From positions 1,116,001-1,180,000 of the forward strand of contig NZ_JACYXZ010000001.1 of NCBI RefSeq assembly GCF_014842875.1: a DNA stretch of 64,000 nucleotides, written 5' to 3'. The notes under the pieces were generated by a model. The model was not told the origin of the DNA. It did no database searches and saw only the letters and a list, made by a program, of their open reading frames with translations. Positions within the stretch are counted from its first letter, which is position 1. Each line of letters opens with the position of its first letter. The position numbers and the translations under genes are program-made. This document shows, one piece after another, positions 1 to 64,000 of the stretch. Source of the stretch: Nocardioides donggukensis (GTDB taxonomy: Bacteria; Actinomycetota; Actinomycetes; Propionibacteriales; Nocardioidaceae).

Positions 1-1070
1 TCGAGGGCAAGGCCGGCGGCGAGTACCTCAAGGACCACACCTCCTACGTCCGCCGTGAGCCGATCGGGGTGGTCGGCCAGGTGACGCCGTGGAACTACCC
101 GCTGATGATGATGGTCTGGAAGATCGCCCCGGCCCTGGCGGCGGGCAACTGCCTGGTGCTCAAGCCCAGCGACACCACCCCGGCCTCGACCACGCTGTTC
201 GCGGAGATGGTGCAGGAGTTCCTGCCGCCGGGGGTCTTCAACGTGGTCACCGGGGACCGGGACACCGGCCGGGCCCTGGTGGAGCATCCGGTGCCGCAGC
301 TGGTGGCGATCACCGGGTCGGTCCGGGCCGGCCGGGAGGTGGCCCGCTCCGGGGCCGACGGGCTCAAGCGGGTGCACCTGGAGCTCGGGGGCAAGGCGCC
401 GGTCGTCGTCTTCGACGACGCCGACGTCGCCGCGGCCGCCGAGGGCATCGCCGCCGCCGGCTACTTCAACGCCGGCCAGGACTGCACCGCGGCCACCCGG
501 GTGCTCGCCGGGCCCGGGGTGCACGACGACTTCGTGGCCGCCCTCACCGAGCAGGCCCGGGGCACGAGGACCGGGATGCCCGACGACGAGGACGTCCTCT
601 ACGGACCGCTCAACAACGCGACCCAGCTCGACCACGTCTCCGGGATGGTCGACCGGCTGCCCGACCACGCGACGGTCGCCGCCGGAGGCCGCCGCCAGGG
701 GGAGTCGGGCTACTTCTACGAGCCGACGGTGCTCTCCGGCCTGCGCCAGGACGACGAGCAGATCCAGACCGAGATCTTCGGCCCGGTGATCACCGTGCAG
801 CGGTTCAGCGACGAGGGCGAGGCGCTGCGCTGGGCCAACGGCGTCGAGTACGGCCTGGCGTCCAGCGTGTGGACCAAGGACCACGGCCGGGCGATGCGGA
901 TGGCCAAGCGGCTCGACTTCGGCGCCGTGTGGATCAACACCCACATCCCGATCGTGGCCGAGATGCCGCACGGCGGCTTCAAGCACTCCGGCTACGGCAA
1001 GGACCTGTCGATGTACGGCCTCGAGGACTACACCCGGGTCAAGCACGTCATGTCCTACATCGGCGAGTAG
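1..1070 (+). CDS. Aldehyde dehydrogenase, gamma-aminobutyraldehyde dehydrogenase-like (5' end missing)
   Basis: The gene enters the window already open in frame from position 3, so its first 120 or so residues lie upstream; the internal ATG and GTG codons near 60-115 are not the real start. NAD-dependent aldehyde dehydrogenases oxidise aldehydes to acids. Visible motifs are VTPWNYPL, the cofactor-binding [10 protein letters not shown], the glycine motif [16 protein letters not shown] with the catalytic Glu (about visible residue 127) and NAGQDC with the nucleophilic Cys (about visible residue 161). The segment [17 protein letters not shown] resembles gamma-aminobutyraldehyde dehydrogenases of putrescine and polyamine breakdown, which is inference by recall. 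The next gene starts three bases after this stop, so the two are probably co-transcribed and co-functional in amine or lysine catabolism. Confidence 0.9.
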
Positions 1071-1073
1071 GGC

Positions 1074-2306
1074 GTGAGGATCCTCCTGGTCGGCGCCGGT
1101 GGCGTCGGCGGTGCGTTCGCGGCCATCGCGGCCCGTCGCGACTTCTTCGAGAGCATCGTCGTCGCCGACCACGACGCCGCCAGGGCCGATCGGGCGGCCG
1201 CGGCCGACGCCCGGTTCACCGCGACGCGGATCGACGCCTCCGACGCCCGTGCGGTGGCCGCGCTGTGCCGCGAGCACGCCATCACCCACGTGATGAACGC
1301 GGTCGACCCGGTCTTCGACATGTCCCTGTTCGCCGGCGCCTTCGAGGCCGGGGCCGACTACCTCGACATGGCGATGTCCCTGTCCCGGCCGCACCCGGAG
1401 ACGCCGTACGAGCGGGTCGGCGTGAAGCTGGGGGACGAGCAGTTCGCCTGCGCCCCCGAGTGGGAGCGCAGCGGCCGGCTGGCGCTGGTCGGGATCGGCG
1501 TCGAGCCGGGGCTCTCCGACGTGTTCGCCCGCTACGCCGCCGACCACCTGTTCTCCCGGATCGAGGAGCTCGGCACCCGGGACGGCGCCAACCTGGTGGT
1601 CACCGACGCCGACGGTCGCGAGATCTTCGCGCCGTCGTTCTCGATGTGGACCACGATCGAGGAGTGCCTCAACCCGCCGGTGGTCTACGAGCGGGCCCGG
1701 TCCGACGTGGACGGCGGCTGGTTCACGACCGAGCCGTTCTCCGAGCCGGAGGTCTTCGACTTCCCCGAGGGGATCGGCCCGGTCGAGTGCGTCAACGTCG
1801 AGCACGAGGAGGTCCTGCTCATGCCGCGCTGGATCGACTGCGAGCGCGCCACGTTCAAGTACGGCCTCGGCGAGGAGATGATCACGATCCTCCGGGTGCT
1901 GCACACGCTCGGGCTCGACAGCACCGAGACGGTGCGGGTCAAGGGCGTCGAGGTGGCGCCGCGCGACGTGGTCGCCGCCTGCCTGCCCGACCCGGCCACG
2001 ATCGGCCCGCGGATGACCGGCAGGACCTGCGCCGGCCTCTGGGTGACCGGGACCGGCAAGGACGGCGCCCCGCGGTCGTCGTACCTGTACCACGTGGTCG
2101 ACAACGAGTGGTCGATGCGGGAGTACGGCCACCAGTGCGTGGTCTGGCAGACCGCGGTCAACCCGGTGATCGCGCTGGAGCTGCTGGCGCGCGGCACCTG
2201 GTCCGGCGCCGGCGTCCTCGGCCCCGAGGCCTTCGACGCCGTGCCGTTCCTGGACCTGCTCACCGAGTACGGCAGCCCGTGGGGGATCCGCGAGCTCACC
2301 CCGTGA
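1074..2306 (+). CDS. Saccharopine dehydrogenase-like NAD(P)-binding oxidoreductase
   Basis: This 410-residue protein begins at GTG 1074, three bases after the aldehyde dehydrogenase stop. The N-terminus [13 protein letters not shown] is a Rossmann dinucleotide-binding fold, and overall it fits the saccharopine dehydrogenase / carboxynorspermidine synthase superfamily, which oxidises or forms secondary amines of lysine or polyamines. No motif fixes the substrate. Linkage to a gamma-aminobutyraldehyde-type dehydrogenase suggests lysine or polyamine degradation, as an inference. It could instead act as an L-lysine 6-dehydrogenase-like enzyme. No separate promoter is visible, so expression is probably driven from upstream of the window. 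Confidence 0.8.
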
Positions 2307-2351
2307 CCGCGGCCGCGAAGCCCGATCGGTCGGCGGCGTCGTGGCACCTCC

Positions 2352-2357
2352 TAGACT
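2352..2357 (+). promoter_or_regulatory. -10 box TAGACT for a leaderless ispG transcript
   Basis: TAGACT ends seven bases before the ATG at 2365, which would place the transcription start at or next to the start codon. No Shine-Dalgarno sequence precedes the ATG. This decides the ispG start in favour of 2365 over the in-frame GTG at 2341. Confidence 0.55.
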
Positions 2358-2364
2358 GGCGGCC

Positions 2365-3516
2365 ATGACCTCGATCAGCCTCGGCATGCCCGAAGCCCCG
2401 CCGCCGGTGCTCGCCCCCCGCCGCCCGACCCGGCAGATCCAGGTCGGCAAGGTGGCCGTCGGCGGCGACGCGCCGATCTCGGTGCAGTCGATGACGACCA
2501 CGCTGACCTCGGACGTCAACACCACGCTCCAGCAGATCGCCGAGCTGACCGCGTCGGGCTGCGACATCGTGCGGGTGGCCTGTCCCTCGCAGGACGACGC
2601 GGACGCGCTGCCGCAGATCGCCCAGCACTCGCAGATCCCGGTGATCGCCGACATCCACTTCCAGCCGAAGTACGTCTACGCCGCGATCGACGCCGGCTGT
2701 GCCGCGGTCCGGGTGAACCCCGGCAACATCCGCAAGTTCGACGACCAGGTCAAGGAGATCGCCCGGGCCGCGAAGGATCGGGGCACCAGCATCCGGATCG
2801 GCGTGAACGCCGGGTCCCTCGACAAGCGGCTGCTGGAGAAGTACGGCAAGGCGACGCCGGAGGCGCTGGTCGAGTCCGCGGTCTGGGAGGCCTCGCTCTT
2901 CGAGGAGCACGACTTCCACGACTTCAAGATCTCGGTCAAGCACAACGACCCGGTGGTCATGGTCAAGGCCTACGAGATGCTCTCCGAGCGCGGCGACTGG
3001 CCGCTGCACCTCGGCGTGACCGAGGCCGGTCCGGCCTTCCAGGGGACGATCAAGTCGGCCACCGCCTTCGGGGCGCTGCTCTCGCAGGGCATCGGCGACA
3101 CGATCCGGGTCTCGCTGTCGGCGCCGCCGGTCGAGGAGGTCAAGGTCGGCCTGCAGATCCTGGAGTCGCTCAACCTCCGGCCGCGCCGGCTCGAGATCGT
3201 GTCCTGCCCGTCCTGCGGTCGGGCCCAGGTCGACGTCTACAAGCTGGCCGACGAGGTCACCGCCGGGTTGGACGGCCTCGAGGTCCCGCTGCGGGTCGCC
3301 GTCATGGGCTGCGTCGTGAACGGGCCGGGGGAGGCCCGCGAGGCCGACCTCGGCGTCGCCTCCGGCAACGGCAAGGGACAGATCTTCGTCAAGGGGGAGG
3401 TCATCAAGACCGTCCCGGAGGCCAAGATCGTCGAGACCCTCATCGAGGAGGCCCTGCGGATCGCGGAGGGCATGGAGCCGGTCGAGGGGTCCGAGGCCAC
3501 GGTCAGCATCTCCTGA
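2365..3516 (+). CDS. ispG: 4-hydroxy-3-methylbut-2-en-1-yl diphosphate synthase
   Basis: IspG (GcpE) reduces MEcPP to HMBPP in the non-mevalonate isoprenoid pathway and carries a [4Fe-4S] cluster. The 383-residue protein has the expected family length. It shows [20 protein letters not shown] near the N-terminus, the TIM-barrel core, and the cluster-binding [11 protein letters not shown] and [10 protein letters not shown] motifs near the C-terminus, followed by [19 protein letters not shown] 2365 is chosen because of the leaderless-type -10 box before it. It is a stand-alone transcription unit head, with the GNAT gene following from its own promoter. Confidence 0.97.
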
Positions 3517-3542
3517 GGAGTCATCGGGGCCGCGGGAAGGGC

Positions 3543-3548
3543 TAGAGT
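3543..3548 (+). promoter_or_regulatory. -10 box TAGAGT for the GNAT gene at 3555
   Basis: TAGAGT is followed by six bases and then GTG 3555, with no ribosome binding site, so a leaderless transcript is likely. Confidence 0.5.
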
Positions 3549-3554
3549 CCCAGC

Positions 3555-4400
3555 GTGCTCACCACCCGGACCGGCATCCGCACCCTGACGCCGGCCGACC
3601 TGCCCGAGTTCCTCGACCTGGTCGCCGAGGACCCGGTCGTCAACGTGTTCGTCGACTACCGCGCCCGGACCACGAACCTGGACCGCCGCTGGCTCGGCGG
3701 CGAGATCTGGGGCCGGTTCGTCGGCGGGCGGATGATCGCGGCCTGCCACGCCGGAGCCAACCTGGTGCCCGTGCAGGCCGGCACCGACGACGTCGCCGCC
3801 TTCGCCGAGCGGGCGCTCACCGCACGCCGCACGGTCTCGACCATCGTCGGCCCCTCCGAGCCGGTGGACGCCCTGTGGAGCCTGGTCGCCGGGGAGTGGG
3901 GGCATCCGCGCGAGGTGCGCCGCCGCCAGCCGCACCTGGAGCTGGCCGGCCCACCGGCCGTCGCGCCGGACCCCCTGGTCCGACGCACCGAGCGCTCCGA
4001 CCTGGAGGCGGTCTACCCGGCCTGCGTCGCGATGTACACCGAGGAGGTGGGTGTCTCCCCCGAGCAGGGTGGCGGCGCCGACCTGTACCGCACCCGGATC
4101 AGCCAGCTGATCGCCCGGGGCTGGCAGTTCGCGCGGTTCGAGGAGGGACGAGTGGTGTTCAAGGCCGAGGTGGCCTGCTCCTCGCCGTACGCCGCCCAGA
4201 TCCAGGGGGTCTACGTCGCCCCGGACCGGCGCGGGGAGGGCCTGGCCAGCCGCGGGATGGCCGCGGTGGCCGAGATCGTCCGCGCCGAGATCGCCCCGGT
4301 GGTCTCGCTCTACGTCAACGAGTACAACCACCCGGCGCGCCGCGCCTACGACCGCGCCGGCTTCGTCGAGACCGCCCGGTTCTCCACCGTCATGTTCTGA
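3555..4400 (+). CDS. GNAT family N-acetyltransferase with DUF4081-type N-terminal domain
   Basis: The 281-residue protein has two parts: an N-terminal domain of about 130 residues resembling DUF4081, and a C-terminal GNAT acetyltransferase fold. The acetyl-CoA-binding region is [19 protein letters not shown] (about residues 215-233), followed by [20 protein letters not shown], typical of GNAT motifs A and B. The acetyl acceptor cannot be told from sequence. In actinobacteria this two-domain type often lies beside ispG and proS, as it does here. GTG 3555 is chosen because of the leaderless-type -10 box. Confidence 0.88.
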
Positions 4401-4403
4401 CGC

Positions 4404-4441
4404 GCCCGCCGGCGGGCCGCAAACCCCCGCCGCGGTGGGGG
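4404..4441 (+). terminator. Possible GC-rich hairpins after the GNAT gene
   Basis: Just after the stop lie a 14-base perfect palindrome GCCCGCCGGCGGGC (4404-4417) and a hairpin CCCCCGC-CGCG-GTGGGGG (4424-4441). There is no U-tract, so a terminator role is only plausible. Confidence 0.3.
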
Positions 4442-4452
4442 ATCGGCCCCAG

Positions 4453-4458
4453 TAGCCT
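4453..4458 (+). promoter_or_regulatory. -10 box TAGCCT for proS
   Basis: TAGCCT lies seven bases before ATG 4466 and points to a leaderless transcript starting there. This favours 4466 over the later in-frame GTG 4532 and ATG 4541. Confidence 0.5.
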
Positions 4459-4465
4459 TGCGCGC

Positions 4466-6298
4466 ATGACCTCCCCCGACGGGCCCGACGGGTCCGACCT
4501 GGCCGCCCGCCCCACTGCCGGTGCCGCGCGGGTGCTGCGCATGTCCCAGCTCTTCGTCCGCACCCTCCGCGACGACCCCGCCGACGCCGAGGTGCCCAGC
4601 CACCGGCTGCTGGTCCGGGCCGGCTACGTCCGTCGCGCGGCACCGGGCATCTACACCTGGCTGCCGCTGGGGCTGCGGGTGCTGCGCAACGTCGAGGCGA
4701 TCATCCGCGAGGAGATGGACGCGATCGGCGCCCAAGAGCTGTCGTTCCCGGCGCTGCTGCCCCGCGAGCCGTACGAGGCGAGCAACCGCTGGACGACGTA
4801 CGGCAACGGCATCTTCCGCCTGCACGACCGCAAGGGCGGCGACTACCTGCTCGGGCCCACCCACGAGGAGATGTTCACCCTCGCGGTGAAGGACATGTAC
4901 TCCTCCTACAAGGACCTGCCGGTCTGGCTCTACCAGATCCAGACCAAGTACCGCGACGAGGCGCGGCCCCGGGCCGGCGTCCTGCGCGGGCGCGAGTTCA
5001 TCATGAAGGACTCCTACTCCTTCGACACCACCGACGAGGGGCTCGACGCCTCCTACGCCGCCCACCGCGCGGCGTACGTCAGGACGTTCGACCGGCTGGG
5101 CTTCGACTACGCGATCGTCAAGGCCACCAGCGGCGCGATGGGCGGGTCGCGCTCGGAGGAGTTCCTGGCGAAGGCCGACGTCGGGGAGGACACCTACGTC
5201 CGCTGCACGCACTGCGACTACGCCGCCAACGTGGAGGCGGTCGCGGTGCGCGCGCCGGCCGCGTCCGGGTACGACGACGCGCCGGCCGCGCACGCGGAGG
5301 AGACACCGGAGACGCCGACGATCGCGACCCTGGTCGACCACCTCAACGAGAAGTTCCCGCGCGAGGACCGGCCCTGGGCGGCCGGGGACACGCTGAAGAA
5401 CGTGCTGGTCGTCCTCAAGCACCCCGACGGCACCCGGGAGCCGTTGGCGATCGGCCTGCCGGGCGACCGGGACGTGGACCAGAAGCGCCTCGAGGGCCAG
5501 CTCGAGCCGATCGAGGTCGAGGCGATGGACGACGTCGAGCTCCGCAAGCACCCGGCGCTCGTGAAGGGCTACATCGGCCCGGAGGTGCTGGGCGAGGAGT
5601 CCGCGTCGGGGATCCGCTACGTCGTCGACCCGCGCGTCGTCGACGGCACCCGCTGGGTGACCGGCGCGAACCTGCCCGGCAGCCACGTGCTCGACCTGGT
5701 CGCCGGCCGGGACTTCACCGCCGACGGGACCATCGAGGCCGCGGACGTGCGCGACGGCGACGCCTGCCCGAACTGCGAGGAGGGCACGCTGGAGTCTGCC
5801 CGCGGGATCGAGATGGGCCACATCTTCCAGCTCGGCCGCTGGTTCGCCGAGGCGCTCGACCTCAAGGTGCTCGACGAGTCCGGCAAGCTGGTCACGGTCA
5901 CGATGGGGTCCTACGGGATCGGCGTCACCCGGGCTGTGGCCGCCATCGCCGAGGGCAACCACGACGAGCACGGCCTGTGCTGGCCGCGCGCGATCGCCCC
6001 GGCCGCCGTCCACGTGGTCGCCGCCGGCAAGGACCCGGCCGTGTTCGCGGCCGCCGAGCGGCTCGCCACGGAGCTGGCCGGTGCCGGACTCGACGTCATC
6101 TACGACGACCGGGCCGGCAAGGTCAGCCCCGGGGTGAAGTTCAAGGATGCCGAGCTGATCGGCGTACCCACCCTGGTCACCGTCGGCCGCGGGCTGGCGG
6201 ACGGCGTGATCGAGGTCAAGGACCGGCATACCGGTGAGCGCGAGGAGGTCGCGGTCGACGACGCGGCCGCCCACCTGGTCGGCGTGGTCCGCGGCTGA
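4466..6298 (+). CDS. proS: Prolyl-tRNA synthetase (class II, with editing insertion)
   Basis: ProS charges tRNA-Pro. The 610-residue length fits the bacterial type with a YbaK-like editing insertion. Visible are [20 protein letters not shown], motif 1 around [24 protein letters not shown], motif 2 around [20 protein letters not shown], the editing domain at about residues 225-400, motif 3 as [16 protein letters not shown], and a C-terminal anticodon-binding domain ending in [20 protein letters not shown]. The start at 4466 adds a 25-residue N-terminal extension compared with the common MSQLF start at 4541. I prefer it because of the -10 box, but 4541 remains possible. Confidence 0.96.
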
Positions 6299-6310
6299 GC
6301 TGGTCGAAGG

Positions 6311-6375
6311 GCCGCAATTGCGGCCGTTTGACATGTTCTCGGCCCGAAAATGTGTCAGACGGCCGCAATTGCGGC
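6311..6375 (+). repeat. 65-nt composite palindrome between proS and the HAD gene
   Basis: The 14-mer GCCGCAATTGCGGC, itself a perfect palindrome, occurs at 6311-6324 and 6362-6375. The whole interval is also an inverted repeat centred on 6343, with arms TGACATGTTCTCGG and CCGAAAATGTGTCA inside. Of four arm differences, three become G-U pairs in the plus-strand RNA and one is C-A. The transcript could therefore fold into a stem of about 30 pairs. It ends 15 bases before the RBS of the HAD gene. It may be a terminator, an operator or a small dispersed repeat. Confidence 0.8.
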
Positions 6376-6400
6376 TGTTGGACCACCCCGAGGAGGAGCG

Positions 6401-7111
6401 ATGAGCATCGACGCGGTGATCTTCGACTGGGGCGGCACCCTGACCCGCTGGCACGACATCGACTTCCACGCCGAGTCGCTCGCGCTGGCCCAGGCGGTGG
6501 CCAGCACGCCGACCGCCGAGGACGACCACCACGCGCGCGCCGGGCGGCTGCACGCCGCCGGTGAGGTGATCTGGGGACGCAGCCGCGACCACCAGCGCAG
6601 CGCCACGATCGGCGACCTCTTCGACGAGGCCGGGCTCGACCACGACCCGGACCTGCTCGACGCCTACTACGACTTCTGGGAGCCGCACACGGCCACGGAC
6701 CCCGACGTCGGTCCGCTGTTCTCGGCACTGCGCGCGGACGGGATCCGGGTCGGGGTGCTCAGCAACACGATCTGGCCGCGTGCCTGGCACGAGCGGTTCT
6801 TCCGGCGTGACGGTGTGCTCGACCTCATCGACGGCGACGTCTACACCAGCGAGATCCCCTGGACCAAGCCCAGTGAGCGCGCGTTCCGGGCGGCGATGGA
6901 GGCGGTCGGGGTCGACGACCCGGGCCGGTGCGTCTACGTGGGGGACCGGCTCTACGACGACGTGTACGGCGCGCAGCGGGCCGGCCTGCGCGCGGTCTAC
7001 GTGCCGCACAGCACGATCCCGGCCAACCAGGTCGGGCACACCGAGGGCACCCCCGACGCGGTCGTGCAGCGGCTGGCCGACGTCCTCGACGTCGTCCGCG
7101 CCTGGGCCTGA
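6401..7111 (+). CDS. HAD superfamily hydrolase
   Basis: The 236-residue protein starts at ATG 6401 behind a strong RBS (AGGAGGAG, 6391-6398). HAD motif I is IFDWGGTL, where the usual second Asp is replaced by Gly, as in many DWGG-type members. Motif II is LSNT, the motif III Lys is in TKPSERAF, and motif IV is YVGDRLYDDV. A helical cap domain lies between motifs I and II. The fold suggests a phosphatase or dehalogenase-like enzyme, but the substrate is unknown, and loss of the second Asp may weaken classical phosphatase acid/base catalysis. Its leader contains the large palindrome, so expression may be controlled by RNA structure. Confidence 0.85.
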   Translation: MSIDAVIFDWGGTLTRWHDIDFHAESLALAQAVASTPTAEDDHHARAGRLHAAGEVIWGRSRDHQRSATIGDLFDEAGLDHDPDLLDAYYDFWEPHTATDPDVGPLFSALRADGIRVGVLSNTIWPRAWHERFFRRDGVLDLIDGDVYTSEIPWTKPSERAFRAAMEAVGVDDPGRCVYVGDRLYDDVYGAQRAGLRAVYVPHSTIPANQVGHTEGTPDAVVQRLADVLDVVRAWA

Positions 7112-7137
7112 GCCCCAACCTGAGCCCCAGCAGACTT

Positions 7138-7235
7138 TTGCAGATTCCTGCAACGCAGAAACCTGCACCGGGTTCCGTGCCGGGTTCTGCAGATCCATGC
7201 CGCAGGATGGGAAGCGGTGGTCCTCTCGGGGAGGA
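7138..7235. terminator. Hairpin-rich convergent intergenic region
   Basis: Between the converging HAD and DUF4439 genes lie TTGCAG-attc-CTGCAA (7138-7153), an arm pair GCAGAAACC / GGGTTCTGC (7155-7163 and 7182-7190, one mismatch) and GTCCTC...GAGGAC (about 7218-7234). The sequence is less GC-rich than its surroundings. It probably serves as a two-way transcription terminator; nothing else was seen in this gap. Confidence 0.35.
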
Positions 7236-7299
7236 CCCCGGCCGACGCGCCGCCCGACCCGCGGCGCGTGGCGCGGACCCGAGCTGACACGGGTTCGCG

Positions 7300-7734
7300 T
7301 CAGCGGTCCGCCAGTTCCTCCGCGCCTGGGAAGGTCTCGGGGCTTCCTCGGAACCGGAGCTGGCGGGCCGCCGCGTCGCCCAGCGCCGTGACCGCCCACC
7401 GCCGTTGTCCGGCCGCCGTCCGGCCGACCTGGTCGGCGTACGTCGTGGCGCACCGGCGCTCCACCTCGCGCGCGGCGGCGCTGATCCGGGCGGCGGTGTC
7501 CACACGGCTCGGCAGCACGTAGGCCACCTCGGAGGCGACCGGCTCCGCGCCCGCGTCCCGCAGGAGCCGGATCAGCTGGTCCCGCCGGCCGCGGTGCACC
7601 CGGTAGGCGGCCTCGACCGCGTCCGCCAGCGCGGGGTCGCTGGAGCGCGAGACCTGCCCGCCCAGGACACCGTGGACGTAGACCGCGGCGTGCTCGGCGG
7701 CGAGACTGGTCTGCATCGCCTCGACCGCGCTCAC
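7300..7734 (-). CDS. DUF4439 ferritin-like protein
   Basis: The 144-residue protein begins at GTG 7734, which overlaps the TGA of the upstream lipoprotein gene as GTGA, so translation is coupled. The sequence is almost entirely helical: an N-terminal segment LAAEHAAVYVHGVLGG, then AAYRVHRGRRDQLIRLLRDAG, resembling DUF4439, which adopts a ferritin-like four-helix bundle. The conserved EH and RxxRD pattern suits metal or haem contacts, but no activity is established. It sits downstream of a secreted lipoprotein and may act with it, although it has no signal peptide of its own. Confidence 0.8.
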   Translation of the reverse strand: MSAVEAMQTSLAAEHAAVYVHGVLGGQVSRSSDPALADAVEAAYRVHRGRRDQLIRLLRDAGAEPVASEVAYVLPSRVDTAARISAAAREVERRCATTYADQVGRTAAGQRRWAVTALGDAAARQLRFRGSPETFPGAEELADR

Positions 7735-8276
7735 GGGTCCGCCCTCCCGGGGTCGGAGGGCAGCACGCTCAGCTGCTGCCCGACGGCCGCCGACATGCTC
7801 GCCAGGGCCCGGGCGAAGGTGCCGCTCTCGACGGTGTCGGCGAGATCCCCGAGCCGGCGCTGCAGGCGCCGCTCCTCGGTGCGGACCAGGGCCAGCGCCT
7901 GCCGGCTGCCGCGCGGCACCCGCGGGGCGGTCGCGGCCTTCGGCGTCGGCACCGCCTCCTGCAGGAGCCGCGAGTGCGCCAGGTGCAGCGCGGTGAGCTC
8001 GGCCAGCGGTGTGGACAGCCCGCGGTGGGTGGTGGCCACCTCGCTGACGAGCAGCGCGGTGTCGCCGGTCGCGGCGAGTGCCTCGGCGGCGTACGTCGCG
8101 TCGTCGGACCCCTCGCCGGCGGCCTGCGGGTCCGGTGTCGCGGTGCTCGTCGGGGCCGCGTCGGAGGCGTCCTCCTCGGGCCCCCAGCGGCAGCCGGCGG
8201 CGGTCAGCGCGAGGACCGTCCACGCCGGGACGGCCAGCGTCGTCCGACGGCTGAGCGGGTGGGGGGCGCGGGGCAC
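7731..8276 (-). CDS. Tat-type lipoprotein of unknown function
   Basis: This 181-residue protein starts at GTG 8276. Its N-terminus has twin arginines (LSRRTTLAVPAW), a hydrophobic stretch and a lipobox LTAAGC at about residues 24-29, so it is probably exported and lipid-anchored. A Thr/Pro/Asp-rich linker follows, then a helical region of about 110 residues with many Arg, Leu and Ala. I recognise no enzymatic motif. It forms a two-gene operon with the DUF4439 gene by a 4-base overlap. A TAGAGT box (8283-8288, minus strand) lies six bases before its start, indicating a leaderless transcript. Confidence 0.75.
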   Translation of the reverse strand: MPRAPHPLSRRTTLAVPAWTVLALTAAGCRWGPEEDASDAAPTSTATPDPQAAGEGSDDATYAAEALAATGDTALLVSEVATTHRGLSTPLAELTALHLAHSRLLQEAVPTPKAATAPRVPRGSRQALALVRTEERRLQRRLGDLADTVESGTFARALASMSAAVGQQLSVLPSDPGRADP

Positions 8277-8282
8277 GACGGA

Positions 8283-8326
8283 ACTCTAACTCCCCCCGTC
8301 GGGCCCGCCGTGGCAGCGGCTAGGGT
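8283..8326. promoter_or_regulatory. Divergent promoters for the lipoprotein gene and rimP
   Basis: On the minus strand TAGAGT (8288 to 8283) precedes GTG 8276 by six bases. On the plus strand TAGGGT (8321-8326) would start a short leader of about 28 bases carrying GAAGGAGGT (8344-8352) before the TTG of rimP. Confidence 0.5.
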
Positions 8327-8360
8327 GGTCGGTGACAACAGCAGAAGGAGGTCGGAACCC

Positions 8361-8843
8361 TTGACCAGCGCCAAGCAGGACGTCATCAGGGATCGCATCG
8401 AAGCCGAGCTCGTCGACCCCCTCGCCACGCTCGGACTCGACGTGGAGGCTGTGGAGATCACCCCGGCCGGCAAGCGCCGCGTCCTGCGCGTCGCCGTCGA
8501 CAAGGACGGTGGCGTGACCCTGGACGACGTCGCCGACGCCACCCGCGCGGTCTCCGGCGTCCTCGACGACTCCGACGTGATGGGCGAGCATCCCTACACC
8601 CTCGAGGTCACCTCGCGCGGCGCCGACCGGCCGCTCACGCTGCCGCGGCACTGGCGGCGCAACGTCGACCGGCTGGTGAAGGTGACCCTGGCCGACGGTG
8701 ACGAGCTGACCGGACGGATCACCGCGACCGGGGAGGACGCCGCCACGGTCACCGTGGACGACGTCGACCGGCAGGTCGCGTACGCCGACGTGGCCCGCGC
8801 CCGGGTCCAGGTCGAGCTCAACCGCAAGGGAGGGACCCCCTGA
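8361..8843 (+). CDS. rimP: Ribosome maturation factor RimP
   Basis: RimP helps mature the 30S subunit. The 160-residue protein shows the N-terminal domain with [17 protein letters not shown] and [20 protein letters not shown], then [20 protein letters not shown], all typical of the family, and a C-terminal SH3-like domain. A rare TTG codon at 8361 is the start: it is preceded by a strong RBS (GAAGGAGGT, 8344-8352) and no ATG or GTG fits the conserved N-terminus. Its TGA overlaps the nusA ATG by one base, so it heads the nusA-ylxR-infB cluster. Confidence 0.95.
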
Positions 8844-9832
8844 TGGACATCGACCTCAGCATCCTGCGCATGCTCGAGCAGGAGAAGGAGATCAAGTTCG
8901 ACGTCCTGGTGGAGGCCATCGAGCAGGCCCTCCTCACGGCGTACCACAAGTCGGCCGGCGCCCAGCCGCGTGCCCGGGTCGTGCTGGACCGCAAGAGCGG
9001 CCACGTGACCGTGCTGGCGGCGGAGGTCGACGAGGAGGGCAACGTCCTCGCCGAGTACGACGACACGCCGGAGGGCTTCGGCCGGATCGCGGCGACGACC
9101 GCCAAGCAGATCATGCTCCAGCGGCTCCGCGACGCCGAGGACGAGATCCGGTTCGGCGAGTTCTCCGGCAAGGAGGGCGACATCATCTCCGGCGTCATCC
9201 AGCAGGGCCGCAACCCCGACGACGTGATGGTCGACCTCGGCAAGCTCGAGGCGCTGCTGCCCTCGGGCGAGCGGGTGCCGGGGGAGAAGTACGAGCACGG
9301 CGAGCGCATCAAGTGCCTGGTGATCTCGGTCCGCAAGGGCATGCGCGGCCCCCAGATCACCCTCTCCCGCACCCACCCGAGCCTGGTGCGCAAGCTGTTC
9401 GCGCTCGAGGTGCCCGAGATCGCGGACGGGACGGTCGAGATCATCGCCGTCGCCCGCGAGGCCGGGCACCGGACGAAGATCGCGGTGCGGTCGCGGGTCG
9501 CGGGGGTCAACGCCAAGGGCTCCTGCATCGGCCCCATGGGCCAGCGGGTGCGCAACGTGATGTCGGAGCTGCACGGCGAGAAGATCGACATCGTGGACTG
9601 GTCGGAGGATCCGGCCGAGCTGGTCGCCCACGCGCTCTCACCGGCCCGGGTCAGCTCGGTGGAGGTGATCTCGCTGGCCGAGCGCTCGGCCCGGGTCGTG
9701 GTGCCCGACTACCAGCTGTCGCTCGCGATCGGCAAGGAGGGGCAGAACGCCCGCCTGGCGGCCCGGCTGACGGGCTGGCGCATCGACATCCGCTCCGACG
9801 AGGCCCCGTCGGATGTGCCGACTGGGCGGTGA
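8843..9832 (+). CDS. nusA: Transcription termination/antitermination factor NusA
   Basis: NusA binds RNA polymerase and modulates pausing, termination and antitermination. The 329-residue protein has an N-terminal polymerase-binding domain (about 1-125), an S1 domain, and two KH domains, seen in [20 protein letters not shown] and [20 protein letters not shown]. It lacks the C-terminal acidic repeats of proteobacterial NusA, as is normal in actinobacteria. The ATG overlaps the rimP stop by one base. Confidence 0.97.
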
Positions 9833-9851
9833 CCCGGTAGAGTCGTCGCCA

Positions 9852-10169
9852 GTGGCTCGTGAACACACTCCTTCTGCGTGCCCTGACACCCCTGCGCCTG
9901 CAGGGCCGGTCAGGACCTGCATCGGATGCCGGGAGCGGGCCACGAAGCGCGAGTTGCTGCGGGTGGTCGCAGGCTCGGATGCGCACGGCCCGGCCGTCGT
10001 ACCCGATCCCAGCGGCACCGCACCCGGCCGCGGGGCGCACCTGCACCCCACGACCGCGTGCTACGACCTGGCGGTGAAGCGACGTGCCTTCGGGCGGGCC
10101 CTGCGGCTCGCCCAGGGGTTGCCGAGCACACCGGTGGGGAACTACCTCGACTCGCACCACAGACCGTGA
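9852..10169 (+). CDS. YlxR family (DUF448) RNA-binding protein
   Basis: YlxR proteins are small, basic RNA-binding or nucleoid-associated proteins encoded between nusA and infB; a regulatory role has been proposed in other bacteria. The 105-residue protein has the family signature [20 protein letters not shown] and later [20 protein letters not shown]. The chosen start is GTG 9852 because TAGAGT (9838-9843) ends eight bases before it. It therefore may have its own leaderless promoter inside the nusA-infB cluster. Confidence 0.9.
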
Positions 10170-10307
10170 TCGTCCGACAGGAACTGGAGCAGCAGCTCAT
10201 GAGCACTCGATGAGTACCTCCCGATGAGCATGCACTACCCACTAGCGGTCCGAATCACCTCGATCTAGCAGGCCGGGGCCCGGGCCAGAAGGAGTTACGT
10301 ACCTACC

Positions 10308-13238
10308 GTGGCCAAGCCCCGAGTCCATGAACTCGCCAAGGAATTCGGCGTCGAGAGCAAGTTCGTTCTCGAGAAGCTGAAGGAGATGGGGGAGTTCGTC
10401 AAGTCCGCGTCATCGACCGTGGAGCCCCCGGTCGCCATGCGCTTCAAGAAGGAGTACGGCGAGTCGCTCAAGACCGCCGCCTCCGCAGCGCCGACCGAGA
10501 AGCCCGCCCCCAAGGCACCGGCCAAGAAGGCCTCCGCCAAGCCGGCCGCGCCGGCCCCCGAGGCCGACGCCCCGGCCGCCGAGACCGCCGAGGCGACCCC
10601 CGCGTCGGCTCCGGCCGAGACCCCGGAGGCCCCCGCGGCCGCCGAGGCCCCGGCCGCTCCTGCCGCATCCCCCTCCAGGGCGGGCACGCCCGGTCCCCGA
10701 CCGGGTCCCAAGCCCGGCCCGAAGGCCCCGGCCGACAAGGACGCCGAGGACCGGCCGGCACCTGCCGCCGAGCCGGAGGCCCCGGCCGCCCGCGAGGACC
10801 GGCCCGAGCCGCCCAAGCCCGGCGGCCCCACGCCCAAGGCTCCCGCCCCGCGGCCCGTGGGTCGCCCCGGTGGCACCCCGCGTCCGGGCAACAACCCGTT
10901 CTCGTCCAGCCAGGGCATGGGCCGTCGTCCGGCCCCGGCCGACCGTGGCCCCGCCCCCGGTGCGCCGGGGGCACCCGGTGCTCCGGGTGCCGGCGACCAG
11001 CGGCCGCCGCGCCCGGCCGCCGCGCGTGAGGGTGGCGGCGGACGCTCCGGCTCCGGCATGCCGCGTCCCAACCCGGCGATGATGCCGAAGTCCCCGGCTG
11101 CCTTCGGCTCCGGTCCCGGCGGCCGTCCCGGTCCCGGCGGCCCCGGTGGTCGTGGCGGCCCGGGTGGTCGTGGCGGTCCGGGTGGTCCCGGCGGTCGTGG
11201 CGGCCCCGGCGGCGCGCCCGGTCGTGGCGGACCCGGTGCTCCCGGTGGATTCGCCGGCCGTCCCGGCGGCGGTGGTCGTCCCGGTGGCGGTCGTCCCGGC
11301 CAGCGCGGTCAGACCCAGGGCGCCTTCGGGCGTCCCGGCGGGCCCTCGCGCCGCGGCCGTAAGTCGAAGCGGGCACGTCGGCAGGAGTTCGAGGCCATGC
11401 AGGCGCCCACCATCGGTGGTGTGCGCGTCCGCAAGGGCGACGGCGAGACCGTCAAGCTGCCGCGTGGCGCCTCGCTGACCGACTTCGCCGAGAAGATCGG
11501 CGTCGACGCCGCAGCGCTGGTGCAGATGCTGTTCTCGCTCGGCGAGATGGTGACCGCCACCGAGTCGGTCAACGACGAGACGTTCGAGCTGCTCGGTGAG
11601 GAGCTCAACTACATCGTCCAGGTCGTCTCGCCCGAGGACGAGGACCGCGAGCTGCTCGAGTCGTTCGACCTGGAGTTCGGCTCCGACGAGGGCGACGAGG
11701 AGGACCTCGCGATCCGGCCCCCGGTCGTCACGGTCATGGGTCACGTCGACCACGGAAAGACCAAGCTGCTCGACGCACTCCGCAGCGCCAACGTGGTCGA
11801 CCGGGAGGCCGGCGGCATCACCCAGCACATCGGCGCCTACCAGGTGGCCACGGACGTGGACGGCGACGAGCGCCGGATCACCTTCATCGACACCCCGGGT
11901 CACGAGGCGTTCACCGCCATGCGAGCCCGTGGTGCCCAGGCCACCGACATCGCGATCCTCGTGGTCGCGGCCGACGACGGCGTCATGCCGCAGACGGTCG
12001 AGGCGCTGAACCACGCCAAGGCGGCCAACGTGCCGATCGTGGTGGCGGTCAACAAGATCGACAAGCCGGACGCGGACCCGACCAAGGTCCGTGGCCAGCT
12101 GACCGACTACGGCCTGATCCCCGAGGAGTACGGCGGCGACTCGATGTTCGTCGACGTCTCGGCGAAGTCCGAGCTCAACCTGGACAAGCTGCTCGAGGCC
12201 GTCGTGCTGACCGCCGACGCCTCGCTGGACCTGCGGGCCAACCCCGAGCAGGACGCCCAGGGCCTCGTGGTGGAGGCGCACCTCGACCGCGGTCGCGGTC
12301 CGGTCGCCACCGTCCTGGTCCAGCGCGGCACGCTCCGCGTGGGCGACTCGATCGTCGCCGGTGCCGGCTACGGGCGGGTCCGGGCGATGCTCGACGAGCA
12401 CGGCGAGAACATCACCGAGGCGGACCCGTCGCGGCCGGCCATGGTGCTCGGACTCACCGCGGTGCCCGGCGCCGGCCAGACGTTCATCGTCGTCGACGAC
12501 GACCGGATGGCTCGCCAGATCGCCGAGAAGCGCGAGTCGCGTGAGCGGGCAGCGATGCAGGCCAAGCGGCGCGTGCGTCGTACGCTCGAGGACTTCATGG
12601 CCTCCATGGAGAAGGGCGAGAGCCAGGAGCTCAACCTGATCCTCAAGGGCGACGTGTCCGGCTCGGTCGAGGCCCTCGAGGACTCGCTGGCCCAGGTGGA
12701 CGTCGGCGAGGAGGTCTCGCTGCGGGTCATCGACCGTGGTGTGGGTGCGATCACCGAGACCAACGTCGACCTCGCCGCCGCCTCCGACGCCATCATCATC
12801 GGCTTCAACGTCCGGCCCCAGGGCAAGGCGAGCCAGATGGCGGACAAGGAGGGTGTCGAGATCCGCTACTACTCGGTCATCTACCAGGCGATCGAGGAGA
12901 TCGAGGCGGCCCTCAAGGGCATGCTCAAGCCGGAGTACGAGGAGGCCAGCCTCGGGCAGGCGGAGATCCGCGAGATCTTCCGCTCGTCCAAGATCGGCAA
13001 CATCGCCGGCTGCATGGTCACCGCCGGGGTCGTCCGCCGCAACGCCAAGGCCCGCGTCCTGCGCGACGGTGCCGTGGTCGCGGACAACCTCGACCTGGCC
13101 TCGCTCAAGCGGGAGAAGGACGACGCCAGCGAGGTCCGCGAGGGCTTCGAGTGCGGTCTGGTGCTGCGCAACTTCCAGGACATCAAGATCGGCGATGTCG
13201 TGGAGTCGTTCGAGATGCGCGAGATCCCGCGCGCCTGA
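10308..13238 (+). CDS. infB: Translation initiation factor IF-2
   Basis: IF-2 is the GTPase that brings initiator tRNA to the ribosome. The 976-residue protein starts at GTG 10308 behind AGAAGGAG (10287-10294). Order: an N-terminal IF2_N domain ([11 protein letters not shown]), a low-complexity Ala/Pro/Glu then Gly/Arg/Pro stretch at about residues 55-350, a second IF2_N-like segment, then the G domain with [24 protein letters not shown] and SAKSE, and C-terminal domains II-IV. The Gly-Arg-rich stretch (11110-11330) is highly repetitive and probably disordered. Gene order nusA-ylxR-infB-rbfA-truB is conserved. Confidence 0.98.
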
Positions 13239-13244
13239 TCACCG

Positions 13245-13292
13245 CGACCCGTCGTTCCCGTCCACGCCGAGCGGGACGGGAACGACGGGTCG
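13245..13292 (+). terminator. Perfect 19-bp hairpin between infB and rbfA
   Basis: CGACCCGTCGTTCCCGTCC (13245-13263) is followed by a 10-base loop and its exact reverse complement (13274-13292). Such a stem could terminate or attenuate transcription between infB and rbfA. No U-tract follows. The half-site GACCCGTCG is shared with the 21-bp repeats near 55.5 and 58.2 kb. Confidence 0.6.
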
Positions 13293-13340
13293 GGCCTCGA
13301 TCCGTGAGCACAGGCGACGGGTCGACGAGGAGGAGGAAGC

Positions 13341-13838
13341 ATGACCAATCCGCGGGTGCGCAAGGTCGCGGACCGGATCCAGGTGATCGTCGCCGAGATG
13401 CTCGAGCGCCGGATCAAGGACCCCCGCCTGGGGTTCGTCACGATCACCGACGTCCGGGTCTCGGGGGACACCCAGCAGGCGACCGTGTTCTACACGGTGT
13501 TCGGGGAGCAGGCCGAGATGGCCGGCACCGCCGCCGCGCTGGAGTCGGCGAAGGGGCTGATCCGCTCCGAGGTCGGCAAGCAGCTCGGCATGCGGCACGT
13601 GCCGACGCTGGAGTTCGTGCACGACGCCCTGCCCGAGAACGCCCGGCACCTCGACGAGGTGCTGGCCCGGGCCCGGGAGTCCGACGCGGCGGTGGCCGCC
13701 AACCGTGAGCGGGCGACGTACGCCGGCGAGCCCGACCCCTACCGCAAGCCACGGGAGCCGGAGCCCGCCCCCGAGTCGGGCGCTGAGCCCGCCTCCGAGT
13801 CCGCTCCCGGGTCGGGCCCCGCGGACGGCGGGGAGTGA
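13341..13838 (+). CDS. rbfA: 30S ribosome-binding factor A
   Basis: RbfA binds the 30S subunit during late 16S rRNA maturation. The 165-residue protein starts at ATG 13341 after GAGGAGGAAG. The core (about residues 1-115) shows [36 protein letters not shown] and [21 protein letters not shown]-terminal extension rich in Pro, Glu, Ser and Gly follows and is probably disordered. Its TGA overlaps the GTG of truB in a GTGA, so the two are translationally coupled. Confidence 0.96.
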
Positions 13839-14734
13839 CCTCTCCGGCCGGGGCCGAGTCGGGCCTGGTCGTCGTCGACAAGCCCGCGGGCCTGACCTCC
13901 CACGACGTGGTGGCCCGGGTCCGCCGACTGGCCGGCACCCGCAAGGTCGGGCACGCCGGGACCCTCGACCCCATGGCGACCGGGGTCCTGGTGCTCGGCG
14001 TGAACCGCGCCACCCGGCTGTTGGGCCACCTGATGCTGACCGAGAAGGCGTACGACGCCACGATCCGGCTCGGCGTCGCGACCACGACCGACGACGCCGA
14101 GGGCGAGGTGACGAGCACGGCGGACGCGCAGGACCTGACCACCGACGAGGTGCACCGGGCCCTGGCCGGCTTCGTCGGCGAGATCGAGCAGGTGCCGACG
14201 GCGGTCTCAGCGATCAAGGTGGACGGCAAGCGCGCCTACCAGCGGGTCCGGGACGGCGAGCAGGTGGCCCTGGCGGCGCGGCCGGTCACCGTCCACGAGC
14301 TCGACCCGGGACCGGTCCGGCCGGCGGGCGACCCGGCGGGCCGGACCGTCGACGTCGACGTGACCGTGCGCTGCTCCAGCGGCACCTACATCCGGGCGAT
14401 CGCGCGCGACCTCGGCGCCGCCCTCGGGGTCGGCGGGCACCTGGTCGCCCTGCGACGGAGCGCCGTCGGCCCCTACGACCTGGGCGTCGCCCGCACCCTC
14501 GAGGAGCTGTCCGCCGGGTTCACGATGCTCCCCATCGCCCGGGCGGCCCGCCTCGGCTTCCCCGGGCTGGACCTCTCGGAGACGCAGGCGGCCGACGTCC
14601 GGTACGGCCGGAAACTCGAGCTGGACCTCGCCGCCACGACCGCGGTCTTCGCCCCTGACGGGGAGTTCCTGGCGCTCTACGAGGCCACGGACGCTCCCGG
14701 CCTGGCCCGGCCGCTCGCCGTCTTCACCGGCTGA
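13835..14734 (+). CDS. truB: tRNA pseudouridine(55) synthase
   Basis: TruB makes pseudouridine 55 in the T-loop of tRNAs. The 299-residue protein has the catalytic-Asp motif [27 protein letters not shown] near the N-terminus, [20 protein letters not shown], and a C-terminal extension with [20 protein letters not shown]. The GTG start overlaps the rbfA stop. Confidence 0.97.
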
Positions 14735-14758
14735 GCCCGGGCCCGCCCCGCGATGAGT

Positions 14759-14816
14759 CCGGGGTCCGGCCCCGGTCTGCCCAGGTGCGGGTCAGGGTCG
14801 TCGGGGGGATAATCCT
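14759..14816 (+). promoter_or_regulatory. Small hairpin and GATAAT -10 box before the MMPL gene
   Basis: CCGGGG-tccgg-CCCCGG (14759-14775) could end truB transcription. GATAAT (14811-14816) is the best -10 hexamer before the MMPL gene and would give a leader of about 30 bases. Confidence 0.4.
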
Positions 14817-14854
14817 GATGCGCGCCACCGCAGCGAGGCGAGAGGCTGAGGACC

Positions 14855-16963
14855 ATGCACCGTCAGATCGCCGGCCGACTGACCGGCCCCGTCACCAAGT
14901 GGGTCGTCCTCGCGTTCTGGGTCCTGCTCGCGGTCGGCTCCGCGGGCTTCGCCCAGAAGCTGACCGAGGTCCAGAACAACGAGGCGTCGTCCTGGCTCCC
15001 CGCCAGCGCCGAGTCGACGCGTGCCCTCGAGAAGCTGGCGCCCTTCCAGGACCCGGATGTCATCCCGACGCTCGTGGTCTACGAGCGCGACTCCGGGCTG
15101 ACCGAGGCCGACCGCGCTGAGGCGGCCGCCCAGGTCGCGGAGTTCCAGGAGCTCGACGGGGTCGAGGGTGAGGTGCTGGGCCCGATGCCGTCCGAGGACG
15201 GCGAGGCGATGCAGACGCTGATCTCCTTCAACTTCGGCTCGGACGGCTGGAGTGCCATGCCCGCCGTGGCCGACGAGCTGCGGGAGATCGCGCCCGGCGG
15301 CGACGGCCTCGCCGTGCACATCGCCGGCGCCGGAGGGCAGGCGGCGGACGCCGCGGAGGCCTTCGAGGGGATCGACGGCACCCTGCTCGTCGCCACCCTC
15401 AGCGTCGTCGTGGTGATCCTCCTGCTCACCTACCGGAGCCCCGTGCTGTGGATCCTGCCGATCTTCTGCGCCGGCATCTCGCTGTTCACCGCGCAGGCCC
15501 TGGTCTACCTGCTCGCCCGGTACGCCGACCTCACGGTGAACGGCCAGAGCCAGGCGATCCTCACGATCCTGGTGATCGGGGCCGGCACCGACTACGCCCT
15601 GCTGCTGGTGGCGAGGTACCGCGAGGAGCTGCGGCGGCACGAGGACCGGCACGAGGCGATGGCGTTCGCCCTGCACCGCGCCGCCCCCGCCATCGTGGCC
15701 AGTGCGGCGACCGTGATGCTCGGGCTCCTGTGCCTGATGTTCGCGGAGATGAACTCCACCGCCGGGCTCGGCCCGGTGGCCGCGATCGGCGTGGGCGTCA
15801 CCCTCCTGGTGATGATCACGCTGCTGCCGGCGCTGCTGGTGATCGCCGGCCGCTGGGTGTTCTGGCCCAAGCGGCCGTCGTACCGGTCGCCGGAGCCCAG
15901 CCGGAACGGCCCGTGGGCCAGGGTGGGCCGCGGCATCTCCAAACGCCCCCGGTCGGTCTGGGTGGGCACCACGGCCGTCCTGGCGCTCGCCTGCCTCGGG
16001 CTGTTCCGGCTCGACGCGTCCGGCCTGTCCACGGAGGACAGCTACACCAAGGAGTTCGACTCGATCGTCGGTCAGCGGGTGCTGGCCGAGCACGGCCTGG
16101 TCGACCAGTCGAACACCGTCCAGGTCGTCGCGAACGCCGACCGCGCCGAGCAGGTGCGGCAGGCGATGACCGGGCTGGAGGGGGTCGGGGAGCCGAGCCC
16201 GCCGATGGTGGCCTCGGATGTCGCCTTCATCCAGGCGCCGATCGACGGGGACGCCGCGGCGCAGAGCACGTTCGACACCGTGGAGCGGGTCCGCGACAGC
16301 GTGAGCGGGGTCGCGGGCGCGGAGGCGCTGGTGGGCGGCTGGTCGGCGGTCTACCTCGACACCCAGAAGGCCGCCAACCGGGACAACGTCGTGATCATCC
16401 CGATCGTGCTGCTCGTGGTGTTCCTGATCCTGGTCGGGCTGCTGCGGGCGTTCACCGCGCCGCTGCTGCTCCTGGGCACGGTCGTGCTCTCCTTCGGTGC
16501 CGCCCTGGGCATCTCGGCGCTGCTGTTCGAGTACGTCTTCGGCTTCGCCGGGTCCGATCCGGCATTCCCGCTGTTCGCCTTCGTGTTCCTGGTGGCGCTG
16601 GGGATCGACTACAACATCTTCCTCATGACCCGGGTGCGCGAGGAGACCCTGCACCGGGGCACCAGGCAGGGGGCGCTGGTGGCGCTGACCTCGACCGGCG
16701 GGGTGATCACCTCCGCGGGCCTGGTGCTGGCGGCCACCTTCCTGGTGCTCAGCACGATCCCGGTGGTCTTCCTGGTCGAGCTCGGGGTCGCGGTGGCCCT
16801 CGGGGTCATGCTCGACACCATGGTCGTCCGGTCGATCCTGGTCACCGCGCTGAACCTCGACCTGGGCCCGCGGATCTGGTGGCCGAGCAGCCTCGACCGC
16901 GGCGACCACACGGTCGGTCCGACCCCGGAGCCCGAGCTCACCCCCACCCCCACCACCGCCTGA
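14855..16963 (+). CDS. MMPL family RND-type transporter
   Basis: The 702-residue membrane protein is an MMPL/RND-fold exporter, a family moving lipids, lipid-linked compounds or drugs by proton antiport. The layout is TM1 near residues 12-32, a periplasmic loop, five TM helices (about 178-330) including GAGTDYALLLVARYREEL with the proton-relay Asp-Tyr pair, a second loop, then a second set of five or six TMs with LGIDYNIFLMTRVREE. Internal duplication is evident. It ends in a short Pro/Thr tail. The substrate is unknown. It sits as an insertion between truB and ribF and is followed by an inverted repeat. Confidence 0.92.
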   Translation: MHRQIAGRLTGPVTKWVVLAFWVLLAVGSAGFAQKLTEVQNNEASSWLPASAESTRALEKLAPFQDPDVIPTLVVYERDSGLTEADRAEAAAQVAEFQELDGVEGEVLGPMPSEDGEAMQTLISFNFGSDGWSAMPAVADELREIAPGGDGLAVHIAGAGGQAADAAEAFEGIDGTLLVATLSVVVVILLLTYRSPVLWILPIFCAGISLFTAQALVYLLARYADLTVNGQSQAILTILVIGAGTDYALLLVARYREELRRHEDRHEAMAFALHRAAPAIVASAATVMLGLLCLMFAEMNSTAGLGPVAAIGVGVTLLVMITLLPALLVIAGRWVFWPKRPSYRSPEPSRNGPWARVGRGISKRPRSVWVGTTAVLALACLGLFRLDASGLSTEDSYTKEFDSIVGQRVLAEHGLVDQSNTVQVVANADRAEQVRQAMTGLEGVGEPSPPMVASDVAFIQAPIDGDAAAQSTFDTVERVRDSVSGVAGAEALVGGWSAVYLDTQKAANRDNVVIIPIVLLVVFLILVGLLRAFTAPLLLLGTVVLSFGAALGISALLFEYVFGFAGSDPAFPLFAFVFLVALGIDYNIFLMTRVREETLHRGTRQGALVALTSTGGVITSAGLVLAATFLVLSTIPVVFLVELGVAVALGVMLDTMVVRSILVTALNLDLGPRIWWPSSLDRGDHTVGPTPEPELTPTPTTA

Positions 16964-16964
16964 C

Positions 16965-17033
16965 CCCGATACTCCACGAAGATCGAGTCGCCGATCACCC
17001 TCCTGGACGACTCGATCCTCGTGGAGTATCGGG
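16965..17033. terminator. 26-bp inverted repeat between the MMPL gene and ribF
   Basis: CCCGATACTCCACGAAGATC plus GAGTCG (16965-16990) is repeated inverted at 17008-17033 with one difference and a 17-base spacer. The single difference is A-C in plus-strand RNA but G-U in minus-strand RNA. It may be a terminator or a dispersed repeat element. Confidence 0.65.
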
Positions 17034-17084
17034 AGGGGGCGGGGTGGAGCGTCGCGGGGGTGGGGCTGTGGCACGCTACGGGGC

Positions 17085-18020
17085 GTGCGCATGTGGCGGA
17101 GCTTCGAGGAGATCCCGGGGGACCTGGGGCGGACGGTCGTGACGGTCGGCAACTTCGACGGCGTGCACCTGGGCCACCAGCACGTGGTGCGTCGGGCCCG
17201 GGAGGCGGCCGACGAGGTCGGCGCCGAGCAGGTCGTCGCAGTCACCTTCGACCCGCACCCGATCGCGGTCCTGCGCCCCGAGCACGCGCCCCAGGCACTC
17301 ACCACCGTCGAGGGCCGGGCCCGGCTGCTGGCCGCGAGCGGCGTCGACGCGGTGTTCGCCCTGCCGTTCGACCGCGACGTCGCGGGCTGGTCACCGGAGG
17401 AGTTCGTGGACCGGGTGCTGGTCGGGGCGCTGCGGGCGCGGGCCGTGGTGGTCGGCGCCAACTTCCGGTTCGGCCACCGGGCGGCCGGCGACGTGGCCTT
17501 CCTCGTCGAGGCCGGGGCCACCCGCGACTTCACCGTCGAGGGGGTGGCCCTCGACGGCGGGCCGCAGGTGTGGTCCTCCACCTACGTCCGCACCTGCCTG
17601 GCCGCCGGTGACGTGTCGGGGGCCGCCGAGGCGCTCGGCCGTCCCTTCTCCGTGACCGGCGTCGTGGTCCGCGGCGAGCGGCGCGGCCGCGAGCTGGGCT
17701 ACCCGACCGCCAACGTCCCGGTCGGCCCCCTGGCCACCCCCGCCGACGGCGTGTACGCCGGCTGGCTGCGGCGGGCGGACACGGGGGAGTCCCTCCCGGC
17801 CGCCATCAGCGTCGGGACCAACCCCACCTTCGACGGCGAGCGGGACCGGCGGGTCGAGGCCTACGTCCTGGACGCCTCCGACCTCGAGCTGTACGGCGTG
17901 GAGGTCGAGGTCTCCTTCGTCGAGCGGCTGCGCGGCATGGTCCGCTTCGACGGCGTCGAGGCACTGGTGGCCACGATGGCCGACGACGTCGCCCGGGCCC
18001 GCGCCGTGCTGGAGGTCTGA
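17085..18020 (+). CDS. ribF: Bifunctional riboflavin kinase / FAD synthetase
   Basis: RibF phosphorylates riboflavin to FMN and adenylates FMN to FAD. The 311-residue protein has an N-terminal FAD synthetase domain with VTVGNFDGVHLGHQHVVRRA (nucleotidyltransferase HxGH) and GANFRFGHRAAGD, then a C-terminal riboflavin kinase domain with GRELGYPTANV and AISVGTNPTF. GTG 17085 is taken as the start; an in-frame ATG two codons later is an alternative. The next gene starts on the base after its stop, so the two are likely co-transcribed. Confidence 0.96.
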   Translation: MRMWRSFEEIPGDLGRTVVTVGNFDGVHLGHQHVVRRAREAADEVGAEQVVAVTFDPHPIAVLRPEHAPQALTTVEGRARLLAASGVDAVFALPFDRDVAGWSPEEFVDRVLVGALRARAVVVGANFRFGHRAAGDVAFLVEAGATRDFTVEGVALDGGPQVWSSTYVRTCLAAGDVSGAAEALGRPFSVTGVVVRGERRGRELGYPTANVPVGPLATPADGVYAGWLRRADTGESLPAAISVGTNPTFDGERDRRVEAYVLDASDLELYGVEVEVSFVERLRGMVRFDGVEALVATMADDVARARAVLEV

Positions 18021-19010
18021 GTGGCGACCCGCGACGCCACCGCCGCCGAGGCCGAGAGGTGGTTCGTCTCGCACGGGCTGCCGTGGTTCGTCGACGACGT
18101 CCGGGACGACGTACGCCGAGGGCTGGGCCGGCAGCGCCTGGTGTTGGTGGTGCTGCTCGCGGCGGTCACCGGAGCCGCGGCCGGCGCGGCGGTCGGCTGG
18201 TGGCAGCGCGATGTGGGCACCGGACTGACCGTGGCCAGCCAGGTGCTGATCGTCGGGCTGGCGCTCTACGCGCTGACCACGCTGCGGGCGTGGGCGATCG
18301 CGCGCTGGGCCGCGCGCCGGACGCTCGGCTCGCTGGGGCTGCTGTTCCCGCTGGTGACCCGGGCCCTGCCGCTGCTGCTGCTGTTCATCACGTTCCTGTT
18401 CATCAACGCCGAGGTGTGGCAGGTCTCGGCGACGCTGGACGGCTCGGTGATGTGGCTGACCGTGCTGATGTTCAGCGGCATCGCGGTCGGCTTCCTCATG
18501 GTCCGACTGCCCGAGGAGCTCGAGGTGTTCGACCGCGAGCTCGACCCGAGCCGGGTCGTCGCCGGGGCCCGTGGGACCCCGCTCGGGCCGGTGGCCGAGG
18601 CGCTGCTGGCCGAGGACGCCGTCGACCGCCGGCTCGAGACCAGGCTGGGCGGCCTGCAGAAGGTCAACCTGGTGCTGGTGCTGCTGATCACCCAGGCCGT
18701 GCAGGTGCTGCTGCTCAGCGTCTCGGTGTTCGTGTTCTTCCTGGTCTTCGGCGTGCTCGCCATGGACCCCAGCGTGGTGCAGAGCTGGGTCGGCCACCCG
18801 CCGGACCCGGTCCTGAGCGCGCAGACGGCCAGGTTGAGCCGAGAACTGGTGCAGGTCTCGGTCTTCCTGGCCGCCTTCTCGGGCCTCTACTTCACGGTGT
18901 ACGCCGTCACCGACGAGCTGTACCGCAAGCAGTTCTTCACCACGATCGTGCGTGAGCTGGAACGGGCCGTCAGTGCCCGGGCCGCCTACCGACTGCTCAA
19001 GCAGGACTGA
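18021..19010 (+). CDS. Predicted six-helix integral membrane protein, unknown function
   Basis: This 329-residue protein starts with GTG directly after the ribF stop. A soluble N-terminus of about 35 residues (with FVSHGLPWFVDDVRDDVRRG) precedes about six hydrophobic segments near residues 39-61, 70-92, 105-133, 145-163, 214-247 and 278-298. A charged loop at about 165-210 includes RLPEELEVFDRELDPSR. I recognise no transport or enzyme motif. Homologous-looking proteins occur in related actinobacteria by recall. Coupling to ribF may be positional only. Confidence 0.72.
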   Translation: MATRDATAAEAERWFVSHGLPWFVDDVRDDVRRGLGRQRLVLVVLLAAVTGAAAGAAVGWWQRDVGTGLTVASQVLIVGLALYALTTLRAWAIARWAARRTLGSLGLLFPLVTRALPLLLLFITFLFINAEVWQVSATLDGSVMWLTVLMFSGIAVGFLMVRLPEELEVFDRELDPSRVVAGARGTPLGPVAEALLAEDAVDRRLETRLGGLQKVNLVLVLLITQAVQVLLLSVSVFVFFLVFGVLAMDPSVVQSWVGHPPDPVLSAQTARLSRELVQVSVFLAAFSGLYFTVYAVTDELYRKQFFTTIVRELERAVSARAAYRLLKQD

Positions 19011-19022
19011 CCCGGGCCCGGC

Positions 19023-19280
19023 TCAGGCGTCGAGGTCCTGCTCGACCAGCTCGGCGATCCGGTCCACCGCCGCCTGGTCGTCGCCGGAGACCTCGACGAC
19101 GGCGCCCTTGCCGGCGCCCAGCGTCATGATCATCAACGCCGAGCCGGCGTCGACGCCCTCCTCTCCGGGGAGGCCGATCGTGACCTCGGCACCGAGCTCC
19201 TCGGCGGCGTCGGAGATGATCGCGGCGGGACGGGCGTGCAGGCCGACGGCGGAGCCGACGACGACGGACTTGGTGGGCAT
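19023..19280 (-). CDS. ptsH: HPr family phosphocarrier protein
   Basis: HPr passes phosphate from enzyme I to EIIA proteins in the sugar phosphotransferase system. The 85-residue protein has the active-site His in GSAVGLHARPAA (about residue 16) and the regulatory-site region SALMIMTLGAGKG. ATG 19280 follows the RBS GAAGGAGA. It lies 46 bases downstream of fruA on the same strand and so likely belongs to the fru operon rather than to ptsI, which is transcribed in the opposite direction. Confidence 0.95.
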   Translation of the reverse strand: MPTKSVVVGSAVGLHARPAAIISDAAEELGAEVTIGLPGEEGVDAGSALMIMTLGAGKGAVVEVSGDDQAAVDRIAELVEQDLDA

Positions 19281-19326
19281 GGGTTCTCCTTCGTGGGGTG
19301 ACTGGTGCCGGTGACGAACGACCGGA

Positions 19327-21429
19327 TCAGACGGTGACCAGGTCGGTGTCGGTGTTGCTCAGGGACTTCAGGCCGATGACAGCGGCCGCTGCCACGAGCA
19401 TGCCCGCGATCAGCGCGATGAGGAAGCCAATGATGTTGCCCACCGCGAACAGCACGAAGATGCCGCCGTGCGGGGCTCGCAGGGTCACGTCGAACGCCAT
19501 GGCCAGACCGCCCGTGACGGCGCTGCCGGCCATGATCGAGGGGATGACCCGCAGCGGGTCGGCCGCGGCGAACGGGATCGCGCCCTCGGTGATGAACGAG
19601 GCGCCCATCAGCCAGGCCGCCTTGCCGTTCTCGCGCTCCGGCACGGTGAACAGCCGCGGCCGGACGACCGTCGCCAGGGCGAGCGCCAGCGGCGGCACCA
19701 TCCCGGCCAGCATGACCGCGGCCATCACCTTCAGCTCGGGTGCGTCGGTGGCGGTGGCGGCGGCGCCGAGGCCGGCGGTGGCGAACGCGTAGGCGGTCTT
19801 GTTCAGCGGACCGCCCATGTCGAAGGCCATCATCAGCCCCAGGACGACACCGAGCAGGATGGCCAGCCCGGGACGGTCACCGAGGCTGGTGAGGCCGTCG
19901 GTCAGGGCCTGGGTGGCCTTGATGAGGGGCCGACCGAGGAGGACGACCATGACGAGTCCGCTCACCAGGGTCGCGCCGAGCGGGATCACCAGCACCGGCA
20001 TCAGGCCACGGGCCCAGTGCGGCACGGGGCGGGAGGCGATCCAGTGGGCGACCACACCGGCCAGCACACCGCCGATGATGCCGCCGATGAAGCCGGTTCC
20101 GAGTGTGTTGGCGATCGCACCCATGACGAAGCCGGGGGCGATGCCGGGACGGTCGGCGATCGCGTAGGCGATGTAACCGGCCAGTGCCGGGACCAGGAAG
20201 CCGAACGCCGCCCCGCCGAGGACGAACAGCAGGCCGCCGAGGTAGGCGAAGAACCCGCTTCCGAAGAGCGCGTGGTCGAGCTCGAGGGCGGCCGGGTCGG
20301 GCAGGTTGAACAGCGTGTTGTCGGTGGCGACCTCCGGGTGGTTGACGATCTCGTAGCCGCCGAAGAGGAAGCCGAGCGCGATCAGCAGGCCGCCGGCGGC
20401 GACGAACGGGATCATGTAGGACACGCCGGTCATCAGCACTCGGCGGATCCGGCCGCCCCAGGTCTCCTCGGCACCGTGCCCGTCGGCGCCGGCGGCGGAG
20501 GCGTCGCCCTCGACACGTGGTGCACCGGGGTCGCCCGCGTAGCGCAGCGCCTCGGCGATCATGGCGTCGCCGTCGTCGATCGGGCGCTTGACACCCGAGC
20601 TGACCACCGGCTTGCCGGCGAAGCGGCTGCGGTCCCGGACCCCCACGTCGACGGCGAAGATCACCGCCGACGCGGCCGCGATCACCTCGCGGGCCAGCGG
20701 GGTCGACCCGGCCGATCCCTGGGTCTCCACGTGGATGTCGACTCCGGCGCGTTCGGCAGCGGCCTCGAGGGCCTCGGCGGCCATGTAGGTGTGGGCGATG
20801 CCGGTCGGGCAGGCGGTGACCGCCACCAGGCTGGGGCGGGCGTCGGGGGCCGGTGCCGTGGCCGCGTGCGTCCCCGCGCCGGGCTGGGCGCCGGCGTGGG
20901 CGCCGGCCGTGGCCGGTGTCGGTTCCGTTGACGGGGCCGGTGTCGGGGCGGGCGTCGGGGCGGGGGCCGCGGCTCCCTGCGGGGAGACCACGGCGCTGAC
21001 GAGCTCGACGACCCGGTCGGCGCTCTCGGCACCGCGCAGGGCCTGGGTGAACTCCGACTTCACCAGAGCCCGAGCCAGCTTGGTCAGGACCTGCAGGTGG
21101 GTGGCGTCGCCCCCCGCGGGGGCGGCGATCAGGAAGGCCAGGTCGGCCGGGCCGTCCTTGGCGCCGAAGTCGACAGGAGGCGCGAGCCGGGCGAAGACCA
21201 GGGTGGGCTCCTGCACCGCCTCGGTCCGGCAGTGCGGGATCGCGATGCCCCCTGGGAGGCCGGTGGCGGAGGTGGACTCTCGGGCCAGGGCGTCGACGAC
21301 GAGCGTGTCCGCATCGGAGGTGCGCCCGGCGGTGGCGACGACGTCGGCGAGGGCCCGGATCACCTCCTCCTTCGTGGAACCGAGCTCCACGTCGAGGCGG
21401 ACTAGGTCCGCGGTGATCATCTCGGTCAT
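19327..21429 (-). CDS. fruA: PTS fructose transporter subunit EIIABC
   Basis: The protein imports fructose and phosphorylates it to fructose-1-phosphate. Its 700 residues run EIIA (about 1-150, GIAIPHCRTEAV with the phosphoryl His), an Ala/Pro/Thr linker at about 150-195, EIIB (VTACPTGIAHTYMAAEALE with the phospho-Cys), and a membrane EIIC (about 315-700) with MIPFVAAGGLLIALGFLFGG and FDMGGPLNKTAYAF. The ATG overlaps the fruK stop in an ATGA, fixing the start at 21429 even though the frame stays open much further upstream. It is part of fruR-fruK-fruA-ptsH. Confidence 0.97.
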   Translation of the reverse strand: MTEMITADLVRLDVELGSTKEEVIRALADVVATAGRTSDADTLVVDALARESTSATGLPGGIAIPHCRTEAVQEPTLVFARLAPPVDFGAKDGPADLAFLIAAPAGGDATHLQVLTKLARALVKSEFTQALRGAESADRVVELVSAVVSPQGAAAPAPTPAPTPAPSTEPTPATAGAHAGAQPGAGTHAATAPAPDARPSLVAVTACPTGIAHTYMAAEALEAAAERAGVDIHVETQGSAGSTPLAREVIAAASAVIFAVDVGVRDRSRFAGKPVVSSGVKRPIDDGDAMIAEALRYAGDPGAPRVEGDASAAGADGHGAEETWGGRIRRVLMTGVSYMIPFVAAGGLLIALGFLFGGYEIVNHPEVATDNTLFNLPDPAALELDHALFGSGFFAYLGGLLFVLGGAAFGFLVPALAGYIAYAIADRPGIAPGFVMGAIANTLGTGFIGGIIGGVLAGVVAHWIASRPVPHWARGLMPVLVIPLGATLVSGLVMVVLLGRPLIKATQALTDGLTSLGDRPGLAILLGVVLGLMMAFDMGGPLNKTAYAFATAGLGAAATATDAPELKVMAAVMLAGMVPPLALALATVVRPRLFTVPERENGKAAWLMGASFITEGAIPFAAADPLRVIPSIMAGSAVTGGLAMAFDVTLRAPHGGIFVLFAVGNIIGFLIALIAGMLVAAAAVIGLKSLSNTDTDLVTV

Positions 21430-22385
21430 GTGCTGGCTCCTGTGCTGAGTTGATGAACCGTGACGAGGTCGGGGCGGAGGTGCCCCGGCTCGGGAATCGT
21501 GGTGCCGGGCAGTGCGGCCGCGGCGCTGCCGTAGGCGACGGCGTACCGCAGCCGTCCGGCCGGGGGGAGGCCCTGGGACTCGCCCCACAGGTAGCCGAAC
21601 AGGCTGGAGTCGCCGGCACCGACGGTGCTCAGCACCGTGGTCGGCGGTGGGACCGCGTGCCAGGCGCCCTCGGCCGTGGCCAGCACGGCGCCCTCGGAGC
21701 CCAGGGTGGCCAGCACCGCCCCCACCCCGCGCCCGACCAGCTGGGTCGCGGCCCGCGCGGTCGCGGCCGGGTCCGCCTCGAGCTCGTCCGCGAGGTGACC
21801 GGTCAGGCTGGCCAGCTCCTCGGCGTTGGGCTTGAGCAGGTCGGGCGCGATCCCCGGCAGGGCGGCGGCCAGGGCCTTGAGCGGCTCCTCGCTGGTGTCG
21901 ACCGCCACCCGGGCGGTGGTGCCCCGCAGCGCCGAGACCAGCCGGGCGTACCAGTCGTCGGGCGCCCCGGGCGGCAGCGACCCGGCGAGGACCACCCAGT
22001 CGCCGGTCCCCGCCTCGTGGAGGAGCGCGGACTCCAGCCGGGCGAGCAGGTCGGCGTCGGCCACGTTGCCGGGGCTGTTGAGCTTGGTCGTGGTGCCGTC
22101 CGGCTCGGTGATCGTGAGGTTGACCCGCACGTGACCGTGCACCGGCTCGGGTCGGCAGGGCAGCCCGGCCGCGTGCAGGTCGTGCACGAAGGGGTCGTCG
22201 GGGTCGGCCGGGAAGACCGCGGTGGTGGGCAGCCCCGCGGACTGCGCGGCCCGCGAGATGTTGACGCCCTTGCCACCGGCCTGGGAGCTGAGCTCGCGGG
22301 TGCGCTGCACGGCACCGCGGTCCAAGGGGCCGTCCAGGGCGACGGTGGTGTCGATGCTCGGGTTGGGGGTCAGCGTGACGATCAT
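21426..22385 (-). CDS. fruK: 1-phosphofructokinase
   Basis: FruK converts fructose-1-phosphate to fructose-1,6-bisphosphate. The 319-residue PfkB-family protein has MIVTLTPNPSIDTTV at the N-terminus, GGKGVNISRAAQSAG, and the PfkB signature STVGAGDSSLFGYLWG with the catalytic Asp. Both ends overlap neighbours by four bases (ATGA with fruR upstream and fruA downstream), so translation of the three genes is coupled. Confidence 0.97.
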   Translation of the reverse strand: MIVTLTPNPSIDTTVALDGPLDRGAVQRTRELSSQAGGKGVNISRAAQSAGLPTTAVFPADPDDPFVHDLHAAGLPCRPEPVHGHVRVNLTITEPDGTTTKLNSPGNVADADLLARLESALLHEAGTGDWVVLAGSLPPGAPDDWYARLVSALRGTTARVAVDTSEEPLKALAAALPGIAPDLLKPNAEELASLTGHLADELEADPAATARAATQLVGRGVGAVLATLGSEGAVLATAEGAWHAVPPPTTVLSTVGAGDSSLFGYLWGESQGLPPAGRLRYAVAYGSAAAALPGTTIPEPGHLRPDLVTVHQLSTGAST

Positions 22386-23149
22386 GCGACCACGACCTCC
22401 ACTCCGGCCTCGTCCAGGACCCGTCGGTCCTCGTCGCGGATCCCGGGGTCGGTGACCACCACGTCCACGTCGGAGAGCCGGGCGAAGCTGACCGTGCGCT
22501 CGGCGCCGAACTTGCTCGCGTCGGTGAGCACGACCACCCGTCGGGCGGCCGCGATGAGCGCCCGCTTGACGGCTGCCTCGGCCGGGTCGGGGGTCGAGAA
22601 GCCGTGGTCGGCGGTGATGCCGTTGGTGCCCACGAACGCGAGGTCCACCCGGAGCCGGCCGAGCGCGGCCACGGTGTCCTCGCCGACGGCGGCCTGGGTG
22701 GTGGAGCGGACCCGGCCGGGGAGCAGGTGCAGCTCCACGTTGGCCTGTCCGGCCAGCCGGCTGGCGACCGGCACGGCATGGGTGAGCACGGTGATCCGTC
22801 GGTCGCGGGGGAGCAGGCCGGCCAGGCGGTGCGTCGTGCTGCCGGCGTCGAGGAGCATCGTCGCGTCCCCGGGCGGCACCAGGGCGACCGCGGTCCGCGC
22901 GATCCGGTCCTTCTCCTTGGTGTGGGCCAGGTCCCGCTCGGCCAGCGCCGCCTCGGTCACCGGCAGCGAGTCCGCGGGCACCGCGCCCCCGTGCACCCGG
23001 CGCAGGAGGCCCGCCCGCTCGAGCACCGTCAGGTCACGGCGCACCGTCTCGGTGGTCACCTCGTAGGCTTCGGCGAGATCGGCCACCGACACCCGGCCGA
23101 TCCGGCCCACGTGGTGGGCCATCGCCTCTTGCCGCTCCTCGGCGTACAT
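22382..23149 (-). CDS. fruR: DeoR family transcriptional regulator of the fru operon
   Basis: This 255-residue protein has an N-terminal DeoR winged helix-turn-helix (RISVADLAEAYEVTTETVRR, then LTVLERAGLLRRVHGGA) and a C-terminal sugar-phosphate isomerase-like effector domain. By context it regulates fru genes in response to a phosphorylated fructose derivative, as FruR does in other actinobacteria. It is the first gene of its operon and is divergent from ptsI, so the shared 90-bp intergenic region is where it should bind. The start is ATG 23149. Confidence 0.92.
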   Translation of the reverse strand: MYAEERQEAMAHHVGRIGRVSVADLAEAYEVTTETVRRDLTVLERAGLLRRVHGGAVPADSLPVTEAALAERDLAHTKEKDRIARTAVALVPPGDATMLLDAGSTTHRLAGLLPRDRRITVLTHAVPVASRLAGQANVELHLLPGRVRSTTQAAVGEDTVAALGRLRVDLAFVGTNGITADHGFSTPDPAEAAVKRALIAAARRVVVLTDASKFGAERTVSFARLSDVDVVVTDPGIRDEDRRVLDEAGVEVVVA

Positions 23150-23184
23150 CCGACCTCCTCGTTCCGATTTTCTGTGCTTATGTT

Positions 23185-23213
23185 GTTTTACGCCCGAATG
23201 TGTTGACTGTCAA
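23185..23213 (-). promoter_or_regulatory. Sigma-70-type promoter of the fruR-fruK-fruA-ptsH operon
   Basis: On the minus strand TTGACA (23213-23208) is followed by exactly 17 bases and TAAAAC (23190-23185), an unusually consensus-like promoter for this genome. Its plus-strand half-sites TGTTGTTTTA and TGTTGACTGT form an imperfect repeat and are candidate FruR sites covering both divergent promoters. Confidence 0.65.
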
Positions 23214-23239
23214 GCATCTCCCGGTGCACAGTTGTGACC

Positions 23240-24943
23240 ATGACCACTTCCGAGCAGGCCAGCACCGTTCTCCAGGGCACCCCGGTCGTTCCCGGCCTCG
23301 CCTGTGCCCCCGCACTCCTCGTCCGCGGCGAGATCTCCCCCGAGGCGCTGGCTCGCTTCGGCACGGGTGACTTCGACGACGCCGAGGCCGCCCTCGCGGC
23401 GTACGACGACGCCGTCACCGCCGTCGCGGACGGGTTTGCCCGCCGTGCCGAGCGGGCCTCCGGTGCCGCGGCCGAGGTGCTGACCGCCAGCGCCGGCCTG
23501 GCCCGGGACAAGGGCCTGCGCGGTGCGGTCCGGACCCGACTCCGCGCGGGCGATCCGCTGCTCGGGGCGCTGGACGGCGCGGTCGAGCAGTTCTCCGGGG
23601 TGTTCACCCAGATGGGCGGGCTCATGGCCGAGCGGGTCACCGACCTCGAGGACATCGGGCGTCGCCTGACCGCCCGACTGGTCGGCGAGCCGGAGCCCGG
23701 CGTGCCGGTGCCCGAGGTGCCCTCGGTCCTGGTCGCCGCCGACCTGGCGCCCGCGGACACCGCCGGCCTCGACCCCCAGCGCGTCGTCGCGCTGGTCACC
23801 GAGCGCGGCGGCGCGACCAGCCACACCGCGATCATCGCCCGGCAGTTCGGGATCCCCTGCGTGGTCGGGGTCGGAGGCGCGCTCGAGGTCGCCGCCGGCG
23901 CGCTGCTCCTGGTGGACGGCTCCACCGGGACGATCGAGGTCGACCCCGACCCCGAGCAGGCCCAGGCTCGGGTCGAGCGGGACCTCGCCGACCGGGCCGT
24001 CGTCGGCGCCTGGTCCGGCCCTGCCGCCACGGCGGACGGCGTGCCGGTCAAGCTGCTCGCGAACGTCGCCGACGGCTCCTCGGCACGCGACGCGGCGGGC
24101 GCCCCCGTCGACGGGGTGGGCCTCTTCCGCACCGAGCTCTGCTTCCTCGACCGCTCCGAGGAGCCCACGGTGGACGAGCAGGCGGCGGTGTACGCCGAGG
24201 TGCTCAACGCCTTCTCCGGGCGCGGACCGGTCGTGGTCCGGACCCTCGACGCGGGCTCGGACAAGCCGATCGCGTTCGCCACCCACGAGGGCGAGGAGAA
24301 CCCCGCCCTCGGCGTCCGCGGGCTGCGGCTCTCCTTCGACAACCCCGGGCTGCTGGACCGTCAGGTCGCGGCGATCGCGCAGGCCGCGGAGGAGACCGGC
24401 ACCGAGACCTGGATCATGGCCCCCATGGTGGCCACCGTGGCCGAGGCCGAGGACTTCGCCGGCCGGGTGCGTGCGCACGGCCTGCGGGCCGGGATCATGA
24501 TCGAGATCCCGAGCGCCGCGCTGATCGCCGACCGGATGCTCGAGGTGGTCGACTTCCTCTCGCTGGGCACCAACGACCTGACGCAGTACACGATGGCGGC
24601 GGACCGGATGGCCACCGACCTGACCCACCTCACCGACGCCTGGCAGCCGGCCGTGCTCCAGCTGGTGTCGCAGACGGCCGCCGCGGGCCAGGCGGCGGGC
24701 AAGCCCGTCGGCGTCTGCGGTGAGTCCGCGGCCGACCCGATGCTGGCCTGCGCCATGGTCGGCATGGGGGTGACGTCGCTCTCGATGGCCGGGGCTGCGG
24801 TTCGCCCGGTCGGGGTGGCCCTCGGCGGGGTGAGCCTGGAGACCTGCCGCGAGGCGGCCCGGGCGGCCTTGGACTCGCGGGACCCGATGGCCGCCCGCAC
24901 CGCCGTGCGCGAGGTGCTGGACCGCGGTCGCGACGCCGGCTGA
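23240..24943 (+). CDS. ptsI: Phosphoenolpyruvate-protein phosphotransferase (enzyme I)
   Basis: Enzyme I takes phosphate from PEP and gives it to HPr. The 567-residue protein has GGATSHTAIIARQFGIP with the phospho-His, FRTELCFLDR, RTLDAGSDKP, FLSLGTNDLTQYTMAADR, and the C-terminal GVCGESAADPM. Length and order match the family. ATG 23240 is used; GTG 23234, two codons earlier, is equally possible. It is divergent from fruR, which places general PTS control with the fructose operon. Confidence 0.96.
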   Translation: MTTSEQASTVLQGTPVVPGLACAPALLVRGEISPEALARFGTGDFDDAEAALAAYDDAVTAVADGFARRAERASGAAAEVLTASAGLARDKGLRGAVRTRLRAGDPLLGALDGAVEQFSGVFTQMGGLMAERVTDLEDIGRRLTARLVGEPEPGVPVPEVPSVLVAADLAPADTAGLDPQRVVALVTERGGATSHTAIIARQFGIPCVVGVGGALEVAAGALLLVDGSTGTIEVDPDPEQAQARVERDLADRAVVGAWSGPAATADGVPVKLLANVADGSSARDAAGAPVDGVGLFRTELCFLDRSEEPTVDEQAAVYAEVLNAFSGRGPVVVRTLDAGSDKPIAFATHEGEENPALGVRGLRLSFDNPGLLDRQVAAIAQAAEETGTETWIMAPMVATVAEAEDFAGRVRAHGLRAGIMIEIPSAALIADRMLEVVDFLSLGTNDLTQYTMAADRMATDLTHLTDAWQPAVLQLVSQTAAAGQAAGKPVGVCGESAADPMLACAMVGMGVTSLSMAGAAVRPVGVALGGVSLETCREAARAALDSRDPMAARTAVREVLDRGRDAG

Positions 24944-24964
24944 CCGCCGGCGCTGCGGGCCGGG

Positions 24965-27238
24965 TCAGGAGACGGTGACCGGCACCCCGTTCAGGGCGGC
25001 GTTGCCGCTGGCGGCGTCCAGCAGCTGGGGATCGGTCAGGTCGTTGACGGAGACACCCTCGACCCGGCTCGCCCGGGTCAGCCGGACGCCGTCGCGCTGG
25101 TGCCCGTAGCCGTGCGGGAGGCTCACCACGCCGCGCATGACGTCCTCGGTGGCCTGCACCTCGACCCGCACCTGGCCGACCCGGCTGGCCACGGTGACGG
25201 TGCCGCCGTCGTCGAGCCCGCGCTGGGCGAGGTCGTCTGGGTGCATGAACAGGTGGTGCCGCGCCCGGCCGCGCGTGAGCCGCTCGGTGTTGTGCAGCCA
25301 GGAGTTGCAGTCGCGCTGGTGACGGCGCCCGATGAGCAGGAGCTGCCCGGGCTCCGGCGGCGGCGCCGCGGCCAGCCGGTCGAGGTCGGCCAGGACCAGC
25401 GCCGGAGCGAGGTCGATCCGCCCGTCGCCGGTCTGCAGCCGCCCGGGCATCAGACCCGCCCGCAGCGGGCCGAGGTCGACGCCCTGCGGCTGCCGGCGCA
25501 GCTGACGCAGGGACGGTCCGGACCGCCCGGCCCTCAAGAGGGCGCCGATCAGCACGGTCGGTGGGGTGCCGAGCCGCAGCCGTGAGACCAGGGCCTTCTT
25601 CCACGGCCGGCGCCGACTCACCCGCGCCGCCGTCCGGCTGGCGATCTCGCGGTAGATCTCCCAGTCGTGCAGCTGGTCGGCCGGCTTGGCGAAGACCGCG
25701 GGGGTGAACCGCGCGGTGTTGCGCACCGCGAGCGCCTGGAAGACCAGGTCGTAGTGGTCCCGCTCCAGCGCCGTGGCCGGCGGCAGGACGACGTCCGCGT
25801 GCCGGGTGGTCTCGTTGAGGTAGATGTCGACGGCCGCGTAGAAGTCCAGGCCCTCCAGGGTCCGGGCCAGCCCGGCCCCGTCCGGGGTGGACAGGACGGG
25901 GTTGCCGGCCAGGGTGAGCAGGGTCCGGACCTGCCCCTCGCCCGGGGTCTCCATCTCCTCGCGCATCACTGACGCGGGCAGCTCGCCGGCGAACTCCGGC
26001 AGCCCGCGGACCCGGCTGCGCCACAGGTCGTGGTGCCCCCGGCCGACCAGGCCGCGGCCGACGATGTCGATCGCCGGGCTGGTGAACATCGCACCCCCGA
26101 CCCGGTCGAGGTTGCCCGAGAGGATGTTGAGCAGCTGCACCGCCCACTGGCAGACGGTGCCGAACTCCTGGGTGGAGACGCCGAGCCGGCCGTAGGCCAC
26201 GGCGCCGTCGGCGGCGGCGTACTCCCGGGCGATCCGCTCGATGTCCGCGGCCGGGATGCCGCTCATCGCCTCGGCCCGCTCGGTGGTGAACGGTGCCACC
26301 GCCGAGCGCACCGTCTCCAGCCCGTCGACGTAGGCCGGCACGGCGGTCAGGCCCTCCGCGAGCAGCAGGCGCACCATGGCCAGCAGGACGAACGCGTCCG
26401 AGCCGGGGCGCACGAAGTGGTGCTCGTCGGCGACCCGTGCGGTCTCGGTGCGCCGCGGGTCGAGGACCGTCATCCGGCCGCCGCGCGCCTTCAGCTCACG
26501 CAGCCGGCCCGGGAAGTCGGGGACCGTCATCAGCGATCCGTTCGAGGCCATCGGGTTGCCGCCGACCACCAGGAAGTACGACGTCCGGTCCAGGTCCGGG
26601 ATCGGGATCAGCAGCTGGTGTCCGTAGAGCAGGTGGGCGACCAGCTGGTGCGGCAGCTGGTCGACGCTCGTGGCGCTCCAGATGTTGCGGGTGCGCAGGG
26701 TGGAGACCATCGCGGTGCCGTGCGTCATCGAGCCGAGGCTGTGCACGTTGGGGTTGCCGAGGTAGACCCCGACGCTGTTCCCGCCGTGCTCGTCGATGCT
26801 GGCCGCGACCCGGTCGGCGACCAGGTCCAGGGCCTCGTCCCAGCCGATCTCCTGCCACTGCGGCTCGCCGTCCTCGCCGACCACCCGGCGCACCGGGGCC
26901 CGGAGCCGGTCGGGGTCGGTGTGCAGGTCGGCGATCGCCACCCCCTTGGGGCAGATGTGGCCCCGGGACAGCGGGTCGTCGGGGTTGCCCCGCACCCCGG
27001 TCACCTCGCCGTCCTCGATCGTCAGCCGCAGGCCGCAGATCGCCTCGCAGAGGTTGCACACGCCCAGGCGGGTGCCGGTGAACCCGGGCGGGACCGGTCC
27101 GCCGGAGGCGAGGTCGCCCACGCGGGAGCCCAGCTGTGAGCCCAGTCGCGAGCCCAGTCGTGAGCCCAGTCGTGCGCCGAGGGCGGTGACCCGGGCGGCA
27201 CGGTCGGCGATCGTGGGGAGCGGCGCGGGGGTCCTCAT
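24965..27238 (-). CDS. Molybdopterin-dependent oxidoreductase with N-terminal [4Fe-4S] site
   Basis: The 757-residue protein belongs to the DMSO reductase / formate dehydrogenase superfamily. CNLCEAICGL with a later HICPKG forms the usual four-Cys [4Fe-4S] site, followed by molybdopterin-binding regions (SYFLVVGGNPMASNGS, VLDPRRTETARVADEHH, LTLAGNPVLSTPD) and a C-terminal guanine-dinucleotide-binding domain. At the place of the molybdenum ligand I see SATSVDQLP rather than Cys or Sec. There is no clear Tat signal, so it is probably cytoplasmic. The N-terminus holds four LGSR-type repeats before the cluster motif. Start ATG 27238. The substrate is unknown; no electron-transfer subunit is adjacent. 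Confidence 0.88.
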   Translation of the reverse strand: MRTPAPLPTIADRAARVTALGARLGSRLGSRLGSQLGSRVGDLASGGPVPPGFTGTRLGVCNLCEAICGLRLTIEDGEVTGVRGNPDDPLSRGHICPKGVAIADLHTDPDRLRAPVRRVVGEDGEPQWQEIGWDEALDLVADRVAASIDEHGGNSVGVYLGNPNVHSLGSMTHGTAMVSTLRTRNIWSATSVDQLPHQLVAHLLYGHQLLIPIPDLDRTSYFLVVGGNPMASNGSLMTVPDFPGRLRELKARGGRMTVLDPRRTETARVADEHHFVRPGSDAFVLLAMVRLLLAEGLTAVPAYVDGLETVRSAVAPFTTERAEAMSGIPAADIERIAREYAAADGAVAYGRLGVSTQEFGTVCQWAVQLLNILSGNLDRVGGAMFTSPAIDIVGRGLVGRGHHDLWRSRVRGLPEFAGELPASVMREEMETPGEGQVRTLLTLAGNPVLSTPDGAGLARTLEGLDFYAAVDIYLNETTRHADVVLPPATALERDHYDLVFQALAVRNTARFTPAVFAKPADQLHDWEIYREIASRTAARVSRRRPWKKALVSRLRLGTPPTVLIGALLRAGRSGPSLRQLRRQPQGVDLGPLRAGLMPGRLQTGDGRIDLAPALVLADLDRLAAAPPPEPGQLLLIGRRHQRDCNSWLHNTERLTRGRARHHLFMHPDDLAQRGLDDGGTVTVASRVGQVRVEVQATEDVMRGVVSLPHGYGHQRDGVRLTRASRVEGVSVNDLTDPQLLDAASGNAALNGVPVTVS
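27124..27178 (-). repeat. 12-bp tandem repeat inside the oxidoreductase gene
   Basis: About four copies of a 12-base unit (plus-strand GAGCCCAGTCGT with small changes) encode successive LGSR/LGSQ units at about residues 21-37. The repeat is in frame and likely arose by slippage; the encoded segment is outside the conserved enzyme. Confidence 0.75.
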
Positions 27239-27354
27239 GCCCGCATCATGCCCGCAGTCGCGGCGAGGCGGGAGACGGGTGGCCGGATCCGGGGTTACGG
27301 TCGGGGTCCGATCGCCCGCGCCACGCGGGCGAGCCTGCAGAAGGGAACACACGC

Positions 27355-27612
27355 ATGGGATACGGACTCGGGGTCTTCCTCATGGCCCTCGGCCTGATCC
27401 TGGCCTTCGCCGTCTCCGACGTGATCGAGGGCGTCGACCTCACGATGGTGGGCTACATCCTCGTGCTGGCCGGCATCCTGATCGTCGCGCTGACGGCGTT
27501 CCAGGCGAACCGGGGCCGCAGCGCCAGCAACGTCACCCGGACCACCCACGCGGACGGCCGGCAGACGGTCACCGAGCAGCGCAACGAGTCGGACCCGCCG
27601 CCGGCGGTGTGA
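27355..27612 (+). CDS. DUF6458 family small membrane protein
   Basis: The 85-residue protein begins MGYGLGVFLMALGLILAFAV and has a second hydrophobic helix VGYILVLAGILIVALTAF, then a polar tail with RTTHADGRQTVTEQRN. This two-helix pattern fits the DUF6458 family, common in actinobacteria; no function is known. It starts at ATG 27355 behind AAGGGAA and is followed at once by a strong hairpin. Confidence 0.8.
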   Translation: MGYGLGVFLMALGLILAFAVSDVIEGVDLTMVGYILVLAGILIVALTAFQANRGRSASNVTRTTHADGRQTVTEQRNESDPPPAV

Positions 27613-27620
27613 GCACCGGG

Positions 27621-27668
27621 ACCGGCCGGGCCCCCTCGCGTCTCGATTCGCGGGGGAGCCCGGCCGGT
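27621..27668. terminator. Terminator hairpin after the DUF6458 gene
   Basis: ACCGGCCGGGC (27621-27631) pairs perfectly with GCCCGGCCGGT (27658-27668); the inner CCCTCGCG / CGCGGGGG part pairs further around a tctcgatt loop. It separates DUF6458 from the rpsO promoter. Confidence 0.65.
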
Positions 27669-27671
27669 TGG

Positions 27672-27677
27672 TAGTCT
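27672..27677 (+). promoter_or_regulatory. -10 box TAGTCT for rpsO
   Basis: TAGTCT directly follows the upstream terminator and would give a leader of about 120 bases before rpsO, long enough for S15 autogenous control as known in other bacteria. Confidence 0.4.
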
Positions 27678-27806
27678 CCTACGGTTGTCCGCGTGCGGAC
27701 AGCACTCACAGCACCACCCTGCCGTGCAACGGCCGCGGATCCAGAGTGCCCGGGTGAACAGGCCCCGGCGCGCCGCGCAACGGACAAGAACCGGAAGGAG
27801 CCCCGC

Positions 27807-28082
27807 ATGTCGATCGGTACCGACGCGGAGACCAAGAAGAAGATCATCGCTGAGTACGGCGCATCCGAGGGTGACACCGGCTCGCCCGAGGTGCAGATCG
27901 CGCTGCTGAGCCACCGCATCAGCCACCTCACCGAACACCTCAAGGCGCACAAGCACGACCACCACAGCCGTCGTGGCCTGCTGCTGCTCGTCGGCCAGCG
28001 CCGCCGCCTGCTGAACTACCTGCAGAAGACCGAGATCGCGCGCTACCGCTCGATCGTGGAGCGGCTCGGCCTGCGTCGATGA
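27807..28082 (+). CDS. rpsO: 30S ribosomal protein S15
   Basis: S15 binds 16S rRNA early in assembly. The 91-residue protein shows [40 protein letters not shown] and [20 protein letters not shown], all family signatures. ATG 27807 follows GGAAGGAG. It precedes pnp, the usual arrangement, with a terminator in between. Confidence 0.98.
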
Positions 28083-28088
28083 CGTGAT

Positions 28089-28119
28089 GGAGCGGTCACC
28101 CCGTCGGGGTGGCCGCTCC
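28089..28119 (+). terminator. rpsO terminator
   Basis: GGAGCGGTCACCCC (28089-28102), loop GTC, and GGGGTGGCCGCTCC (28106-28119) form a 14-bp stem (one U-G pair) six bases after the rpsO stop. Confidence 0.85.
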
Positions 28120-28140
28120 TGCTACATCCGGGTCCGGCGC

Positions 28141-28360
28141 TAGGGTCGGACACGTCCCCCCGGCTCGCCGGGGACAAGTCAAGACAGGACACACCACCAA
28201 GGAGCGCCCCGCGAAGTCCGGCCCGGTCCTCGGTAGTGGCCCTCAGGAAGCCTCTGCGGCCTGCGAGCCTCGATCGAAGACCGGCCCCTCCACCGCGACG
28301 GTGGGGGACAGGCGGGACGCGCGGGACCGCTCCGCGAACAGAAAGGACAGTGCCCAGGGC
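28141..28360 (+). promoter_or_regulatory. pnp promoter and long 5' leader
   Basis: TAGGGT (28141-28146) is the likely -10 box, leaving a leader of about 205 bases. The leader contains a hairpin CCTCCACCG-CGA-CGGTGGGGG (28287-28307) and other GC-rich pairing options before GAAAGGAC near 28341. PNPase genes are commonly autoregulated through RNase III-cut leader hairpins; that this applies here is inference. Confidence 0.5.
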
Positions 28361-30601
28361 ATGTCCAACACCACAGAACCGATCATCTCCGCCGTGGAGA
28401 CCGTGCTCGACAACGGCAGCTACGGCACCCGCACCGTCAAGTTCGAGACCGGGCTGCTGGCCCGCCAGGCCGCCGGCTCGGTGACCGCCTACCTCGACGA
28501 CGACACCATGCTGCTCTCGGCGACCACCGCCGGCAAGCAGCCCAAGGACCACTTCGACTTCTTCCCCCTGACGATCGACGTCGAGGAGCGGATGTACGCC
28601 GCGGGCCAGATCCCCGGCTCGTTCTTCCGCAGCGAGGGCCGGCCGGGTGAGGACGCGATCCTCACCTGCCGCCTGATCGACCGCCCGCTGCGCCCGACCT
28701 TCAAGAAGGGGCTGCGCAACGAGGTCCAGGTCGTCATCACCGTGATGGCGCTGGACCCCGACCACCCCTACGACGTGCTGGCGATCAACGCCGCGTCGCT
28801 GTCCACCCAGCTGTCCGGCCTGCCGTTCTCCGGCCCGGTCGGCGGCGTCCGGGTGGCCCTCATCGGCGGCCAGTGGGTCGCCTTCCCGACCCACAGCCAG
28901 CTCGAGGAGGCCGTGTTCGACATGGTCGTGGCCGGTCGGGTCACCGAGTCCGGTGACGTGGCGATCATGATGGTCGAGGCCGAGGCCACCGAGCAGACCT
29001 GGACGCTCGTGCAGTCGGGTGTCCAGGCGCCGACCGAGGAGGTCGTGGCCAGCGGCCTCGACGCCGCCAAGCCCTTCATCAAGCAGCTGTGCGACGCCCA
29101 GGCCGAGCTCGCGAAGGAGGCCGCGAAGCCGGTCCGCGAGTTCCCGGTCTTCCTGGACTACGAGGACGACGTGTACGCCGCGGTCGAGTCGGCCGTGAAG
29201 GACGACACCGCCGCAGCGCTGACCATCGGCGACAAGCAGGAGCGCGAGGAGAAGCTCGACGCCATCAAGGCCTCGCTGCTCGAGCAGGTCGGTGCCTCCT
29301 TCGAGGGCCGCGAGAAGGAGGTCGGCGCCGCGTTCCGCGCGCTGAACAAGGAGCTGGTCCGGGCCCGCGTGCTCCGGGACAAGGTCCGCATCGACGGCCG
29401 CGGGCTGGCCGACATCCGGCCCCTGCACGCCGAGGTCGGCGTGATCCCGCGGGTGCACGGCTCGGCGCTGTTCGAGCGCGGCGAGACCCAGATCCTGGGG
29501 GTCAGCACGCTGAACATGCTCACGCTGGAGCAGAAGCTGGACACCCTCTCCCCGGAGAAGACCCGCCGCTACATGCACAAGTACGTCTTCCCGCCGTTCT
29601 CCACCGGCGAGACCGGCCGCGTGGGCTCGCCCAAGCGGCGCGAGGTCGGGCACGGTGCGCTGGCCCGCCGGGCGCTGCTGCCGGTGCTGCCGACCCGCGA
29701 GGAGTTCCCCTACGCGATCCGTCAGCTCTCCGAGGCGATGGGCTCGAACGGCTCCACCTCCATGGGCTCGGTCTGCGCCTCCACGATGTCGCTGCTGCAG
29801 GCCGGTGTGCCGCTGCGCGCCGCCGTGGCCGGCATCGCGATGGGGCTCATCACCGGTGAGGTCGACGGCAAGACCGAGTACGTCGCGCTGACCGACATCC
29901 TCGGCGCCGAGGACGCCTTCGGCGACATGGACTTCAAGGTCGCCGGCACCCGGGAGTTCGTCACCGCGCTGCAGCTGGACACCAAGCTCGACGGCATCCC
30001 CGCCGACGTGCTGGCCGGGGCGCTCACCCAGGCGAAGGACGCGCGGCTCGCGATCCTCGACGTCATGGGCGAGGCCATCGACGCGCCGGAGGAGATGTCG
30101 CTGCACGCGCCGCGGATCATCACCGTCCGGGTGCCGGTCGACAAGATCGGTGAGGTCATCGGGCCCAAGGGCAAGGTGATCAACCAGATCCAGGACGACA
30201 CCGGCGCCAGCCTGTCCATCGAGGACGACGGGACCGTCTACATCGGTGCCACGAACGGCGAGGCCGCCGAGGCGGCGCGGACGATGGTCAACGCGATCGC
30301 GAACCCGACCATGCCCGAGGTCGGCGAGCGCTACCTCGGCACGATCGTCAAGACGACCAACTTCGGTGCGTTCGTCTCGCTCATGCCGGGCAAGGACGGC
30401 CTGCTGCACATCAGCAAGCTGCGTGCCCTCGCCGGCGGCAAGCGGGTCGACGCGGTCGAGGACGTCGTCTCGGTCGGCCAGAAGGTCCAGGTCGAGATCG
30501 CCGAGATCGACGACCGCGGCAAGCTCTCGCTGATCCCGGTCGTCGACGACGCCGGCTCCGACGAGGGCGCCTCGGACGCCGAGGGCGACTCGGACGACTG
30601 A
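28361..30601 (+). CDS. pnp: Polyribonucleotide nucleotidyltransferase
   Basis: PNPase degrades RNA phosphorolytically in the 3' to 5' direction and can add tails. The 746-residue protein has two RNase PH-like domains ([20 protein letters not shown]; then [16 protein letters not shown] and [15 protein letters not shown]-type sequence), a KH domain ([20 protein letters not shown], about residues 590-650) and a C-terminal S1 domain ([20 protein letters not shown]). The tail is acidic. ATG 28361 is selected over upstream in-frame codons because family members begin near VETVLDNG. Confidence 0.98.
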
Positions 30602-30603
30602 GC

Positions 30604-32010
30604 GTGACCAGGTCCGCGCGCAGGTCCCGTGAGGGGTCGCAGGGCCTTCGGGCAGCCGGTCGGCAGGTGACTGCCGGCCGGCTGTCCGGCTCCGTGCGCG
30701 CGGACGCCCAGCCGATGGGCTCCACCCGCACCCTGCTCACCGAGACCGACGACGACGGCCAGGTGGTCTCCCGGGTGCGCCGCACGGTGCTGCCCGGGGG
30801 CCTGCGGGTGGTCACCGAGCAGATGGCCGGGGTCCGCTCCGCGAGCGTGGGCGTCTGGGTCGGGGTCGGCTCCCGGGACGAGGTGCCCGGCCTGCACGGC
30901 TGCTCGCACTTCCTCGAGCACCTGCTGTTCAAGGGCACCGCCGAGCGGTCCGCGATGGACATCTCCGTGGCCCTCGACGAGGTCGGCGGCGAGTTCAACG
31001 CGTTCACCGCCAAGGAGTACACCTGCTTCCACGCGCGGGTGCTCGACCACGACCTGCCGCTGGCCGTCGACGTCCTCGGGGACATGGTGACCGGCTCACG
31101 GATCCTCGCGGCCGACGTCGAGGCGGAGCGGGACGTGATCCTCGACGAGATCGCCATGCACGACGACGACCCCGACGACGTGGTCCACAACCTGTTCTCC
31201 GAGCAGGCGTTCGGCGACACCCCGCTCGGCCGCCCGATCGCCGGGACGGCGGACTCGATCGCGCGGCTGACCCGCACCCAGATCGCCCGCTTCTACCGGC
31301 GCCACTACCGGGCCGCGAACACCGTGGTGGCCGTGGCCGGGAACCTCGACCACGCCACCGTGGTCCGCCGGGTGCGCAAGGCCTTCGGGCGGCACGGGTT
31401 CCTGGCCGGCGACGAGCGGCCGGTGCCTCCGACGACCACCACCCGGTCCCGCCGCCCGGCCGCGGGCGCGGCGCACGCGACCCGTCCGCTGGAGCAGGTC
31501 AACCTGGTGCTCGGGGTCCGCGGGCTCACCCGCACCGACGAGCGTCGGTTCGCCCTCGGCGTGCTCAGCACGGCCCTCGGCGGCGGCACCTCGTCAAGGC
31601 TCTTCCAGGAGGTCAGGGAGCGACGCGGCCTGGCCTACTCGGTCTACTCCTTCGCCAGCCACTACGTCGACGCCGGCCTGGTCGGCGTCTCGGCCGGCTG
31701 CCTGCCCGAGAAGTACGACGACGTGCTGGGCGTGGTGCGGGCCGAGCTGGCCCGGATCGCCAGGGACGGCATCGACGCCGAGGAGCTGGCCCGCGGCAAG
31801 GGCCAGCTGCGCGGCGGGCTGGTGCTGGGCCTGGAGGACTCCGGGTCGCGGATGGCCCGGCTCGGCAAGGCCGAGCTGGTCCACGACGAGCTGCTGGGCA
31901 TCGACGAGGTGCTGGCGCGGATCGAGGCGGTCACCCTCGACGACGTCCGCTCGCTCGCCGCCGAGCTGTTCGCCCAGCCGGAGATCCTGGCGGTCGTCGG
32001 CCCGGAATGA
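30604..32010 (+). CDS. M16 family zinc peptidase
   Basis: The 468-residue protein belongs to the pitrilysin/processing-peptidase family. The inverted zinc motif is HFLEHLLFKGT (HxxEH, about residue 103), with the distal Glu about 75 residues on near AERDVILDEIAMHDDD. The second half contains the inactive-type domain with FQEVRERRGLAYSVYSF. GTG 30604 starts three bases after the pnp stop, giving a long Arg-rich N-terminal extension; a later start near the MGSTRT segment (30718) is possible. It is probably co-transcribed with pnp. The substrate is unknown. Confidence 0.92.
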   Translation: MTRSARRSREGSQGLRAAGRQVTAGRLSGSVRADAQPMGSTRTLLTETDDDGQVVSRVRRTVLPGGLRVVTEQMAGVRSASVGVWVGVGSRDEVPGLHGCSHFLEHLLFKGTAERSAMDISVALDEVGGEFNAFTAKEYTCFHARVLDHDLPLAVDVLGDMVTGSRILAADVEAERDVILDEIAMHDDDPDDVVHNLFSEQAFGDTPLGRPIAGTADSIARLTRTQIARFYRRHYRAANTVVAVAGNLDHATVVRRVRKAFGRHGFLAGDERPVPPTTTTRSRRPAAGAAHATRPLEQVNLVLGVRGLTRTDERRFALGVLSTALGGGTSSRLFQEVRERRGLAYSVYSFASHYVDAGLVGVSAGCLPEKYDDVLGVVRAELARIARDGIDAEELARGKGQLRGGLVLGLEDSGSRMARLGKAELVHDELLGIDEVLARIEAVTLDDVRSLAAELFAQPEILAVVGPE

Positions 32011-32044
32011 GTGGCCCCGAGTGGCCCGAGTGAGCCCGAGCGGG

Positions 32045-32575
32045 TCAGCCGACGGCCAGCGCGGCGAGGGCGGCGCAGGCCACCGCCCAGAGCACGCTGG
32101 TGAAGGTGCCGATGATGAACCGCTCGGCGGCCCCGGGGGTCTCGGTGCGCAGCTCGGGGTAGCGGCCGAGCCCCTTGAGGGCCAGGGTCACCGCCAGCCC
32201 CTCGGGCCAGTCGGCCAGCAGCGTGGTGAACACCGCGGCCCGCTCCAGCCCGCCGATCCAGGCACCGCCGCGCAGCACCTCGCCGGCCCGGCTGATCGAT
32301 CCGTCGCTGGCGGCCGTGCCGTGGTCGACGAGCGCGAACACGGCGGCGGTGAGCACGCCCCCGCCGGCCACCGCGAGAGCGCCGGCCAGGGAGACGACGA
32401 CCGCGACCTCACCGGCCCCGTCGACGGGCGAGACGGCCAGCACCAGCGCCGCGGTGCCGAGCAGCCCGAGCAGGCCGCCCGAGACCGCCAGCCGCCCGGT
32501 CGGCGGGAGCCGCCACCCGAGCACGCCGAGCAGCACCGCCAGCCCGAGGGCGCCGGCCACGACGGCGCCGGTCAC
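32045..32575 (-). CDS. Small membrane protein paired with the SatD-like regulator
   Basis: This 176-residue protein has about four hydrophobic helices: GAVVAGALGLAVLLGVLGW, LAVSGGLLGLLGTAALVLAV, a third near VVVSLAGALAVAGGGVLTA, and WAVACAALAALAVG at the end. A hydrophilic loop with LLADWPEGLAVTLALKGLGR lies between the third and fourth. Its GTG start overlaps the stop of the SatD-like gene (GTGA). I recognise no transporter motif. Tight coupling suggests it is the effector or target of the regulator. Confidence 0.75.
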   Translation of the reverse strand: MTGAVVAGALGLAVLLGVLGWRLPPTGRLAVSGGLLGLLGTAALVLAVSPVDGAGEVAVVVSLAGALAVAGGGVLTAAVFALVDHGTAASDGSISRAGEVLRGGAWIGGLERAAVFTTLLADWPEGLAVTLALKGLGRYPELRTETPGAAERFIIGTFTSVLWAVACAALAALAVG

Positions 32576-33213
32576 GGGGCGTCCTCGGTCGCGGGCGGGT
32601 GGCCGGTGAGGGTCTCGGCCAGCAGGTCGGTGACCAGCGACCGGGCCCGGCGGCCCTCGACCAGTCCGGCGGCCCGGGCCCGCTGGCTCACGGCCGGCGG
32701 GCTGATCCCGAGCCGCCGGGCGGTCTCGTCGTAGCTGAGTCCCTCGTCCACCAGGTCCACGACCTCCCATCCGCGTGTCGTCCGTCGTCCCAGGAGGGCC
32801 GCCCACAGCAGCAGGGCGGTCTCCACGTGCCCGGCACGGTAGTCGTCGTCACCGACGACGGCCACGTGTCCCGGTGTCCGCTTCGCGCCGTCCACCGCCG
32901 TCCGGGCGTGGAGGTAGGCCGGTCCGCGGCCGGCCCGGGCCTGACGCGGGAGCGGGGTCTCGACGGTCCCGATCCCGACGCCGACGTACCAGGCGTCGCT
33001 GCGCAGCAGCTCCAGCAGGGTGGCGGTGACCGCGGCCGGGTCGTCGAAGACGCCCTGGATCTCGTCGCCGGCGGTGCGCTCGAAGCCGCGCAGGGCCCCG
33101 GACCCGTAGTCGGCCACGGCTCGGGGGACCAGGTCCGGCGTGCTCCGGCTGGCCCGCTGGTCCACGGTGAGCACCACGACTCGCACGGCGTCCTCCCAGG
33201 CGTCGACCTTCAT
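32572..33213 (-). CDS. SatD family protein with C-terminal helix-turn-helix
   Basis: The 213-residue protein combines an N-terminal domain with VLTVDQRAS, TAGDEIQGVF (about 47-56) and VGIGTVETPL...GRGPAYLHARTAV, which resembles SatD family proteins, and a C-terminal helix-turn-helix (LSYDETARRLGISPPAVSQR, about 165-190). The GDEIQG segment resembles the fold of nucleotide-cyclase-like domains, but cyclase activity is not implied. It is the first gene of a two-gene operon with a membrane protein. Direct repeats TGAGATAAGG lie just upstream, probably its own operator. ATG 33213 is the start. Confidence 0.78.
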   Translation of the reverse strand: MKVDAWEDAVRVVVLTVDQRASRSTPDLVPRAVADYGSGALRGFERTAGDEIQGVFDDPAAVTATLLELLRSDAWYVGVGIGTVETPLPRQARAGRGPAYLHARTAVDGAKRTPGHVAVVGDDDYRAGHVETALLLWAALLGRRTTRGWEVVDLVDEGLSYDETARRLGISPPAVSQRARAAGLVEGRRARSLVTDLLAETLTGHPPATEDAP

Positions 33214-33218
33214 CCCAC

Positions 33219-33256
33219 TGAGATAAGGCTTTTGCCTAAACTAGCATGAGATAAGG
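33219..33256 (-). promoter_or_regulatory. Operator-like repeats upstream of the SatD-like gene
   Basis: The 10-mer TGAGATAAGG occurs at 33219-33228 and 33247-33256, 28 bases apart in the same direction. The first overlaps AAGGCTTTTGCCTAA (33226-33240), an inverted repeat. The region is strikingly AT-rich for this genome. Position against the start codon suits an autoregulatory operator and promoter. Confidence 0.6.
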
Positions 33257-33263
33257 AAGAAGG

Positions 33264-33779
33264 CTAACGTCGGGCGATCAGACCCACGACCGCCGGTGCC
33301 TTGCTCTCGACCACCGAGACCCGGAAGCCGCCCTCGACCAGGGCCGCGGAGGCCTTCTCCAGCACCGTGGGCACCTGCTCGGGCGGGGTGGCCTCGTAGA
33401 ACAGGTAGCACGCCCCGCCGGGCGAGATCCGCTCGTGCAGCAGCGCCACCTCGGCGGCGCAGTCCCGCACCCAGAAGAGGTTCACGTTGAAGGCGAAGGC
33501 CCGGTCGAGCCGCTTCACCGGCACCCGCAGCGTGGCCAGGTCGATGTGTCGCACGGTGAGCCGGCCGGCCGCGATGTGCTCGGCGCAGCGGCGCTTGGTG
33601 CGGTCCACCCCCGACTCCGACCGGTCGATCGCGAGCAGGCGCCCGGACTGGAGTCGGCTGCAGATCAGCTCCGCGGCGGCGCCCGCACCGCACCCGATCT
33701 CCAGCACCTGGTCGTCGGGCTGCACGTCGAGCACGTCGACGGCCCAGCGGATCCGGGCCGGAATCGTCTGCACCGCCAT
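33264..33779 (-). CDS. Class I SAM-dependent methyltransferase
   Basis: The 171-residue protein has the SAM-binding motif VLEIGCGAGAAAELI (about residues 25-39), an acidic residue at LLAIDRSESG, and a later IDLATLRV region. The acceptor substrate is not evident. ATG 33779 follows AGGGAGGTG. It is divergent from dapB and precedes the SatD-like gene, which has its own operator-like region. The intergenic DNA on its 5' side is full of short repeats. Confidence 0.82.
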   Translation of the reverse strand: MAVQTIPARIRWAVDVLDVQPDDQVLEIGCGAGAAAELICSRLQSGRLLAIDRSESGVDRTKRRCAEHIAAGRLTVRHIDLATLRVPVKRLDRAFAFNVNLFWVRDCAAEVALLHERISPGGACYLFYEATPPEQVPTVLEKASAALVEGGFRVSVVESKAPAVVGLIARR

Positions 33780-34674
<895 letters not shown>

Positions 34675-34707
34675 GCAGGCCTCGACCGAGGGCGCGGCCT
34701 CGGGCCG

Positions 34708-35256
34708 CTACCCGGCCGGGCCGAGCGCGGTGTGCAGCCGGACCTGCTTGACGGTCACGGACCCGTCGCCGTGCAGGTCGAGCTCGCGGTGCGCGCCGTC
34801 GGGGGCCCAGCCGGCGTCGGTGAGGAAGGCGCGCAGGGCGTCGTCCCCGGCGTTCAGCCAGGTCACCGCCCGGGTGAACCGGTCCGCCACGAGGGTGTCG
34901 GCGCAGGCCTGGACCAGCCGCGATCCGTGGCCGAGCCGGCGGTCCTCGGGTGCGACACCGAGCTCGGCGACCTCGCCGTCGGAGATCGGGTCGCAGTCGG
35001 GGTCGGCGGCCGGCATGGTGACGGCGAAGCCGGCGATCCGGTTCCGCTCGAGTGCCACCAGCACCCGGTTGCGGGCGTCCCGGCCGGTCGTCAGCGCCGC
35101 GCTCCACACCTCGGCGACCTGGTCGACGTCCAGGGCGGCCGGCGGCAGCAGGTCGGCGTACGCCTCTCGCCAGACCCGCACCTGCACGCCGGCGATGCCG
35201 CGGGCGTCGTCGGCCCAGGCGACGCGGACGGAGACGTCGGCGGTGGGGGAGCTCAT
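34708..35256 (-). CDS. GNAT family N-acetyltransferase
   Basis: The 182-residue protein has the GNAT core [20 protein letters not shown] (acetyl-CoA loop) and [37 protein letters not shown] at the N-terminus is typical of small-molecule or peptide acetyltransferases. The substrate is unknown. It converges with dapB and is divergent from the paa operon. ATG 35256 is used; GAGGAT ends six bases before it, which again suggests a leaderless start. Confidence 0.85.
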
Positions 35257-35307
35257 GCGGTCATCCTCGCAGCCGGCCGGTGGTATTACATGCGCACGTC
35301 ACGGATG

Positions 35308-35336
35308 CAGATATCTGTAACACGGCCTGCTACCGT
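35308..35336 (+). promoter_or_regulatory. paa operon operator and promoter
   Basis: The perfect palindrome CAGATATCTG (35308-35317) sits where the -35 region is expected for TACCGT (35331-35336), which in turn lies six bases before GTG 35343. A repressor bound there, for example a PaaR/TetR-type regulator sensing phenylacetyl-CoA, would block the promoter. The regulator gene is not in the window. Confidence 0.55.
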
Positions 35337-35342
35337 GGGGGT

Positions 35343-36359
35343 GTGTACGGCAACGACTTCACCGCCCCAGAGGCCGCGCGCACGGCGCCGGCCGACGAGC
35401 CCGCCTCGTTCCGCGCCATCCTCGTCGAGGACGGCCGGGTCGAGCCCCGCGACGAGATGCCGGAGGGGTACCGCAAGACCCTGGTCCGCCAGATCGCGCA
35501 GCACGCCCACTCCGAGATCATCGGCATGCAGCCGGAGGGGAACTGGGTCAGCCGGGCGCCCAGCCTGCGCCGCAAGGCGATCCTCATGGCCAAGGTCCAG
35601 GACGAGGCCGGCCACGGCCTCTACCTGTACGCCGCCGCGGAGACGCTCGGCGTCGACCGGGCCGACCTGCTCGACGCGCTGCACAGCGGTCGGCAGAAGT
35701 ACTCCTCGATCTTCAACTACCCGACGCTCACCTGGGCCGACGTCGGCGCGATCGGCTGGCTGGTCGACGGCGCCGCGATCGTCAACCAGGTGCCGCTGTG
35801 CCGCTGCTCCTACGGCCCGTACGCCCGGGCGATGGTCCGGGTGTGCAAGGAGGAGTCCTTCCACCAGCGCCAGGGCTTCGAGATCCTGCACACGCTCGCG
35901 CACGGGTCGCAGGCCCAGCGGCAGATGGCCCAGGACGCCGTCAACCGCTACTGGTGGCCGAGCCTGATGATGTTCGGCCCGCCGGACGACGACTCGCCGA
36001 ACTCGGCGCAGTCGATGGCGTGGGGGATCAAGCGCTTCTCCAACGACGACCTGCGCCAGCGGTTCATCGACATGACCGTGCCGCAGTCCGAGGCGCTCGG
36101 GCTCACCCTGCCCGACGACGGCCTGGCGTGGAACGAGGAGCGCGGCCACTACGACTTCACCCCGGTGGACTTCACCGAGCTGTTCGAGGTGATCCGCGGC
36201 AACGGCCCCTGCAACGAGCAGCGGATGGCGCACCGGGTCGGCGCCCACGAGGACGGCGCGTGGGCCCGCGAGGCCGCGGCGGCGTACGCCCAGAAGCAGG
36301 CACAGAAGCAGGCCCAGAGGCAGGCCCGAGAGCAGGCACAGAAGGAGGGGGCCGCATGA
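35343..36359 (+). CDS. paaA: 1,2-phenylacetyl-CoA epoxidase, subunit PaaA
   Basis: PaaA is the catalytic di-iron subunit that epoxidises the ring of phenylacetyl-CoA. The 338-residue protein has [36 protein letters not shown] and [20 protein letters not shown], supplying the Glu and His iron ligands. The C-terminus carries a repetitive tail of [12 protein letters not shown] units not needed for the fold. GTG 35343 is supported by the -10 box. The ATG of paaB overlaps its stop (ATGA). Confidence 0.97.
36287..36346 (+). repeat. 12-bp tandem repeat at the 3' end of paaA
   Basis: A 12-base unit close to GCCCAGAAGCAG is repeated about five times in frame and encodes AQKQ-type tetrapeptides at the end of PaaA. 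Confidence 0.75.
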
Positions 36360-36637
36360 GCGTCGAGCCCCTCTGGGAGGTCTTCGTCCGGTCCCGTCGC
36401 GGGCTCTCGCACGTCCACGTCGGGAGCCTGCACGCCGCGGACGCCGGGATGGCGCTGCGCAACGCCCGCGACCTCTACACCCGGCGTCAGGAGGGTGTGT
36501 CCATCTGGGTCGTGCCCGCGGCCGCCATCGAGGCCTCCAGCCCGGACGAGAAGGACAGCTTCTTCGACCCGGCCGTCGACAAGGTCTACCGGCACCCCAC
36601 GTTCTACGACGTCCCGGAGGGGGTGGAGCACCTGTGA
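36356..36637 (+). CDS. paaB: 1,2-phenylacetyl-CoA epoxidase, subunit PaaB
   Basis: PaaB is a small structural subunit that bridges parts of the epoxidase complex. The 93-residue protein shows [39 protein letters not shown] and [19 protein letters not shown], matching the family over its full length. It overlaps paaA (ATGA) and paaC (GTGA) by four bases each. Confidence 0.97.
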
Positions 36638-37383
36638 GCGCCCACGTCGACTACCTGCTCGGGCTGGCCGACGACGCCCTGGTCTCCTCGCAGCGGATGG
36701 GCTGGTGGATCAGCCGGTCCCCGCAGCTGGAGGAGGACGTCGCGATGGCCAACATCGGGCTCGACCAGCTCGGCCAGGCGCGGGCCCTGCTCACCCACGC
36801 CGGTGCGGTCGAGGCGGCCGGCCGCGACGAGGACGACCTGGCGTACTTCCGCGACGAGCGGGACTTCCGCAACGTCTGCCTGGTCGAGCGGCCGATGGAG
36901 GACTTCGGCGTCGCCATGGCCCGGCTGCTGGTCTTCGCCACCTGGCAGCACGAGCTCTACGGCGCGCTGTCGGCGAGCACCGACGCCACGCTCGCGGCGG
37001 TGGCGGCCAAGGCCCGCAAGGAGACCGCCTACCACGTCGACCACGCCCGGCAGTGGACCCTGCGCCTCGGTGACGGGACCGCGGAGAGCCATGACCGGAT
37101 GCAGGCGGCGGTGGAAGCAGAGTGGCCGTGGCGCGAGGAGCTCTACGACGCCGGCACCCTGGCCCCCGAGCTCGTGGAGCGGGGGATCGCGGTCGACCCG
37201 GGGACGCTGCGCGAGCCGGTCGAGGCGCGCCTCGACGCGGTGCTGGCCGAGGCGACGCTGAGCCGGCCGGACGTCGCGGCGGCGTACAGCCGCGGCCGGC
37301 AGGGCCGGCACACCGAGGCGATGGGCTACCTCCTCGCGGAGATGCAGCACCTGGCCCGGTCCCACCCGGGGGTGACCTGGTGA
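36634..37383 (+). CDS. paaC: 1,2-phenylacetyl-CoA epoxidase, subunit PaaC
   Basis: PaaC is the ferritin-like structural partner of PaaA and stabilises it, although it lacks a full di-iron site. The 249-residue helical protein has YLLGLADDALVSSQRMGWW, ANIGLDQLGQARALL, DFRNVCLVERPMEDFGVAMA and KARKETAYHVDHARQWTLRL. Start GTG 36634 overlaps the paaB stop; its own stop overlaps paaD (GTGA). Confidence 0.97.
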   Translation: MSAHVDYLLGLADDALVSSQRMGWWISRSPQLEEDVAMANIGLDQLGQARALLTHAGAVEAAGRDEDDLAYFRDERDFRNVCLVERPMEDFGVAMARLLVFATWQHELYGALSASTDATLAAVAAKARKETAYHVDHARQWTLRLGDGTAESHDRMQAAVEAEWPWREELYDAGTLAPELVERGIAVDPGTLREPVEARLDAVLAEATLSRPDVAAAYSRGRQGRHTEAMGYLLAEMQHLARSHPGVTW

Positions 37384-37898
37384 ACGCCACGACGATCGAG
37401 CACCGCACCGCGACCGCGACCACGCCGTCCCGGGCCTGGCAGGTCGCGGCCGGCGTGCTCGACCCCGAGCTGCCGGTGGTCACCATCGAGGACCTCGGGA
37501 TCCTGCGCGAGGTGACCGAGGACGACCAGGGGCGGGTGCACGTCCGGGTCACCCCGACCTACTCCGGCTGTCCGGCGATGGAGACGATCCGCGAGGACCT
37601 CGTCTCCGCGCTCACCGGCGCGGGGTTCCGCACGGTCACGGTCGAGTTCGTGCTCGCGCCCGCGTGGACGACCGACTGGATGACGGGCGAGGGCCGCGCC
37701 AAGCTCGAGGCCTACGGCGTGGCCCCACCGGGCCCGGTCGCCGACGGCGGTCCCGTCCCGCTGGCGCTGTCGGTGCGCTGCCCCCAGTGCGGCAGCCCGG
37801 ACACCCACGAGCTGAGCCGGTTCGGCTCCACCTCGTGCAAGGCGCTGTGGAGCTGCCGCAGCTGCCGCGAGCCCTTCGACCACTTCAAGGCCCTCTGA
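37380..37898 (+). CDS. paaD: Phenylacetate-CoA oxygenase maturation protein PaaD
   Basis: PaaD is an Fe-S/metal maturation factor for the epoxidase and belongs to the MIP18 (DUF59) family. The 172-residue protein has an N-terminal DUF59-like domain (LDPELPVVTIEDLGILREV, then PTYSGCPAMETI) and a C-terminal zinc-finger-like module with CPQCGS and CKALWSCRSCREPF. The GTG start overlaps the paaC stop, and paaE starts on the base after its stop. Confidence 0.96.
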   Translation: MNATTIEHRTATATTPSRAWQVAAGVLDPELPVVTIEDLGILREVTEDDQGRVHVRVTPTYSGCPAMETIREDLVSALTGAGFRTVTVEFVLAPAWTTDWMTGEGRAKLEAYGVAPPGPVADGGPVPLALSVRCPQCGSPDTHELSRFGSTSCKALWSCRSCREPFDHFKAL

Positions 37899-38969
37899 AT
37901 GAGCGGTCACGCCTCGTTCCACCCGCTCCGGGTGGCCGCGCTCGAGCCGCTCACCGACGACGCCGTCGGGCTCACCTTCGAGGTGCCGGCGGACCTGGTC
38001 GAGGAGTTCACGTGGACGGCGGGTCAGCACGTCTCGATCCGGTGCCCGGACGGCGGGCGGCGCAGCTACTCGATCTGCACGCCGCCGTCGTCGGGCCTGC
38101 TCAAGGTCGGCATCAAGCGGCTGCCCGGGGGCGTGTTCTCCGGTGGCGTGCTCGACGCGCTCGCGGTGGGCGACGAGCTCGAGGTGATGACCCCGGCGGG
38201 TCGGTTCACCCCCCGGCTGGACCCGACCGCGCGGAAGTCGTACGTCGTGGTGGCGGCCGGCTCCGGCATCACGCCGGTGCTCTCGATCGCCGCGGCCATC
38301 CTCGAGGGCGAGCCCGGGTCGCGGGTCACCCTCGTCTACGCCAACCGCACCCACCGCTCGGTGATGTTCCTCGACGAGGTGCACGACCTCAAGGACCGCC
38401 ACCTCGAGCGGTTCCGGGTCCTGCACGTGCTGTCCCGGGAGGAGCAGGACGTCGCCCTGCTCTCGGGTCGGCTGGACGCCGAGCGGTTCCGGGGGCTGCT
38501 GGAGTCGCTGCTCCCGGCCGACGACGTCGACGAGTGGTATCTCTGCGGCCCGCAGGCGATGGTGACGGACCTGCGCGAGGTGCTCTCGGAGGCCGGCGCG
38601 ACCGCCGTGCACACCGAGCTCTTCCACGCCGACCCGGTGCCGCGCGCGGCACCGGTCGAGCAGGACGGCGCGGGGTCCGCCGACGGCGGCTCGGCCCGGG
38701 TCACGGTCCGGCTCGACGGTCGCAGCTCGAGCTTCGACCTGGCCCGCGGCGACGTGCCCGTGCTGGAGGCGGCCCTGCGGGTACGTCCGGACGCGCCGTT
38801 CGCCTGCCGTGGCGGTGTCTGTGGGACCTGCCGGGCCCGGGTCGTCGAGGGCAGCGTCTCGATGGACACCAACTGGGCCCTCGAGGCCGAGGAGGTCGAG
38901 CGCGGCTACGTGCTGACCTGTCAGTCGCACCCGACGTCCGAGACGCTGGTCCTCGACTACGACGCCTGA
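37899..38969 (+). CDS. paaE: Phenylacetate-CoA oxygenase reductase PaaE
   Basis: PaaE passes electrons from NADPH to the PaaA di-iron centre. The 356-residue protein has an FAD domain (RRSYSICTPPSSGLLKVGIK), an NAD(P) domain (VVAAGSGITPVLSIAAAIL, EWYLCGPQAMV) and a C-terminal [2Fe-2S] ferredoxin domain with CRGGVCGTCRARVVEG and LTCQSHP. It ends the paaABCDE operon. Later pathway genes (paaG, paaZ, paaK) are not in the window. Confidence 0.97.
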   Translation: MSGHASFHPLRVAALEPLTDDAVGLTFEVPADLVEEFTWTAGQHVSIRCPDGGRRSYSICTPPSSGLLKVGIKRLPGGVFSGGVLDALAVGDELEVMTPAGRFTPRLDPTARKSYVVVAAGSGITPVLSIAAAILEGEPGSRVTLVYANRTHRSVMFLDEVHDLKDRHLERFRVLHVLSREEQDVALLSGRLDAERFRGLLESLLPADDVDEWYLCGPQAMVTDLREVLSEAGATAVHTELFHADPVPRAAPVEQDGAGSADGGSARVTVRLDGRSSSFDLARGDVPVLEAALRVRPDAPFACRGGVCGTCRARVVEGSVSMDTNWALEAEEVERGYVLTCQSHPTSETLVLDYDA

Positions 38970-38990
38970 GCGGGTCGGCCGCTCACCGGG

Positions 38991-39791
38991 TCACGGTGGG
39001 GCGGCCCGGTCGCCCAGCCGGACGGCGCCGGCGACGGCGAGCGCCGTGCCCGCGGCCACCCCGCCCCACCAGCCCGGTCGGACGCCGTCGCCGAGCAGCG
39101 CCAGGCCGACCAGGGCCGGGACGAAGGTCTGCATGACGATCAGCGCCGCCGTGGCCGGGGTCACCGTCGTGGAGGCGAGGGCGAGCGAGTACAGCCAGAA
39201 CGCGACCGCGCCGAGGGCGGGGACGGCCAGTGCCGTCACCAGCACGGCGGGGGACAGGCGCAGCTCGATCCCGCGGACGGCGATGGCCGAGCCGGCGTAC
39301 CCGGTCCCGGAGGCCACCCCGAGCCAGAGCGGGTGCCGTCGCAGCGTCACGCCCGCGGCCACGCAGGCGGCGACGAGCAGCCAGACCGCGAGCGCCAGCC
39401 CGGTCCCCGCCGCCGGCTCGCCGGGATCGCCCGAGGAGACCGCGAGCACCACGATGCCCAGCGTCACCGCCGCCACCGCGAGCCAGCGGGACCACCCCAG
39501 CGGCTCGTGCAGCAGCCGCGAGGCGGTGATCGCCGTGATCGGCATCGACAGCGAGATCGCGGCCTGGGCCAGGTAGAGCGGCAGGTAGACGATGGCCACC
39601 GCGTGCAGCAGGAATCCGCCGAGGTAGGCGGCCACCACGGCCAGCACCACCGGATCGCGGGCGCCGGCCACCAGGAACCGGCCGAGACCGCCCTGCAGCT
39701 GGGGCAGCAGCCGGACCCGGTGCGCCTGCAGCACGGCGGCCACCCCGAAGAGGGCGGCGGCCGCCAGGGCGGCGGCCAGTCCGGTCAGCAC
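38991..39791 (-). CDS. EamA/DMT-type membrane transporter
   Basis: This 266-residue protein is almost all hydrophobic, with about nine helices, beginning LAAALAAAALFGVAAVLQAH and including VLAVVAAYLGGFLLHAVAIV and LPLYLAQAAISLSMPITAIT. The pattern resembles drug/metabolite transporters of the EamA group. No substrate is apparent. GTG 39791 lies 10 bases after the DUF3043 gene on the same strand, so the two probably form an operon. Confidence 0.82.
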   Translation of the reverse strand: MLTGLAAALAAAALFGVAAVLQAHRVRLLPQLQGGLGRFLVAGARDPVVLAVVAAYLGGFLLHAVAIVYLPLYLAQAAISLSMPITAITASRLLHEPLGWSRWLAVAAVTLGIVVLAVSSGDPGEPAAGTGLALAVWLLVAACVAAGVTLRRHPLWLGVASGTGYAGSAIAVRGIELRLSPAVLVTALAVPALGAVAFWLYSLALASTTVTPATAALIVMQTFVPALVGLALLGDGVRPGWWGGVAAGTALAVAGAVRLGDRAAPP

Positions 39792-39801
39792 CGAGGGCTG
39801 G

Positions 39802-40386
39802 TCAGCGGTAGGTGTCCGGGAGCGGCTGGTTGATCTTCACCCGCGGCTTGGGCAGTCGCAGGAAGCGCATGTTGATGGCCCGCATCACGGCGTACCAGGT
39901 GACGCCCTTCAGTGGCGCCTCGGGGAACCGCTGTGCGATCGCGCGGCGCAGCCGGAAGCGCAGGTAGAACACGTCGGCGACGACCAGGATGATCGTGGTG
40001 AACCACAAGGAGTTGGCCAGCACCACGCCGCCGTCGCCGAAGAGGCCGTAGCCCATGACCATGATCAGGATCAGCATCGGGGCGAGCAGCTCGGCGAAGC
40101 CCAGCCGGCTGTCGACGAAGTCGCGGATGAACCGCTTCACGGGTCCGCGGTCGCGGGGTGGCAGGTGGTTCTCGTCGCCGTTGCGCAGCGCCTCCCGCAC
40201 CTTGCGGCTGGACTCGACCCGGAGCTCGCGCTGGCGGCGGGCGAGGGCCTTGCGGTCCCGGGGCAGGCGGGCCCGGGCCTTGGCCGCGGCCTCGGCCTCC
40301 TTGCGGGAGGGGGTGGGGCGTCCCTTGGCGCCCGGCCTCTCCGGGACGGGCGACTCGGCGGGCTGCGGGGTGGAGCGTCGGAACAA
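39802..40386 (-). CDS. DUF3043 family membrane protein
   Basis: The 194-residue protein has a charged N-terminus (GRPTPSRKEAEAAAKARAR, RDRGPVKRFIRDFVDSRLG) followed by two hydrophobic helices (LLAPMLILIMVMGYGLF and LWFTTIILVVADVFYLRFRL) and a basic tail with GVTWYAVMRAINMRFLRLP. These match DUF3043, found across actinobacteria with no known function. It starts at TTG 40386 behind GAAGGGCG. It is divergent from pspA. Confidence 0.86.
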   Translation of the reverse strand: MFRRSTPQPAESPVPERPGAKGRPTPSRKEAEAAAKARARLPRDRKALARRQRELRVESSRKVREALRNGDENHLPPRDRGPVKRFIRDFVDSRLGFAELLAPMLILIMVMGYGLFGDGGVVLANSLWFTTIILVVADVFYLRFRLRRAIAQRFPEAPLKGVTWYAVMRAINMRFLRLPKPRVKINQPLPDTYR

Positions 40387-40469
40387 CGGGAACGCCCTTC
40401 GGCGACGGGTGGACGGATGTGACCACAGCCTACCCGCCCGGCTCGCTCGCTCCCGCTTGTGTTTGGCCC

Positions 40470-40526
40470 TAGGGTTGATTCACCAGCACACACCGTTCAC
40501 ACTGCCTGCCCGTCGCCGACGGGCAG
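40470..40526 (+). promoter_or_regulatory. pspA promoter and leader hairpin
   Basis: TAGGGT (40470-40475) is a -10 box giving a leader of about 65 bases. The leader holds a hairpin CTGCCCGTC-GCC-GACGGGCAG (40506-40526) ending three bases before the RBS GAAGGGG, so it could affect translation. Confidence 0.5.
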
Positions 40527-40547
40527 AACCCGAAGGGGTCGCTCCGC

Positions 40548-41336
40548 ATGAGTCTCTGGAAGCGCTTCACCTTGATCTTCCGGTCGAAGGCCAACACGGC
40601 CCTCGACCGCGCCGAGGACCCGCGCGAGGTGCTCGACTACAGCTACCAGCGTCAGATCGAGCTGCTCTCGAAGGTACGCCGCGGCGTCGCCGACGTCGCC
40701 ACCAGCCGCAAGCGGGTGGAGCTGCAGGTCAAGCAGCTGGAGCAGCAGCAGGCCAAGCTGCAGGGCCAGGCGCAGAAGGCCATCGAGATGGAGCGTGAGG
40801 ACCTCGCCCGCGAGGCCCTGACCCGCAAGTCGGGGCTGACCTCCCAGATCGCCGACCTGAACGTCCAGCACGCCAACCTGCAGGCCGAGGAGGAGAAGCT
40901 CACCCTCGCCCAGCAGCGGCTGCAGGCGAAGGTCGAGTCCTTCCGCACCCGCAAGGAGACGATCAAGGCGACCTACACCGCCGCCCAGGCCCAGACCCAG
41001 ATCAACGAGGCCCTCTCGGGCATCGGCGAGGAGATGGGCGACGTGGGGCTGGCCGTGCAGCGCGCGGAGGACAAGACCGCCCAGATGCAGGCCCGGGCCG
41101 GCGCGATCGACGAGCTGCTCGCCTCCGGCGCGCTCGACGACGTCAGCCAGCCCGGTGGCGGCGACGACATCAGCCGCGAGCTGGACGCCATGGGCTCCCA
41201 GTCCGACGTCGAGGCCGAGCTGGCCAGGCTCAAGGGCGGCTCGAAGGCGCCCGAGGCCATCGAGTCGGGCGCGGAGGGCGACATCCTGCGCTCCGAGCCG
41301 GCCACGGTCGAGGAGAGCGACGAGGGCCGGCCATGA
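40548..41336 (+). CDS. pspA: PspA/IM30 family membrane-stress protein
   Basis: PspA binds and remodels damaged inner membrane as an ESCRT-III-like coiled-coil protein. The 262-residue protein has the amphipathic N-terminal helix MSLWKRFTLIFRSKANTALD, then long coiled-coil helices (VELQVKQLEQQQAKLQGQAQ, LTSQIADLNVQHANLQAEEE). The C-terminal part, about residues 200-262, is an acidic tail. ATG 40548 is the start. The pspAA ATG overlaps its stop (ATGA), starting a pspA-pspAA-htpX-pspAB module. Confidence 0.95.
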   Translation: MSLWKRFTLIFRSKANTALDRAEDPREVLDYSYQRQIELLSKVRRGVADVATSRKRVELQVKQLEQQQAKLQGQAQKAIEMEREDLAREALTRKSGLTSQIADLNVQHANLQAEEEKLTLAQQRLQAKVESFRTRKETIKATYTAAQAQTQINEALSGIGEEMGDVGLAVQRAEDKTAQMQARAGAIDELLASGALDDVSQPGGGDDISRELDAMGSQSDVEAELARLKGGSKAPEAIESGAEGDILRSEPATVEESDEGRP

Positions 41337-41611
41337 TCGTCCGGATCCTGGGGGAGGGGCAGTTCGACGTCGCCGACTCCGAGCAGGACCGTCTCAACGA
41401 GCTCGACGCGGCCGTCGAGACGGCCGTGGAGGCCGACGACGAGGCGGCGTTCCGGGTCGCCCTGGGCCGGCTGCTCGACGCCGTCCGCTCGGTCGGGGTG
41501 GCCCACGACCAGGCGTCGCTGGACGTCTCCTCGGTGATCCTGCCCCCGGCCGACGCCAGCATCCCCGAGGTGCGCGACCTGCTGTCCGACGACGGCCTGA
41601 TCCCCGGCTGA
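41333..41611 (+). CDS. pspAA: PspA-associated protein PspAA
   Basis: The 92-residue protein matches PspAA, a small actinobacterial partner of PspA: MIVRILGEGQFDVADSEQDR at the N-terminus, a middle DAAVETAVEADDEAAFRVAL, and the conserved end SSVILPPADASIPEVRDLLS. Its molecular role is not settled. The ATG overlaps the pspA stop, so the two are translated together. Confidence 0.93.
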   Translation: MIVRILGEGQFDVADSEQDRLNELDAAVETAVEADDEAAFRVALGRLLDAVRSVGVAHDQASLDVSSVILPPADASIPEVRDLLSDDGLIPG

Positions 41612-41618
41612 GGCGACC

Positions 41619-42536
41619 ATGGCGCGGACGCGTTTCATCAACGACGCCGGGCTGACCGCCCGGATGACGCTGGTCATGTTCCTGCTCGGCGCGCTGTTCG
41701 TCGTGCTCATCGTGGGGCTGATGCTCGTCGCCCAGGGCAGCGGGGCATCGGGTTTCATCCCGATCATCGGCCTCGCGGGCGTCGGCATCGCGGTCTACCA
41801 GTGGTGGAACTCCGACAAGGTCGCGATGCGGGCGATGCGGGCCCGCGAGGTGACCCCGCAGGAGGCCCCCGAGCTGCACGGCATGATCGACCGGCTCTGC
41901 GCCGTGGCCGACATGCCCAAGCCGCGGGTCGCGGTGGCCGACACCTCGCTGCCCAACGCGTTCGCCACCGGCCGCTCCCCGGAGCGGGCGGTGGTCTGCG
42001 TGACCACCGGCATCCTGCAGAAGCTCGACGCCGACGAGCTCGAGGGCGTGCTCGCCCACGAGCTCTCGCACGTGGCGCACCGCGACGTGATGGTGATGAC
42101 GGTGGCCGCCTCGGCGGGGATCGCGGCCGGCCTGCTGGCCCGGGGCGCCCAGTTCGGCGGCATCGGGCGCTCCCGCGGCAACGGCGGGGCGGCCGGCATC
42201 GTGATCGTGCTCGTGATCAGCCTGGTGGTCTACGCGATCAGCTTCCTGCTGCTCCGGCTGCTGTCGCGCTACCGCGAGCTCTGCGCGGACCGCTCCGGCG
42301 CCTACCTCACCCAGCGTCCGGCCGCCCTGGCCTCCGCGCTGCAGAAGATCAGCGGAGACATGGCGACGATCCCGCAGAAGGACCTGCGCGCCGCGAGCTC
42401 GATGAACGCGCTCTTCATCGCCCCCGCGATCCGCGGCATCTCGCTCAGCACGGTCACCGCCACCCACCCCTCCCTCGAGCAGCGGCTCGAGCAGCTCGCC
42501 AAGATCCAGGCCGAGCTCGGCCGCCCGCTCGACTGA
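41619..42536 (+). CDS. htpX: HtpX-type membrane zinc metalloprotease (M48)
   Basis: HtpX degrades damaged membrane proteins. The 305-residue protein has two N-terminal helices (MTLVMFLLGALFVVLIVGLM, FIPIIGLAGVGIAVYQWW), the zinc motif VLAHELSHVAHRDV (HExxH with a third ligand in RELCADRSGAYL), and two central helices. Length and layout match the family. It lies seven bases after pspAA, linking proteolysis to the Psp envelope-stress response. Confidence 0.95.
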   Translation: MARTRFINDAGLTARMTLVMFLLGALFVVLIVGLMLVAQGSGASGFIPIIGLAGVGIAVYQWWNSDKVAMRAMRAREVTPQEAPELHGMIDRLCAVADMPKPRVAVADTSLPNAFATGRSPERAVVCVTTGILQKLDADELEGVLAHELSHVAHRDVMVMTVAASAGIAAGLLARGAQFGGIGRSRGNGGAAGIVIVLVISLVVYAISFLLLRLLSRYRELCADRSGAYLTQRPAALASALQKISGDMATIPQKDLRAASSMNALFIAPAIRGISLSTVTATHPSLEQRLEQLAKIQAELGRPLD

Positions 42537-42553
42537 CGGCCCGGGGATCACAG

Positions 42554-43123
42554 GTGGGATTCTGGGACGCCATGCGTGGCCGGACCCGGCCGAAGCAGGC
42601 CGAGCTGGACGCCCTGTTCATGGTGCCCAGCGCCGCGATCACGCTCGAGACCGCGGCCGGCCTGGTGCCGACCGGTGAGGGCGCGGTCTGCTTCCGGGCC
42701 GCGGAGGGGGCGGCCTTCAGCCGCACCCAGGCCGACGTCGTCACCCTGCTCGACGCCGACGGCGGACGACCGGTGCGCAGCACTGTCGACCGGTTCGGGT
42801 TCACCTGGCTGGTCACCCACGACGACGACATCACCCAGCTCTGCACCGAGCTGCACGCGGTGAACACCGCCCTCGAGGCGGAGGGCTTCGGTCCGAGCCT
42901 GCTGTGCTCCCTGGTGCCGTTCGCCGACCCGCTCGACCCGGACCGCCGGGTGGGGCTGGTCTACCTCTACAAGCGCGGCACGTTCTACCCGTTCGCGCCG
43001 CGGGGCGAGGAGCGCCGGGACAACCTGCTCGAGATTCAGGTCCGCGACCAGCTCTCCGGTGAGCTGCCGATCGAGGCCGACCTGCAGCGCTGGCTGGCCG
43101 TCTGGGGCGCGCCGGGACTCTGA
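42554..43123 (+). CDS. pspAB: PspA-associated protein PspAB
   Basis: The 189-residue protein matches PspAB: VGFWDAMRGRTRPKQAELDA at the N-terminus, LFMVPSAAITLETAAGLVPT, TRSFGF-like GFTWLVTHDDDITQL, then EGFGPSLLCSLVPF and VGLVYLYKRGTFYPFAPRG, ending in LAVWGAPGL. The protein has no clear membrane helix. Its role is unknown beyond association with PspA. It completes the four-gene module and converges with nadA. Confidence 0.92.
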   Translation: MGFWDAMRGRTRPKQAELDALFMVPSAAITLETAAGLVPTGEGAVCFRAAEGAAFSRTQADVVTLLDADGGRPVRSTVDRFGFTWLVTHDDDITQLCTELHAVNTALEAEGFGPSLLCSLVPFADPLDPDRRVGLVYLYKRGTFYPFAPRGEERRDNLLEIQVRDQLSGELPIEADLQRWLAVWGAPGL

Positions 43124-43141
43124 CCGTGGCCCCGGGCGCCG

Positions 43142-44326
43142 TCAGTCGCGGTGCGAGCGGCCGGGCAGGTCCAGCATCCGCTGGAGCGCCACCTTGGCCT
43201 GCTCCTCGGTCTCCGGGTCGACCTCGATGACGTTGACCTCGGTGCCGCCCACCAGGGACTCCAGGGCCCACACGAGGTGCGGCAGGTCGATCCGGTTCAT
43301 TGTCGAGCAGTAGCACACGGTCTTGTCCAGGAACGTGATGTTCTGCTCCGGGTGCCGGGCCGCCAGCCGCTTGACCAGGTTCAGCTCGGTGCCGATCGCC
43401 CATGACGAGCCGGGCGGCGCCGCCTCGACGGTCTTGATGATGAACTCGGTCGAGCCGACCAGGTCGGCCTTGAGCACCACCTCGTGGGTGCACTCGGGGT
43501 GGACCAGGATCTGGACGTCGGGGATCGAGGCGCGCAGCTCGTCGACGACGTCGGCCGAGAACCGGCCGTGCACCGAGCAGTGGCCCTTCCACAGGATCAC
43601 CCGGGCCGCCCGGAGCTCCTCGACGGTGTTGCCGCCGTTGGGCCGGCGCGGGTCCCAGACCACGCAGTCGTCGAGCTCGAAGCCCATCTTGAGCACCGCG
43701 GTGTTCCGACCGAGGTGCTGGTCGGGCAGGAACAGCACCTTGGCGCCGTCCTCGGCGTCGGGCTTCTGGGCGAACGCCCACTCGAGGGCGACGTCGGCGT
43801 TGCTCGAGGTGCAGACCGCACCGCCGTGCCGACCGCAGAAGGCCTTGATGTCGGCGCTGGAGTTCATGTACGTCACGGGCACGACCGCATCGACCACGCC
43901 GGCGTCGGTGAGCGCGTCCCACGCGTCCTCGACCTGGGCCAGCCGGGCCATGTCGGCCATCGAGCAGCCGGCCGCGAGGTCGGGCAGGATCACCTTCTGC
44001 GTCGGGGCGGTGAGGATGTCGGCGGACTCGGCCATGAAGTGCACGCCGCAGAAGACGATGTACTCGGCCTCGGGGCGGGCGGCGGCGTCCCGGGCCAGCT
44101 TGAACGAGTCGCCGGTGACGTCGGCGAACTGGATGACCTCGTCGCGCTGGTAGTGGTGCCCCAGCACGAACACCTTCTCCCCGAGCGCCTCCTTGGCCGC
44201 CCGGGCGCGCTCGACGAGGTCCGGGTCCGAGGCCGGGGGCAGGTCCCCGGGGCACTCGACGCCCCGCTCCGAGGACGGGTCCGTGCCGCGACCGAGGGGG
44301 AGCAGGGGCAGGTCGACTGTGCTCAT
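43142..44326 (-). CDS. nadA: Quinolinate synthase
   Basis: NadA condenses iminoaspartate with dihydroxyacetone phosphate to quinolinate for NAD synthesis and needs a [4Fe-4S] cluster. The 394-residue protein has FVLGHHYQRDEVIQFADVTG, VFCGVHFMAESADIL, a Cys in HPECTHEV, and CYCSTMNRID. The family layout with three conserved Cys is complete. No nadB or nadC is adjacent. ATG 44326 is supported by TAGGAT (44338-44333, minus) six bases upstream. Confidence 0.97.
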   Translation of the reverse strand: MSTVDLPLLPLGRGTDPSSERGVECPGDLPPASDPDLVERARAAKEALGEKVFVLGHHYQRDEVIQFADVTGDSFKLARDAAARPEAEYIVFCGVHFMAESADILTAPTQKVILPDLAAGCSMADMARLAQVEDAWDALTDAGVVDAVVPVTYMNSSADIKAFCGRHGGAVCTSSNADVALEWAFAQKPDAEDGAKVLFLPDQHLGRNTAVLKMGFELDDCVVWDPRRPNGGNTVEELRAARVILWKGHCSVHGRFSADVVDELRASIPDVQILVHPECTHEVVLKADLVGSTEFIIKTVEAAPPGSSWAIGTELNLVKRLAARHPEQNITFLDKTVCYCSTMNRIDLPHLVWALESLVGGTEVNVIEVDPETEEQAKVALQRMLDLPGRSHRD

Positions 44327-44332
44327 GGCCCC

Positions 44333-44338
44333 ATCCTA
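44333..44338 (-). promoter_or_regulatory. -10 box TAGGAT for nadA
   Basis: TAGGAT ends six bases before ATG 44326 on the minus strand; a leaderless start is likely. Confidence 0.5.
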
Positions 44339-44351
44339 GGTGCCGGCCGGC

Positions 44352-45245
44352 TCACAGCAGCGAGCCGTGGTGCAGGTACGGCGCCGGCGGCTTCATGCCG
44401 CGCAGGGCGAGGTACCCCCGCTGGTGCAGCGCGAGCCCGGCGGCCATCCCGACGTCGATCGCCCAGGGGTTCGCGGCGGTCACGTGGTCGACCTCGACGT
44501 CGGTGTCCGCGGGGCCGGAGGCCAGGGCCTCCCACAGCAGCCTCCGGGCGGTACGCCGATCGGTCGCCGCGAGCAGCGCCGGAGAGCCGGAGGAGTCGAC
44601 GTAGGCGTAGCCGGCGCCGGTGCCGGTCTCGGAGACGACCAGCCGGTGCGTGGAGAGCAGCACCTCGTGGTCGCCGAGATGGGCGGCGCCCCGGGTCCGG
44701 CGGTCCACCGAGTCGAGCAGGTCGCGGTCTCCCGCGGTCCCGTCCCGGACCTTCTCGACCACCGGCAGCGCGGAGCGGTCCACCCGCCCGTGCAGGAACA
44801 TCTGCGGGTGCAGCGTGAAGCCGGCGCCGTGGTAGCGGCGTACCGCCCGGGGGTCGGCGGAGGAGGCCAGCATTCCGCGCAGGCAGCCCCGGCCGTGGTG
44901 CCGCGCGGCGTCGAGCAGCTGGGTGCCCACGCCGCGCCCCTGGAGCTCGGGTCGCACCCCGTAGCTGGCGAGGATCCACATGAGCTCGCGGGTGAACGAC
45001 ACCGCGAACCCGGTCAGGCCGGACTCGTCCTCGCTGACCCAGCAGCCACCCGGGTCGGTGCCGAGCAGGTGGAGGGTGCGCCGCACCCACGCGGAGGCCC
45101 GGTCCGGCGGGCGCAGCACCGGCGGGGGCCACCCGGGCTGCCCGGTCCGCGCGTCGAGCTCGTGGAAGGCCGTGGCGCTGATCCGCTCCACCACCGGCAC
45201 GTCCTCGGGCCGCATCGGCCGGACGAGTGCTGGGGCCCCGGACAT
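44352..45245 (-). CDS. GNAT family N-acetyltransferase (two-domain)
   Basis: The 297-residue protein has an N-terminal GNAT domain with YGVRPELQGRGVGTQLLDAA (acetyl-CoA binding) and SSADPRAVRRYHGAGFTLHP, and a second half of similar size with VSETGTGAGYAYVDSSG, probably a degenerate GNAT repeat. The substrate is unknown. ATG 45245 is chosen over the upstream GTG 45254 because TAGGGT (45258-45253) lies seven bases before 45245. Its product is unrelated in function to nadA, as far as the sequence shows. Confidence 0.85.
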   Translation of the reverse strand: MSGAPALVRPMRPEDVPVVERISATAFHELDARTGQPGWPPPVLRPPDRASAWVRRTLHLLGTDPGGCWVSEDESGLTGFAVSFTRELMWILASYGVRPELQGRGVGTQLLDAARHHGRGCLRGMLASSADPRAVRRYHGAGFTLHPQMFLHGRVDRSALPVVEKVRDGTAGDRDLLDSVDRRTRGAAHLGDHEVLLSTHRLVVSETGTGAGYAYVDSSGSPALLAATDRRTARRLLWEALASGPADTDVEVDHVTAANPWAIDVGMAAGLALHQRGYLALRGMKPPAPYLHHGSLL

Positions 45246-45252
45246 GCCCGTC

Positions 45253-45258
45253 ACCCTA
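45253..45258 (-). promoter_or_regulatory. -10 box TAGGGT for the GNAT gene at 45245
   Basis: TAGGGT, seven bases and ATG on the minus strand. The hexamer overlaps the alternative GTG start, which argues against that start. Confidence 0.5.
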
Positions 45259-45292
45259 GGCGGAGGTCGGCCGTCGCGGCGATGATGGGGCC

Positions 45293-45766
45293 ATGACCGA
45301 TCTCGCGGACCTCCTCGTCGGCACGGGCGCGGTCGGGGCGGCCGTCGTGGGCGGCGTGCTCTACGCCTTCTCGGCGTTCGGCATGCCAGGTCTGCGCAAC
45401 GCCGAGCCCCGGGTGGGGATGGCCGCGATGCAGGAGATGAACCGGATGGCGCCGCGGGCCCCGCTGGTGGTGCCGCTGATGCTCACGGCGGCACTGTCCG
45501 CCGGCCTCGCGGTCGCCGCGGTCCTCGGCCGCGTCGACGACCGCTGGTGGGTGCTGGCCGGGTGCCTGCTGTACCTGGCGGCCTTCGCGATCACGGTGGC
45601 CTTCCACGTGCCGCGCAACGAGGCCCTGGACCGGGTCGACGTCCACGGCCCGGACGCCGTCGAGGCGTGGCATCAGTACGCCGGGGCCTGGGTGCGCTGG
45701 AACCACGTGCGCTCCGCGGCCGCGATCGCCGGCTCCGCGTCGCTCGTGGTGGCCCTCGTGCGCTGA
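45293..45766 (+). CDS. DUF1772 (anthrone oxygenase-like) membrane protein
   Basis: The 157-residue protein has four hydrophobic segments: VGTGAVGAAVVGGVLYAFSA, PLMLTAALSAGLAVAAVLG, WVLAGCLLYLAAFAITVAF and AAAIAGSASLVVALVR. The conserved HVPRNEALD and WVRWNHVR segments fit the DUF1772 / anthrone oxygenase family. Enzymatic activity is known for few members and is not shown here. It is divergent from the GNAT gene and directly upstream of glycerate kinase. Confidence 0.86.
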   Translation: MTDLADLLVGTGAVGAAVVGGVLYAFSAFGMPGLRNAEPRVGMAAMQEMNRMAPRAPLVVPLMLTAALSAGLAVAAVLGRVDDRWWVLAGCLLYLAAFAITVAFHVPRNEALDRVDVHGPDAVEAWHQYAGAWVRWNHVRSAAAIAGSASLVVALVR

Positions 45767-45794
45767 GCGGGTCGCGCTCGGCGAGGATGGGGTC

Positions 45795-46880
45795 ATGCGC
45801 GTCCTCATCGCCCCCGACAAGTTCGCCGGCACCCTCACCGCCGTCGAGGCGGCCGAGGCGATCGCCACCGGGTGGGGTCGGCACGCACCCGACGACGAGC
45901 TGGACCTGTGCCCCATGGCCGACGGCGGACCCGGCTTCGTCGACGTGCTGCACGCCTCCCTGGGCGGTGAGCTGCTCGCGGTCACGGTCCGCGGCCCGCA
46001 CGGCGCGCCGGTCCCGACCACGATCCTGGTGCAGGGCCGCGCGGCGTACGTCGAGAGCGCGCAGGCCTGCGGCCGGCACCTCGCCGCGGACGGCGACGCC
46101 GAGCGGGCCACGACGTACGGCGTGGGGGAGCTGCTGCTGGAGGCCGCCGCGACCGGGGTGGATGAGGTGGTGGTCGGACTCGGCGGCTCGGGGACCAACG
46201 ACGGCGGCGCCGGCCTGCTCGCCGCCCTCGGCGCGACCGGCGACGCGCCACTGGACGCCGGCCCGGCCGGGCTGGCCGGGCTGAGCCGGCTCGATCTCGG
46301 CCCTGTCCGGGACCGGCTGGGCGGGGTGCGGCTGGTCGCCGCCAGCGACGTCGACATCCCGCTCACCGGACTGTTCGGCGCCACCAAGACCTTCGGTGAG
46401 CAGAAGGGCATCGCCGTCGACCGGATGCCGGCCGTCGACGCGGTCCTGGAGGCCTTCGCCGGCCTCGCCGGCGCCCGGACGGCCCTCGAGAAGGGGGCCG
46501 GCGCGGCCGGTGGGCTCGGCTACGCCCTCCTGCTGCTCGGCGCCGACCGGACGCCCGGGGTCGACGTGGTGTCCGCGGCCGTCGGCCTCGCCGGCCGGGC
46601 CCGCAGCGCCGACCTGGTGGTCACCGGCGAGGGGGCCTTCGACTTCTCGAGCCGGTCCGGGAAGGTGCCGTACGGCGTCGCGGCGGTCGCCGGGGAGCAG
46701 CTCCGACCGTGCATCGCGCTCGCCGGTCAGGTGCTGGTCGGGTCGCGGGAGATGCGGGCGCTCGGTGTCGAGTCCGGCTACTCGGTGGTGGAGCTCCTCG
46801 GCGAGGAGCGGGCCTTCGGCGACCCGGCGGGCGCGTTGGCCGACCTGGCCGAGCGGGTCGCCCGGTCCTGGTCCAGGTGA
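45795..46880 (+). CDS. Glycerate kinase
   Basis: The enzyme phosphorylates D-glycerate to 2- or 3-phosphoglycerate. The 361-residue protein shows RVLIAPDKFAGTLTAVEAAE, CPMADGGPGFVDVL, GLGGSGTNDGGAGLLAALGA and LVVTGEGAFDFSSRSGKVPY, which are glycerate kinase (GlxK/GarK family) signatures. Which carbon of glycerate is used cannot be told. ATG 45795 is the start. It follows the DUF1772 gene by 28 bases. Confidence 0.95.
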   Translation: MRVLIAPDKFAGTLTAVEAAEAIATGWGRHAPDDELDLCPMADGGPGFVDVLHASLGGELLAVTVRGPHGAPVPTTILVQGRAAYVESAQACGRHLAADGDAERATTYGVGELLLEAAATGVDEVVVGLGGSGTNDGGAGLLAALGATGDAPLDAGPAGLAGLSRLDLGPVRDRLGGVRLVAASDVDIPLTGLFGATKTFGEQKGIAVDRMPAVDAVLEAFAGLAGARTALEKGAGAAGGLGYALLLLGADRTPGVDVVSAAVGLAGRARSADLVVTGEGAFDFSSRSGKVPYGVAAVAGEQLRPCIALAGQVLVGSREMRALGVESGYSVVELLGEERAFGDPAGALADLAERVARSWSR

Positions 46881-46980
46881 GCGGAGTCGCGTCGGGGCGG
46901 CCGCTCGCCGTTCGGGGAATATCCGTCCGTGTGCGACCATTGAAGCCGGTAACACGTCCAGCCACTTGTGGGGAGCACAC

Positions 46981-47334
46981 ATGACCGAGCAGGCCTTCGA
47001 GACCCGCACCGACCAGATCAACCTGTCGCCGGTCGCGGCCGCCAAGGTCCAGAGCCTTCTCGAGCAGGAGGGCCGCGACGACCTGGCCCTGCGCATCTCC
47101 GTGCAGCCCGGTGGCTGCTCGGGTCTGCGCTACCAGCTCTTCTTCGACGAGCGCACCCTCGACGGGGACGTCACCACCGACTTCGACGGCGTGACCGTCG
47201 TCGTCGACCGGATGAGCGTGCCCTACCTCAACGGTGCGGTCATCGACTTCGTCGACTCGATCGAGAAGCAGGGCTTCACCATCGACAACCCGAACGCCAC
47301 CGGCTCGTGCGCGTGCGGCGACTCGTTCCACTGA
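46981..47334 (+). CDS. HesB/IscA/ErpA family iron-sulfur insertion protein
   Basis: A-type carriers deliver Fe-S clusters to target proteins. The 117-residue protein has the three cluster Cys residues in PGGCSGLRY and GSCACGDSF. ATG 46981 is used. Client candidates nearby include NadA, the Rieske protein and IspG, although carriers act genome-wide. It is a single-gene unit closed by a perfect hairpin. Confidence 0.95.
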   Translation: MTEQAFETRTDQINLSPVAAAKVQSLLEQEGRDDLALRISVQPGGCSGLRYQLFFDERTLDGDVTTDFDGVTVVVDRMSVPYLNGAVIDFVDSIEKQGFTIDNPNATGSCACGDSFH

Positions 47335-47362
47335 GCCACCGACACCGCTCCACCGCAGCGTG

Positions 47363-47397
47363 ACGAAGCCCCCGCCGGGAACCGGCGGGGGCTTCGT
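47363..47397 (+). terminator. Terminator after the IscA-type gene
   Basis: ACGAAGCCCCCGCCGG (47363-47378), loop GAA, and CCGGCGGGGGCTTCGT (47382-47397) form a perfect 16-bp stem 29 bases after the stop. The stem is symmetric and may act on both strands against the converging small gene. Confidence 0.85.
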
Positions 47398-47430
47398 GCT
47401 GTCCAGGGCCGGTCGAGGGCCAGTCGGGGG

Positions 47431-47661
47431 TCAGTCGACGTGCAGGTGCAGCCGGCCGGCCATGAGGGCGGCCTCGCGGTGCACGGGGAAGATCGTCGGC
47501 GGCTGCCGGCGGTAGGCCTCGAGGCCCTTCCGCGGAGCGGCCGGCCTGCGCACGGCCCCGGCCGGCCCGGACAGCCAGGCCCCGGCGGCCAGGCAGTCGC
47601 CGAGCATCTCGTGCGGCGTCGCCGCGTCGTCGTACGGGAGGCGGGGTGTCGTGGAGCTCAT
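47431..47661 (-). CDS. Small conserved-type hypothetical protein
   Basis: The 76-residue protein starts at ATG 47661, seven bases after TAGCGT (47674-47669, minus), so the short form is preferred over longer upstream frames. The sequence has HEMLGDCLAAGAWLSGPAG and ends in HREAALMAGRLHLHVD. There is no signal peptide or membrane helix. I do not recognise the family. It is divergent from the PfkB kinase gene, and the two putative promoters face away from each other. Confidence 0.6.
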   Translation of the reverse strand: MSSTTPRLPYDDAATPHEMLGDCLAAGAWLSGPAGAVRRPAAPRKGLEAYRRQPPTIFPVHREAALMAGRLHLHVD

Positions 47662-47668
47662 GGCCTCG

Positions 47669-47717
47669 ACGCTATTCGTTACCGTGAGGTACCCCCAGTC
47701 GTACCGGAAGGTAGTGT
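47669..47717. promoter_or_regulatory. Divergent leaderless promoters, small protein / PfkB kinase
   Basis: Minus strand: TAGCGT (47674-47669), seven bases before ATG 47661. Plus strand: TAGTGT (47712-47717), eight bases before ATG 47726. Neither gene has a clear RBS. Confidence 0.5.
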
Positions 47718-47725
47718 TCGGCGGC

Positions 47726-48712
47726 ATGTCGCTGCTCATCGCCGGTTCGATCGCCACCGACCACCTGATGTCGTTCCCGGGGCGGTTCGCCGACTCGCTC
47801 GTGGTCGACCAGCTCGACAAGCTGAGCGTCTCGTTCCTCGTCGAGGACCTCGAGGTACGACGCGGCGGGTGCGCGGCCAACATCTGCTTCGGCCTCGGCA
47901 ACCTCGGCGTCCGCCCGGTGCTCGTGGGTGCCGTGGGGGAGGACTTCGGCGACTACCGCGCCTGGCTCGAGCGGCACGACGTCGACTGCGACTCGGTGCA
48001 CGTCTCGGAGACCCGGCACACCGCGCGCTTCGTCTGCACCACCGACTCGGCGATGGCGCAGATCGCCTCGTTCTACGCCGGGGCGATGAGCGAGTCGCGC
48101 GAGCTGGAGCTGAAGCCGATCGCGGACCGGGTCGGGGCTCCCGACTTCGTGCTGATCGGCCCCGACGACCCCGAGGGCATGCTCCGGCACACCGACGAGT
48201 GCCGGCAGCGCGGCTACCGGTTCGTCGCCGATCCCTCCCAGCAGCTGGCGTTCGGGGACGGTGACCTGATCCGGCGCCTCATCGACGGTGCCGAGATCCT
48301 CTTCTCCAACGAGTACGAGGCGTCGCTGATCACCCAGAAGACCGGCTGGTCCACCCAGGAGGTGCTGGACCGGGTCGGGACCTGGGTGGTCACGCTCGGC
48401 GCCGAGGGGGTCCGGATCGATCGCTCGGGGGAGGAGTCGCTGACGGTGGCCGCCGTCCCCGAGATCGCCAAGGTCGAGCCGACGGGGGTGGGGGACGCCT
48501 TCCGCGCCGGGTTCCTGGCCGCCCTCACCTGGGGGCTCGGCCACGAGCGGGCCGCCCAGCTGGGCTGCCTCCTGGCGGTCTACGTGGTCGAGCGGGTCGG
48601 CACGCAGGAGTACACGCTGTCGAAGGCGGGCTTCCTCGACCGGCTCGAGCGTGCCTACGGGCCGGAGGCGGTCAAGGACGTCGAGCCGCACCTCACGACG
48701 TTCCGCGCCTGA
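47726..48712 (+). CDS. PfkB family carbohydrate/nucleoside kinase
   Basis: The 328-residue protein has the PfkB N-terminal GGCAANICFGLGNLGVRPVL (substrate loop), FSNEYEASLI (the NxxE metal motif), and the C-terminal signature EPTGVGDAFRAGFLAALTWG with the catalytic Asp. Substrate could be a sugar or adenosine; I cannot decide. ATG 47726 is selected by its -10 box over an upstream frame. It converges with the TusA gene. Confidence 0.88.
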   Translation: MSLLIAGSIATDHLMSFPGRFADSLVVDQLDKLSVSFLVEDLEVRRGGCAANICFGLGNLGVRPVLVGAVGEDFGDYRAWLERHDVDCDSVHVSETRHTARFVCTTDSAMAQIASFYAGAMSESRELELKPIADRVGAPDFVLIGPDDPEGMLRHTDECRQRGYRFVADPSQQLAFGDGDLIRRLIDGAEILFSNEYEASLITQKTGWSTQEVLDRVGTWVVTLGAEGVRIDRSGEESLTVAAVPEIAKVEPTGVGDAFRAGFLAALTWGLGHERAAQLGCLLAVYVVERVGTQEYTLSKAGFLDRLERAYGPEAVKDVEPHLTTFRA

Positions 48713-48718
48713 CCGGGC

Positions 48719-48970
48719 TCAGACCAGGCGGCGGACCAGGTGGACCGGCGTCCCGTCGTCGGCGGCCGACTCGCCGGCGTACTCCTGGCCGCGCATCCGG
48801 CACCACGCGGGGACGTCGACCCGGGCGGCGACGTCGGTGCAGGCCACCGCGACCAGCCCGCCCACCGGGACCGCGGAGAACTCCCTGGCCAGCACGATCA
48901 CCGGCAGCGGGCAGCGCATCCCGCGGCAGTCCAGCTCGAGGTCGACGGCCTCCCGCCCGGCCCCGCTCAC
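48719..48970 (-). CDS. TusA/SirA family sulfur carrier protein
   Basis: TusA-type proteins carry persulfide sulfur on a single Cys. The 83-residue protein has the CPLP signature in LDCRGMRCPLPVIVLAREFS and a typical beta-alpha-beta layout. GTG 48970 overlaps the stop of the cysteine desulfurase gene (GTGA), so the two are made together; the desulfurase likely loads this carrier. The end acceptor (tRNA thiolation, molybdenum cofactor or another route) is unknown. Confidence 0.92.
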   Translation of the reverse strand: MSGAGREAVDLELDCRGMRCPLPVIVLAREFSAVPVGGLVAVACTDVAARVDVPAWCRMRGQEYAGESAADDGTPVHLVRRLV

Positions 48971-50091
48971 AACCCGGCCTCCGCACGGATCGAGGAGACG
49001 ACCGCCGGCAGGGCGTCGAGGAAGGCCTCGACCTCCTCGCGGGTCGCGTCACGGCCGAGTGAGAGCCGCACGTTGCCGTGCGTGAGCACCCCCATGGCGG
49101 CCAGCACGTGGCTCGGGGTGAGCGTCGAGGCCGTGCACGCCGAGCCGCTGGCGACCGCGAAGCCGCGCCGGTCCAGCTCGGTCACCAGCGCCTCGCCGTC
49201 GACGTAGAGGCAGGAGAACGTCACCAGGTGCGGGAGCCGGTCCTCCGGGTCGCCCACCACCTCGACGTCGGGCACCTCGGCGGCGACCCGGGACCGGACC
49301 AGCGACACCAGCGCGTGCTGCCGGGCGGTGCGCTCGGCCCGCTCCTCGACGACGGCCTGGAGGGCGGCGGCCGCGGCCAGCGCGGCCGGGACGTTCTCGA
49401 AGCCCGTGGTCCGCTCGTCGATCCGGTCGTCGCCCGGGAACGGGTGCCGCCACCGGGAGCCCTTGCGGACCAGCAGGACGCCGACGCCGGCCGGGCCGCC
49501 CCACTTGTGGGCCGACCCCGCGGCGGCCGCCCACCCCGTGGGCAGCGGAAGTCGGCCCATCGAGGCGCAGGCGTCGGTGAACACCGGGGCGGTGCCCGGG
49601 AGCTCGGCGACCGGCTGGACGGTGCCGACCTCGTGGTTGGCGGTCTGCACCGCCAGCACCGTCGGCTCGGGCGGCAGGTCGCGGATCCGCACCCGGCCGG
49701 CCCGGTCCACCGGGGCCAGCGAGAGCCGGCCGCCGCGGCGCTCGTGCCACTCCCCGGCGTGCAGCACCGCCGAGTGCTCCACCGCCGAGGCGACGAGGTG
49801 GTCGCCGTGACGCGACCTCCCGGCGAGCAGGCCCAGGACGCCCAGGTGCACCGCGTGGGTGCCGCTCGGCGTGAACGTCACCTCGTCCGGTCGCACCCCC
49901 AGCGCCGTGGCCACCACCTCCCGGGCGTTGTCCAGCAGCAGGCGCGCCGACCGGGCCGGTCCGTGCAGGCGCCGCGGGTCGGCGTACCCGGTGTCCAGCG
50001 CGGCCAGCAGCGCCGACCTGGCCGCGGGGTGGAGGGGTTCGGCGGAGGCCGCGTCGAGATAGGCCGGGGGCGGCTCCGAGCGATATCTCAC
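48967..50091 (-). CDS. Cysteine desulfurase (class V aminotransferase)
   Basis: The enzyme takes sulfur from L-cysteine using PLP and a persulfide Cys. The 374-residue protein has FTPSGTHAVHLGVLGLLAG, HEVGTVQPV, the PLP lysine in SAHKWGGPAGVGVLLVRKG, and the active Cys in ASGSACTASTLTPSHVLAA. It is shorter than IscS and fits the group with short catalytic loops. GTG 50091 is preceded by TAGGTT (50103-50098) at six bases. It is divergent from ctaC. Confidence 0.94.
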   Translation of the reverse strand: MRYRSEPPPAYLDAASAEPLHPAARSALLAALDTGYADPRRLHGPARSARLLLDNAREVVATALGVRPDEVTFTPSGTHAVHLGVLGLLAGRSRHGDHLVASAVEHSAVLHAGEWHERRGGRLSLAPVDRAGRVRIRDLPPEPTVLAVQTANHEVGTVQPVAELPGTAPVFTDACASMGRLPLPTGWAAAAGSAHKWGGPAGVGVLLVRKGSRWRHPFPGDDRIDERTTGFENVPAALAAAAALQAVVEERAERTARQHALVSLVRSRVAAEVPDVEVVGDPEDRLPHLVTFSCLYVDGEALVTELDRRGFAVASGSACTASTLTPSHVLAAMGVLTHGNVRLSLGRDATREEVEAFLDALPAVVSSIRAEAGL

Positions 50092-50097
50092 ACGTCG

Positions 50098-50103
50098 AAC
50101 CTA
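50098..50103 (-). promoter_or_regulatory. -10 box TAGGTT for the desulfurase-TusA pair
   Basis: TAGGTT ends six bases before GTG 50091 on the minus strand, with no RBS. TACTGT (50142-50147) on the opposite strand is the matching candidate for ctaC. Confidence 0.45.
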
Positions 50104-50162
50104 CCGGGCGACCTGACCACCAACAGCCGCAGTGGTTCCGATACTGTTCGGTCTATCCGTAG

Positions 50163-51080
50163 ATGACCGAGAGAGAGGCTCGTTCGTTGAGTCTGCAGCT
50201 CCCCAAGCGCTTCCGGCGTGCGGCGTACGGCGTGGCGCTGGGTTCCAGCCTCCTGCTGCTGGGCGCCTGTTCCGCGGAGGACAAGGCCCAGGCCGACCGG
50301 TGGGCCATGCCCGCCAACTCGCCGGGCACCGAGCAAGCCGTCTACATCGCCGACCTGTGGAAGTGGTCGTGGGTCGCGGCGCTGGCCACCGGCATCGTGG
50401 TCTGGGCCCTGATCTTCTACGCGTCCTGGCGCTACCGCCGGCGCAGCGAGTCCGACGTACCCGTCCAGACGCGGTACAACCTGCCGCTCGAGATCTTCTA
50501 CACGATCGCGCCGATCATGATGGTGATCGTCTTCTTCTACTGGACGGTCGTCACCCAAGACACCGTGCTCGAGGAGGTCGACGACCCCGACCACACGATC
50601 GAGGTCGTCGGGCAGCAGTGGAGCTGGACCTTCAACTACTCCAGCGACCGTGACGTCACCGGCGGCCAGGTGCCCTACACCTCCGGCACCGGGTCGAACA
50701 TCCCGACGCTCGTGCTGCCGGTCGACCAGATCGTCGAGTTCAAGCTCTCCTCCCCGGACGTCATCCACTCGTTCTGGATCCCGGGCTTCCTCATGAAGAT
50801 GGACATCATCCCCGGTCAGGTGGGTGAGGAGCGCAACTCGTTCCAGGTCACCCCGACCGAGGAGGGCACCTTCAAGGGCAAGTGCACCGAGCTCTGCGGT
50901 GTCTCGCACTCCCGGATGCTGTTCAACGTCGAGGTGGTCAGCCTCGCCGAGTACGAGTCCTACCTGCAGGACCTCGAGGCCCAGGGCTTCGTCGCCGACG
51001 AGCCGCTGCTCGGCGGTGAGGACGCCCGCACCCAGGCCGGCCTGGACGCCGCGCTCGCCAACGAAGGAGGCGCCGAGTGA
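50163..51080 (+). CDS. ctaC: Cytochrome c oxidase subunit II
   Basis: Subunit II holds the CuA centre that accepts electrons from cytochrome c. The 305-residue protein has a lipobox LLGAC (about 31-36), two transmembrane helices ([36 protein letters not shown]), and a periplasmic cupredoxin domain with [16 protein letters not shown] and the CuA motif [12 protein letters not shown]. It is probably lipid-anchored. The stop overlaps the ctaD GTG (GTGA). Confidence 0.97.
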
Positions 51081-52840
51081 CCGCCACCGCCGCCCGCACG
51101 ACCGGCCAGGCCCCGGACCGCAAGCCGCTGGGCCAGCAGGTCGTGCGACTGCTCACCACCACCGACCACAAGCTGATCGGCAAGCTCTACCTCGTCACGT
51201 CGTTCGCGTGGTTCATGATCGGCGGCCTCATGGCCATGCTGATCCGCTCCGAGCTGGCGTTCCCGGGCCAGCAGGTGGTCAGCGACGAGACCTACAACCA
51301 GCTGTTCACGATGCACGGCACGATCATGCTGCTGCTGTTCGCGACGCCGCTGTTCTTCGGGTTCGCCAACGTCATCATGCCGCTGCAGATCGGCTCGCCG
51401 GACGTCGCGTTCCCGCGCCTGAACATGTTCAGCTACTGGCTGTTCCTGTTCGGCGGCATGATCGCCGCCTCCGGCTTCCTGACCCCCGAGGGGGCCGCCG
51501 ACTTCGGCTGGTTCGCCTACACGCCGCTGTCGAACTCGGTGCGATCACCGGGCATCGGCGGCGACCTGTGGATCATGGGCCTCTGGATGGCCGGCCTGGG
51601 CACGATCCTCGGTGCCGTCAACTTCATCACCACGATCATCTGCATGCGGGCCCCCGGCATGACGATGTTCCGGATGCCGATCTTCGTCTGGAACACGCTG
51701 GTCACCAGCCTGCTCGTGCTGATCGCGTTCCCGATCCTCGCCGGTGCGCTGCTCTCGCTGGAGGCGGACCGGTTGATCGGCGCCCACGTCTTCGACGCCG
51801 AGCATGGTGGTGCGATCCTCTGGCAACACCTGTTCTGGTTCTTCGGGCATCCGGAGGTCTACATCATCGCGCTGCCGTTCTTCGGCATCGTGACCGAGAT
51901 CCTGCCGGTGTTCAGCCGCAAGCCGATCTTCGGGTACGTCGGCCTGGTCGGCGCCACGCTCGGCATCGCGATCCTCTCGGTCGCGGTGTGGGCGCACCAC
52001 ATGTTCGTCACCGGCGAGGTGAACCTGCCCTTCTTCTCGGGCATGACGTTCCTGATCGCGGTGCCCACAGGAGTGAAGTTCTTCAACTGGATAGGCACGA
52101 TGTGGGGCGGGTCGATCTCGTTCGACACGCCCATGCTGTGGTCGATCGGGTTCCTCACCACGTTCCTCTTCGGTGGCCTCACCGGCGTGATCCTGGCCAG
52201 CCCGCCGCTGGACTTCCACGTCTCGGACTCCTACTTCGTGGTCGCCCACTTCCACTACGTGGTGTTCGGCACGGTGGTGTTCGCGATGTTCGCGGGCTTC
52301 TACTTCTGGTGGCCGAAGATGACCGGCCGGATGCTCAACGAGTTCCTCGGCAAGCTGCACTTCTGGCTGCTGTTCGTGGGCTTCCACCTGACCTTCCTGG
52401 TGCAGCACTGGCTGGGGGTGGAGGGGATGCCCCGCCGGTACGCCGACTACCTGCCCGATGACGGCTTCACGATCCTGAACCAGGTCTCGACGGTCGGTGC
52501 GTTCCTGCTCGGCGCCTCGACGCTGCCGTTCCTCTACAACGTCTACGTGTCCCGCAAGGCGCCGGTCGTGGAGGTCGACGACCCGTGGGGCTGGGGCCGG
52601 TCGCTCGAGTGGGCCACCAGCTGCCCGCCGCCCCGGCACAACTTCCACGCCATCCCGCGGATCCGCTCGGAGTCCCCGGCGTTCGACCTGCACCACCCGG
52701 AGATCGCGGCGCTGGAGCTGCAGGAGAACGACGCCGAGCGGCGCGACGACTCCTTCGCGGACGCCCCGAGCGTCGAGGGGCGCGAGCAGATGCTGCGCGA
52801 CAACATCGACGACCGCAACATCGAGGGGGACGACCGATGA
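51077..52840 (+). CDS. ctaD: Cytochrome c oxidase subunit I (aa3-type)
   Basis: Subunit I carries haem a and the haem a3/CuB site and pumps protons. The 587-residue protein has [20 protein letters not shown], the CuB His and cross-linked Tyr in [35 protein letters not shown] with the two other CuB His residues, and [20 protein letters not shown] with the haem ligands. The C-terminal tail is long and polar. Start and stop overlap ctaC and ctaF. Confidence 0.98.
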
Positions 52841-53232
52841 AGGCCGAGGCCTGGATCTTCGTCATCACGACGATCTTCTTCGCCCTGGTGAGCCCGGCGT
52901 ACTGGTTCATCACCGGCGACTGGACCGGCACCTCGGCGCTGGTGATGGCCACGCTGCTGGTCGCGATGGTCTCGCTCTACCTCGGCTTCCACGCCGCCCG
53001 CATGGAGCCGCGGCCCGAGGATCGCAAGGACGGCGAGATCGCCGACGGCGCCGGCGAGCTCGGGTTCTTCCCGCCGTACTCCTGGTGGCCGCTGTGGTGC
53101 GCCCTGACGCTCGGCGTGTGCGTTCTCGGGGTGGTCATCGGTTGGTGGCTGTTCATCATCGGGCTCGGCCTGGGTGCGCTGGCGCTGCAGGGCTGGATCT
53201 TCGAGTACTACCGCGGCGTGCACGCTCACTGA
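52837..53232 (+). CDS. ctaF: Cytochrome c oxidase subunit IV (actinobacterial)
   Basis: This small subunit is part of the actinobacterial aa3 oxidase in the bcc-aa3 supercomplex. The 131-residue protein has four hydrophobic helices with an Ala-Arg-Met-rich loop ([20 protein letters not shown]) and a C-terminal region [16 protein letters not shown] 52837 overlaps the ctaD stop (ATGA). Confidence 0.96.
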
Positions 53233-53235
53233 TCG

Positions 53236-54189
53236 GTGCCTTCCGCGAAGGGCGCCCTGCGCCGGCTGGTGCCGCCGATCGGGCGGGTCGTGGACGAGCG
53301 GGACGCGCTGATCCGTCGCACCACCCGGCTGCGGGCACGGCTGGCGACCTCGCAGGCGCTGGCGCGCCGTCGCCAGCGCCGGATCCGCAGGCTGCGGGCA
53401 CGACTGGAGCGGCAGGGGCTCAAGCTGACCCGGGTCCGGGACAGGCTGACGAACAGCGAGCTCGGGGCCCGCGCGCTGCAGGCCGAGCTGGCGGCGTACC
53501 GCGAGCGGGACGTCCGGGCGGACGGCGAGCCGTTGGCCTACCTGTTCGTGATGACCTACGGGCGCTCGGGGTCGACGCTGCTCCAGGCGATCCTCAACTC
53601 GGTCCCGGGCGTGATGGTGCGCGGCGAGAACGGCGGCCTGCTCTCGCACCTCTACGCCTTCCACCGGCAGGCGACGGACGTGCGCAGCAACCGTGAGGTG
53701 TCCTCGGAGAGCCCCGGGCACCCGTTCTACGGGATCGGCGGGTACGACGAGGAGGAGGCGCTCGCCGCGATCCGGGAGCTGGTCACTCGCACCCTGCTGC
53801 GGCCCCGGCCGGGCGTGCACACGGTGGGGTTCAAGGAGATCAGGTGGTTCGAGGAGGACCTCGACGACTACCTGGCGTTCCTGCGCGGCGTCTTCCCCGG
53901 TGCCCGGTTCGTGGTGAACACGCGCCGGCTCGAGGACGTCGCCAAGAGCAAGTGGTGGCCCGACCGGGAGGACCCGGTCGGCGAGCTCCGGGCCTACGAG
54001 CAGCGGATCCTCGCCGCCGCCGAGACCCTCGGGCAGGACGCCTTCCGGGTCCGCTACGACGACTACGTGGACGACCCCGAGCAGCTGCGGCCGCTCTTCG
54101 CGTGGCTGGGGGCCGAGTTCGACGCGGACCGGCTCGCCGAGGTCATGGAGACCCGGTACGCCCCGCACACGCCGCTGCCGGAGGCGTGA
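53236..54189 (+). CDS. Sulfotransferase family protein with N-terminal coiled coil
   Basis: The 317-residue protein has a strongly basic coiled-coil-like N-terminus (about 1-95, Arg/Leu-rich), then a sulfotransferase-like P-loop FVMTYGRSGSTLLQAILN (the PAPS 5'-phosphosulfate-binding loop), FKEIRWFEEDLDDYLAFL and the 3'-phosphate region FVVNTRRLEDVAKSKWWPD. It starts at GTG 53236, three bases after the ctaF stop, so it is probably on the same transcript although it has no known link to the oxidase. The substrate is unknown; a cell-surface glycolipid is a guess. Confidence 0.85.
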   Translation: MPSAKGALRRLVPPIGRVVDERDALIRRTTRLRARLATSQALARRRQRRIRRLRARLERQGLKLTRVRDRLTNSELGARALQAELAAYRERDVRADGEPLAYLFVMTYGRSGSTLLQAILNSVPGVMVRGENGGLLSHLYAFHRQATDVRSNREVSSESPGHPFYGIGGYDEEEALAAIRELVTRTLLRPRPGVHTVGFKEIRWFEEDLDDYLAFLRGVFPGARFVVNTRRLEDVAKSKWWPDREDPVGELRAYEQRILAAAETLGQDAFRVRYDDYVDDPEQLRPLFAWLGAEFDADRLAEVMETRYAPHTPLPEA

Positions 54190-54234
54190 CCGGCAGCACG
54201 TCCCGACGATGCGGCTCCTGTCGGTCGGTGCGGC

Positions 54235-54240
54235 TATTCT
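54235..54240 (+). promoter_or_regulatory. -10 box TATTCT for the L,D-transpeptidase gene
   Basis: TATTCT gives a leader of about 45 bases ending in a GGGGGA ribosome-binding stretch before ATG 54292. Confidence 0.45.
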
Positions 54241-54291
54241 CGAGGAGCACCGCCTGACCGCTTCGACCCTTTCCTTCCGGGGGACCGCTCC

Positions 54292-55509
54292 ATGACCGCA
54301 CGCCCACTCGGGTTCTCTCCGCGTGCCCTGACCGCCCTCGGCACCGCCGCCCTGCTGGCAGCCACCCTCGTGGGCTGCAGCTCCGACACCGGCGCCGACA
54401 GCCTCGACCCGGCCGGCGAGCCGACCACCGCTGCCGCCCAGGTCGAGCCGGTCGAGATCGGCGACAACCTGGCGAGCCGGACCGCGGTCGCCGTGGACAA
54501 GCAGGTCCGGATCACCGTGCAGGGCGGCACGCTGCGCCGGGTGAGCGTCGCCTCGGAGGACGGGACCCCGCTCGACGGGGCGCTCAGCGACGAGGGCTCC
54601 GCGTGGAAGGCATCCGGTCGGCTGGAGCCGGGCACCGGCTACGTCGTCCGCGCCCTGGCCGAGGGCTCCGACGGCGCGGTCGAGCGCGAGACCCGGCGCT
54701 TCCGCACCGCCGACCTGTCGCTCGACGACCAGACCTACGCCTCGATCGCCCCGCTGGACGGCGAGACGGTCGGGGTGGGGATGCCGGTCGTGGTCACCTT
54801 CGACGTGCCGGTCGCCGACCGGGCCTCGATCGAGCGGCACCTCACGGTCAGCTCCACGCCGCGCCAGGTCGGCTCCTGGCACTGGCTCAGCGACACCGAG
54901 GTGCACTGGCGCCCACGCACCTACTGGCAGGCCGGTAGCGACGTGACCGTCGACGTCGACATCAACTCGGTGCCGGCCGGCAACGGCGTCTTCGGGCAGG
55001 AGAGCCGCCGGATCGGCTTCCACGTCGGCGATGCCAACGTCTACAAGGTCTCCGCCGCGACGCACTCGATGCAGGTGTTCTCCAACGGCGACCTGCTCCG
55101 GACGATCCCGATCACGACCGGCAAGGCCGGCTTCACCACCCGCTCGGGCACGAAGGTGATCATGGAGAAGTTCCGCGAGCGTCGGATGAACTCCGAGACC
55201 GTCGGCATCTCCGAGGGCGACCCGGAGTTCTACGACATCGACGACGTCGAGTACGCCATGCGGCTGACCTACTCCGGCGAGTTCATCCATGCCGCGCCGT
55301 GGTCGGTCGGCTCCCAGGGCAGCGCGAACGTCTCGCACGGCTGCACGGGCATGAGCACCGCCGACGCGGGCTGGCTCTACGGCCTCTCCAAGCGCGGTGA
55401 CGTGGTGGAGTACGTCGGCACCGATCGGCCGATGACCCTCGAGAACGGCTTCGGCGACTGGAACGCCTCCTTCGCCGACTACCGCACCGGATCCGCCCTC
55501 TCCTCCTGA
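54292..55509 (+). CDS. L,D-transpeptidase (YkuD) lipoprotein, LdtMt2-like
   Basis: The enzyme forms 3-3 peptidoglycan cross-links outside the membrane. The 405-residue protein has a lipoprotein signal with LVGCSSD (Cys about residue 25), two Ig-like domains (about 40-250), and a YkuD catalytic domain with IHAAPWSVGSQ and SHGCTGMSTADAGW, holding the catalytic His and Cys (Cys about residue 350). This layout is that of mycobacterial LdtMt2. ATG 54292 is the start. The 3' side carries an array of 21-bp repeats. Confidence 0.95.
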   Translation: MTARPLGFSPRALTALGTAALLAATLVGCSSDTGADSLDPAGEPTTAAAQVEPVEIGDNLASRTAVAVDKQVRITVQGGTLRRVSVASEDGTPLDGALSDEGSAWKASGRLEPGTGYVVRALAEGSDGAVERETRRFRTADLSLDDQTYASIAPLDGETVGVGMPVVVTFDVPVADRASIERHLTVSSTPRQVGSWHWLSDTEVHWRPRTYWQAGSDVTVDVDINSVPAGNGVFGQESRRIGFHVGDANVYKVSAATHSMQVFSNGDLLRTIPITTGKAGFTTRSGTKVIMEKFRERRMNSETVGISEGDPEFYDIDDVEYAMRLTYSGEFIHAAPWSVGSQGSANVSHGCTGMSTADAGWLYGLSKRGDVVEYVGTDRPMTLENGFGDWNASFADYRTGSALSS

Positions 55510-55520
55510 CCCACCCCGCC

Positions 55521-55634
55521 GACCCGTCGCATCTGTCCCGCGACCTGTCGCATCTGTCCCGTGACCCGTCGCATCTGTCCGGCGTTGAGGTCGCCGACCC
55601 GTCGCATCTGTCCCGCGACCTGTCGCATCTGTCC
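55521..55634 (+). repeat. Array of five 18-base repeats with 21-bp phasing
   Basis: GACCCGTCGCATCTGTCC and the variant GACCTGTCGCATCTGTCC start at 55521, 55542, 55563, 55596 and 55617. Steps are 21 bases except one of 33. The array starts 11 bases after the L,D-transpeptidase stop. Inverted copies occur at 56680 and in an array at 58234. There are no unique spacers. Confidence 0.9.
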
Positions 55635-55722
55635 GGCGAGCGTGCGTCTCAATCAGGCGGCTGTCCACAGGCGGAGTCGACCACGGGTGACGGCTGGCTG
55701 ATCGTGGCGCACCCTCGTCGAC

Positions 55723-56676
55723 ATGCTCCCGAGACCGATGCAGCCGTGGCTCGATCCGTGCGCGTCCATCCCCGACGACCGCCCCTTCACCCGGGCGCAG
55801 GCACGGGCTGAGGGCGTCCATGGTCGTCAGCTCCTCGAGTGGACCCGGGCCGGGCTGCTCGCCCACCCGATCCACGGCGTCTACCACGCCCGCCAGCTCC
55901 CCGACAGCCTGGGACTGCGGCTGGCCGTGCTCCGCCTCGTCGTTCCCGAGGACGCCGTGGTCACCGACCGGACCGCCGCCTGGCTGCTCGGTGCACCGAT
56001 GGCGTTGGCGCCCGGCGACCACCTCGTCGTACCCCGCGTCTCCATGTTCCGACCGCCGGGGTATCGGCTGCGCAACGGACTGGCCGCCTCCGGCGAGCGC
56101 ATGCTCGACGACGACGAGATCACCGAGATCGACGGGATCCGGGTGACGACACCGCTTCGGACGGCCTGTGACCTGGGGCGCCTGCTGCACCGCGACCAGG
56201 CGATGGCCGGGCTCGACCAGATGCTGCGGGTGAGCCGGGTCGGCGTCGAGACCCTTGTCGCCTACAGCGGCCGGTTCCGGGGACGGCGGGGCATGCGGCA
56301 GCTGCGGTGCCTCGCACCCCTGGCCGACCCACGTGCGCAGTCACCCGGCGAGAGCATCCTGCGCTTGCGGTGGGTCGACTGCAGTGATCTGCCACGACCG
56401 ACACCGCAGCTCGCGGTCCCGGGACCTGGTGGCCTGGTGTACTTCCTGGACCTGGGTGTCGAAGGTCTGCGGTACGCCGCGGAGTACGACGGCGCCGAAT
56501 GGCACGGACCGGATCGGCGGGCACACGATCAGGAGCGTCGCCGCTACCTCGCCGAGCAGGAGGGATACCTCATCGACGTACTCCGGGCGGAGAACATCCA
56601 CGGCCCGCACCAGAATGCCGAACTGGTGCTTCGGGCCGGGATCGCGCGGGTTCGCAAGCTGGCAGCTCGCCGGTGA
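55723..56676 (+). CDS. AbiEi-like N-terminal / DUF559-type nuclease-fold protein
   Basis: The 317-residue protein has an N-terminal winged-helix-like part (FTRAQARAEGVHGRQLLEWT, GLLAHPIHGVYHARQ), as in AbiEi antitoxin-like domains, and a C-terminal part like the DUF559 (Vsr/PD-(D/E)XK) fold, with SPGESILRLRWVD, YFLDLGVEGLRYAAEYDGAE and a later AEQEGYLIDVLRAENI. The Glu, Asp and Glu residues fit a nuclease core. No partner toxin is adjacent. ATG 55723 is used, with ATG 55738 as an alternative. It sits alone between inverted copies of the 21-bp repeat. Confidence 0.75.
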   Translation: MLPRPMQPWLDPCASIPDDRPFTRAQARAEGVHGRQLLEWTRAGLLAHPIHGVYHARQLPDSLGLRLAVLRLVVPEDAVVTDRTAAWLLGAPMALAPGDHLVVPRVSMFRPPGYRLRNGLAASGERMLDDDEITEIDGIRVTTPLRTACDLGRLLHRDQAMAGLDQMLRVSRVGVETLVAYSGRFRGRRGMRQLRCLAPLADPRAQSPGESILRLRWVDCSDLPRPTPQLAVPGPGGLVYFLDLGVEGLRYAAEYDGAEWHGPDRRAHDQERRRYLAEQEGYLIDVLRAENIHGPHQNAELVLRAGIARVRKLAARR

Positions 56677-56679
56677 CCC

Positions 56680-56697
56680 GGACAGATGCGACGGGTC
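56680..56697 (-). repeat. Inverted single copy of the 18-base repeat
   Basis: GGACAGATGCGACGGGTC (three bases after the preceding stop) is the exact reverse complement of the unit at 55521. The DUF559-type gene is thus flanked by inverted copies. Confidence 0.9.
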
Positions 56698-56742
56698 GGT
56701 GGAATGAGGGTTGAGGTCGCGGAAACGGGGTAACGCCTTTCC

Positions 56743-57255
56743 GTGACTCAAGACACATCACACCTCTCGGGACGGGTCGGGCTCTTCCTGACCACCCTGC
56801 TCGGGCTCGCCGCCCTCATGGTGGCGCCGCTGACAGCGATCGCGCCGCCGGCCGAAGCAGCAGGGATCATCCTCACCACGAACGGAGACGGCACCGGCTA
56901 CGGCGAAGCCGGCGGCAGGATCACCTTCCCCTCGCGCTACAAGGTGAAGATCGTTGAGCCCTGGGCCAACGACTACTGCGGACCCCGCGGCGGGGACGGC
57001 CGCGGCGTCTACATGCGAGGCAAGGCGACCACCCGCAGCGGCACGGGCAAGTGGCGCAAGCACCGCCTCGGCCTCATCGCCTACGACAACAACGGCTGTG
57101 GCTCCACCCCGATGCGCTTCGACACGCGTCGCTGGACCAAGTCCTCGAAGATCGTGTACGTCGAGCTCTGGCTCTGCGAGGAGAACCACAGCGCCTCGGG
57201 CACCAAGTGCCTGCGCAGATCCAGCATCAAGACCTACCGCAACCCCCATCAGTGA
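56743..57255 (+). CDS. Secreted protein of unknown function, four-cysteine
   Basis: The 170-residue protein has a signal peptide (LFLTTLLGLAALMVAPLTAI, cleavage after PPAEAA) and a mature part of about 130 residues with four Cys residues at DYCGPRGG, NNGCGSTP, LWLCEEN and GTKCLRR, enough for two disulfides. It is Gly-, Arg- and Tyr-rich with no motif I recognise. GTG 56743 is preceded by TAACGC (56731-56736) at six bases. It lies 67 bases before a second secreted gene, possibly in one unit. Confidence 0.72.
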   Translation: MTQDTSHLSGRVGLFLTTLLGLAALMVAPLTAIAPPAEAAGIILTTNGDGTGYGEAGGRITFPSRYKVKIVEPWANDYCGPRGGDGRGVYMRGKATTRSGTGKWRKHRLGLIAYDNNGCGSTPMRFDTRRWTKSSKIVYVELWLCEENHSASGTKCLRRSSIKTYRNPHQ

Positions 57256-57322
57256 TCTGCGCCGCTGGCGCCGCGCAGCGTGCCGGTGGCGACCACCCGA
57301 ACCTCAGCAAGGAGATCCATCC

Positions 57323-58159
57323 GTGAAGACCTTTGTGCGCCGTGGCCTCGCCGCCTCGGCCTCCATCGCTGCCGTTGTCGCGCTCGCCGTGGCCACCCCG
57401 ACCAGCGCAGCCCCGACCGACACCAGCCAGCGCGCCGCCGAGGAAGCCTCCTCCGGGGCGACCCTGACCGGCAAGCAGCTCTCCCGCAAGGTGCTCGCGC
57501 TGCACCGCAAGGGCAAGACGGCCGTGCAGATCGATCGTGCCTTGGAGCCGTACGGCTTCTCGATCTCCCGGCCCGCGGCGTACGACGCCGAGCAACGCAC
57601 CGTCGCTGCCCGCTCGGGCGGCGGTGACATGACCGTCTCGGCGCCGTTCATCGTCCATGACGAGGGGTCGCGCTGGTACTGGATGGCCAACTACCGGTGG
57701 AACAACAGTGACTTCAGCAACGACCAGACGTACTCGTGCCGCTTCTACGACCGTTGCAAGCTGCCCGGGAAGGACGCGTACGGCCTGTACTTCGACCGCA
57801 GGCAGGACATTCGAGGCTACTGGGCATCGTTCGGCCACAAGAGCACGTCGCTGCCCGACGCGCGGCTGCTCTCGCCGTGGGAGCGCAACCGCTTCGGTGT
57901 GGTGTTCAAGAAGCAGGACATCGTCTACCGCCCCTCGTCGCCGGACGACCTGAACATGTACTACGGCAACATCACGGTGCAGGTCCACGGCCGTCCGTGC
58001 GGCTCGAGCACGGCGTGGACGAAGTACGCGCACACCTGGGGCAACAAGGGGATCCCGAGCGTCTCCATCAACGCCGGGTTCATGTCGTTCAGCTTCAGCG
58101 GTGACGGCAAGAAGTGGCAGAAAATCAGCCAGCCGGGGGCGAACCGCCGCCGCTGCTGA
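57323..58159 (+). CDS. Secreted protein of unknown function, aromatic-rich
   Basis: The 278-residue protein starts at GTG 57323 after CAAGGAGAT (57308-57316). A signal peptide is clear (SASIAAVVALAVATPTSAAP). A helical propeptide-like part (about 40-110, with LSRKVLALHRKGKTAVQIDR) precedes a region rich in Trp, Tyr and Phe (SRWYWMANYRWNNSDFSND). Four Cys residues (YSCRFYDRCKLPG, RPCGSS and the C-terminal Cys) could pair. I recognise no enzyme family. A strong terminator follows. Confidence 0.72.
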   Translation: MKTFVRRGLAASASIAAVVALAVATPTSAAPTDTSQRAAEEASSGATLTGKQLSRKVLALHRKGKTAVQIDRALEPYGFSISRPAAYDAEQRTVAARSGGGDMTVSAPFIVHDEGSRWYWMANYRWNNSDFSNDQTYSCRFYDRCKLPGKDAYGLYFDRRQDIRGYWASFGHKSTSLPDARLLSPWERNRFGVVFKKQDIVYRPSSPDDLNMYYGNITVQVHGRPCGSSTAWTKYAHTWGNKGIPSVSINAGFMSFSFSGDGKKWQKISQPGANRRRC

Positions 58160-58172
58160 GCCCTGTTCATAC

Positions 58173-58210
58173 ACGGCGTGAGTCCCCGGTCATCTGGGGG
58201 CTCACGCCGT
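58173..58210 (+). terminator. Terminator after the second secreted gene
   Basis: ACGGCGTGAGTCCCC (58173-58187), loop GGTCATCT, and GGGGGCTCACGCCGT (58196-58210) form a 15-bp stem with one U-G pair, followed by CCTCTTT. Confidence 0.85.
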
Positions 58211-58233
58211 CCTCTTTAGGTTCGAGCCAGTGC

Positions 58234-58310
58234 GGATGCGACGGGTCGCGGTGCGGATGCGACGGGTCGCGGTGCGGATGCGACGGGTCGCGGGACGGAT
58301 GCGACGGGTC
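58234..58310 (-). repeat. Array of four inverted 21-bp repeats
   Basis: GGATGCGACGGGTC occurs at 58234, 58255, 58276 and 58297, exactly 21 bases apart. In reverse complement the unit is GACCCGTCGCATCCGCACCG plus C, closely related to the array at 55521. It lies between the terminator and the stop of the MFS gene. Confidence 0.9.
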
Positions 58311-58316
58311 GGCGGA

Positions 58317-59528
58317 TCAGGGGAGTTGGTCCTCGAGGAAGGCGGGGCGGGCGGCGTAGCGACCGAGGGCGAGCTGCGGGACCGAGAGCGCGGTCAGCAG
58401 CAGCAACGGCCAGGTCCAGCCGCCGGTGTGCTCGTAGATCGTGCCCACGGCGAACGGGCCGAGCGCGGCCAGCAGGTAGCCCACGGACTGGGTGAACCCG
58501 GACAGCGCCGCGGTGCCGGCGGGGGTCCGGGAGCGCAGCCCGATCAGGGTCAGGATCAGCGGGAACGTGGTGGCCCCGACGCCCACGAGCACCGCTGACA
58601 GCACCGCCAGGTCGTACGGCGCCACCAGCAGGCCGAGGTAGCCCACCGGGTAGCAGGCGATCACCACGGTGAGCAGCATGCGCTGGTCCTCGCGCCGGGC
58701 CGCCGCGGCCGGGAGCCAGAGCGACAACGGGATGCCCACCGCGGCGATGACGCCCACCAGCAGCCCGGCCTGCGTGGGGGAGTAGCCGCTGTCGCGCCAC
58801 AGCTGGGCGAACCAGCCGAACGCGACGTAGGCCTGCAGCGACTGCAGGCCGAAGAACAGCGCCATGACGACGCCGATCCGGGTCCGGGCGACCTCGAGGA
58901 GGCCGATGCCGCGCGGCCGGTCACCCGTGTGCAGGTCGTGGGCGACCAGCCGCAGCCAGGGGAGCGCCGAGACCAGGGCGAGCACCGCCCACGAGCCCAG
59001 CCCCCAGCGCCAGCCGTCCGGTCCGCCGATCGAGGTCGCGATCGGGACGGTCAGCATCAGCGACGCCGTCAGGCCGATCGCAAGCGCGGTGACGTAGAGC
59101 GAGGTGACCCGACCGATCCGGTCCGGGAAGTGCAGCTTGACCAGCGAGGGCAGCAGCACGTTCGCGGTGGCCATCCCGGCCAGCGCCAGCATCGACAGCG
59201 CGAGGAACGGCGGCGAGCCGTCGACCAGGGACCGACCCCCGAGGCCGAGCACGACGCACAGGAGCGCCCCGAGCGTCACCCGGTGCACGCCCAGGGTGCG
59301 GGCCAGCCAGGTCGCCAGCGCGCCGACCACGGCGAACGCGAGCACCGGCAGCGACGTCAGCAGGCCCGCCGTCGGACCGGACATCGACAGCCCGGCCCGG
59401 ACCTCCGCCAGGACCGGGCCGACGCTGACGGCGGCCGGTCGCAGGTTGAGCGCGAGCAGGACCAGCCCGACCAGGATTCCCCACCGGGCGACCGTGCGGC
59501 CGCCCGGGGGAGCGGTGTGATCGCTCAG
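58317..59528 (-). CDS. MFS transporter, CynX/NimT-type
   Basis: The 403-residue protein has about 12 hydrophobic helices, with LVGLVLLALNLRPAAVSVGP at the start and GTAALSGFTQSVGYLLAALG near the end, typical of the CynX/NimT (cyanate, nitroimidazole) MFS group. No ATG, GTG or TTG in frame precedes the conserved first helix. The only suitable codon is CTG 59528, whose sequence CTGA overlaps the qcrB stop, giving MSDHTAPPGG. Translation coupled to qcrB from CTG is the most reasonable start. The substrate is unknown. Confidence 0.85.
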   Translation of the reverse strand: MSDHTAPPGGRTVARWGILVGLVLLALNLRPAAVSVGPVLAEVRAGLSMSGPTAGLLTSLPVLAFAVVGALATWLARTLGVHRVTLGALLCVVLGLGGRSLVDGSPPFLALSMLALAGMATANVLLPSLVKLHFPDRIGRVTSLYVTALAIGLTASLMLTVPIATSIGGPDGWRWGLGSWAVLALVSALPWLRLVAHDLHTGDRPRGIGLLEVARTRIGVVMALFFGLQSLQAYVAFGWFAQLWRDSGYSPTQAGLLVGVIAAVGIPLSLWLPAAAARREDQRMLLTVVIACYPVGYLGLLVAPYDLAVLSAVLVGVGATTFPLILTLIGLRSRTPAGTAALSGFTQSVGYLLAALGPFAVGTIYEHTGGWTWPLLLLTALSVPQLALGRYAARPAFLEDQLP

Positions 59529-61267
59529 TGGCTGCGGAGCTCCTCGCCCTCGACCGGGTGCCGGCCGTCGAACTGGTGACCGTCGGCGGAGTGGTCCAGG
59601 CCCGCCTCGATCTCGTGCGCGTGCTCGTCCTCGGCGTGGTGGTGGCCCTCGTCGAGCTCCTGGGCGGTCGGCTTCTGCACGTTGTGCCCGTACATCGCCT
59701 GCGAGAGTCGAGCACGCACCGCCGCGATCCGGCCGCCGGAGGCCGGCACGCCGTTCTCGTCGACGCCGGCCTCGACCTCGTGGACGGTGTCGCGGTCCCG
59801 CGCGGTGAGCGTGTACGCCGCCTCCGGCGAGATCGGCAGGTGACGCTCGGTGTAGCCGCCCTCCGCGGACCGCATGATGATCCCGGTCTCGTAGCCGTGC
59901 AGCAGCGTCTCGTTGTCCTGCCGCTGCAGCGAGATGCACCAGCGGCGGGTGAGCATGAACACCAGGATCGGGACCACGAACACCGCACCACGCATGAAGT
60001 AGGTGATGTGGTTCAGGTTCAGGTGGAAGATCACCGCGAGGATGTCGTTGCCGCCGGCCGCCCAGAGCAGACCGTAGAGCGTGATCATCGCCGCCAGGAA
60101 CGCGGTCCGGGTCGGGGCGTTGCGCGGGCGCTGGAGCAGGTGGTGCTCACGCTTGTCGCCGGTCACCCAGGCCTCGAGGAACGGCCAGGCCAGCACCATC
60201 GCGAGCAGGATGATCGGCATCAGCTGGCCGGGGATGAAGACGTTCCAGGACAGGGTGACCCCGAAGATGCTGGTCTCCCAGCCGGGCATGATCCGCAGCA
60301 GGCCCTCGGCGATGCCCATGTACCAGTCCGGTTGGGAGCCGGCCGTCACCTGGGAGGGGTTGTAGGGCCCGTACTTCCACACCGGGTTGATGGACATCAG
60401 GCCGCCCATGAGAGCGGTGACGCCGAAGGTGATGAAGAAGAAGCCACCGGCCTTGGCGGCGTACACGGGGAGCATCGGGAAGCCGACGACGTTCTCCTCG
60501 GTGCGACCGGGCCCGGGCCACTGCGTGTGCTTGTGGTAGACGAGCAGCAGCATGTGGGCGGCGATCAGCGCCAGGATCAGCCCCGGGATCAGCAGGATGT
60601 GCGCCATGTAGAGCCGCGGGATGATGTCGTCGCCGGGGAACTCCCCGCCGAACATGAAGAACGACATGTACGTGCCGAGCACCGGGGTGGCCTTGACCAG
60701 CCCGTCGGCGATCCGCAGCCCGGTGCCGGAGAGCAGGTCGTCCGGGAGCGAGTAGCCGGCGAAGCCCTCGATGATGCCGAGCAGGATCAGCAGCCCGCCG
60801 ATGATCCAGTTCAGCTCACGCGGCTTGCGGAAGGCGCCGGTCAGGAAGACCCGCATCATGTGCACGAGCATCGCGGCGATGAACAGCATCGCCGACCAGT
60901 GGTGCATCTGCCGCATCAGCAGGCCGCCACGGACGTCGAAGGAGATGTCCAGCGTGGAGGCGTACGCCTCGGACATGTGCAGGCCGCGGAGCTGGGCGTA
61001 GGAGCCCATGTACTCGACCTCGCCCATCGACGGCTTGAACCAGAAGGTGAGGAACACGCCGGTGATGAGCAGGATCACGAAGCTCCACAGCGCGATCTCG
61101 CCGAGCATGAACGACCAGTGGTCGGGGAAGATCTTGCGCAGGTTCTTCTTGGCCGCGGTGGCCAGCCCGAGGCGGTCGTCCGCCCAGGTGACGGCCGAGG
61201 CGCCCCTGGTCGGCTTCTTGGTGACCGCGGCGTTGGGGCCGTTGGTCTTGGCGACGCTCTCGCTCAT
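59525..61267 (-). CDS. qcrB: Cytochrome bc1 (bcc) complex subunit b
   Basis: QcrB holds the two b haems and oxidises menaquinol. The 580-residue protein has helix pairs with QMHHWSAMLFIAAMLVHMMR and AHILLIPGLILALIAAHMLL (haem His residues), GYSLPDDLLSGTG, and QPDWYMGIAEGLLRIMPGWE. The C-terminal tail is polar, with a His-rich segment GHHHAEDEHAHEIEAG. ATG 61267 lies three bases after the qcrA stop. It is transcribed as part of ctaE-qcrC-qcrA-qcrB. Confidence 0.97.
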   Translation of the reverse strand: MSESVAKTNGPNAAVTKKPTRGASAVTWADDRLGLATAAKKNLRKIFPDHWSFMLGEIALWSFVILLITGVFLTFWFKPSMGEVEYMGSYAQLRGLHMSEAYASTLDISFDVRGGLLMRQMHHWSAMLFIAAMLVHMMRVFLTGAFRKPRELNWIIGGLLILLGIIEGFAGYSLPDDLLSGTGLRIADGLVKATPVLGTYMSFFMFGGEFPGDDIIPRLYMAHILLIPGLILALIAAHMLLLVYHKHTQWPGPGRTEENVVGFPMLPVYAAKAGGFFFITFGVTALMGGLMSINPVWKYGPYNPSQVTAGSQPDWYMGIAEGLLRIMPGWETSIFGVTLSWNVFIPGQLMPIILLAMVLAWPFLEAWVTGDKREHHLLQRPRNAPTRTAFLAAMITLYGLLWAAGGNDILAVIFHLNLNHITYFMRGAVFVVPILVFMLTRRWCISLQRQDNETLLHGYETGIIMRSAEGGYTERHLPISPEAAYTLTARDRDTVHEVEAGVDENGVPASGGRIAAVRARLSQAMYGHNVQKPTAQELDEGHHHAEDEHAHEIEAGLDHSADGHQFDGRHPVEGEELRSH

Positions 61268-61269
61268 GT

Positions 61270-62361
61270 TCAGCCACGCTCCCAGTAGCTCGGGCCCACG
61301 GGTTCACGGAAGTCGCTGACGGCGACCAGGTAGCCGTCCGGGCCCACCTCGATCGGCAGCTGGGGCAGCGCCCGGGCGGCCGGCCCGAACACCACGCGGC
61401 CCTTGTCGGCCAGGTCGAACGTCGACTGGTGGCACGGGCAGAGCAGGTGGTGGGTCTGCTGCTCCCAGAGGGAGATCGGGCAGCCCACGTGCGTGCAGAT
61501 CTTGGAGTAGCAGACGATGCCCTCGACGCCCCAGTTGGAGGTCTCCTCGGTCACGTCCTCCGGCTCCATGCGGACGACGATCACGGCGGCCTTGCCCTTC
61601 TCCGCCAGCAACTCGACGCCCTCGAGGTACTCGATGCCCTCGCGCTCGCCGTCGTACGGCTCGACCAGGCCCTCGGGCTCGGCGTTCACGAGCCCGCCGA
61701 TCTCCAGGTCCGAGGGGCGCAGCGGACGGCCGGTGACGTCGTTGACGATCCGGGCGCCGGGCGTCCAGAAGGTCTTCTCGAGCGTGTTCTTGATGTCGGG
61801 CAGCGGACCGAGGTCGCGCAGCGCGACGATGGCCGGCAGCCCGAGCATCGCCAGCGAGCCGAGCAGCGTGTTGCGGATCAGCGGCCGCCGGGCCAGCCCG
61901 GACTCCTCGAGGCCCTGCGACAGCGCGGCGAGGGTCTCGGAGCGGTCCTCGGGGGAGGAGGCGACCGGGTGCCGCGGCTCGGAGAGCTCGACGTCGGCCA
62001 TGAGCTTGCGGGCCCACTGGATGACGCCGATGCCGATGCACAGCAGGGCCAGGCCCAGCGACAGGCCGAGGGTCAGGTTGGACGCGCCGATCCGGCCGAA
62101 GGTGTCGGGCGACTCGCCGACCTCGAAGCTGAAGTAGGCGACGCAAAACAGCACCGCGGAGATCATCGAGATCACGAAGAACGTGGCGACCTGACGCTCG
62201 GCCCGCTTGGCGGCTGCCTCGTCCACGTCGGTCGGCCGGGGGAGGTGCCGCTCCATGCCCGGGTTCGCGATGGGCTCCTCGACCCGGGCGGGGGCGTGCC
62301 CGCCCGGGTGCGCCCCGTCGGTGTGGCCGGTGGCCGGGAGGTTGTCCTGGTGGTCACTCAC
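61270..62361 (-). CDS. qcrA: Rieske iron-sulfur subunit of the bcc complex
   Basis: QcrA carries the [2Fe-2S] Rieske cluster. The 363-residue protein is the long actinobacterial form, with three N-terminal helices (VATFFVISMISAVLFCVAYF; LTLGLSLGLALLCIGIGVIQ; LLGSLAMLGLPAIVALRDLG) and a C-terminal Rieske domain with ICTHVGCP and CPCHQSTF. GTG 62361 overlaps the qcrC stop (GTGA). Confidence 0.96.
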   Translation of the reverse strand: MSDHQDNLPATGHTDGAHPGGHAPARVEEPIANPGMERHLPRPTDVDEAAAKRAERQVATFFVISMISAVLFCVAYFSFEVGESPDTFGRIGASNLTLGLSLGLALLCIGIGVIQWARKLMADVELSEPRHPVASSPEDRSETLAALSQGLEESGLARRPLIRNTLLGSLAMLGLPAIVALRDLGPLPDIKNTLEKTFWTPGARIVNDVTGRPLRPSDLEIGGLVNAEPEGLVEPYDGEREGIEYLEGVELLAEKGKAAVIVVRMEPEDVTEETSNWGVEGIVCYSKICTHVGCPISLWEQQTHHLLCPCHQSTFDLADKGRVVFGPAARALPQLPIEVGPDGYLVAVSDFREPVGPSYWERG

Positions 62362-63242
62362 GCCGAGGTCTCCTGCCTCTTCGAACGGGCGCTGTGGGCG
62401 GCGATCCAGTAGGCGAAGCCCACGAGTGAGCCTATGCCGACCAGCCAAGCGAACATGCCCTCGCTGACCGGGCCGAGCCCGCCCATCTCGAAGCCGCCGT
62501 AGTCGGGGTTCTCCTTGGTGGACTCCAGGAACGCGATGATCGAGGCCTTGTCCTCGGGCCCGAGGACCGAGTCGGCGAAGACCGGCATCTGCTGGGGCCC
62601 GGTGATCATGGCCTCGTAGATGTGCTTCTCGGTGCTGTCGCGCAGCGGCAGGGCCACCTTGCCCTGCGGCATGGCGCCGCCGGAGCCCTCGAAGTTGTGG
62701 CAGGCCGAGCAGTTGGTCAGGAACAGCTGGCCGCCGTTGACGACCGCCTCGCGGCGCTCGTCCTCGGACAGCCCGTCGAGGGTGTACTCGGACTCCTCCG
62801 GGATCGCCGGCCCGGGGCCCAGGGAGGCGACGTACGCCGCCAGGGCCTCGGTCTCCTCGTCGGTGTAGGCCTTCTTCTTGACCGCGGCCTGCTGGCCGGG
62901 CTGCTGCATCGGCATCCGGCCGGTGCCGACCTGGAAGTCGACCGAGGCGGCGCCCACGCCGACCAGCGAGGGGCCGAGCTGGCCGTTGTCGGAGCGGACG
63001 CCCTCACCGTTCTGGCCGTGGCAGAAGGAGCACCCGACGAGGAAGAGCTCGCGGCCCTCCTGGATCAGCTGCTCGTCGGCCTGCGCGGTGGTCCGGCTGG
63101 CGTTGGCCGGCGAGAAGGCGGCGTACATGGTGCCGGTCAGCACGAGGCCGAGCAGCAGCACCAGCAACCCGGCGACCGGGCCCCGGCGACGGCGGGAGAT
63201 GCGGCCGGCCAGGCCGTTGACGGAGCGGTTCAGGAGACGCAA
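62358..63242 (-). CDS. qcrC: Di-haem cytochrome c subunit of the bcc complex
   Basis: QcrC is the membrane-anchored di-haem cytochrome c that passes electrons directly to CtaC. The 294-residue protein has an N-terminal helix (GLLVLLLGLVLTGTMYAAF), two CxxCH haem sites (CSFCHGQ and CSACHNF), and a C-terminal anchor (FAWLVGIGSLVGFAYWIAA). The start is TTG 63242 behind a GAGG motif 12 bases upstream; no ATG or GTG fits. It follows ctaE by 25 bases. Confidence 0.95.
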   Translation of the reverse strand: MRLLNRSVNGLAGRISRRRRGPVAGLLVLLLGLVLTGTMYAAFSPANASRTTAQADEQLIQEGRELFLVGCSFCHGQNGEGVRSDNGQLGPSLVGVGAASVDFQVGTGRMPMQQPGQQAAVKKKAYTDEETEALAAYVASLGPGPAIPEESEYTLDGLSEDERREAVVNGGQLFLTNCSACHNFEGSGGAMPQGKVALPLRDSTEKHIYEAMITGPQQMPVFADSVLGPEDKASIIAFLESTKENPDYGGFEMGGLGPVSEGMFAWLVGIGSLVGFAYWIAAHSARSKRQETSA

Positions 63243-63267
63243 CGTGTTCAGTCCTCGGTCTCGGGGG

Positions 63268-63906
63268 TCACTTGATCAGGTAGATGGTCGCGAAGAGGCC
63301 GATCCAGACCACGTCGACGAAGTGCCAGTAGTACGACACGACGATGGCACTGACCGCCTGCTCGTGGGTGAAGCGACGGGCCAGATAGGTGCGTCCCAGG
63401 ACGAACAGGAACGCGATCAGGCCGCCGGTCACGTGGATCCCGTGGAAGCCGGTGGTCAGGTAGAAGACCGTGCCGTAGGCGTTGGCGGGGATCGTGAGGC
63501 CCTCGGCGATCAGCTCGGCGTACTCGAGTGCCTGTCCGCCGATGAACACCGCACCCATGACGTAGGTGAGGATGAACCACTCGCGCAGGCCCCAGCCCTT
63601 GATCTTCAGCACCGAGCCGCTGCGGCTCACCTGGCCGCGCTCCGCGGCGAAGACGCCGAGCTGGCAGGTCACCGAGGACAGGACCAGGATCGTGGTGTTG
63701 ACCGACGCGAACGGGATGTTGAGCAGCCCGGTCTCGCTCGCCCACAGCTCCGTGCTCTGCGCACGGATCGTGAAGTAGGCGGCGAACAGCGCCGCGAAGA
63801 ACATCAGCTCGCTGGCCAGCCAGATGATGGTGCCCACGCTGACCATGCTGGGACGGTCGTGATGCCCGTGCAGACGGGACGCCGGAATCGCAGTTGCAGT
63901 CGCCAC
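63268..63906 (-). CDS. ctaE: Cytochrome c oxidase subunit III
   Basis: Subunit III is a membrane stabiliser of the oxidase. The 212-residue protein has [20 protein letters not shown], helices such as [20 protein letters not shown], and the family C-terminus [23 protein letters not shown] 63906 is preferred because CATAAT (63919-63914, minus) lies seven bases before it. The in-frame ATG 63915 and GTG 63930 overlap or precede that box. It heads the ctaE-qcrC-qcrA-qcrB operon. Confidence 0.95.
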
Positions 63907-63913
63907 GAGCGCC

Positions 63914-63975
63914 ATTATGTCCGCACCCACCCCCCGAGGGCGACCCGACCCCCGGTAGTGCCGACGTCATAAACT
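63914..63975. promoter_or_regulatory. Divergent leaderless promoters at the right edge
   Basis: Minus strand CATAAT (63919-63914) serves ctaE GTG 63906. Plus strand TAAACT (63970-63975) lies seven bases before GTG 63983. Confidence 0.5.
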
Positions 63976-63982
63976 TCACACC

Positions 63983-64000
63983 GTGCTCGCCCCCCGCCTG
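63983..64000 (+). CDS. Start of a further gene, cut by the window edge
   Basis: GTG 63983 follows TAAACT by seven bases, the same arrangement as many starts in this window. Only six codons (reading MLAPRL) are visible. In other actinobacteria an anthranilate phosphoribosyltransferase gene (trpD) is often divergent from ctaE, but nothing here proves it. Confidence 0.35.

Follow-up and report, generated by a model that had tools for sequence, protein, structure and literature searches.

A gene of Nocardioides donggukensis whose product joins an AbiEi-type DNA-binding domain to a REase_MTES_1575/DUF559-type nuclease domain is enclosed by inverted copies of a short repeat, and many members of its family are enclosed in the same way. 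The family sample of 56 loci comprised 29 from ten genomes that had been chosen for holding elements and 27, the best-scoring ones, from a class search; 37 of the 56 had an inverted-flank score of at least 19, versus 2 of 540 other genes, which were drawn from two genomes only (an 800 kb sample; 542 genes minus two family genes; Fisher p = 3e-42). The "nuclease-repeat pairing" that the initial annotation of this DNA had mentioned is thereby strongly supported as an association. We regard it as rather probable that the enclosed nuclease gene has these repeats as its cognate elements, the two forming a gene-repeat pair like REP/RAYT in which an AbiEi-nuclease replaces the tyrosine transposase. 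The window is the whole stretch of DNA that was analysed, 64,000 nucleotides long.

Repeat units at the locus

The locus at 55,521-58,310 of the window contains the following features:

55521..55634, minus strand: left array, five GATGCGACRGGTC cores between the ykuD stop and the nuclease gene (core starts 55521, 55542, 55563, 55596 and 55617, minus strand; spacing 21, 21, 33 and 21)
55662..55671, plus strand: TGTCCACAGG motif upstream of the nuclease gene
55723..56676, plus strand: nuclease gene, 317 amino acids, with the AbiEi-type DNA-binding and REase_MTES_1575/DUF559-type nuclease domains
56680..56699 (core 56685), plus strand: single unit in inverted orientation, immediately 3' of the nuclease gene stop
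56743..57255, plus strand: small secreted-like protein 1, which matches no family and is outside the repeat-nuclease pair
57323..58159, plus strand: small secreted-like protein 2, which likewise matches no family
58173..58210, no strand assigned: strong hairpin, then TCCTCTTTAG, between protein 2 and the MFS gene (-36 kcal/mol, z -9.4)
58230..58310, plus strand: right array, four units adjoining the stop of the MFS gene, itself on the minus strand (core starts 58235, 58256, 58277 and 58298, plus strand; spacing 21, 21 and 21)

The arrangement described earlier, with five units on the left, one inverted unit in the middle and four inverted units on the right, is borne out, and the 13-mer is specific to the locus genome-wide. 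All eight exact copies of GATGCGACGGGTC in the 3.41 Mb genome lie here and the reversed-pattern control gave none, so the clustering is not due to chance; a unit scattered thousands of times at random is excluded by the same count, and no dispersed copies of this 13-mer occur anywhere in the genome. When one mismatch is allowed, 32 sites are found genome-wide, of which only the 10 at this locus are clustered. The single unit at 56680-56699 is complementary to 55594-55613 at 20 of 20 positions, the match between right and left arrays is limited to the core and part of the spacer, and two of the five left-hand units read GACCTG instead of GACCCG. Compared with shuffled sequences, the two arrays gain little or nothing by folding (z -0.7 and -1.9). 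The strong hairpin with its following TCCTCTTTAG is probably an ordinary terminator. Among 215 genomes of the genus, the source genome and G017 are the only two with a 21-bp tandem pair of units (at most two mismatches).

The 21-bp spacing had been read as two helical turns that would put the units on the same face of the DNA. This description fits the locus itself, where same-face phasing is possible, but elsewhere the units follow each other at 26 or 32 bp or form pairs at 51 bp, and the 26-bp period, seen in another family, is a non-integer number of helical turns. Helical phasing as a general rule is thus ruled out by the variety of spacings, with periods of 21, 26 or 32 bp beside the pairs at 51 bp. 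A coding use of the units appears to be excluded as well, because a 32-bp period breaks the reading frame. A CRISPR array was also rejected: the spacers are 8 bp long, the units are inverted across the gene, and no cas match was found among the six neighbours scanned.

The enclosed gene and its protein

The earlier designation of the protein as "DUF559/AbiEi-like" holds in part. PADLOC models of AbiEi match residues 22-166 (best E 5.5e-17) and the Pfam models AbiEi_4 and AbiEi_1 fall slightly under their cut-offs; REase_MTES_1575 matches weakly, and DUF559, which at E 0.01 is matched by 9 of 22 family members, does not match the window protein at that value. Pfam matches of these 22 members comprised AbiEi_4, AbiEi_1, REase_MTES_1575, DUF559 and four single weak matches, and the Y1 transposase domain PF01797 was not among them. 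Residues S207, E210, D243, E254, D256, G257, H261 and R272 are invariant across 22 homologues, 21 of which share 24-52% identity with the window protein. Judged from this conservation, E210, D243, E254 and D256 may be the conserved acidic residues of a PD-(D/E)XK active site. The active-site region aligns weakly, over about 60 residues only, with PD-(D/E)XK nucleases of the 3hrl-like (E 0.0011) and PvuRts1I (E 0.02) kind. We take Vsr-like endonucleases to belong with these kin of the nuclease region, and we know of no repeat association for the PvuRts1I/3hrl-like or the Vsr-like nucleases. A single-sequence AlphaFold2 model of the protein was too low in confidence to be used (mean pLDDT 35.6).

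Beside the gene there is no AbiEii toxin gene; the adjacent genes encode YkuD and two proteins that match no family. The upstream motif TGTCCACAGG resembles what we take to be a DnaA box, and 48 of 56 family genes, versus 36 of 434 control genes, have TCCACAG or its complement in the 260 bp upstream of them. At E 1e-30 the family was matched in 133 of 197 Actinomycetes genomes and 71 of 90 genera, the genomes being drawn from the class. Its members currently bear the names DUF559, REase_MTES_1575 or lone AbiEi antitoxin, and to our knowledge no tested role exists for any of these AbiEi-REase (DUF559/MTES_1575) proteins. Spread of the family by plasmids was rejected, with 3 matching records in 72,556 and matches covering 56-67% of the protein, as was a phage origin, with no match to the tandem or the palindrome pattern in scans of viral contigs.

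Neighbouring genes and the same junction in relatives

Do the arrays bound a mobile cassette of three genes? The initial annotation had raised this possibility, and the outer arrays are indeed inverted and enclose the AbiEi-like gene together with the two small proteins, which appear secreted-like as read from the N-terminus only. However, relatives have these genes apart from one another at the junction. Proteins 1 and 2 are found together at the ykuD junction in one of 20 relatives (G146; protein 1 45% identical), there without the nuclease gene and without the window repeats, whereas G030, G203 and G091 carry the nuclease gene at the ykuD site without the secreted-protein genes. Moreover, the nuclease gene alone has a unit at its own end (56680), and each outer array lies just past a gene stop, as solo elements do. 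Movement of the three genes as one unit is therefore most improbable. Of the 215 genomes of the genus, 7 contain a match to protein 2, the source genome counted. The statement that core genes flank the locus is right for the ykuD side, where qcrB is present in 18 of 20 stretches from relatives, but not for the right-hand MFS gene, which was found in none of the 20.

Conserved synteny without repeats in relatives holds for this exact repeat sequence only, since the relatives have different repeats: at the ykuD site the nuclease gene is flanked by repeats unlike those of the window, with inverted scores of 31 in G030, 36 in G203 and 14 in G091, the last being below the threshold of 15 and accompanied by a direct score of 16. 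The orientation of the gene in G091 is opposite to that in the window, which is compatible with an inversion between arrays and no proof of it.

Inverted flanks across the family

The association is seen in both parts of the family sample, with flanks scoring at least 19 at 21 of 29 loci from the element-chosen genomes and 16 of 27 from the class search, and both family genes found in the 800 kb control sample are flanked. Among further, lower-scoring homologues 11 of 40 are flanked; 19 of the 56 family loci and 29 of these 40 homologues remain below the score. In 464 kb of the source genome, which include two stretches picked to contain family genes, such flanks occur at 3 of 349 genes, and these are the three family genes found there; a fourth family match (C5:177767, E 6e-9) lies outside the tested set. 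Inverted-repeat flanks are not exclusive to the AbiEi-nuclease family, as in G087 two DUF222 genes (of five DUF222-like genes in 800 kb) share flank units with the AbiEi-family gene of that genome. One further gene of G087 has a direct-repeat score of 34.

These DUF222 genes and the existence of elements without any gene inside could be explained if the palindromes were spread by some other enzyme and merely served as landing sites, into which nuclease genes of the AbiEi or DUF222 type insert, splitting the element in halves. Against this speaks that each family gene has repeats of its own, also where several such genes share a genome (L160, L178 and L186 in G000; L161 and L174 in G103), and that the repeats diverge along with the protein, which is not predicted by a common landing site. 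At the same locus in different species (L162, L163, L165 and L167) both flanks have, by eye, changed together and match each other. The closer two proteins are, the more their repeats resemble each other (Spearman 0.37, reached by none of 2000 permutations, with genome relatedness not removed), and a repeat similarity of at least 12 is seen in 33% of the 58 pairs with a protein identity of at least 0.5 and in none of the 690 pairs below 0.4. The loci used for co-divergence and privacy come partly from genomes picked for their elements, those of the class being the best-scoring; L177, L205 and L216, with a flank shorter than 100 bp, were dropped from the co-divergence test, in which L160 is used in place of L190, the window's own gene. 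The landing-site explanation is in our view quite unlikely.

Dispersed elements and their positions

In several genomes the flank repeat is also dispersed. The sequence GTGATCATGCA occurs in 413 (G244), 328, 90 and 45 copies in the four genomes whose family gene it flanks, in 8 copies in G290, where the flank reads CTGATCATGCA, and in 0-4 copies in 19 other genomes; this comparison counts L190 and leaves out L205 and L216 for the short flank given above. In G017 and G182 the family gene has on either side one complete element of the kind that is scattered through that genome, with a spacing that is fixed at 21 bp in G017 (52 of 52) and at 32 bp in G182 (46 of 46, with 36 distinct spacers; 66 dispersed palindromes). 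Dispersed high-copy palindromes or inverted pairs occur in G182, G017, G244, G303, G364, where the copies pair as hairpins, and G242; in G087, 7 of the 20 stretches contain arrays. G103 speaks against the pairing: its family gene is flanked by repeats of its own, but the two palindromes dispersed in this genome are spelled differently. A scan of a genome contig collection with the palindrome pattern gave 23 loci, all in Nocardioides, and with the tandem pattern no match. The source genome itself holds a second family, represented in the window by one gene-less element:

6311..6375, no strand assigned: solo element of two GCCGCAATTGCGGC palindromes whose starts are 51 bp apart

This element lies 12 bp past a called gene end. 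The GCCGCAATTGCGGC element is present on both sides of an AbiEi-family gene (L371, G000:C4), has copies in three further places of the 464 kb, and all six of its pairs are spaced at 51 bp. For the repeat of the L355 paralogue one near-copy was found elsewhere in the 464 kb, the same as for the reversed control.

Where do the elements lie? Among 69 clusters, 38 are in convergent, 27 in tandem and 1 in divergent gaps, often at most 30 bp from a stop, while divergent gaps make up 52 of 182 gaps of at least 60 bp in the same loci; the divergent share is 3 of 22 in G364 and 1 of 10 in G087. This distribution bears on the possibility that an AbiEi-type repressor uses the upstream repeats as operators and the dispersed copies as local or global regulator sites, the nuclease fold being vestigial or otherwise used. 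Binding of AbiEi and Rv2827c to several 23-bp inverted repeats in their own promoters, as described in the part of the source cited here (PMC7319586), favours such a role. Yet the repeats lie downstream of the gene as well, since the flank test requires both sides, the dispersed elements prefer the ends of genes and seldom lie in divergent gaps, and the nuclease residues are invariant in homologues as diverged as those above. Operator arrays are consequently an unlikely explanation.

The preference for gene ends would instead suit elements kept there by selection as bidirectional terminators, insulators or mRNA-end hairpins, with an incidental link to the nuclease. Four solo elements fold better than shuffled sequences (z -15.5, -10.3, -8.3 and -3.7). 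However, no T run was seen by eye beside the elements, the window arrays form no strong hairpins, and the association with family genes would be left unexplained, which makes this account very unlikely. A reading from RNA alone was also rejected, as the window arrays do not share the strong hairpins of the solo elements and covariation within the palindrome is modest (0.085 versus 0.057, reached by 8 of 500 shuffles, in 36 of 71 copies hand-picked for variety).

Comparison with known systems

The reading that the repeats are cognate elements of the nuclease gene finds its closest parallel in REP/RAYT. In the passages of the sources cited here, a transposase gene is bracketed by a short intergenic repeat, mostly palindromic and present in two inverted copies (PMC2817692), and REPs and REPINs occur in tens to hundreds of dispersed copies and in inverted pairs, the repeats diverging with the protein (PMC2817692, PMC3733652, PMC8266576). 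The AbiEi-nuclease family shares the inverted flanks, the dispersed copies, the inverted pairs and the co-divergence of repeat and protein. It differs in that its protein has no Y1 domain and carries an AbiEi-type DNA-binding and a PD-(D/E)XK-type nuclease part, in that its repeats form tandem arrays of half-units with a fixed period, and in that its pairs occur in actinobacteria, which those passages do not name as RAYT hosts. By eye, the elements have no constant GTAG tag; CGTC is seen in some Nocardioides units (GACCCGTCGC), where it is part of the stem and no unpaired end tag. With AbiE the window protein shares the match of its N-terminal part to AbiEi models, and AbiEi is itself described in the passages cited as binding multiple inverted repeats (PMC7319586), but the window gene has no adjacent AbiEii, its protein has a C-terminal nuclease, and the repeats are found downstream and, in some genomes, dispersed. 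Finally, the solo inverted elements resemble gene-less versions of the gene-bearing unit, as MITEs do, but the AbiEi-nuclease protein contains no DDE transposase, and no clean empty site came to light. A DUF559/AbiEi-repeat pairing was not found among the matches listed in the literature searched, subscription papers and preprints being outside its scope.

Proposed mechanism and implications

From the sequence comparisons we infer that the protein may bind its repeats and help to spread or keep them. The AbiEi-type domain would bind the repeat unit, in keeping with the binding of inverted repeats by AbiEi and Rv2827c (PMC7319586), and the nuclease would nick or cut at it, whereupon repair or replication could set copies of the unit or pair at other sites. 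Solo elements would be non-autonomous copies. The window could then represent a reduced case, in which the arrays have no central palindrome and no copies elsewhere in the genome and in which two unrelated genes would have split the right-hand array. It is further conceivable, though somewhat less likely than not, that this is a second, independently evolved REP-propagating system, widespread in Actinomycetes, in which each AbiEi-REase protein recognises a hairpin repeat private to it and multiplies that repeat through nuclease-driven repair, standing in for the tyrosine transposase of RAYTs, and which would explain much of the short intergenic palindrome content of actinobacterial genomes.

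In layout the system is much like a class of selfish repeats already described in bacteria, although the enzyme is unrelated. If each family protein pairs with its own repeat, proteins common in Actinomycetes would gain a testable function, and, if true, the pairing would explain why high-GC genomes hold families of short intergenic palindromes. As a set whose specificities diverge, the protein-repeat pairs would moreover be a resource for studies of DNA recognition, and the family would offer a second natural experiment, beside the RAYTs, on the long coexistence of a bacterial enzyme and a tiny repeat.

Inverted repeats around the family genes

A homologue check of four window proteins showed that in G017 and at the corresponding G182 locus an AbiEi-type gene lies between two repeat elements (G numbers are other actinobacterial genomes, L numbers individual fetched loci). 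How regularly are homologues of the window's nuclease gene flanked in this way? For each gene an ungapped local score was computed between the 260 bp upstream and the reverse complement of the 260 bp downstream (inverted score; the direct score takes both flanks in the same orientation). Ten element-bearing genomes gave 37 homologue matches in 30 loci, and 22 of these 30 genes had scores between 15 and 56, the repeat sequence varying from one gene to the next, while 150 control genes from earlier-fetched loci did not exceed 12. Searched with a profile from 22 family members, 133 of 197 genomes sampled from the class had a match, representing 71 of 90 genera. The best 30 loci of this class search include 28 usable ones, the window's own gene among them; 22 of these reached at least 14, as did 1 of 35 controls. 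Of the 56 pooled loci, 42 reach a score of 15, and 37 (21/29 from the ten chosen genomes, 16/27 from the class search) reach 19.

A neutral sample of 542 genes, 800 kb from two genomes, contained four genes with inverted scores of at least 19, namely the only two AbiEi-family genes found in it and two DUF222 genes of G087; one further gene had a direct score of 34. At this threshold 37/56 family genes stand against 2/540 other genes (Fisher p 3e-42). Mismatched flanks, upstream and downstream taken from different family loci, reached 15 in 3.5% of 400 pairs. Among 40 further, lower-scoring class homologues, 11 had inverted scores of at least 19 and 18 reached 19 in either orientation. Two DUF559 genes on Tsukamurella plasmids are likewise flanked (scores 25 and 40). 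The distant DUF559-type homologues at L184, L187 and L314 have a common GCGGTTTGG..CCAAACCGC palindrome on both sides.

Palindromes and solo elements

In G017 and G182 the element, read from the loci, is a 28-bp palindrome, GACCCG(G/T)CNCGTTNNAACGNG(C/A)CGGGTC, from which repeated half-units extend outwards on one side or on both. Allowing at most one mismatch, it occurs in 9 of 215 genomes of the genus (G182 66, G017 22, G190 17, G021 11, five others 5, 4, 2, 2 and 1), with no copy in the window's own genome; the reversed pattern gave none in the 215 genomes. Raising the limit to three mismatches adds 19 genomes with a single match each, for a total of 28, and the reversed control then matches once in each of 4 genomes. 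The exact palindrome was found at 23 loci in genome_contigs (84,980 species' genomes), all in Nocardioides. As for the units, the exact 13-mer GATGCGACGGGTC is present at least once in 108 of the 215 genomes, mostly in 1-2 copies, a degenerate form occurs 61 times in G017, 107 times in G182 and 13 times in the window genome, and 21-bp tandem arrays are confined to the window genome and G017 among the 215.

Solo elements were collected as 69 clusters with at least two cores, in loci fetched from G017, G182 and named genomes, the surrounding genes being called by our own script, which was checked on the window. Of these, 38 lie in convergent and 27 in tandem gaps, one is divergent, one lies within a called ORF and two at locus edges; the background of all gaps of at least 60 bp in the same loci is 85 tandem, 52 divergent and 45 convergent. 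The elements often start no more than 15 bp from a stop codon. Among neighbouring units at most 60 bp apart, all 52 spacings in G017 are 21 bp; the value is 32 bp in G182 (46/46), LHD-245 (8/8) and CBZ_1 (4/4), and in G182 36 distinct spacers occur among the 46 despite the fixed spacing. The same gene junctions hold elements across species, with flanking DNA there about 75-82% identical, arms gained or lost between species and the spacing being each species' own; elements of more closely related species were also compared at gene junctions. At one junction, L123:4000-4260 (G182) and L048:5850-6060 (N. carbamazepini CBZ_1) hold two element types, that of CBZ_1 being of the CGCAGATTGAAC type. 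Four solo elements have a more stable fold than shuffled versions (z -15.5, -10.3, -8.3 and -3.7), and covariation within the palindrome is present at a modest level.

Dispersal of repeats in separate families

The family gene in G244, G303, G364 and G242 has GTGATCATGCA as its flank repeat, and these genomes contain 413, 328, 90 and 45 copies of it, respectively. In G290, where the flank reads CTGATCATGCA, there are 8 copies of GTGATCATGCA, and 19 other genomes, including G264 and G329 with a TTGATCATGCA flank and G256 with a more distant variant, hold 0-4; its reversed control occurs once in one genome and in none of the rest. In the fetched stretches of G364 the copies are arranged as inverted pairs that make long hairpins; 12 clusters lie in tandem gaps, 7 in convergent and 3 in divergent ones. 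G087 has a 26-bp unit in 10 arrays in 7 of 20 stretches, including those that flank the family gene and a pair of DUF222 genes; a few spacings are irregular or multiples of 26. The two DUF222 genes (L287:14264-16330 and L289:1564-3892) lie between inverted arrays of 26-bp units, the type of array that also surrounds the AbiEi-family gene there; they are two of the five DUF222-like genes found in the 800 kb sample.

In the window's own genome, 464 kb were covered in twenty stretches, two of them picked for holding paralogues, and a fourth, weaker genome match lies outside this count. Three of the 349 genes have an inverted or direct score of at least 19. They are the window's nuclease gene and two paralogues, whose repeats are quite different, and no other family gene was found there. 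The paralogue at L371 is flanked on both sides by a palindrome pair also present in the window:

6311-6375, solo element of two GCCGCAATTGCGGC palindromes whose starts are 51 bp apart, lying 12 bp past the end of a called gene

L362 and L366 hold further copies, and the distance of 51 bp is kept in 6/6. For the repeat of the paralogue at L355 a single near-copy turned up in the rest of the 464 kb, and its reversed control also gave one, so that dispersal is not demonstrated for this repeat.

Co-divergence of proteins and repeats

Across 42 loci with flank repeats, protein identity correlates with repeat similarity (Spearman 0.37, a value reached in 0/2000 permutations and still including general genome relatedness). 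Repeat similarity of at least 12 is found in 33% of 58 pairs at identity of at least 0.5, in 12% of 113 pairs at 0.4-0.5 and in 0/690 below 0.4. Paralogues inside a single genome have unrelated repeats. A locus common to G017, G182, G021 and G190 has different repeats in different species groups, yet by eye the two flanks match each other.

The window locus

Between ykuD and an MFS gene, a five-unit left array, the nuclease gene, an inverted unit, two secreted-like genes, a hairpin and a four-unit right array follow one another:

54292-55509, ykuD, left neighbour of the left array
55521-55634, minus strand, left array
55723-56676, plus strand, nuclease gene
56680-56699, plus strand, single inverted unit
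56743-58159, two secreted-like genes
58230-58310, plus strand, right array

The single unit sits directly at the stop of the gene for the 317-residue nuclease-family protein. The strong hairpin between the second secreted-like gene and the right array looks like a terminator of ordinary type. The two arrays fold no better or hardly better than shuffles (z -0.7 and -1.9), and the 8 exact copies of GATGCGACGGGTC in the 3.41 Mb genome all lie at this locus. At the same junction in G030, G203 and G091 the nuclease gene bears its own, different flank repeats. The locus probably represents a reduced case, lacking palindrome and dispersal and having two foreign genes that separate the nuclease gene from the right-hand array. 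These two genes, whose small products have no family match, were found at the ykuD-qcrB junction in G146 only, among 20 relatives fetched.

The protein and its upstream motif

The N-terminal part of the window protein matches AbiEi antitoxin models, and at E 0.01 the C-terminal part matches REase_MTES_1575 in 15/22 members and DUF559 in 9/22. The region of the invariant residues (S207, E210, D243, E254, D256, G257, H261 and R272) aligns weakly to PvuRts1I and 3hrl. A TCCACAG motif, which we take to resemble DnaA boxes, lies upstream of 48/56 family genes versus 36/434 controls (window copy 55662-55671); of its 58 occurrences there, 28 fall between -59 and -49 relative to the called start. In the more distant homologue set 18/40 genes have it upstream. 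In PMC7319586, AbiEi and its relative Rv2827c bind inverted repeats of 23 bp in their own promoters, so that binding of the repeats by the AbiEi-type domain of the family proteins is plausible.

Relation to REP/RAYT systems

PMC2817692 describes RAYT genes as always lying between two inverted REPs, reports 37 to 427 perfect REP copies per genome in the Stenotrophomonas cases and finds that the trees of RAYT proteins and of REPs agree in shape. The family gene between its inverted repeats has the RAYT layout, whereas the partner enzyme is not the same, being a nuclease here. Main weak points of a REPtron-like reading include the DUF222 cases of G087 and the share of homologues without flank repeats. 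Family genes and repeats are associated, the repeats are dispersed in some genomes and keep a fixed spacing, and both diverge together. Given the shared layout and the other enzyme, we interpret the family gene and its repeats as a REPtron-like pair whose enzyme is a nuclease and in which the family protein would bind, cut and copy its own repeats.
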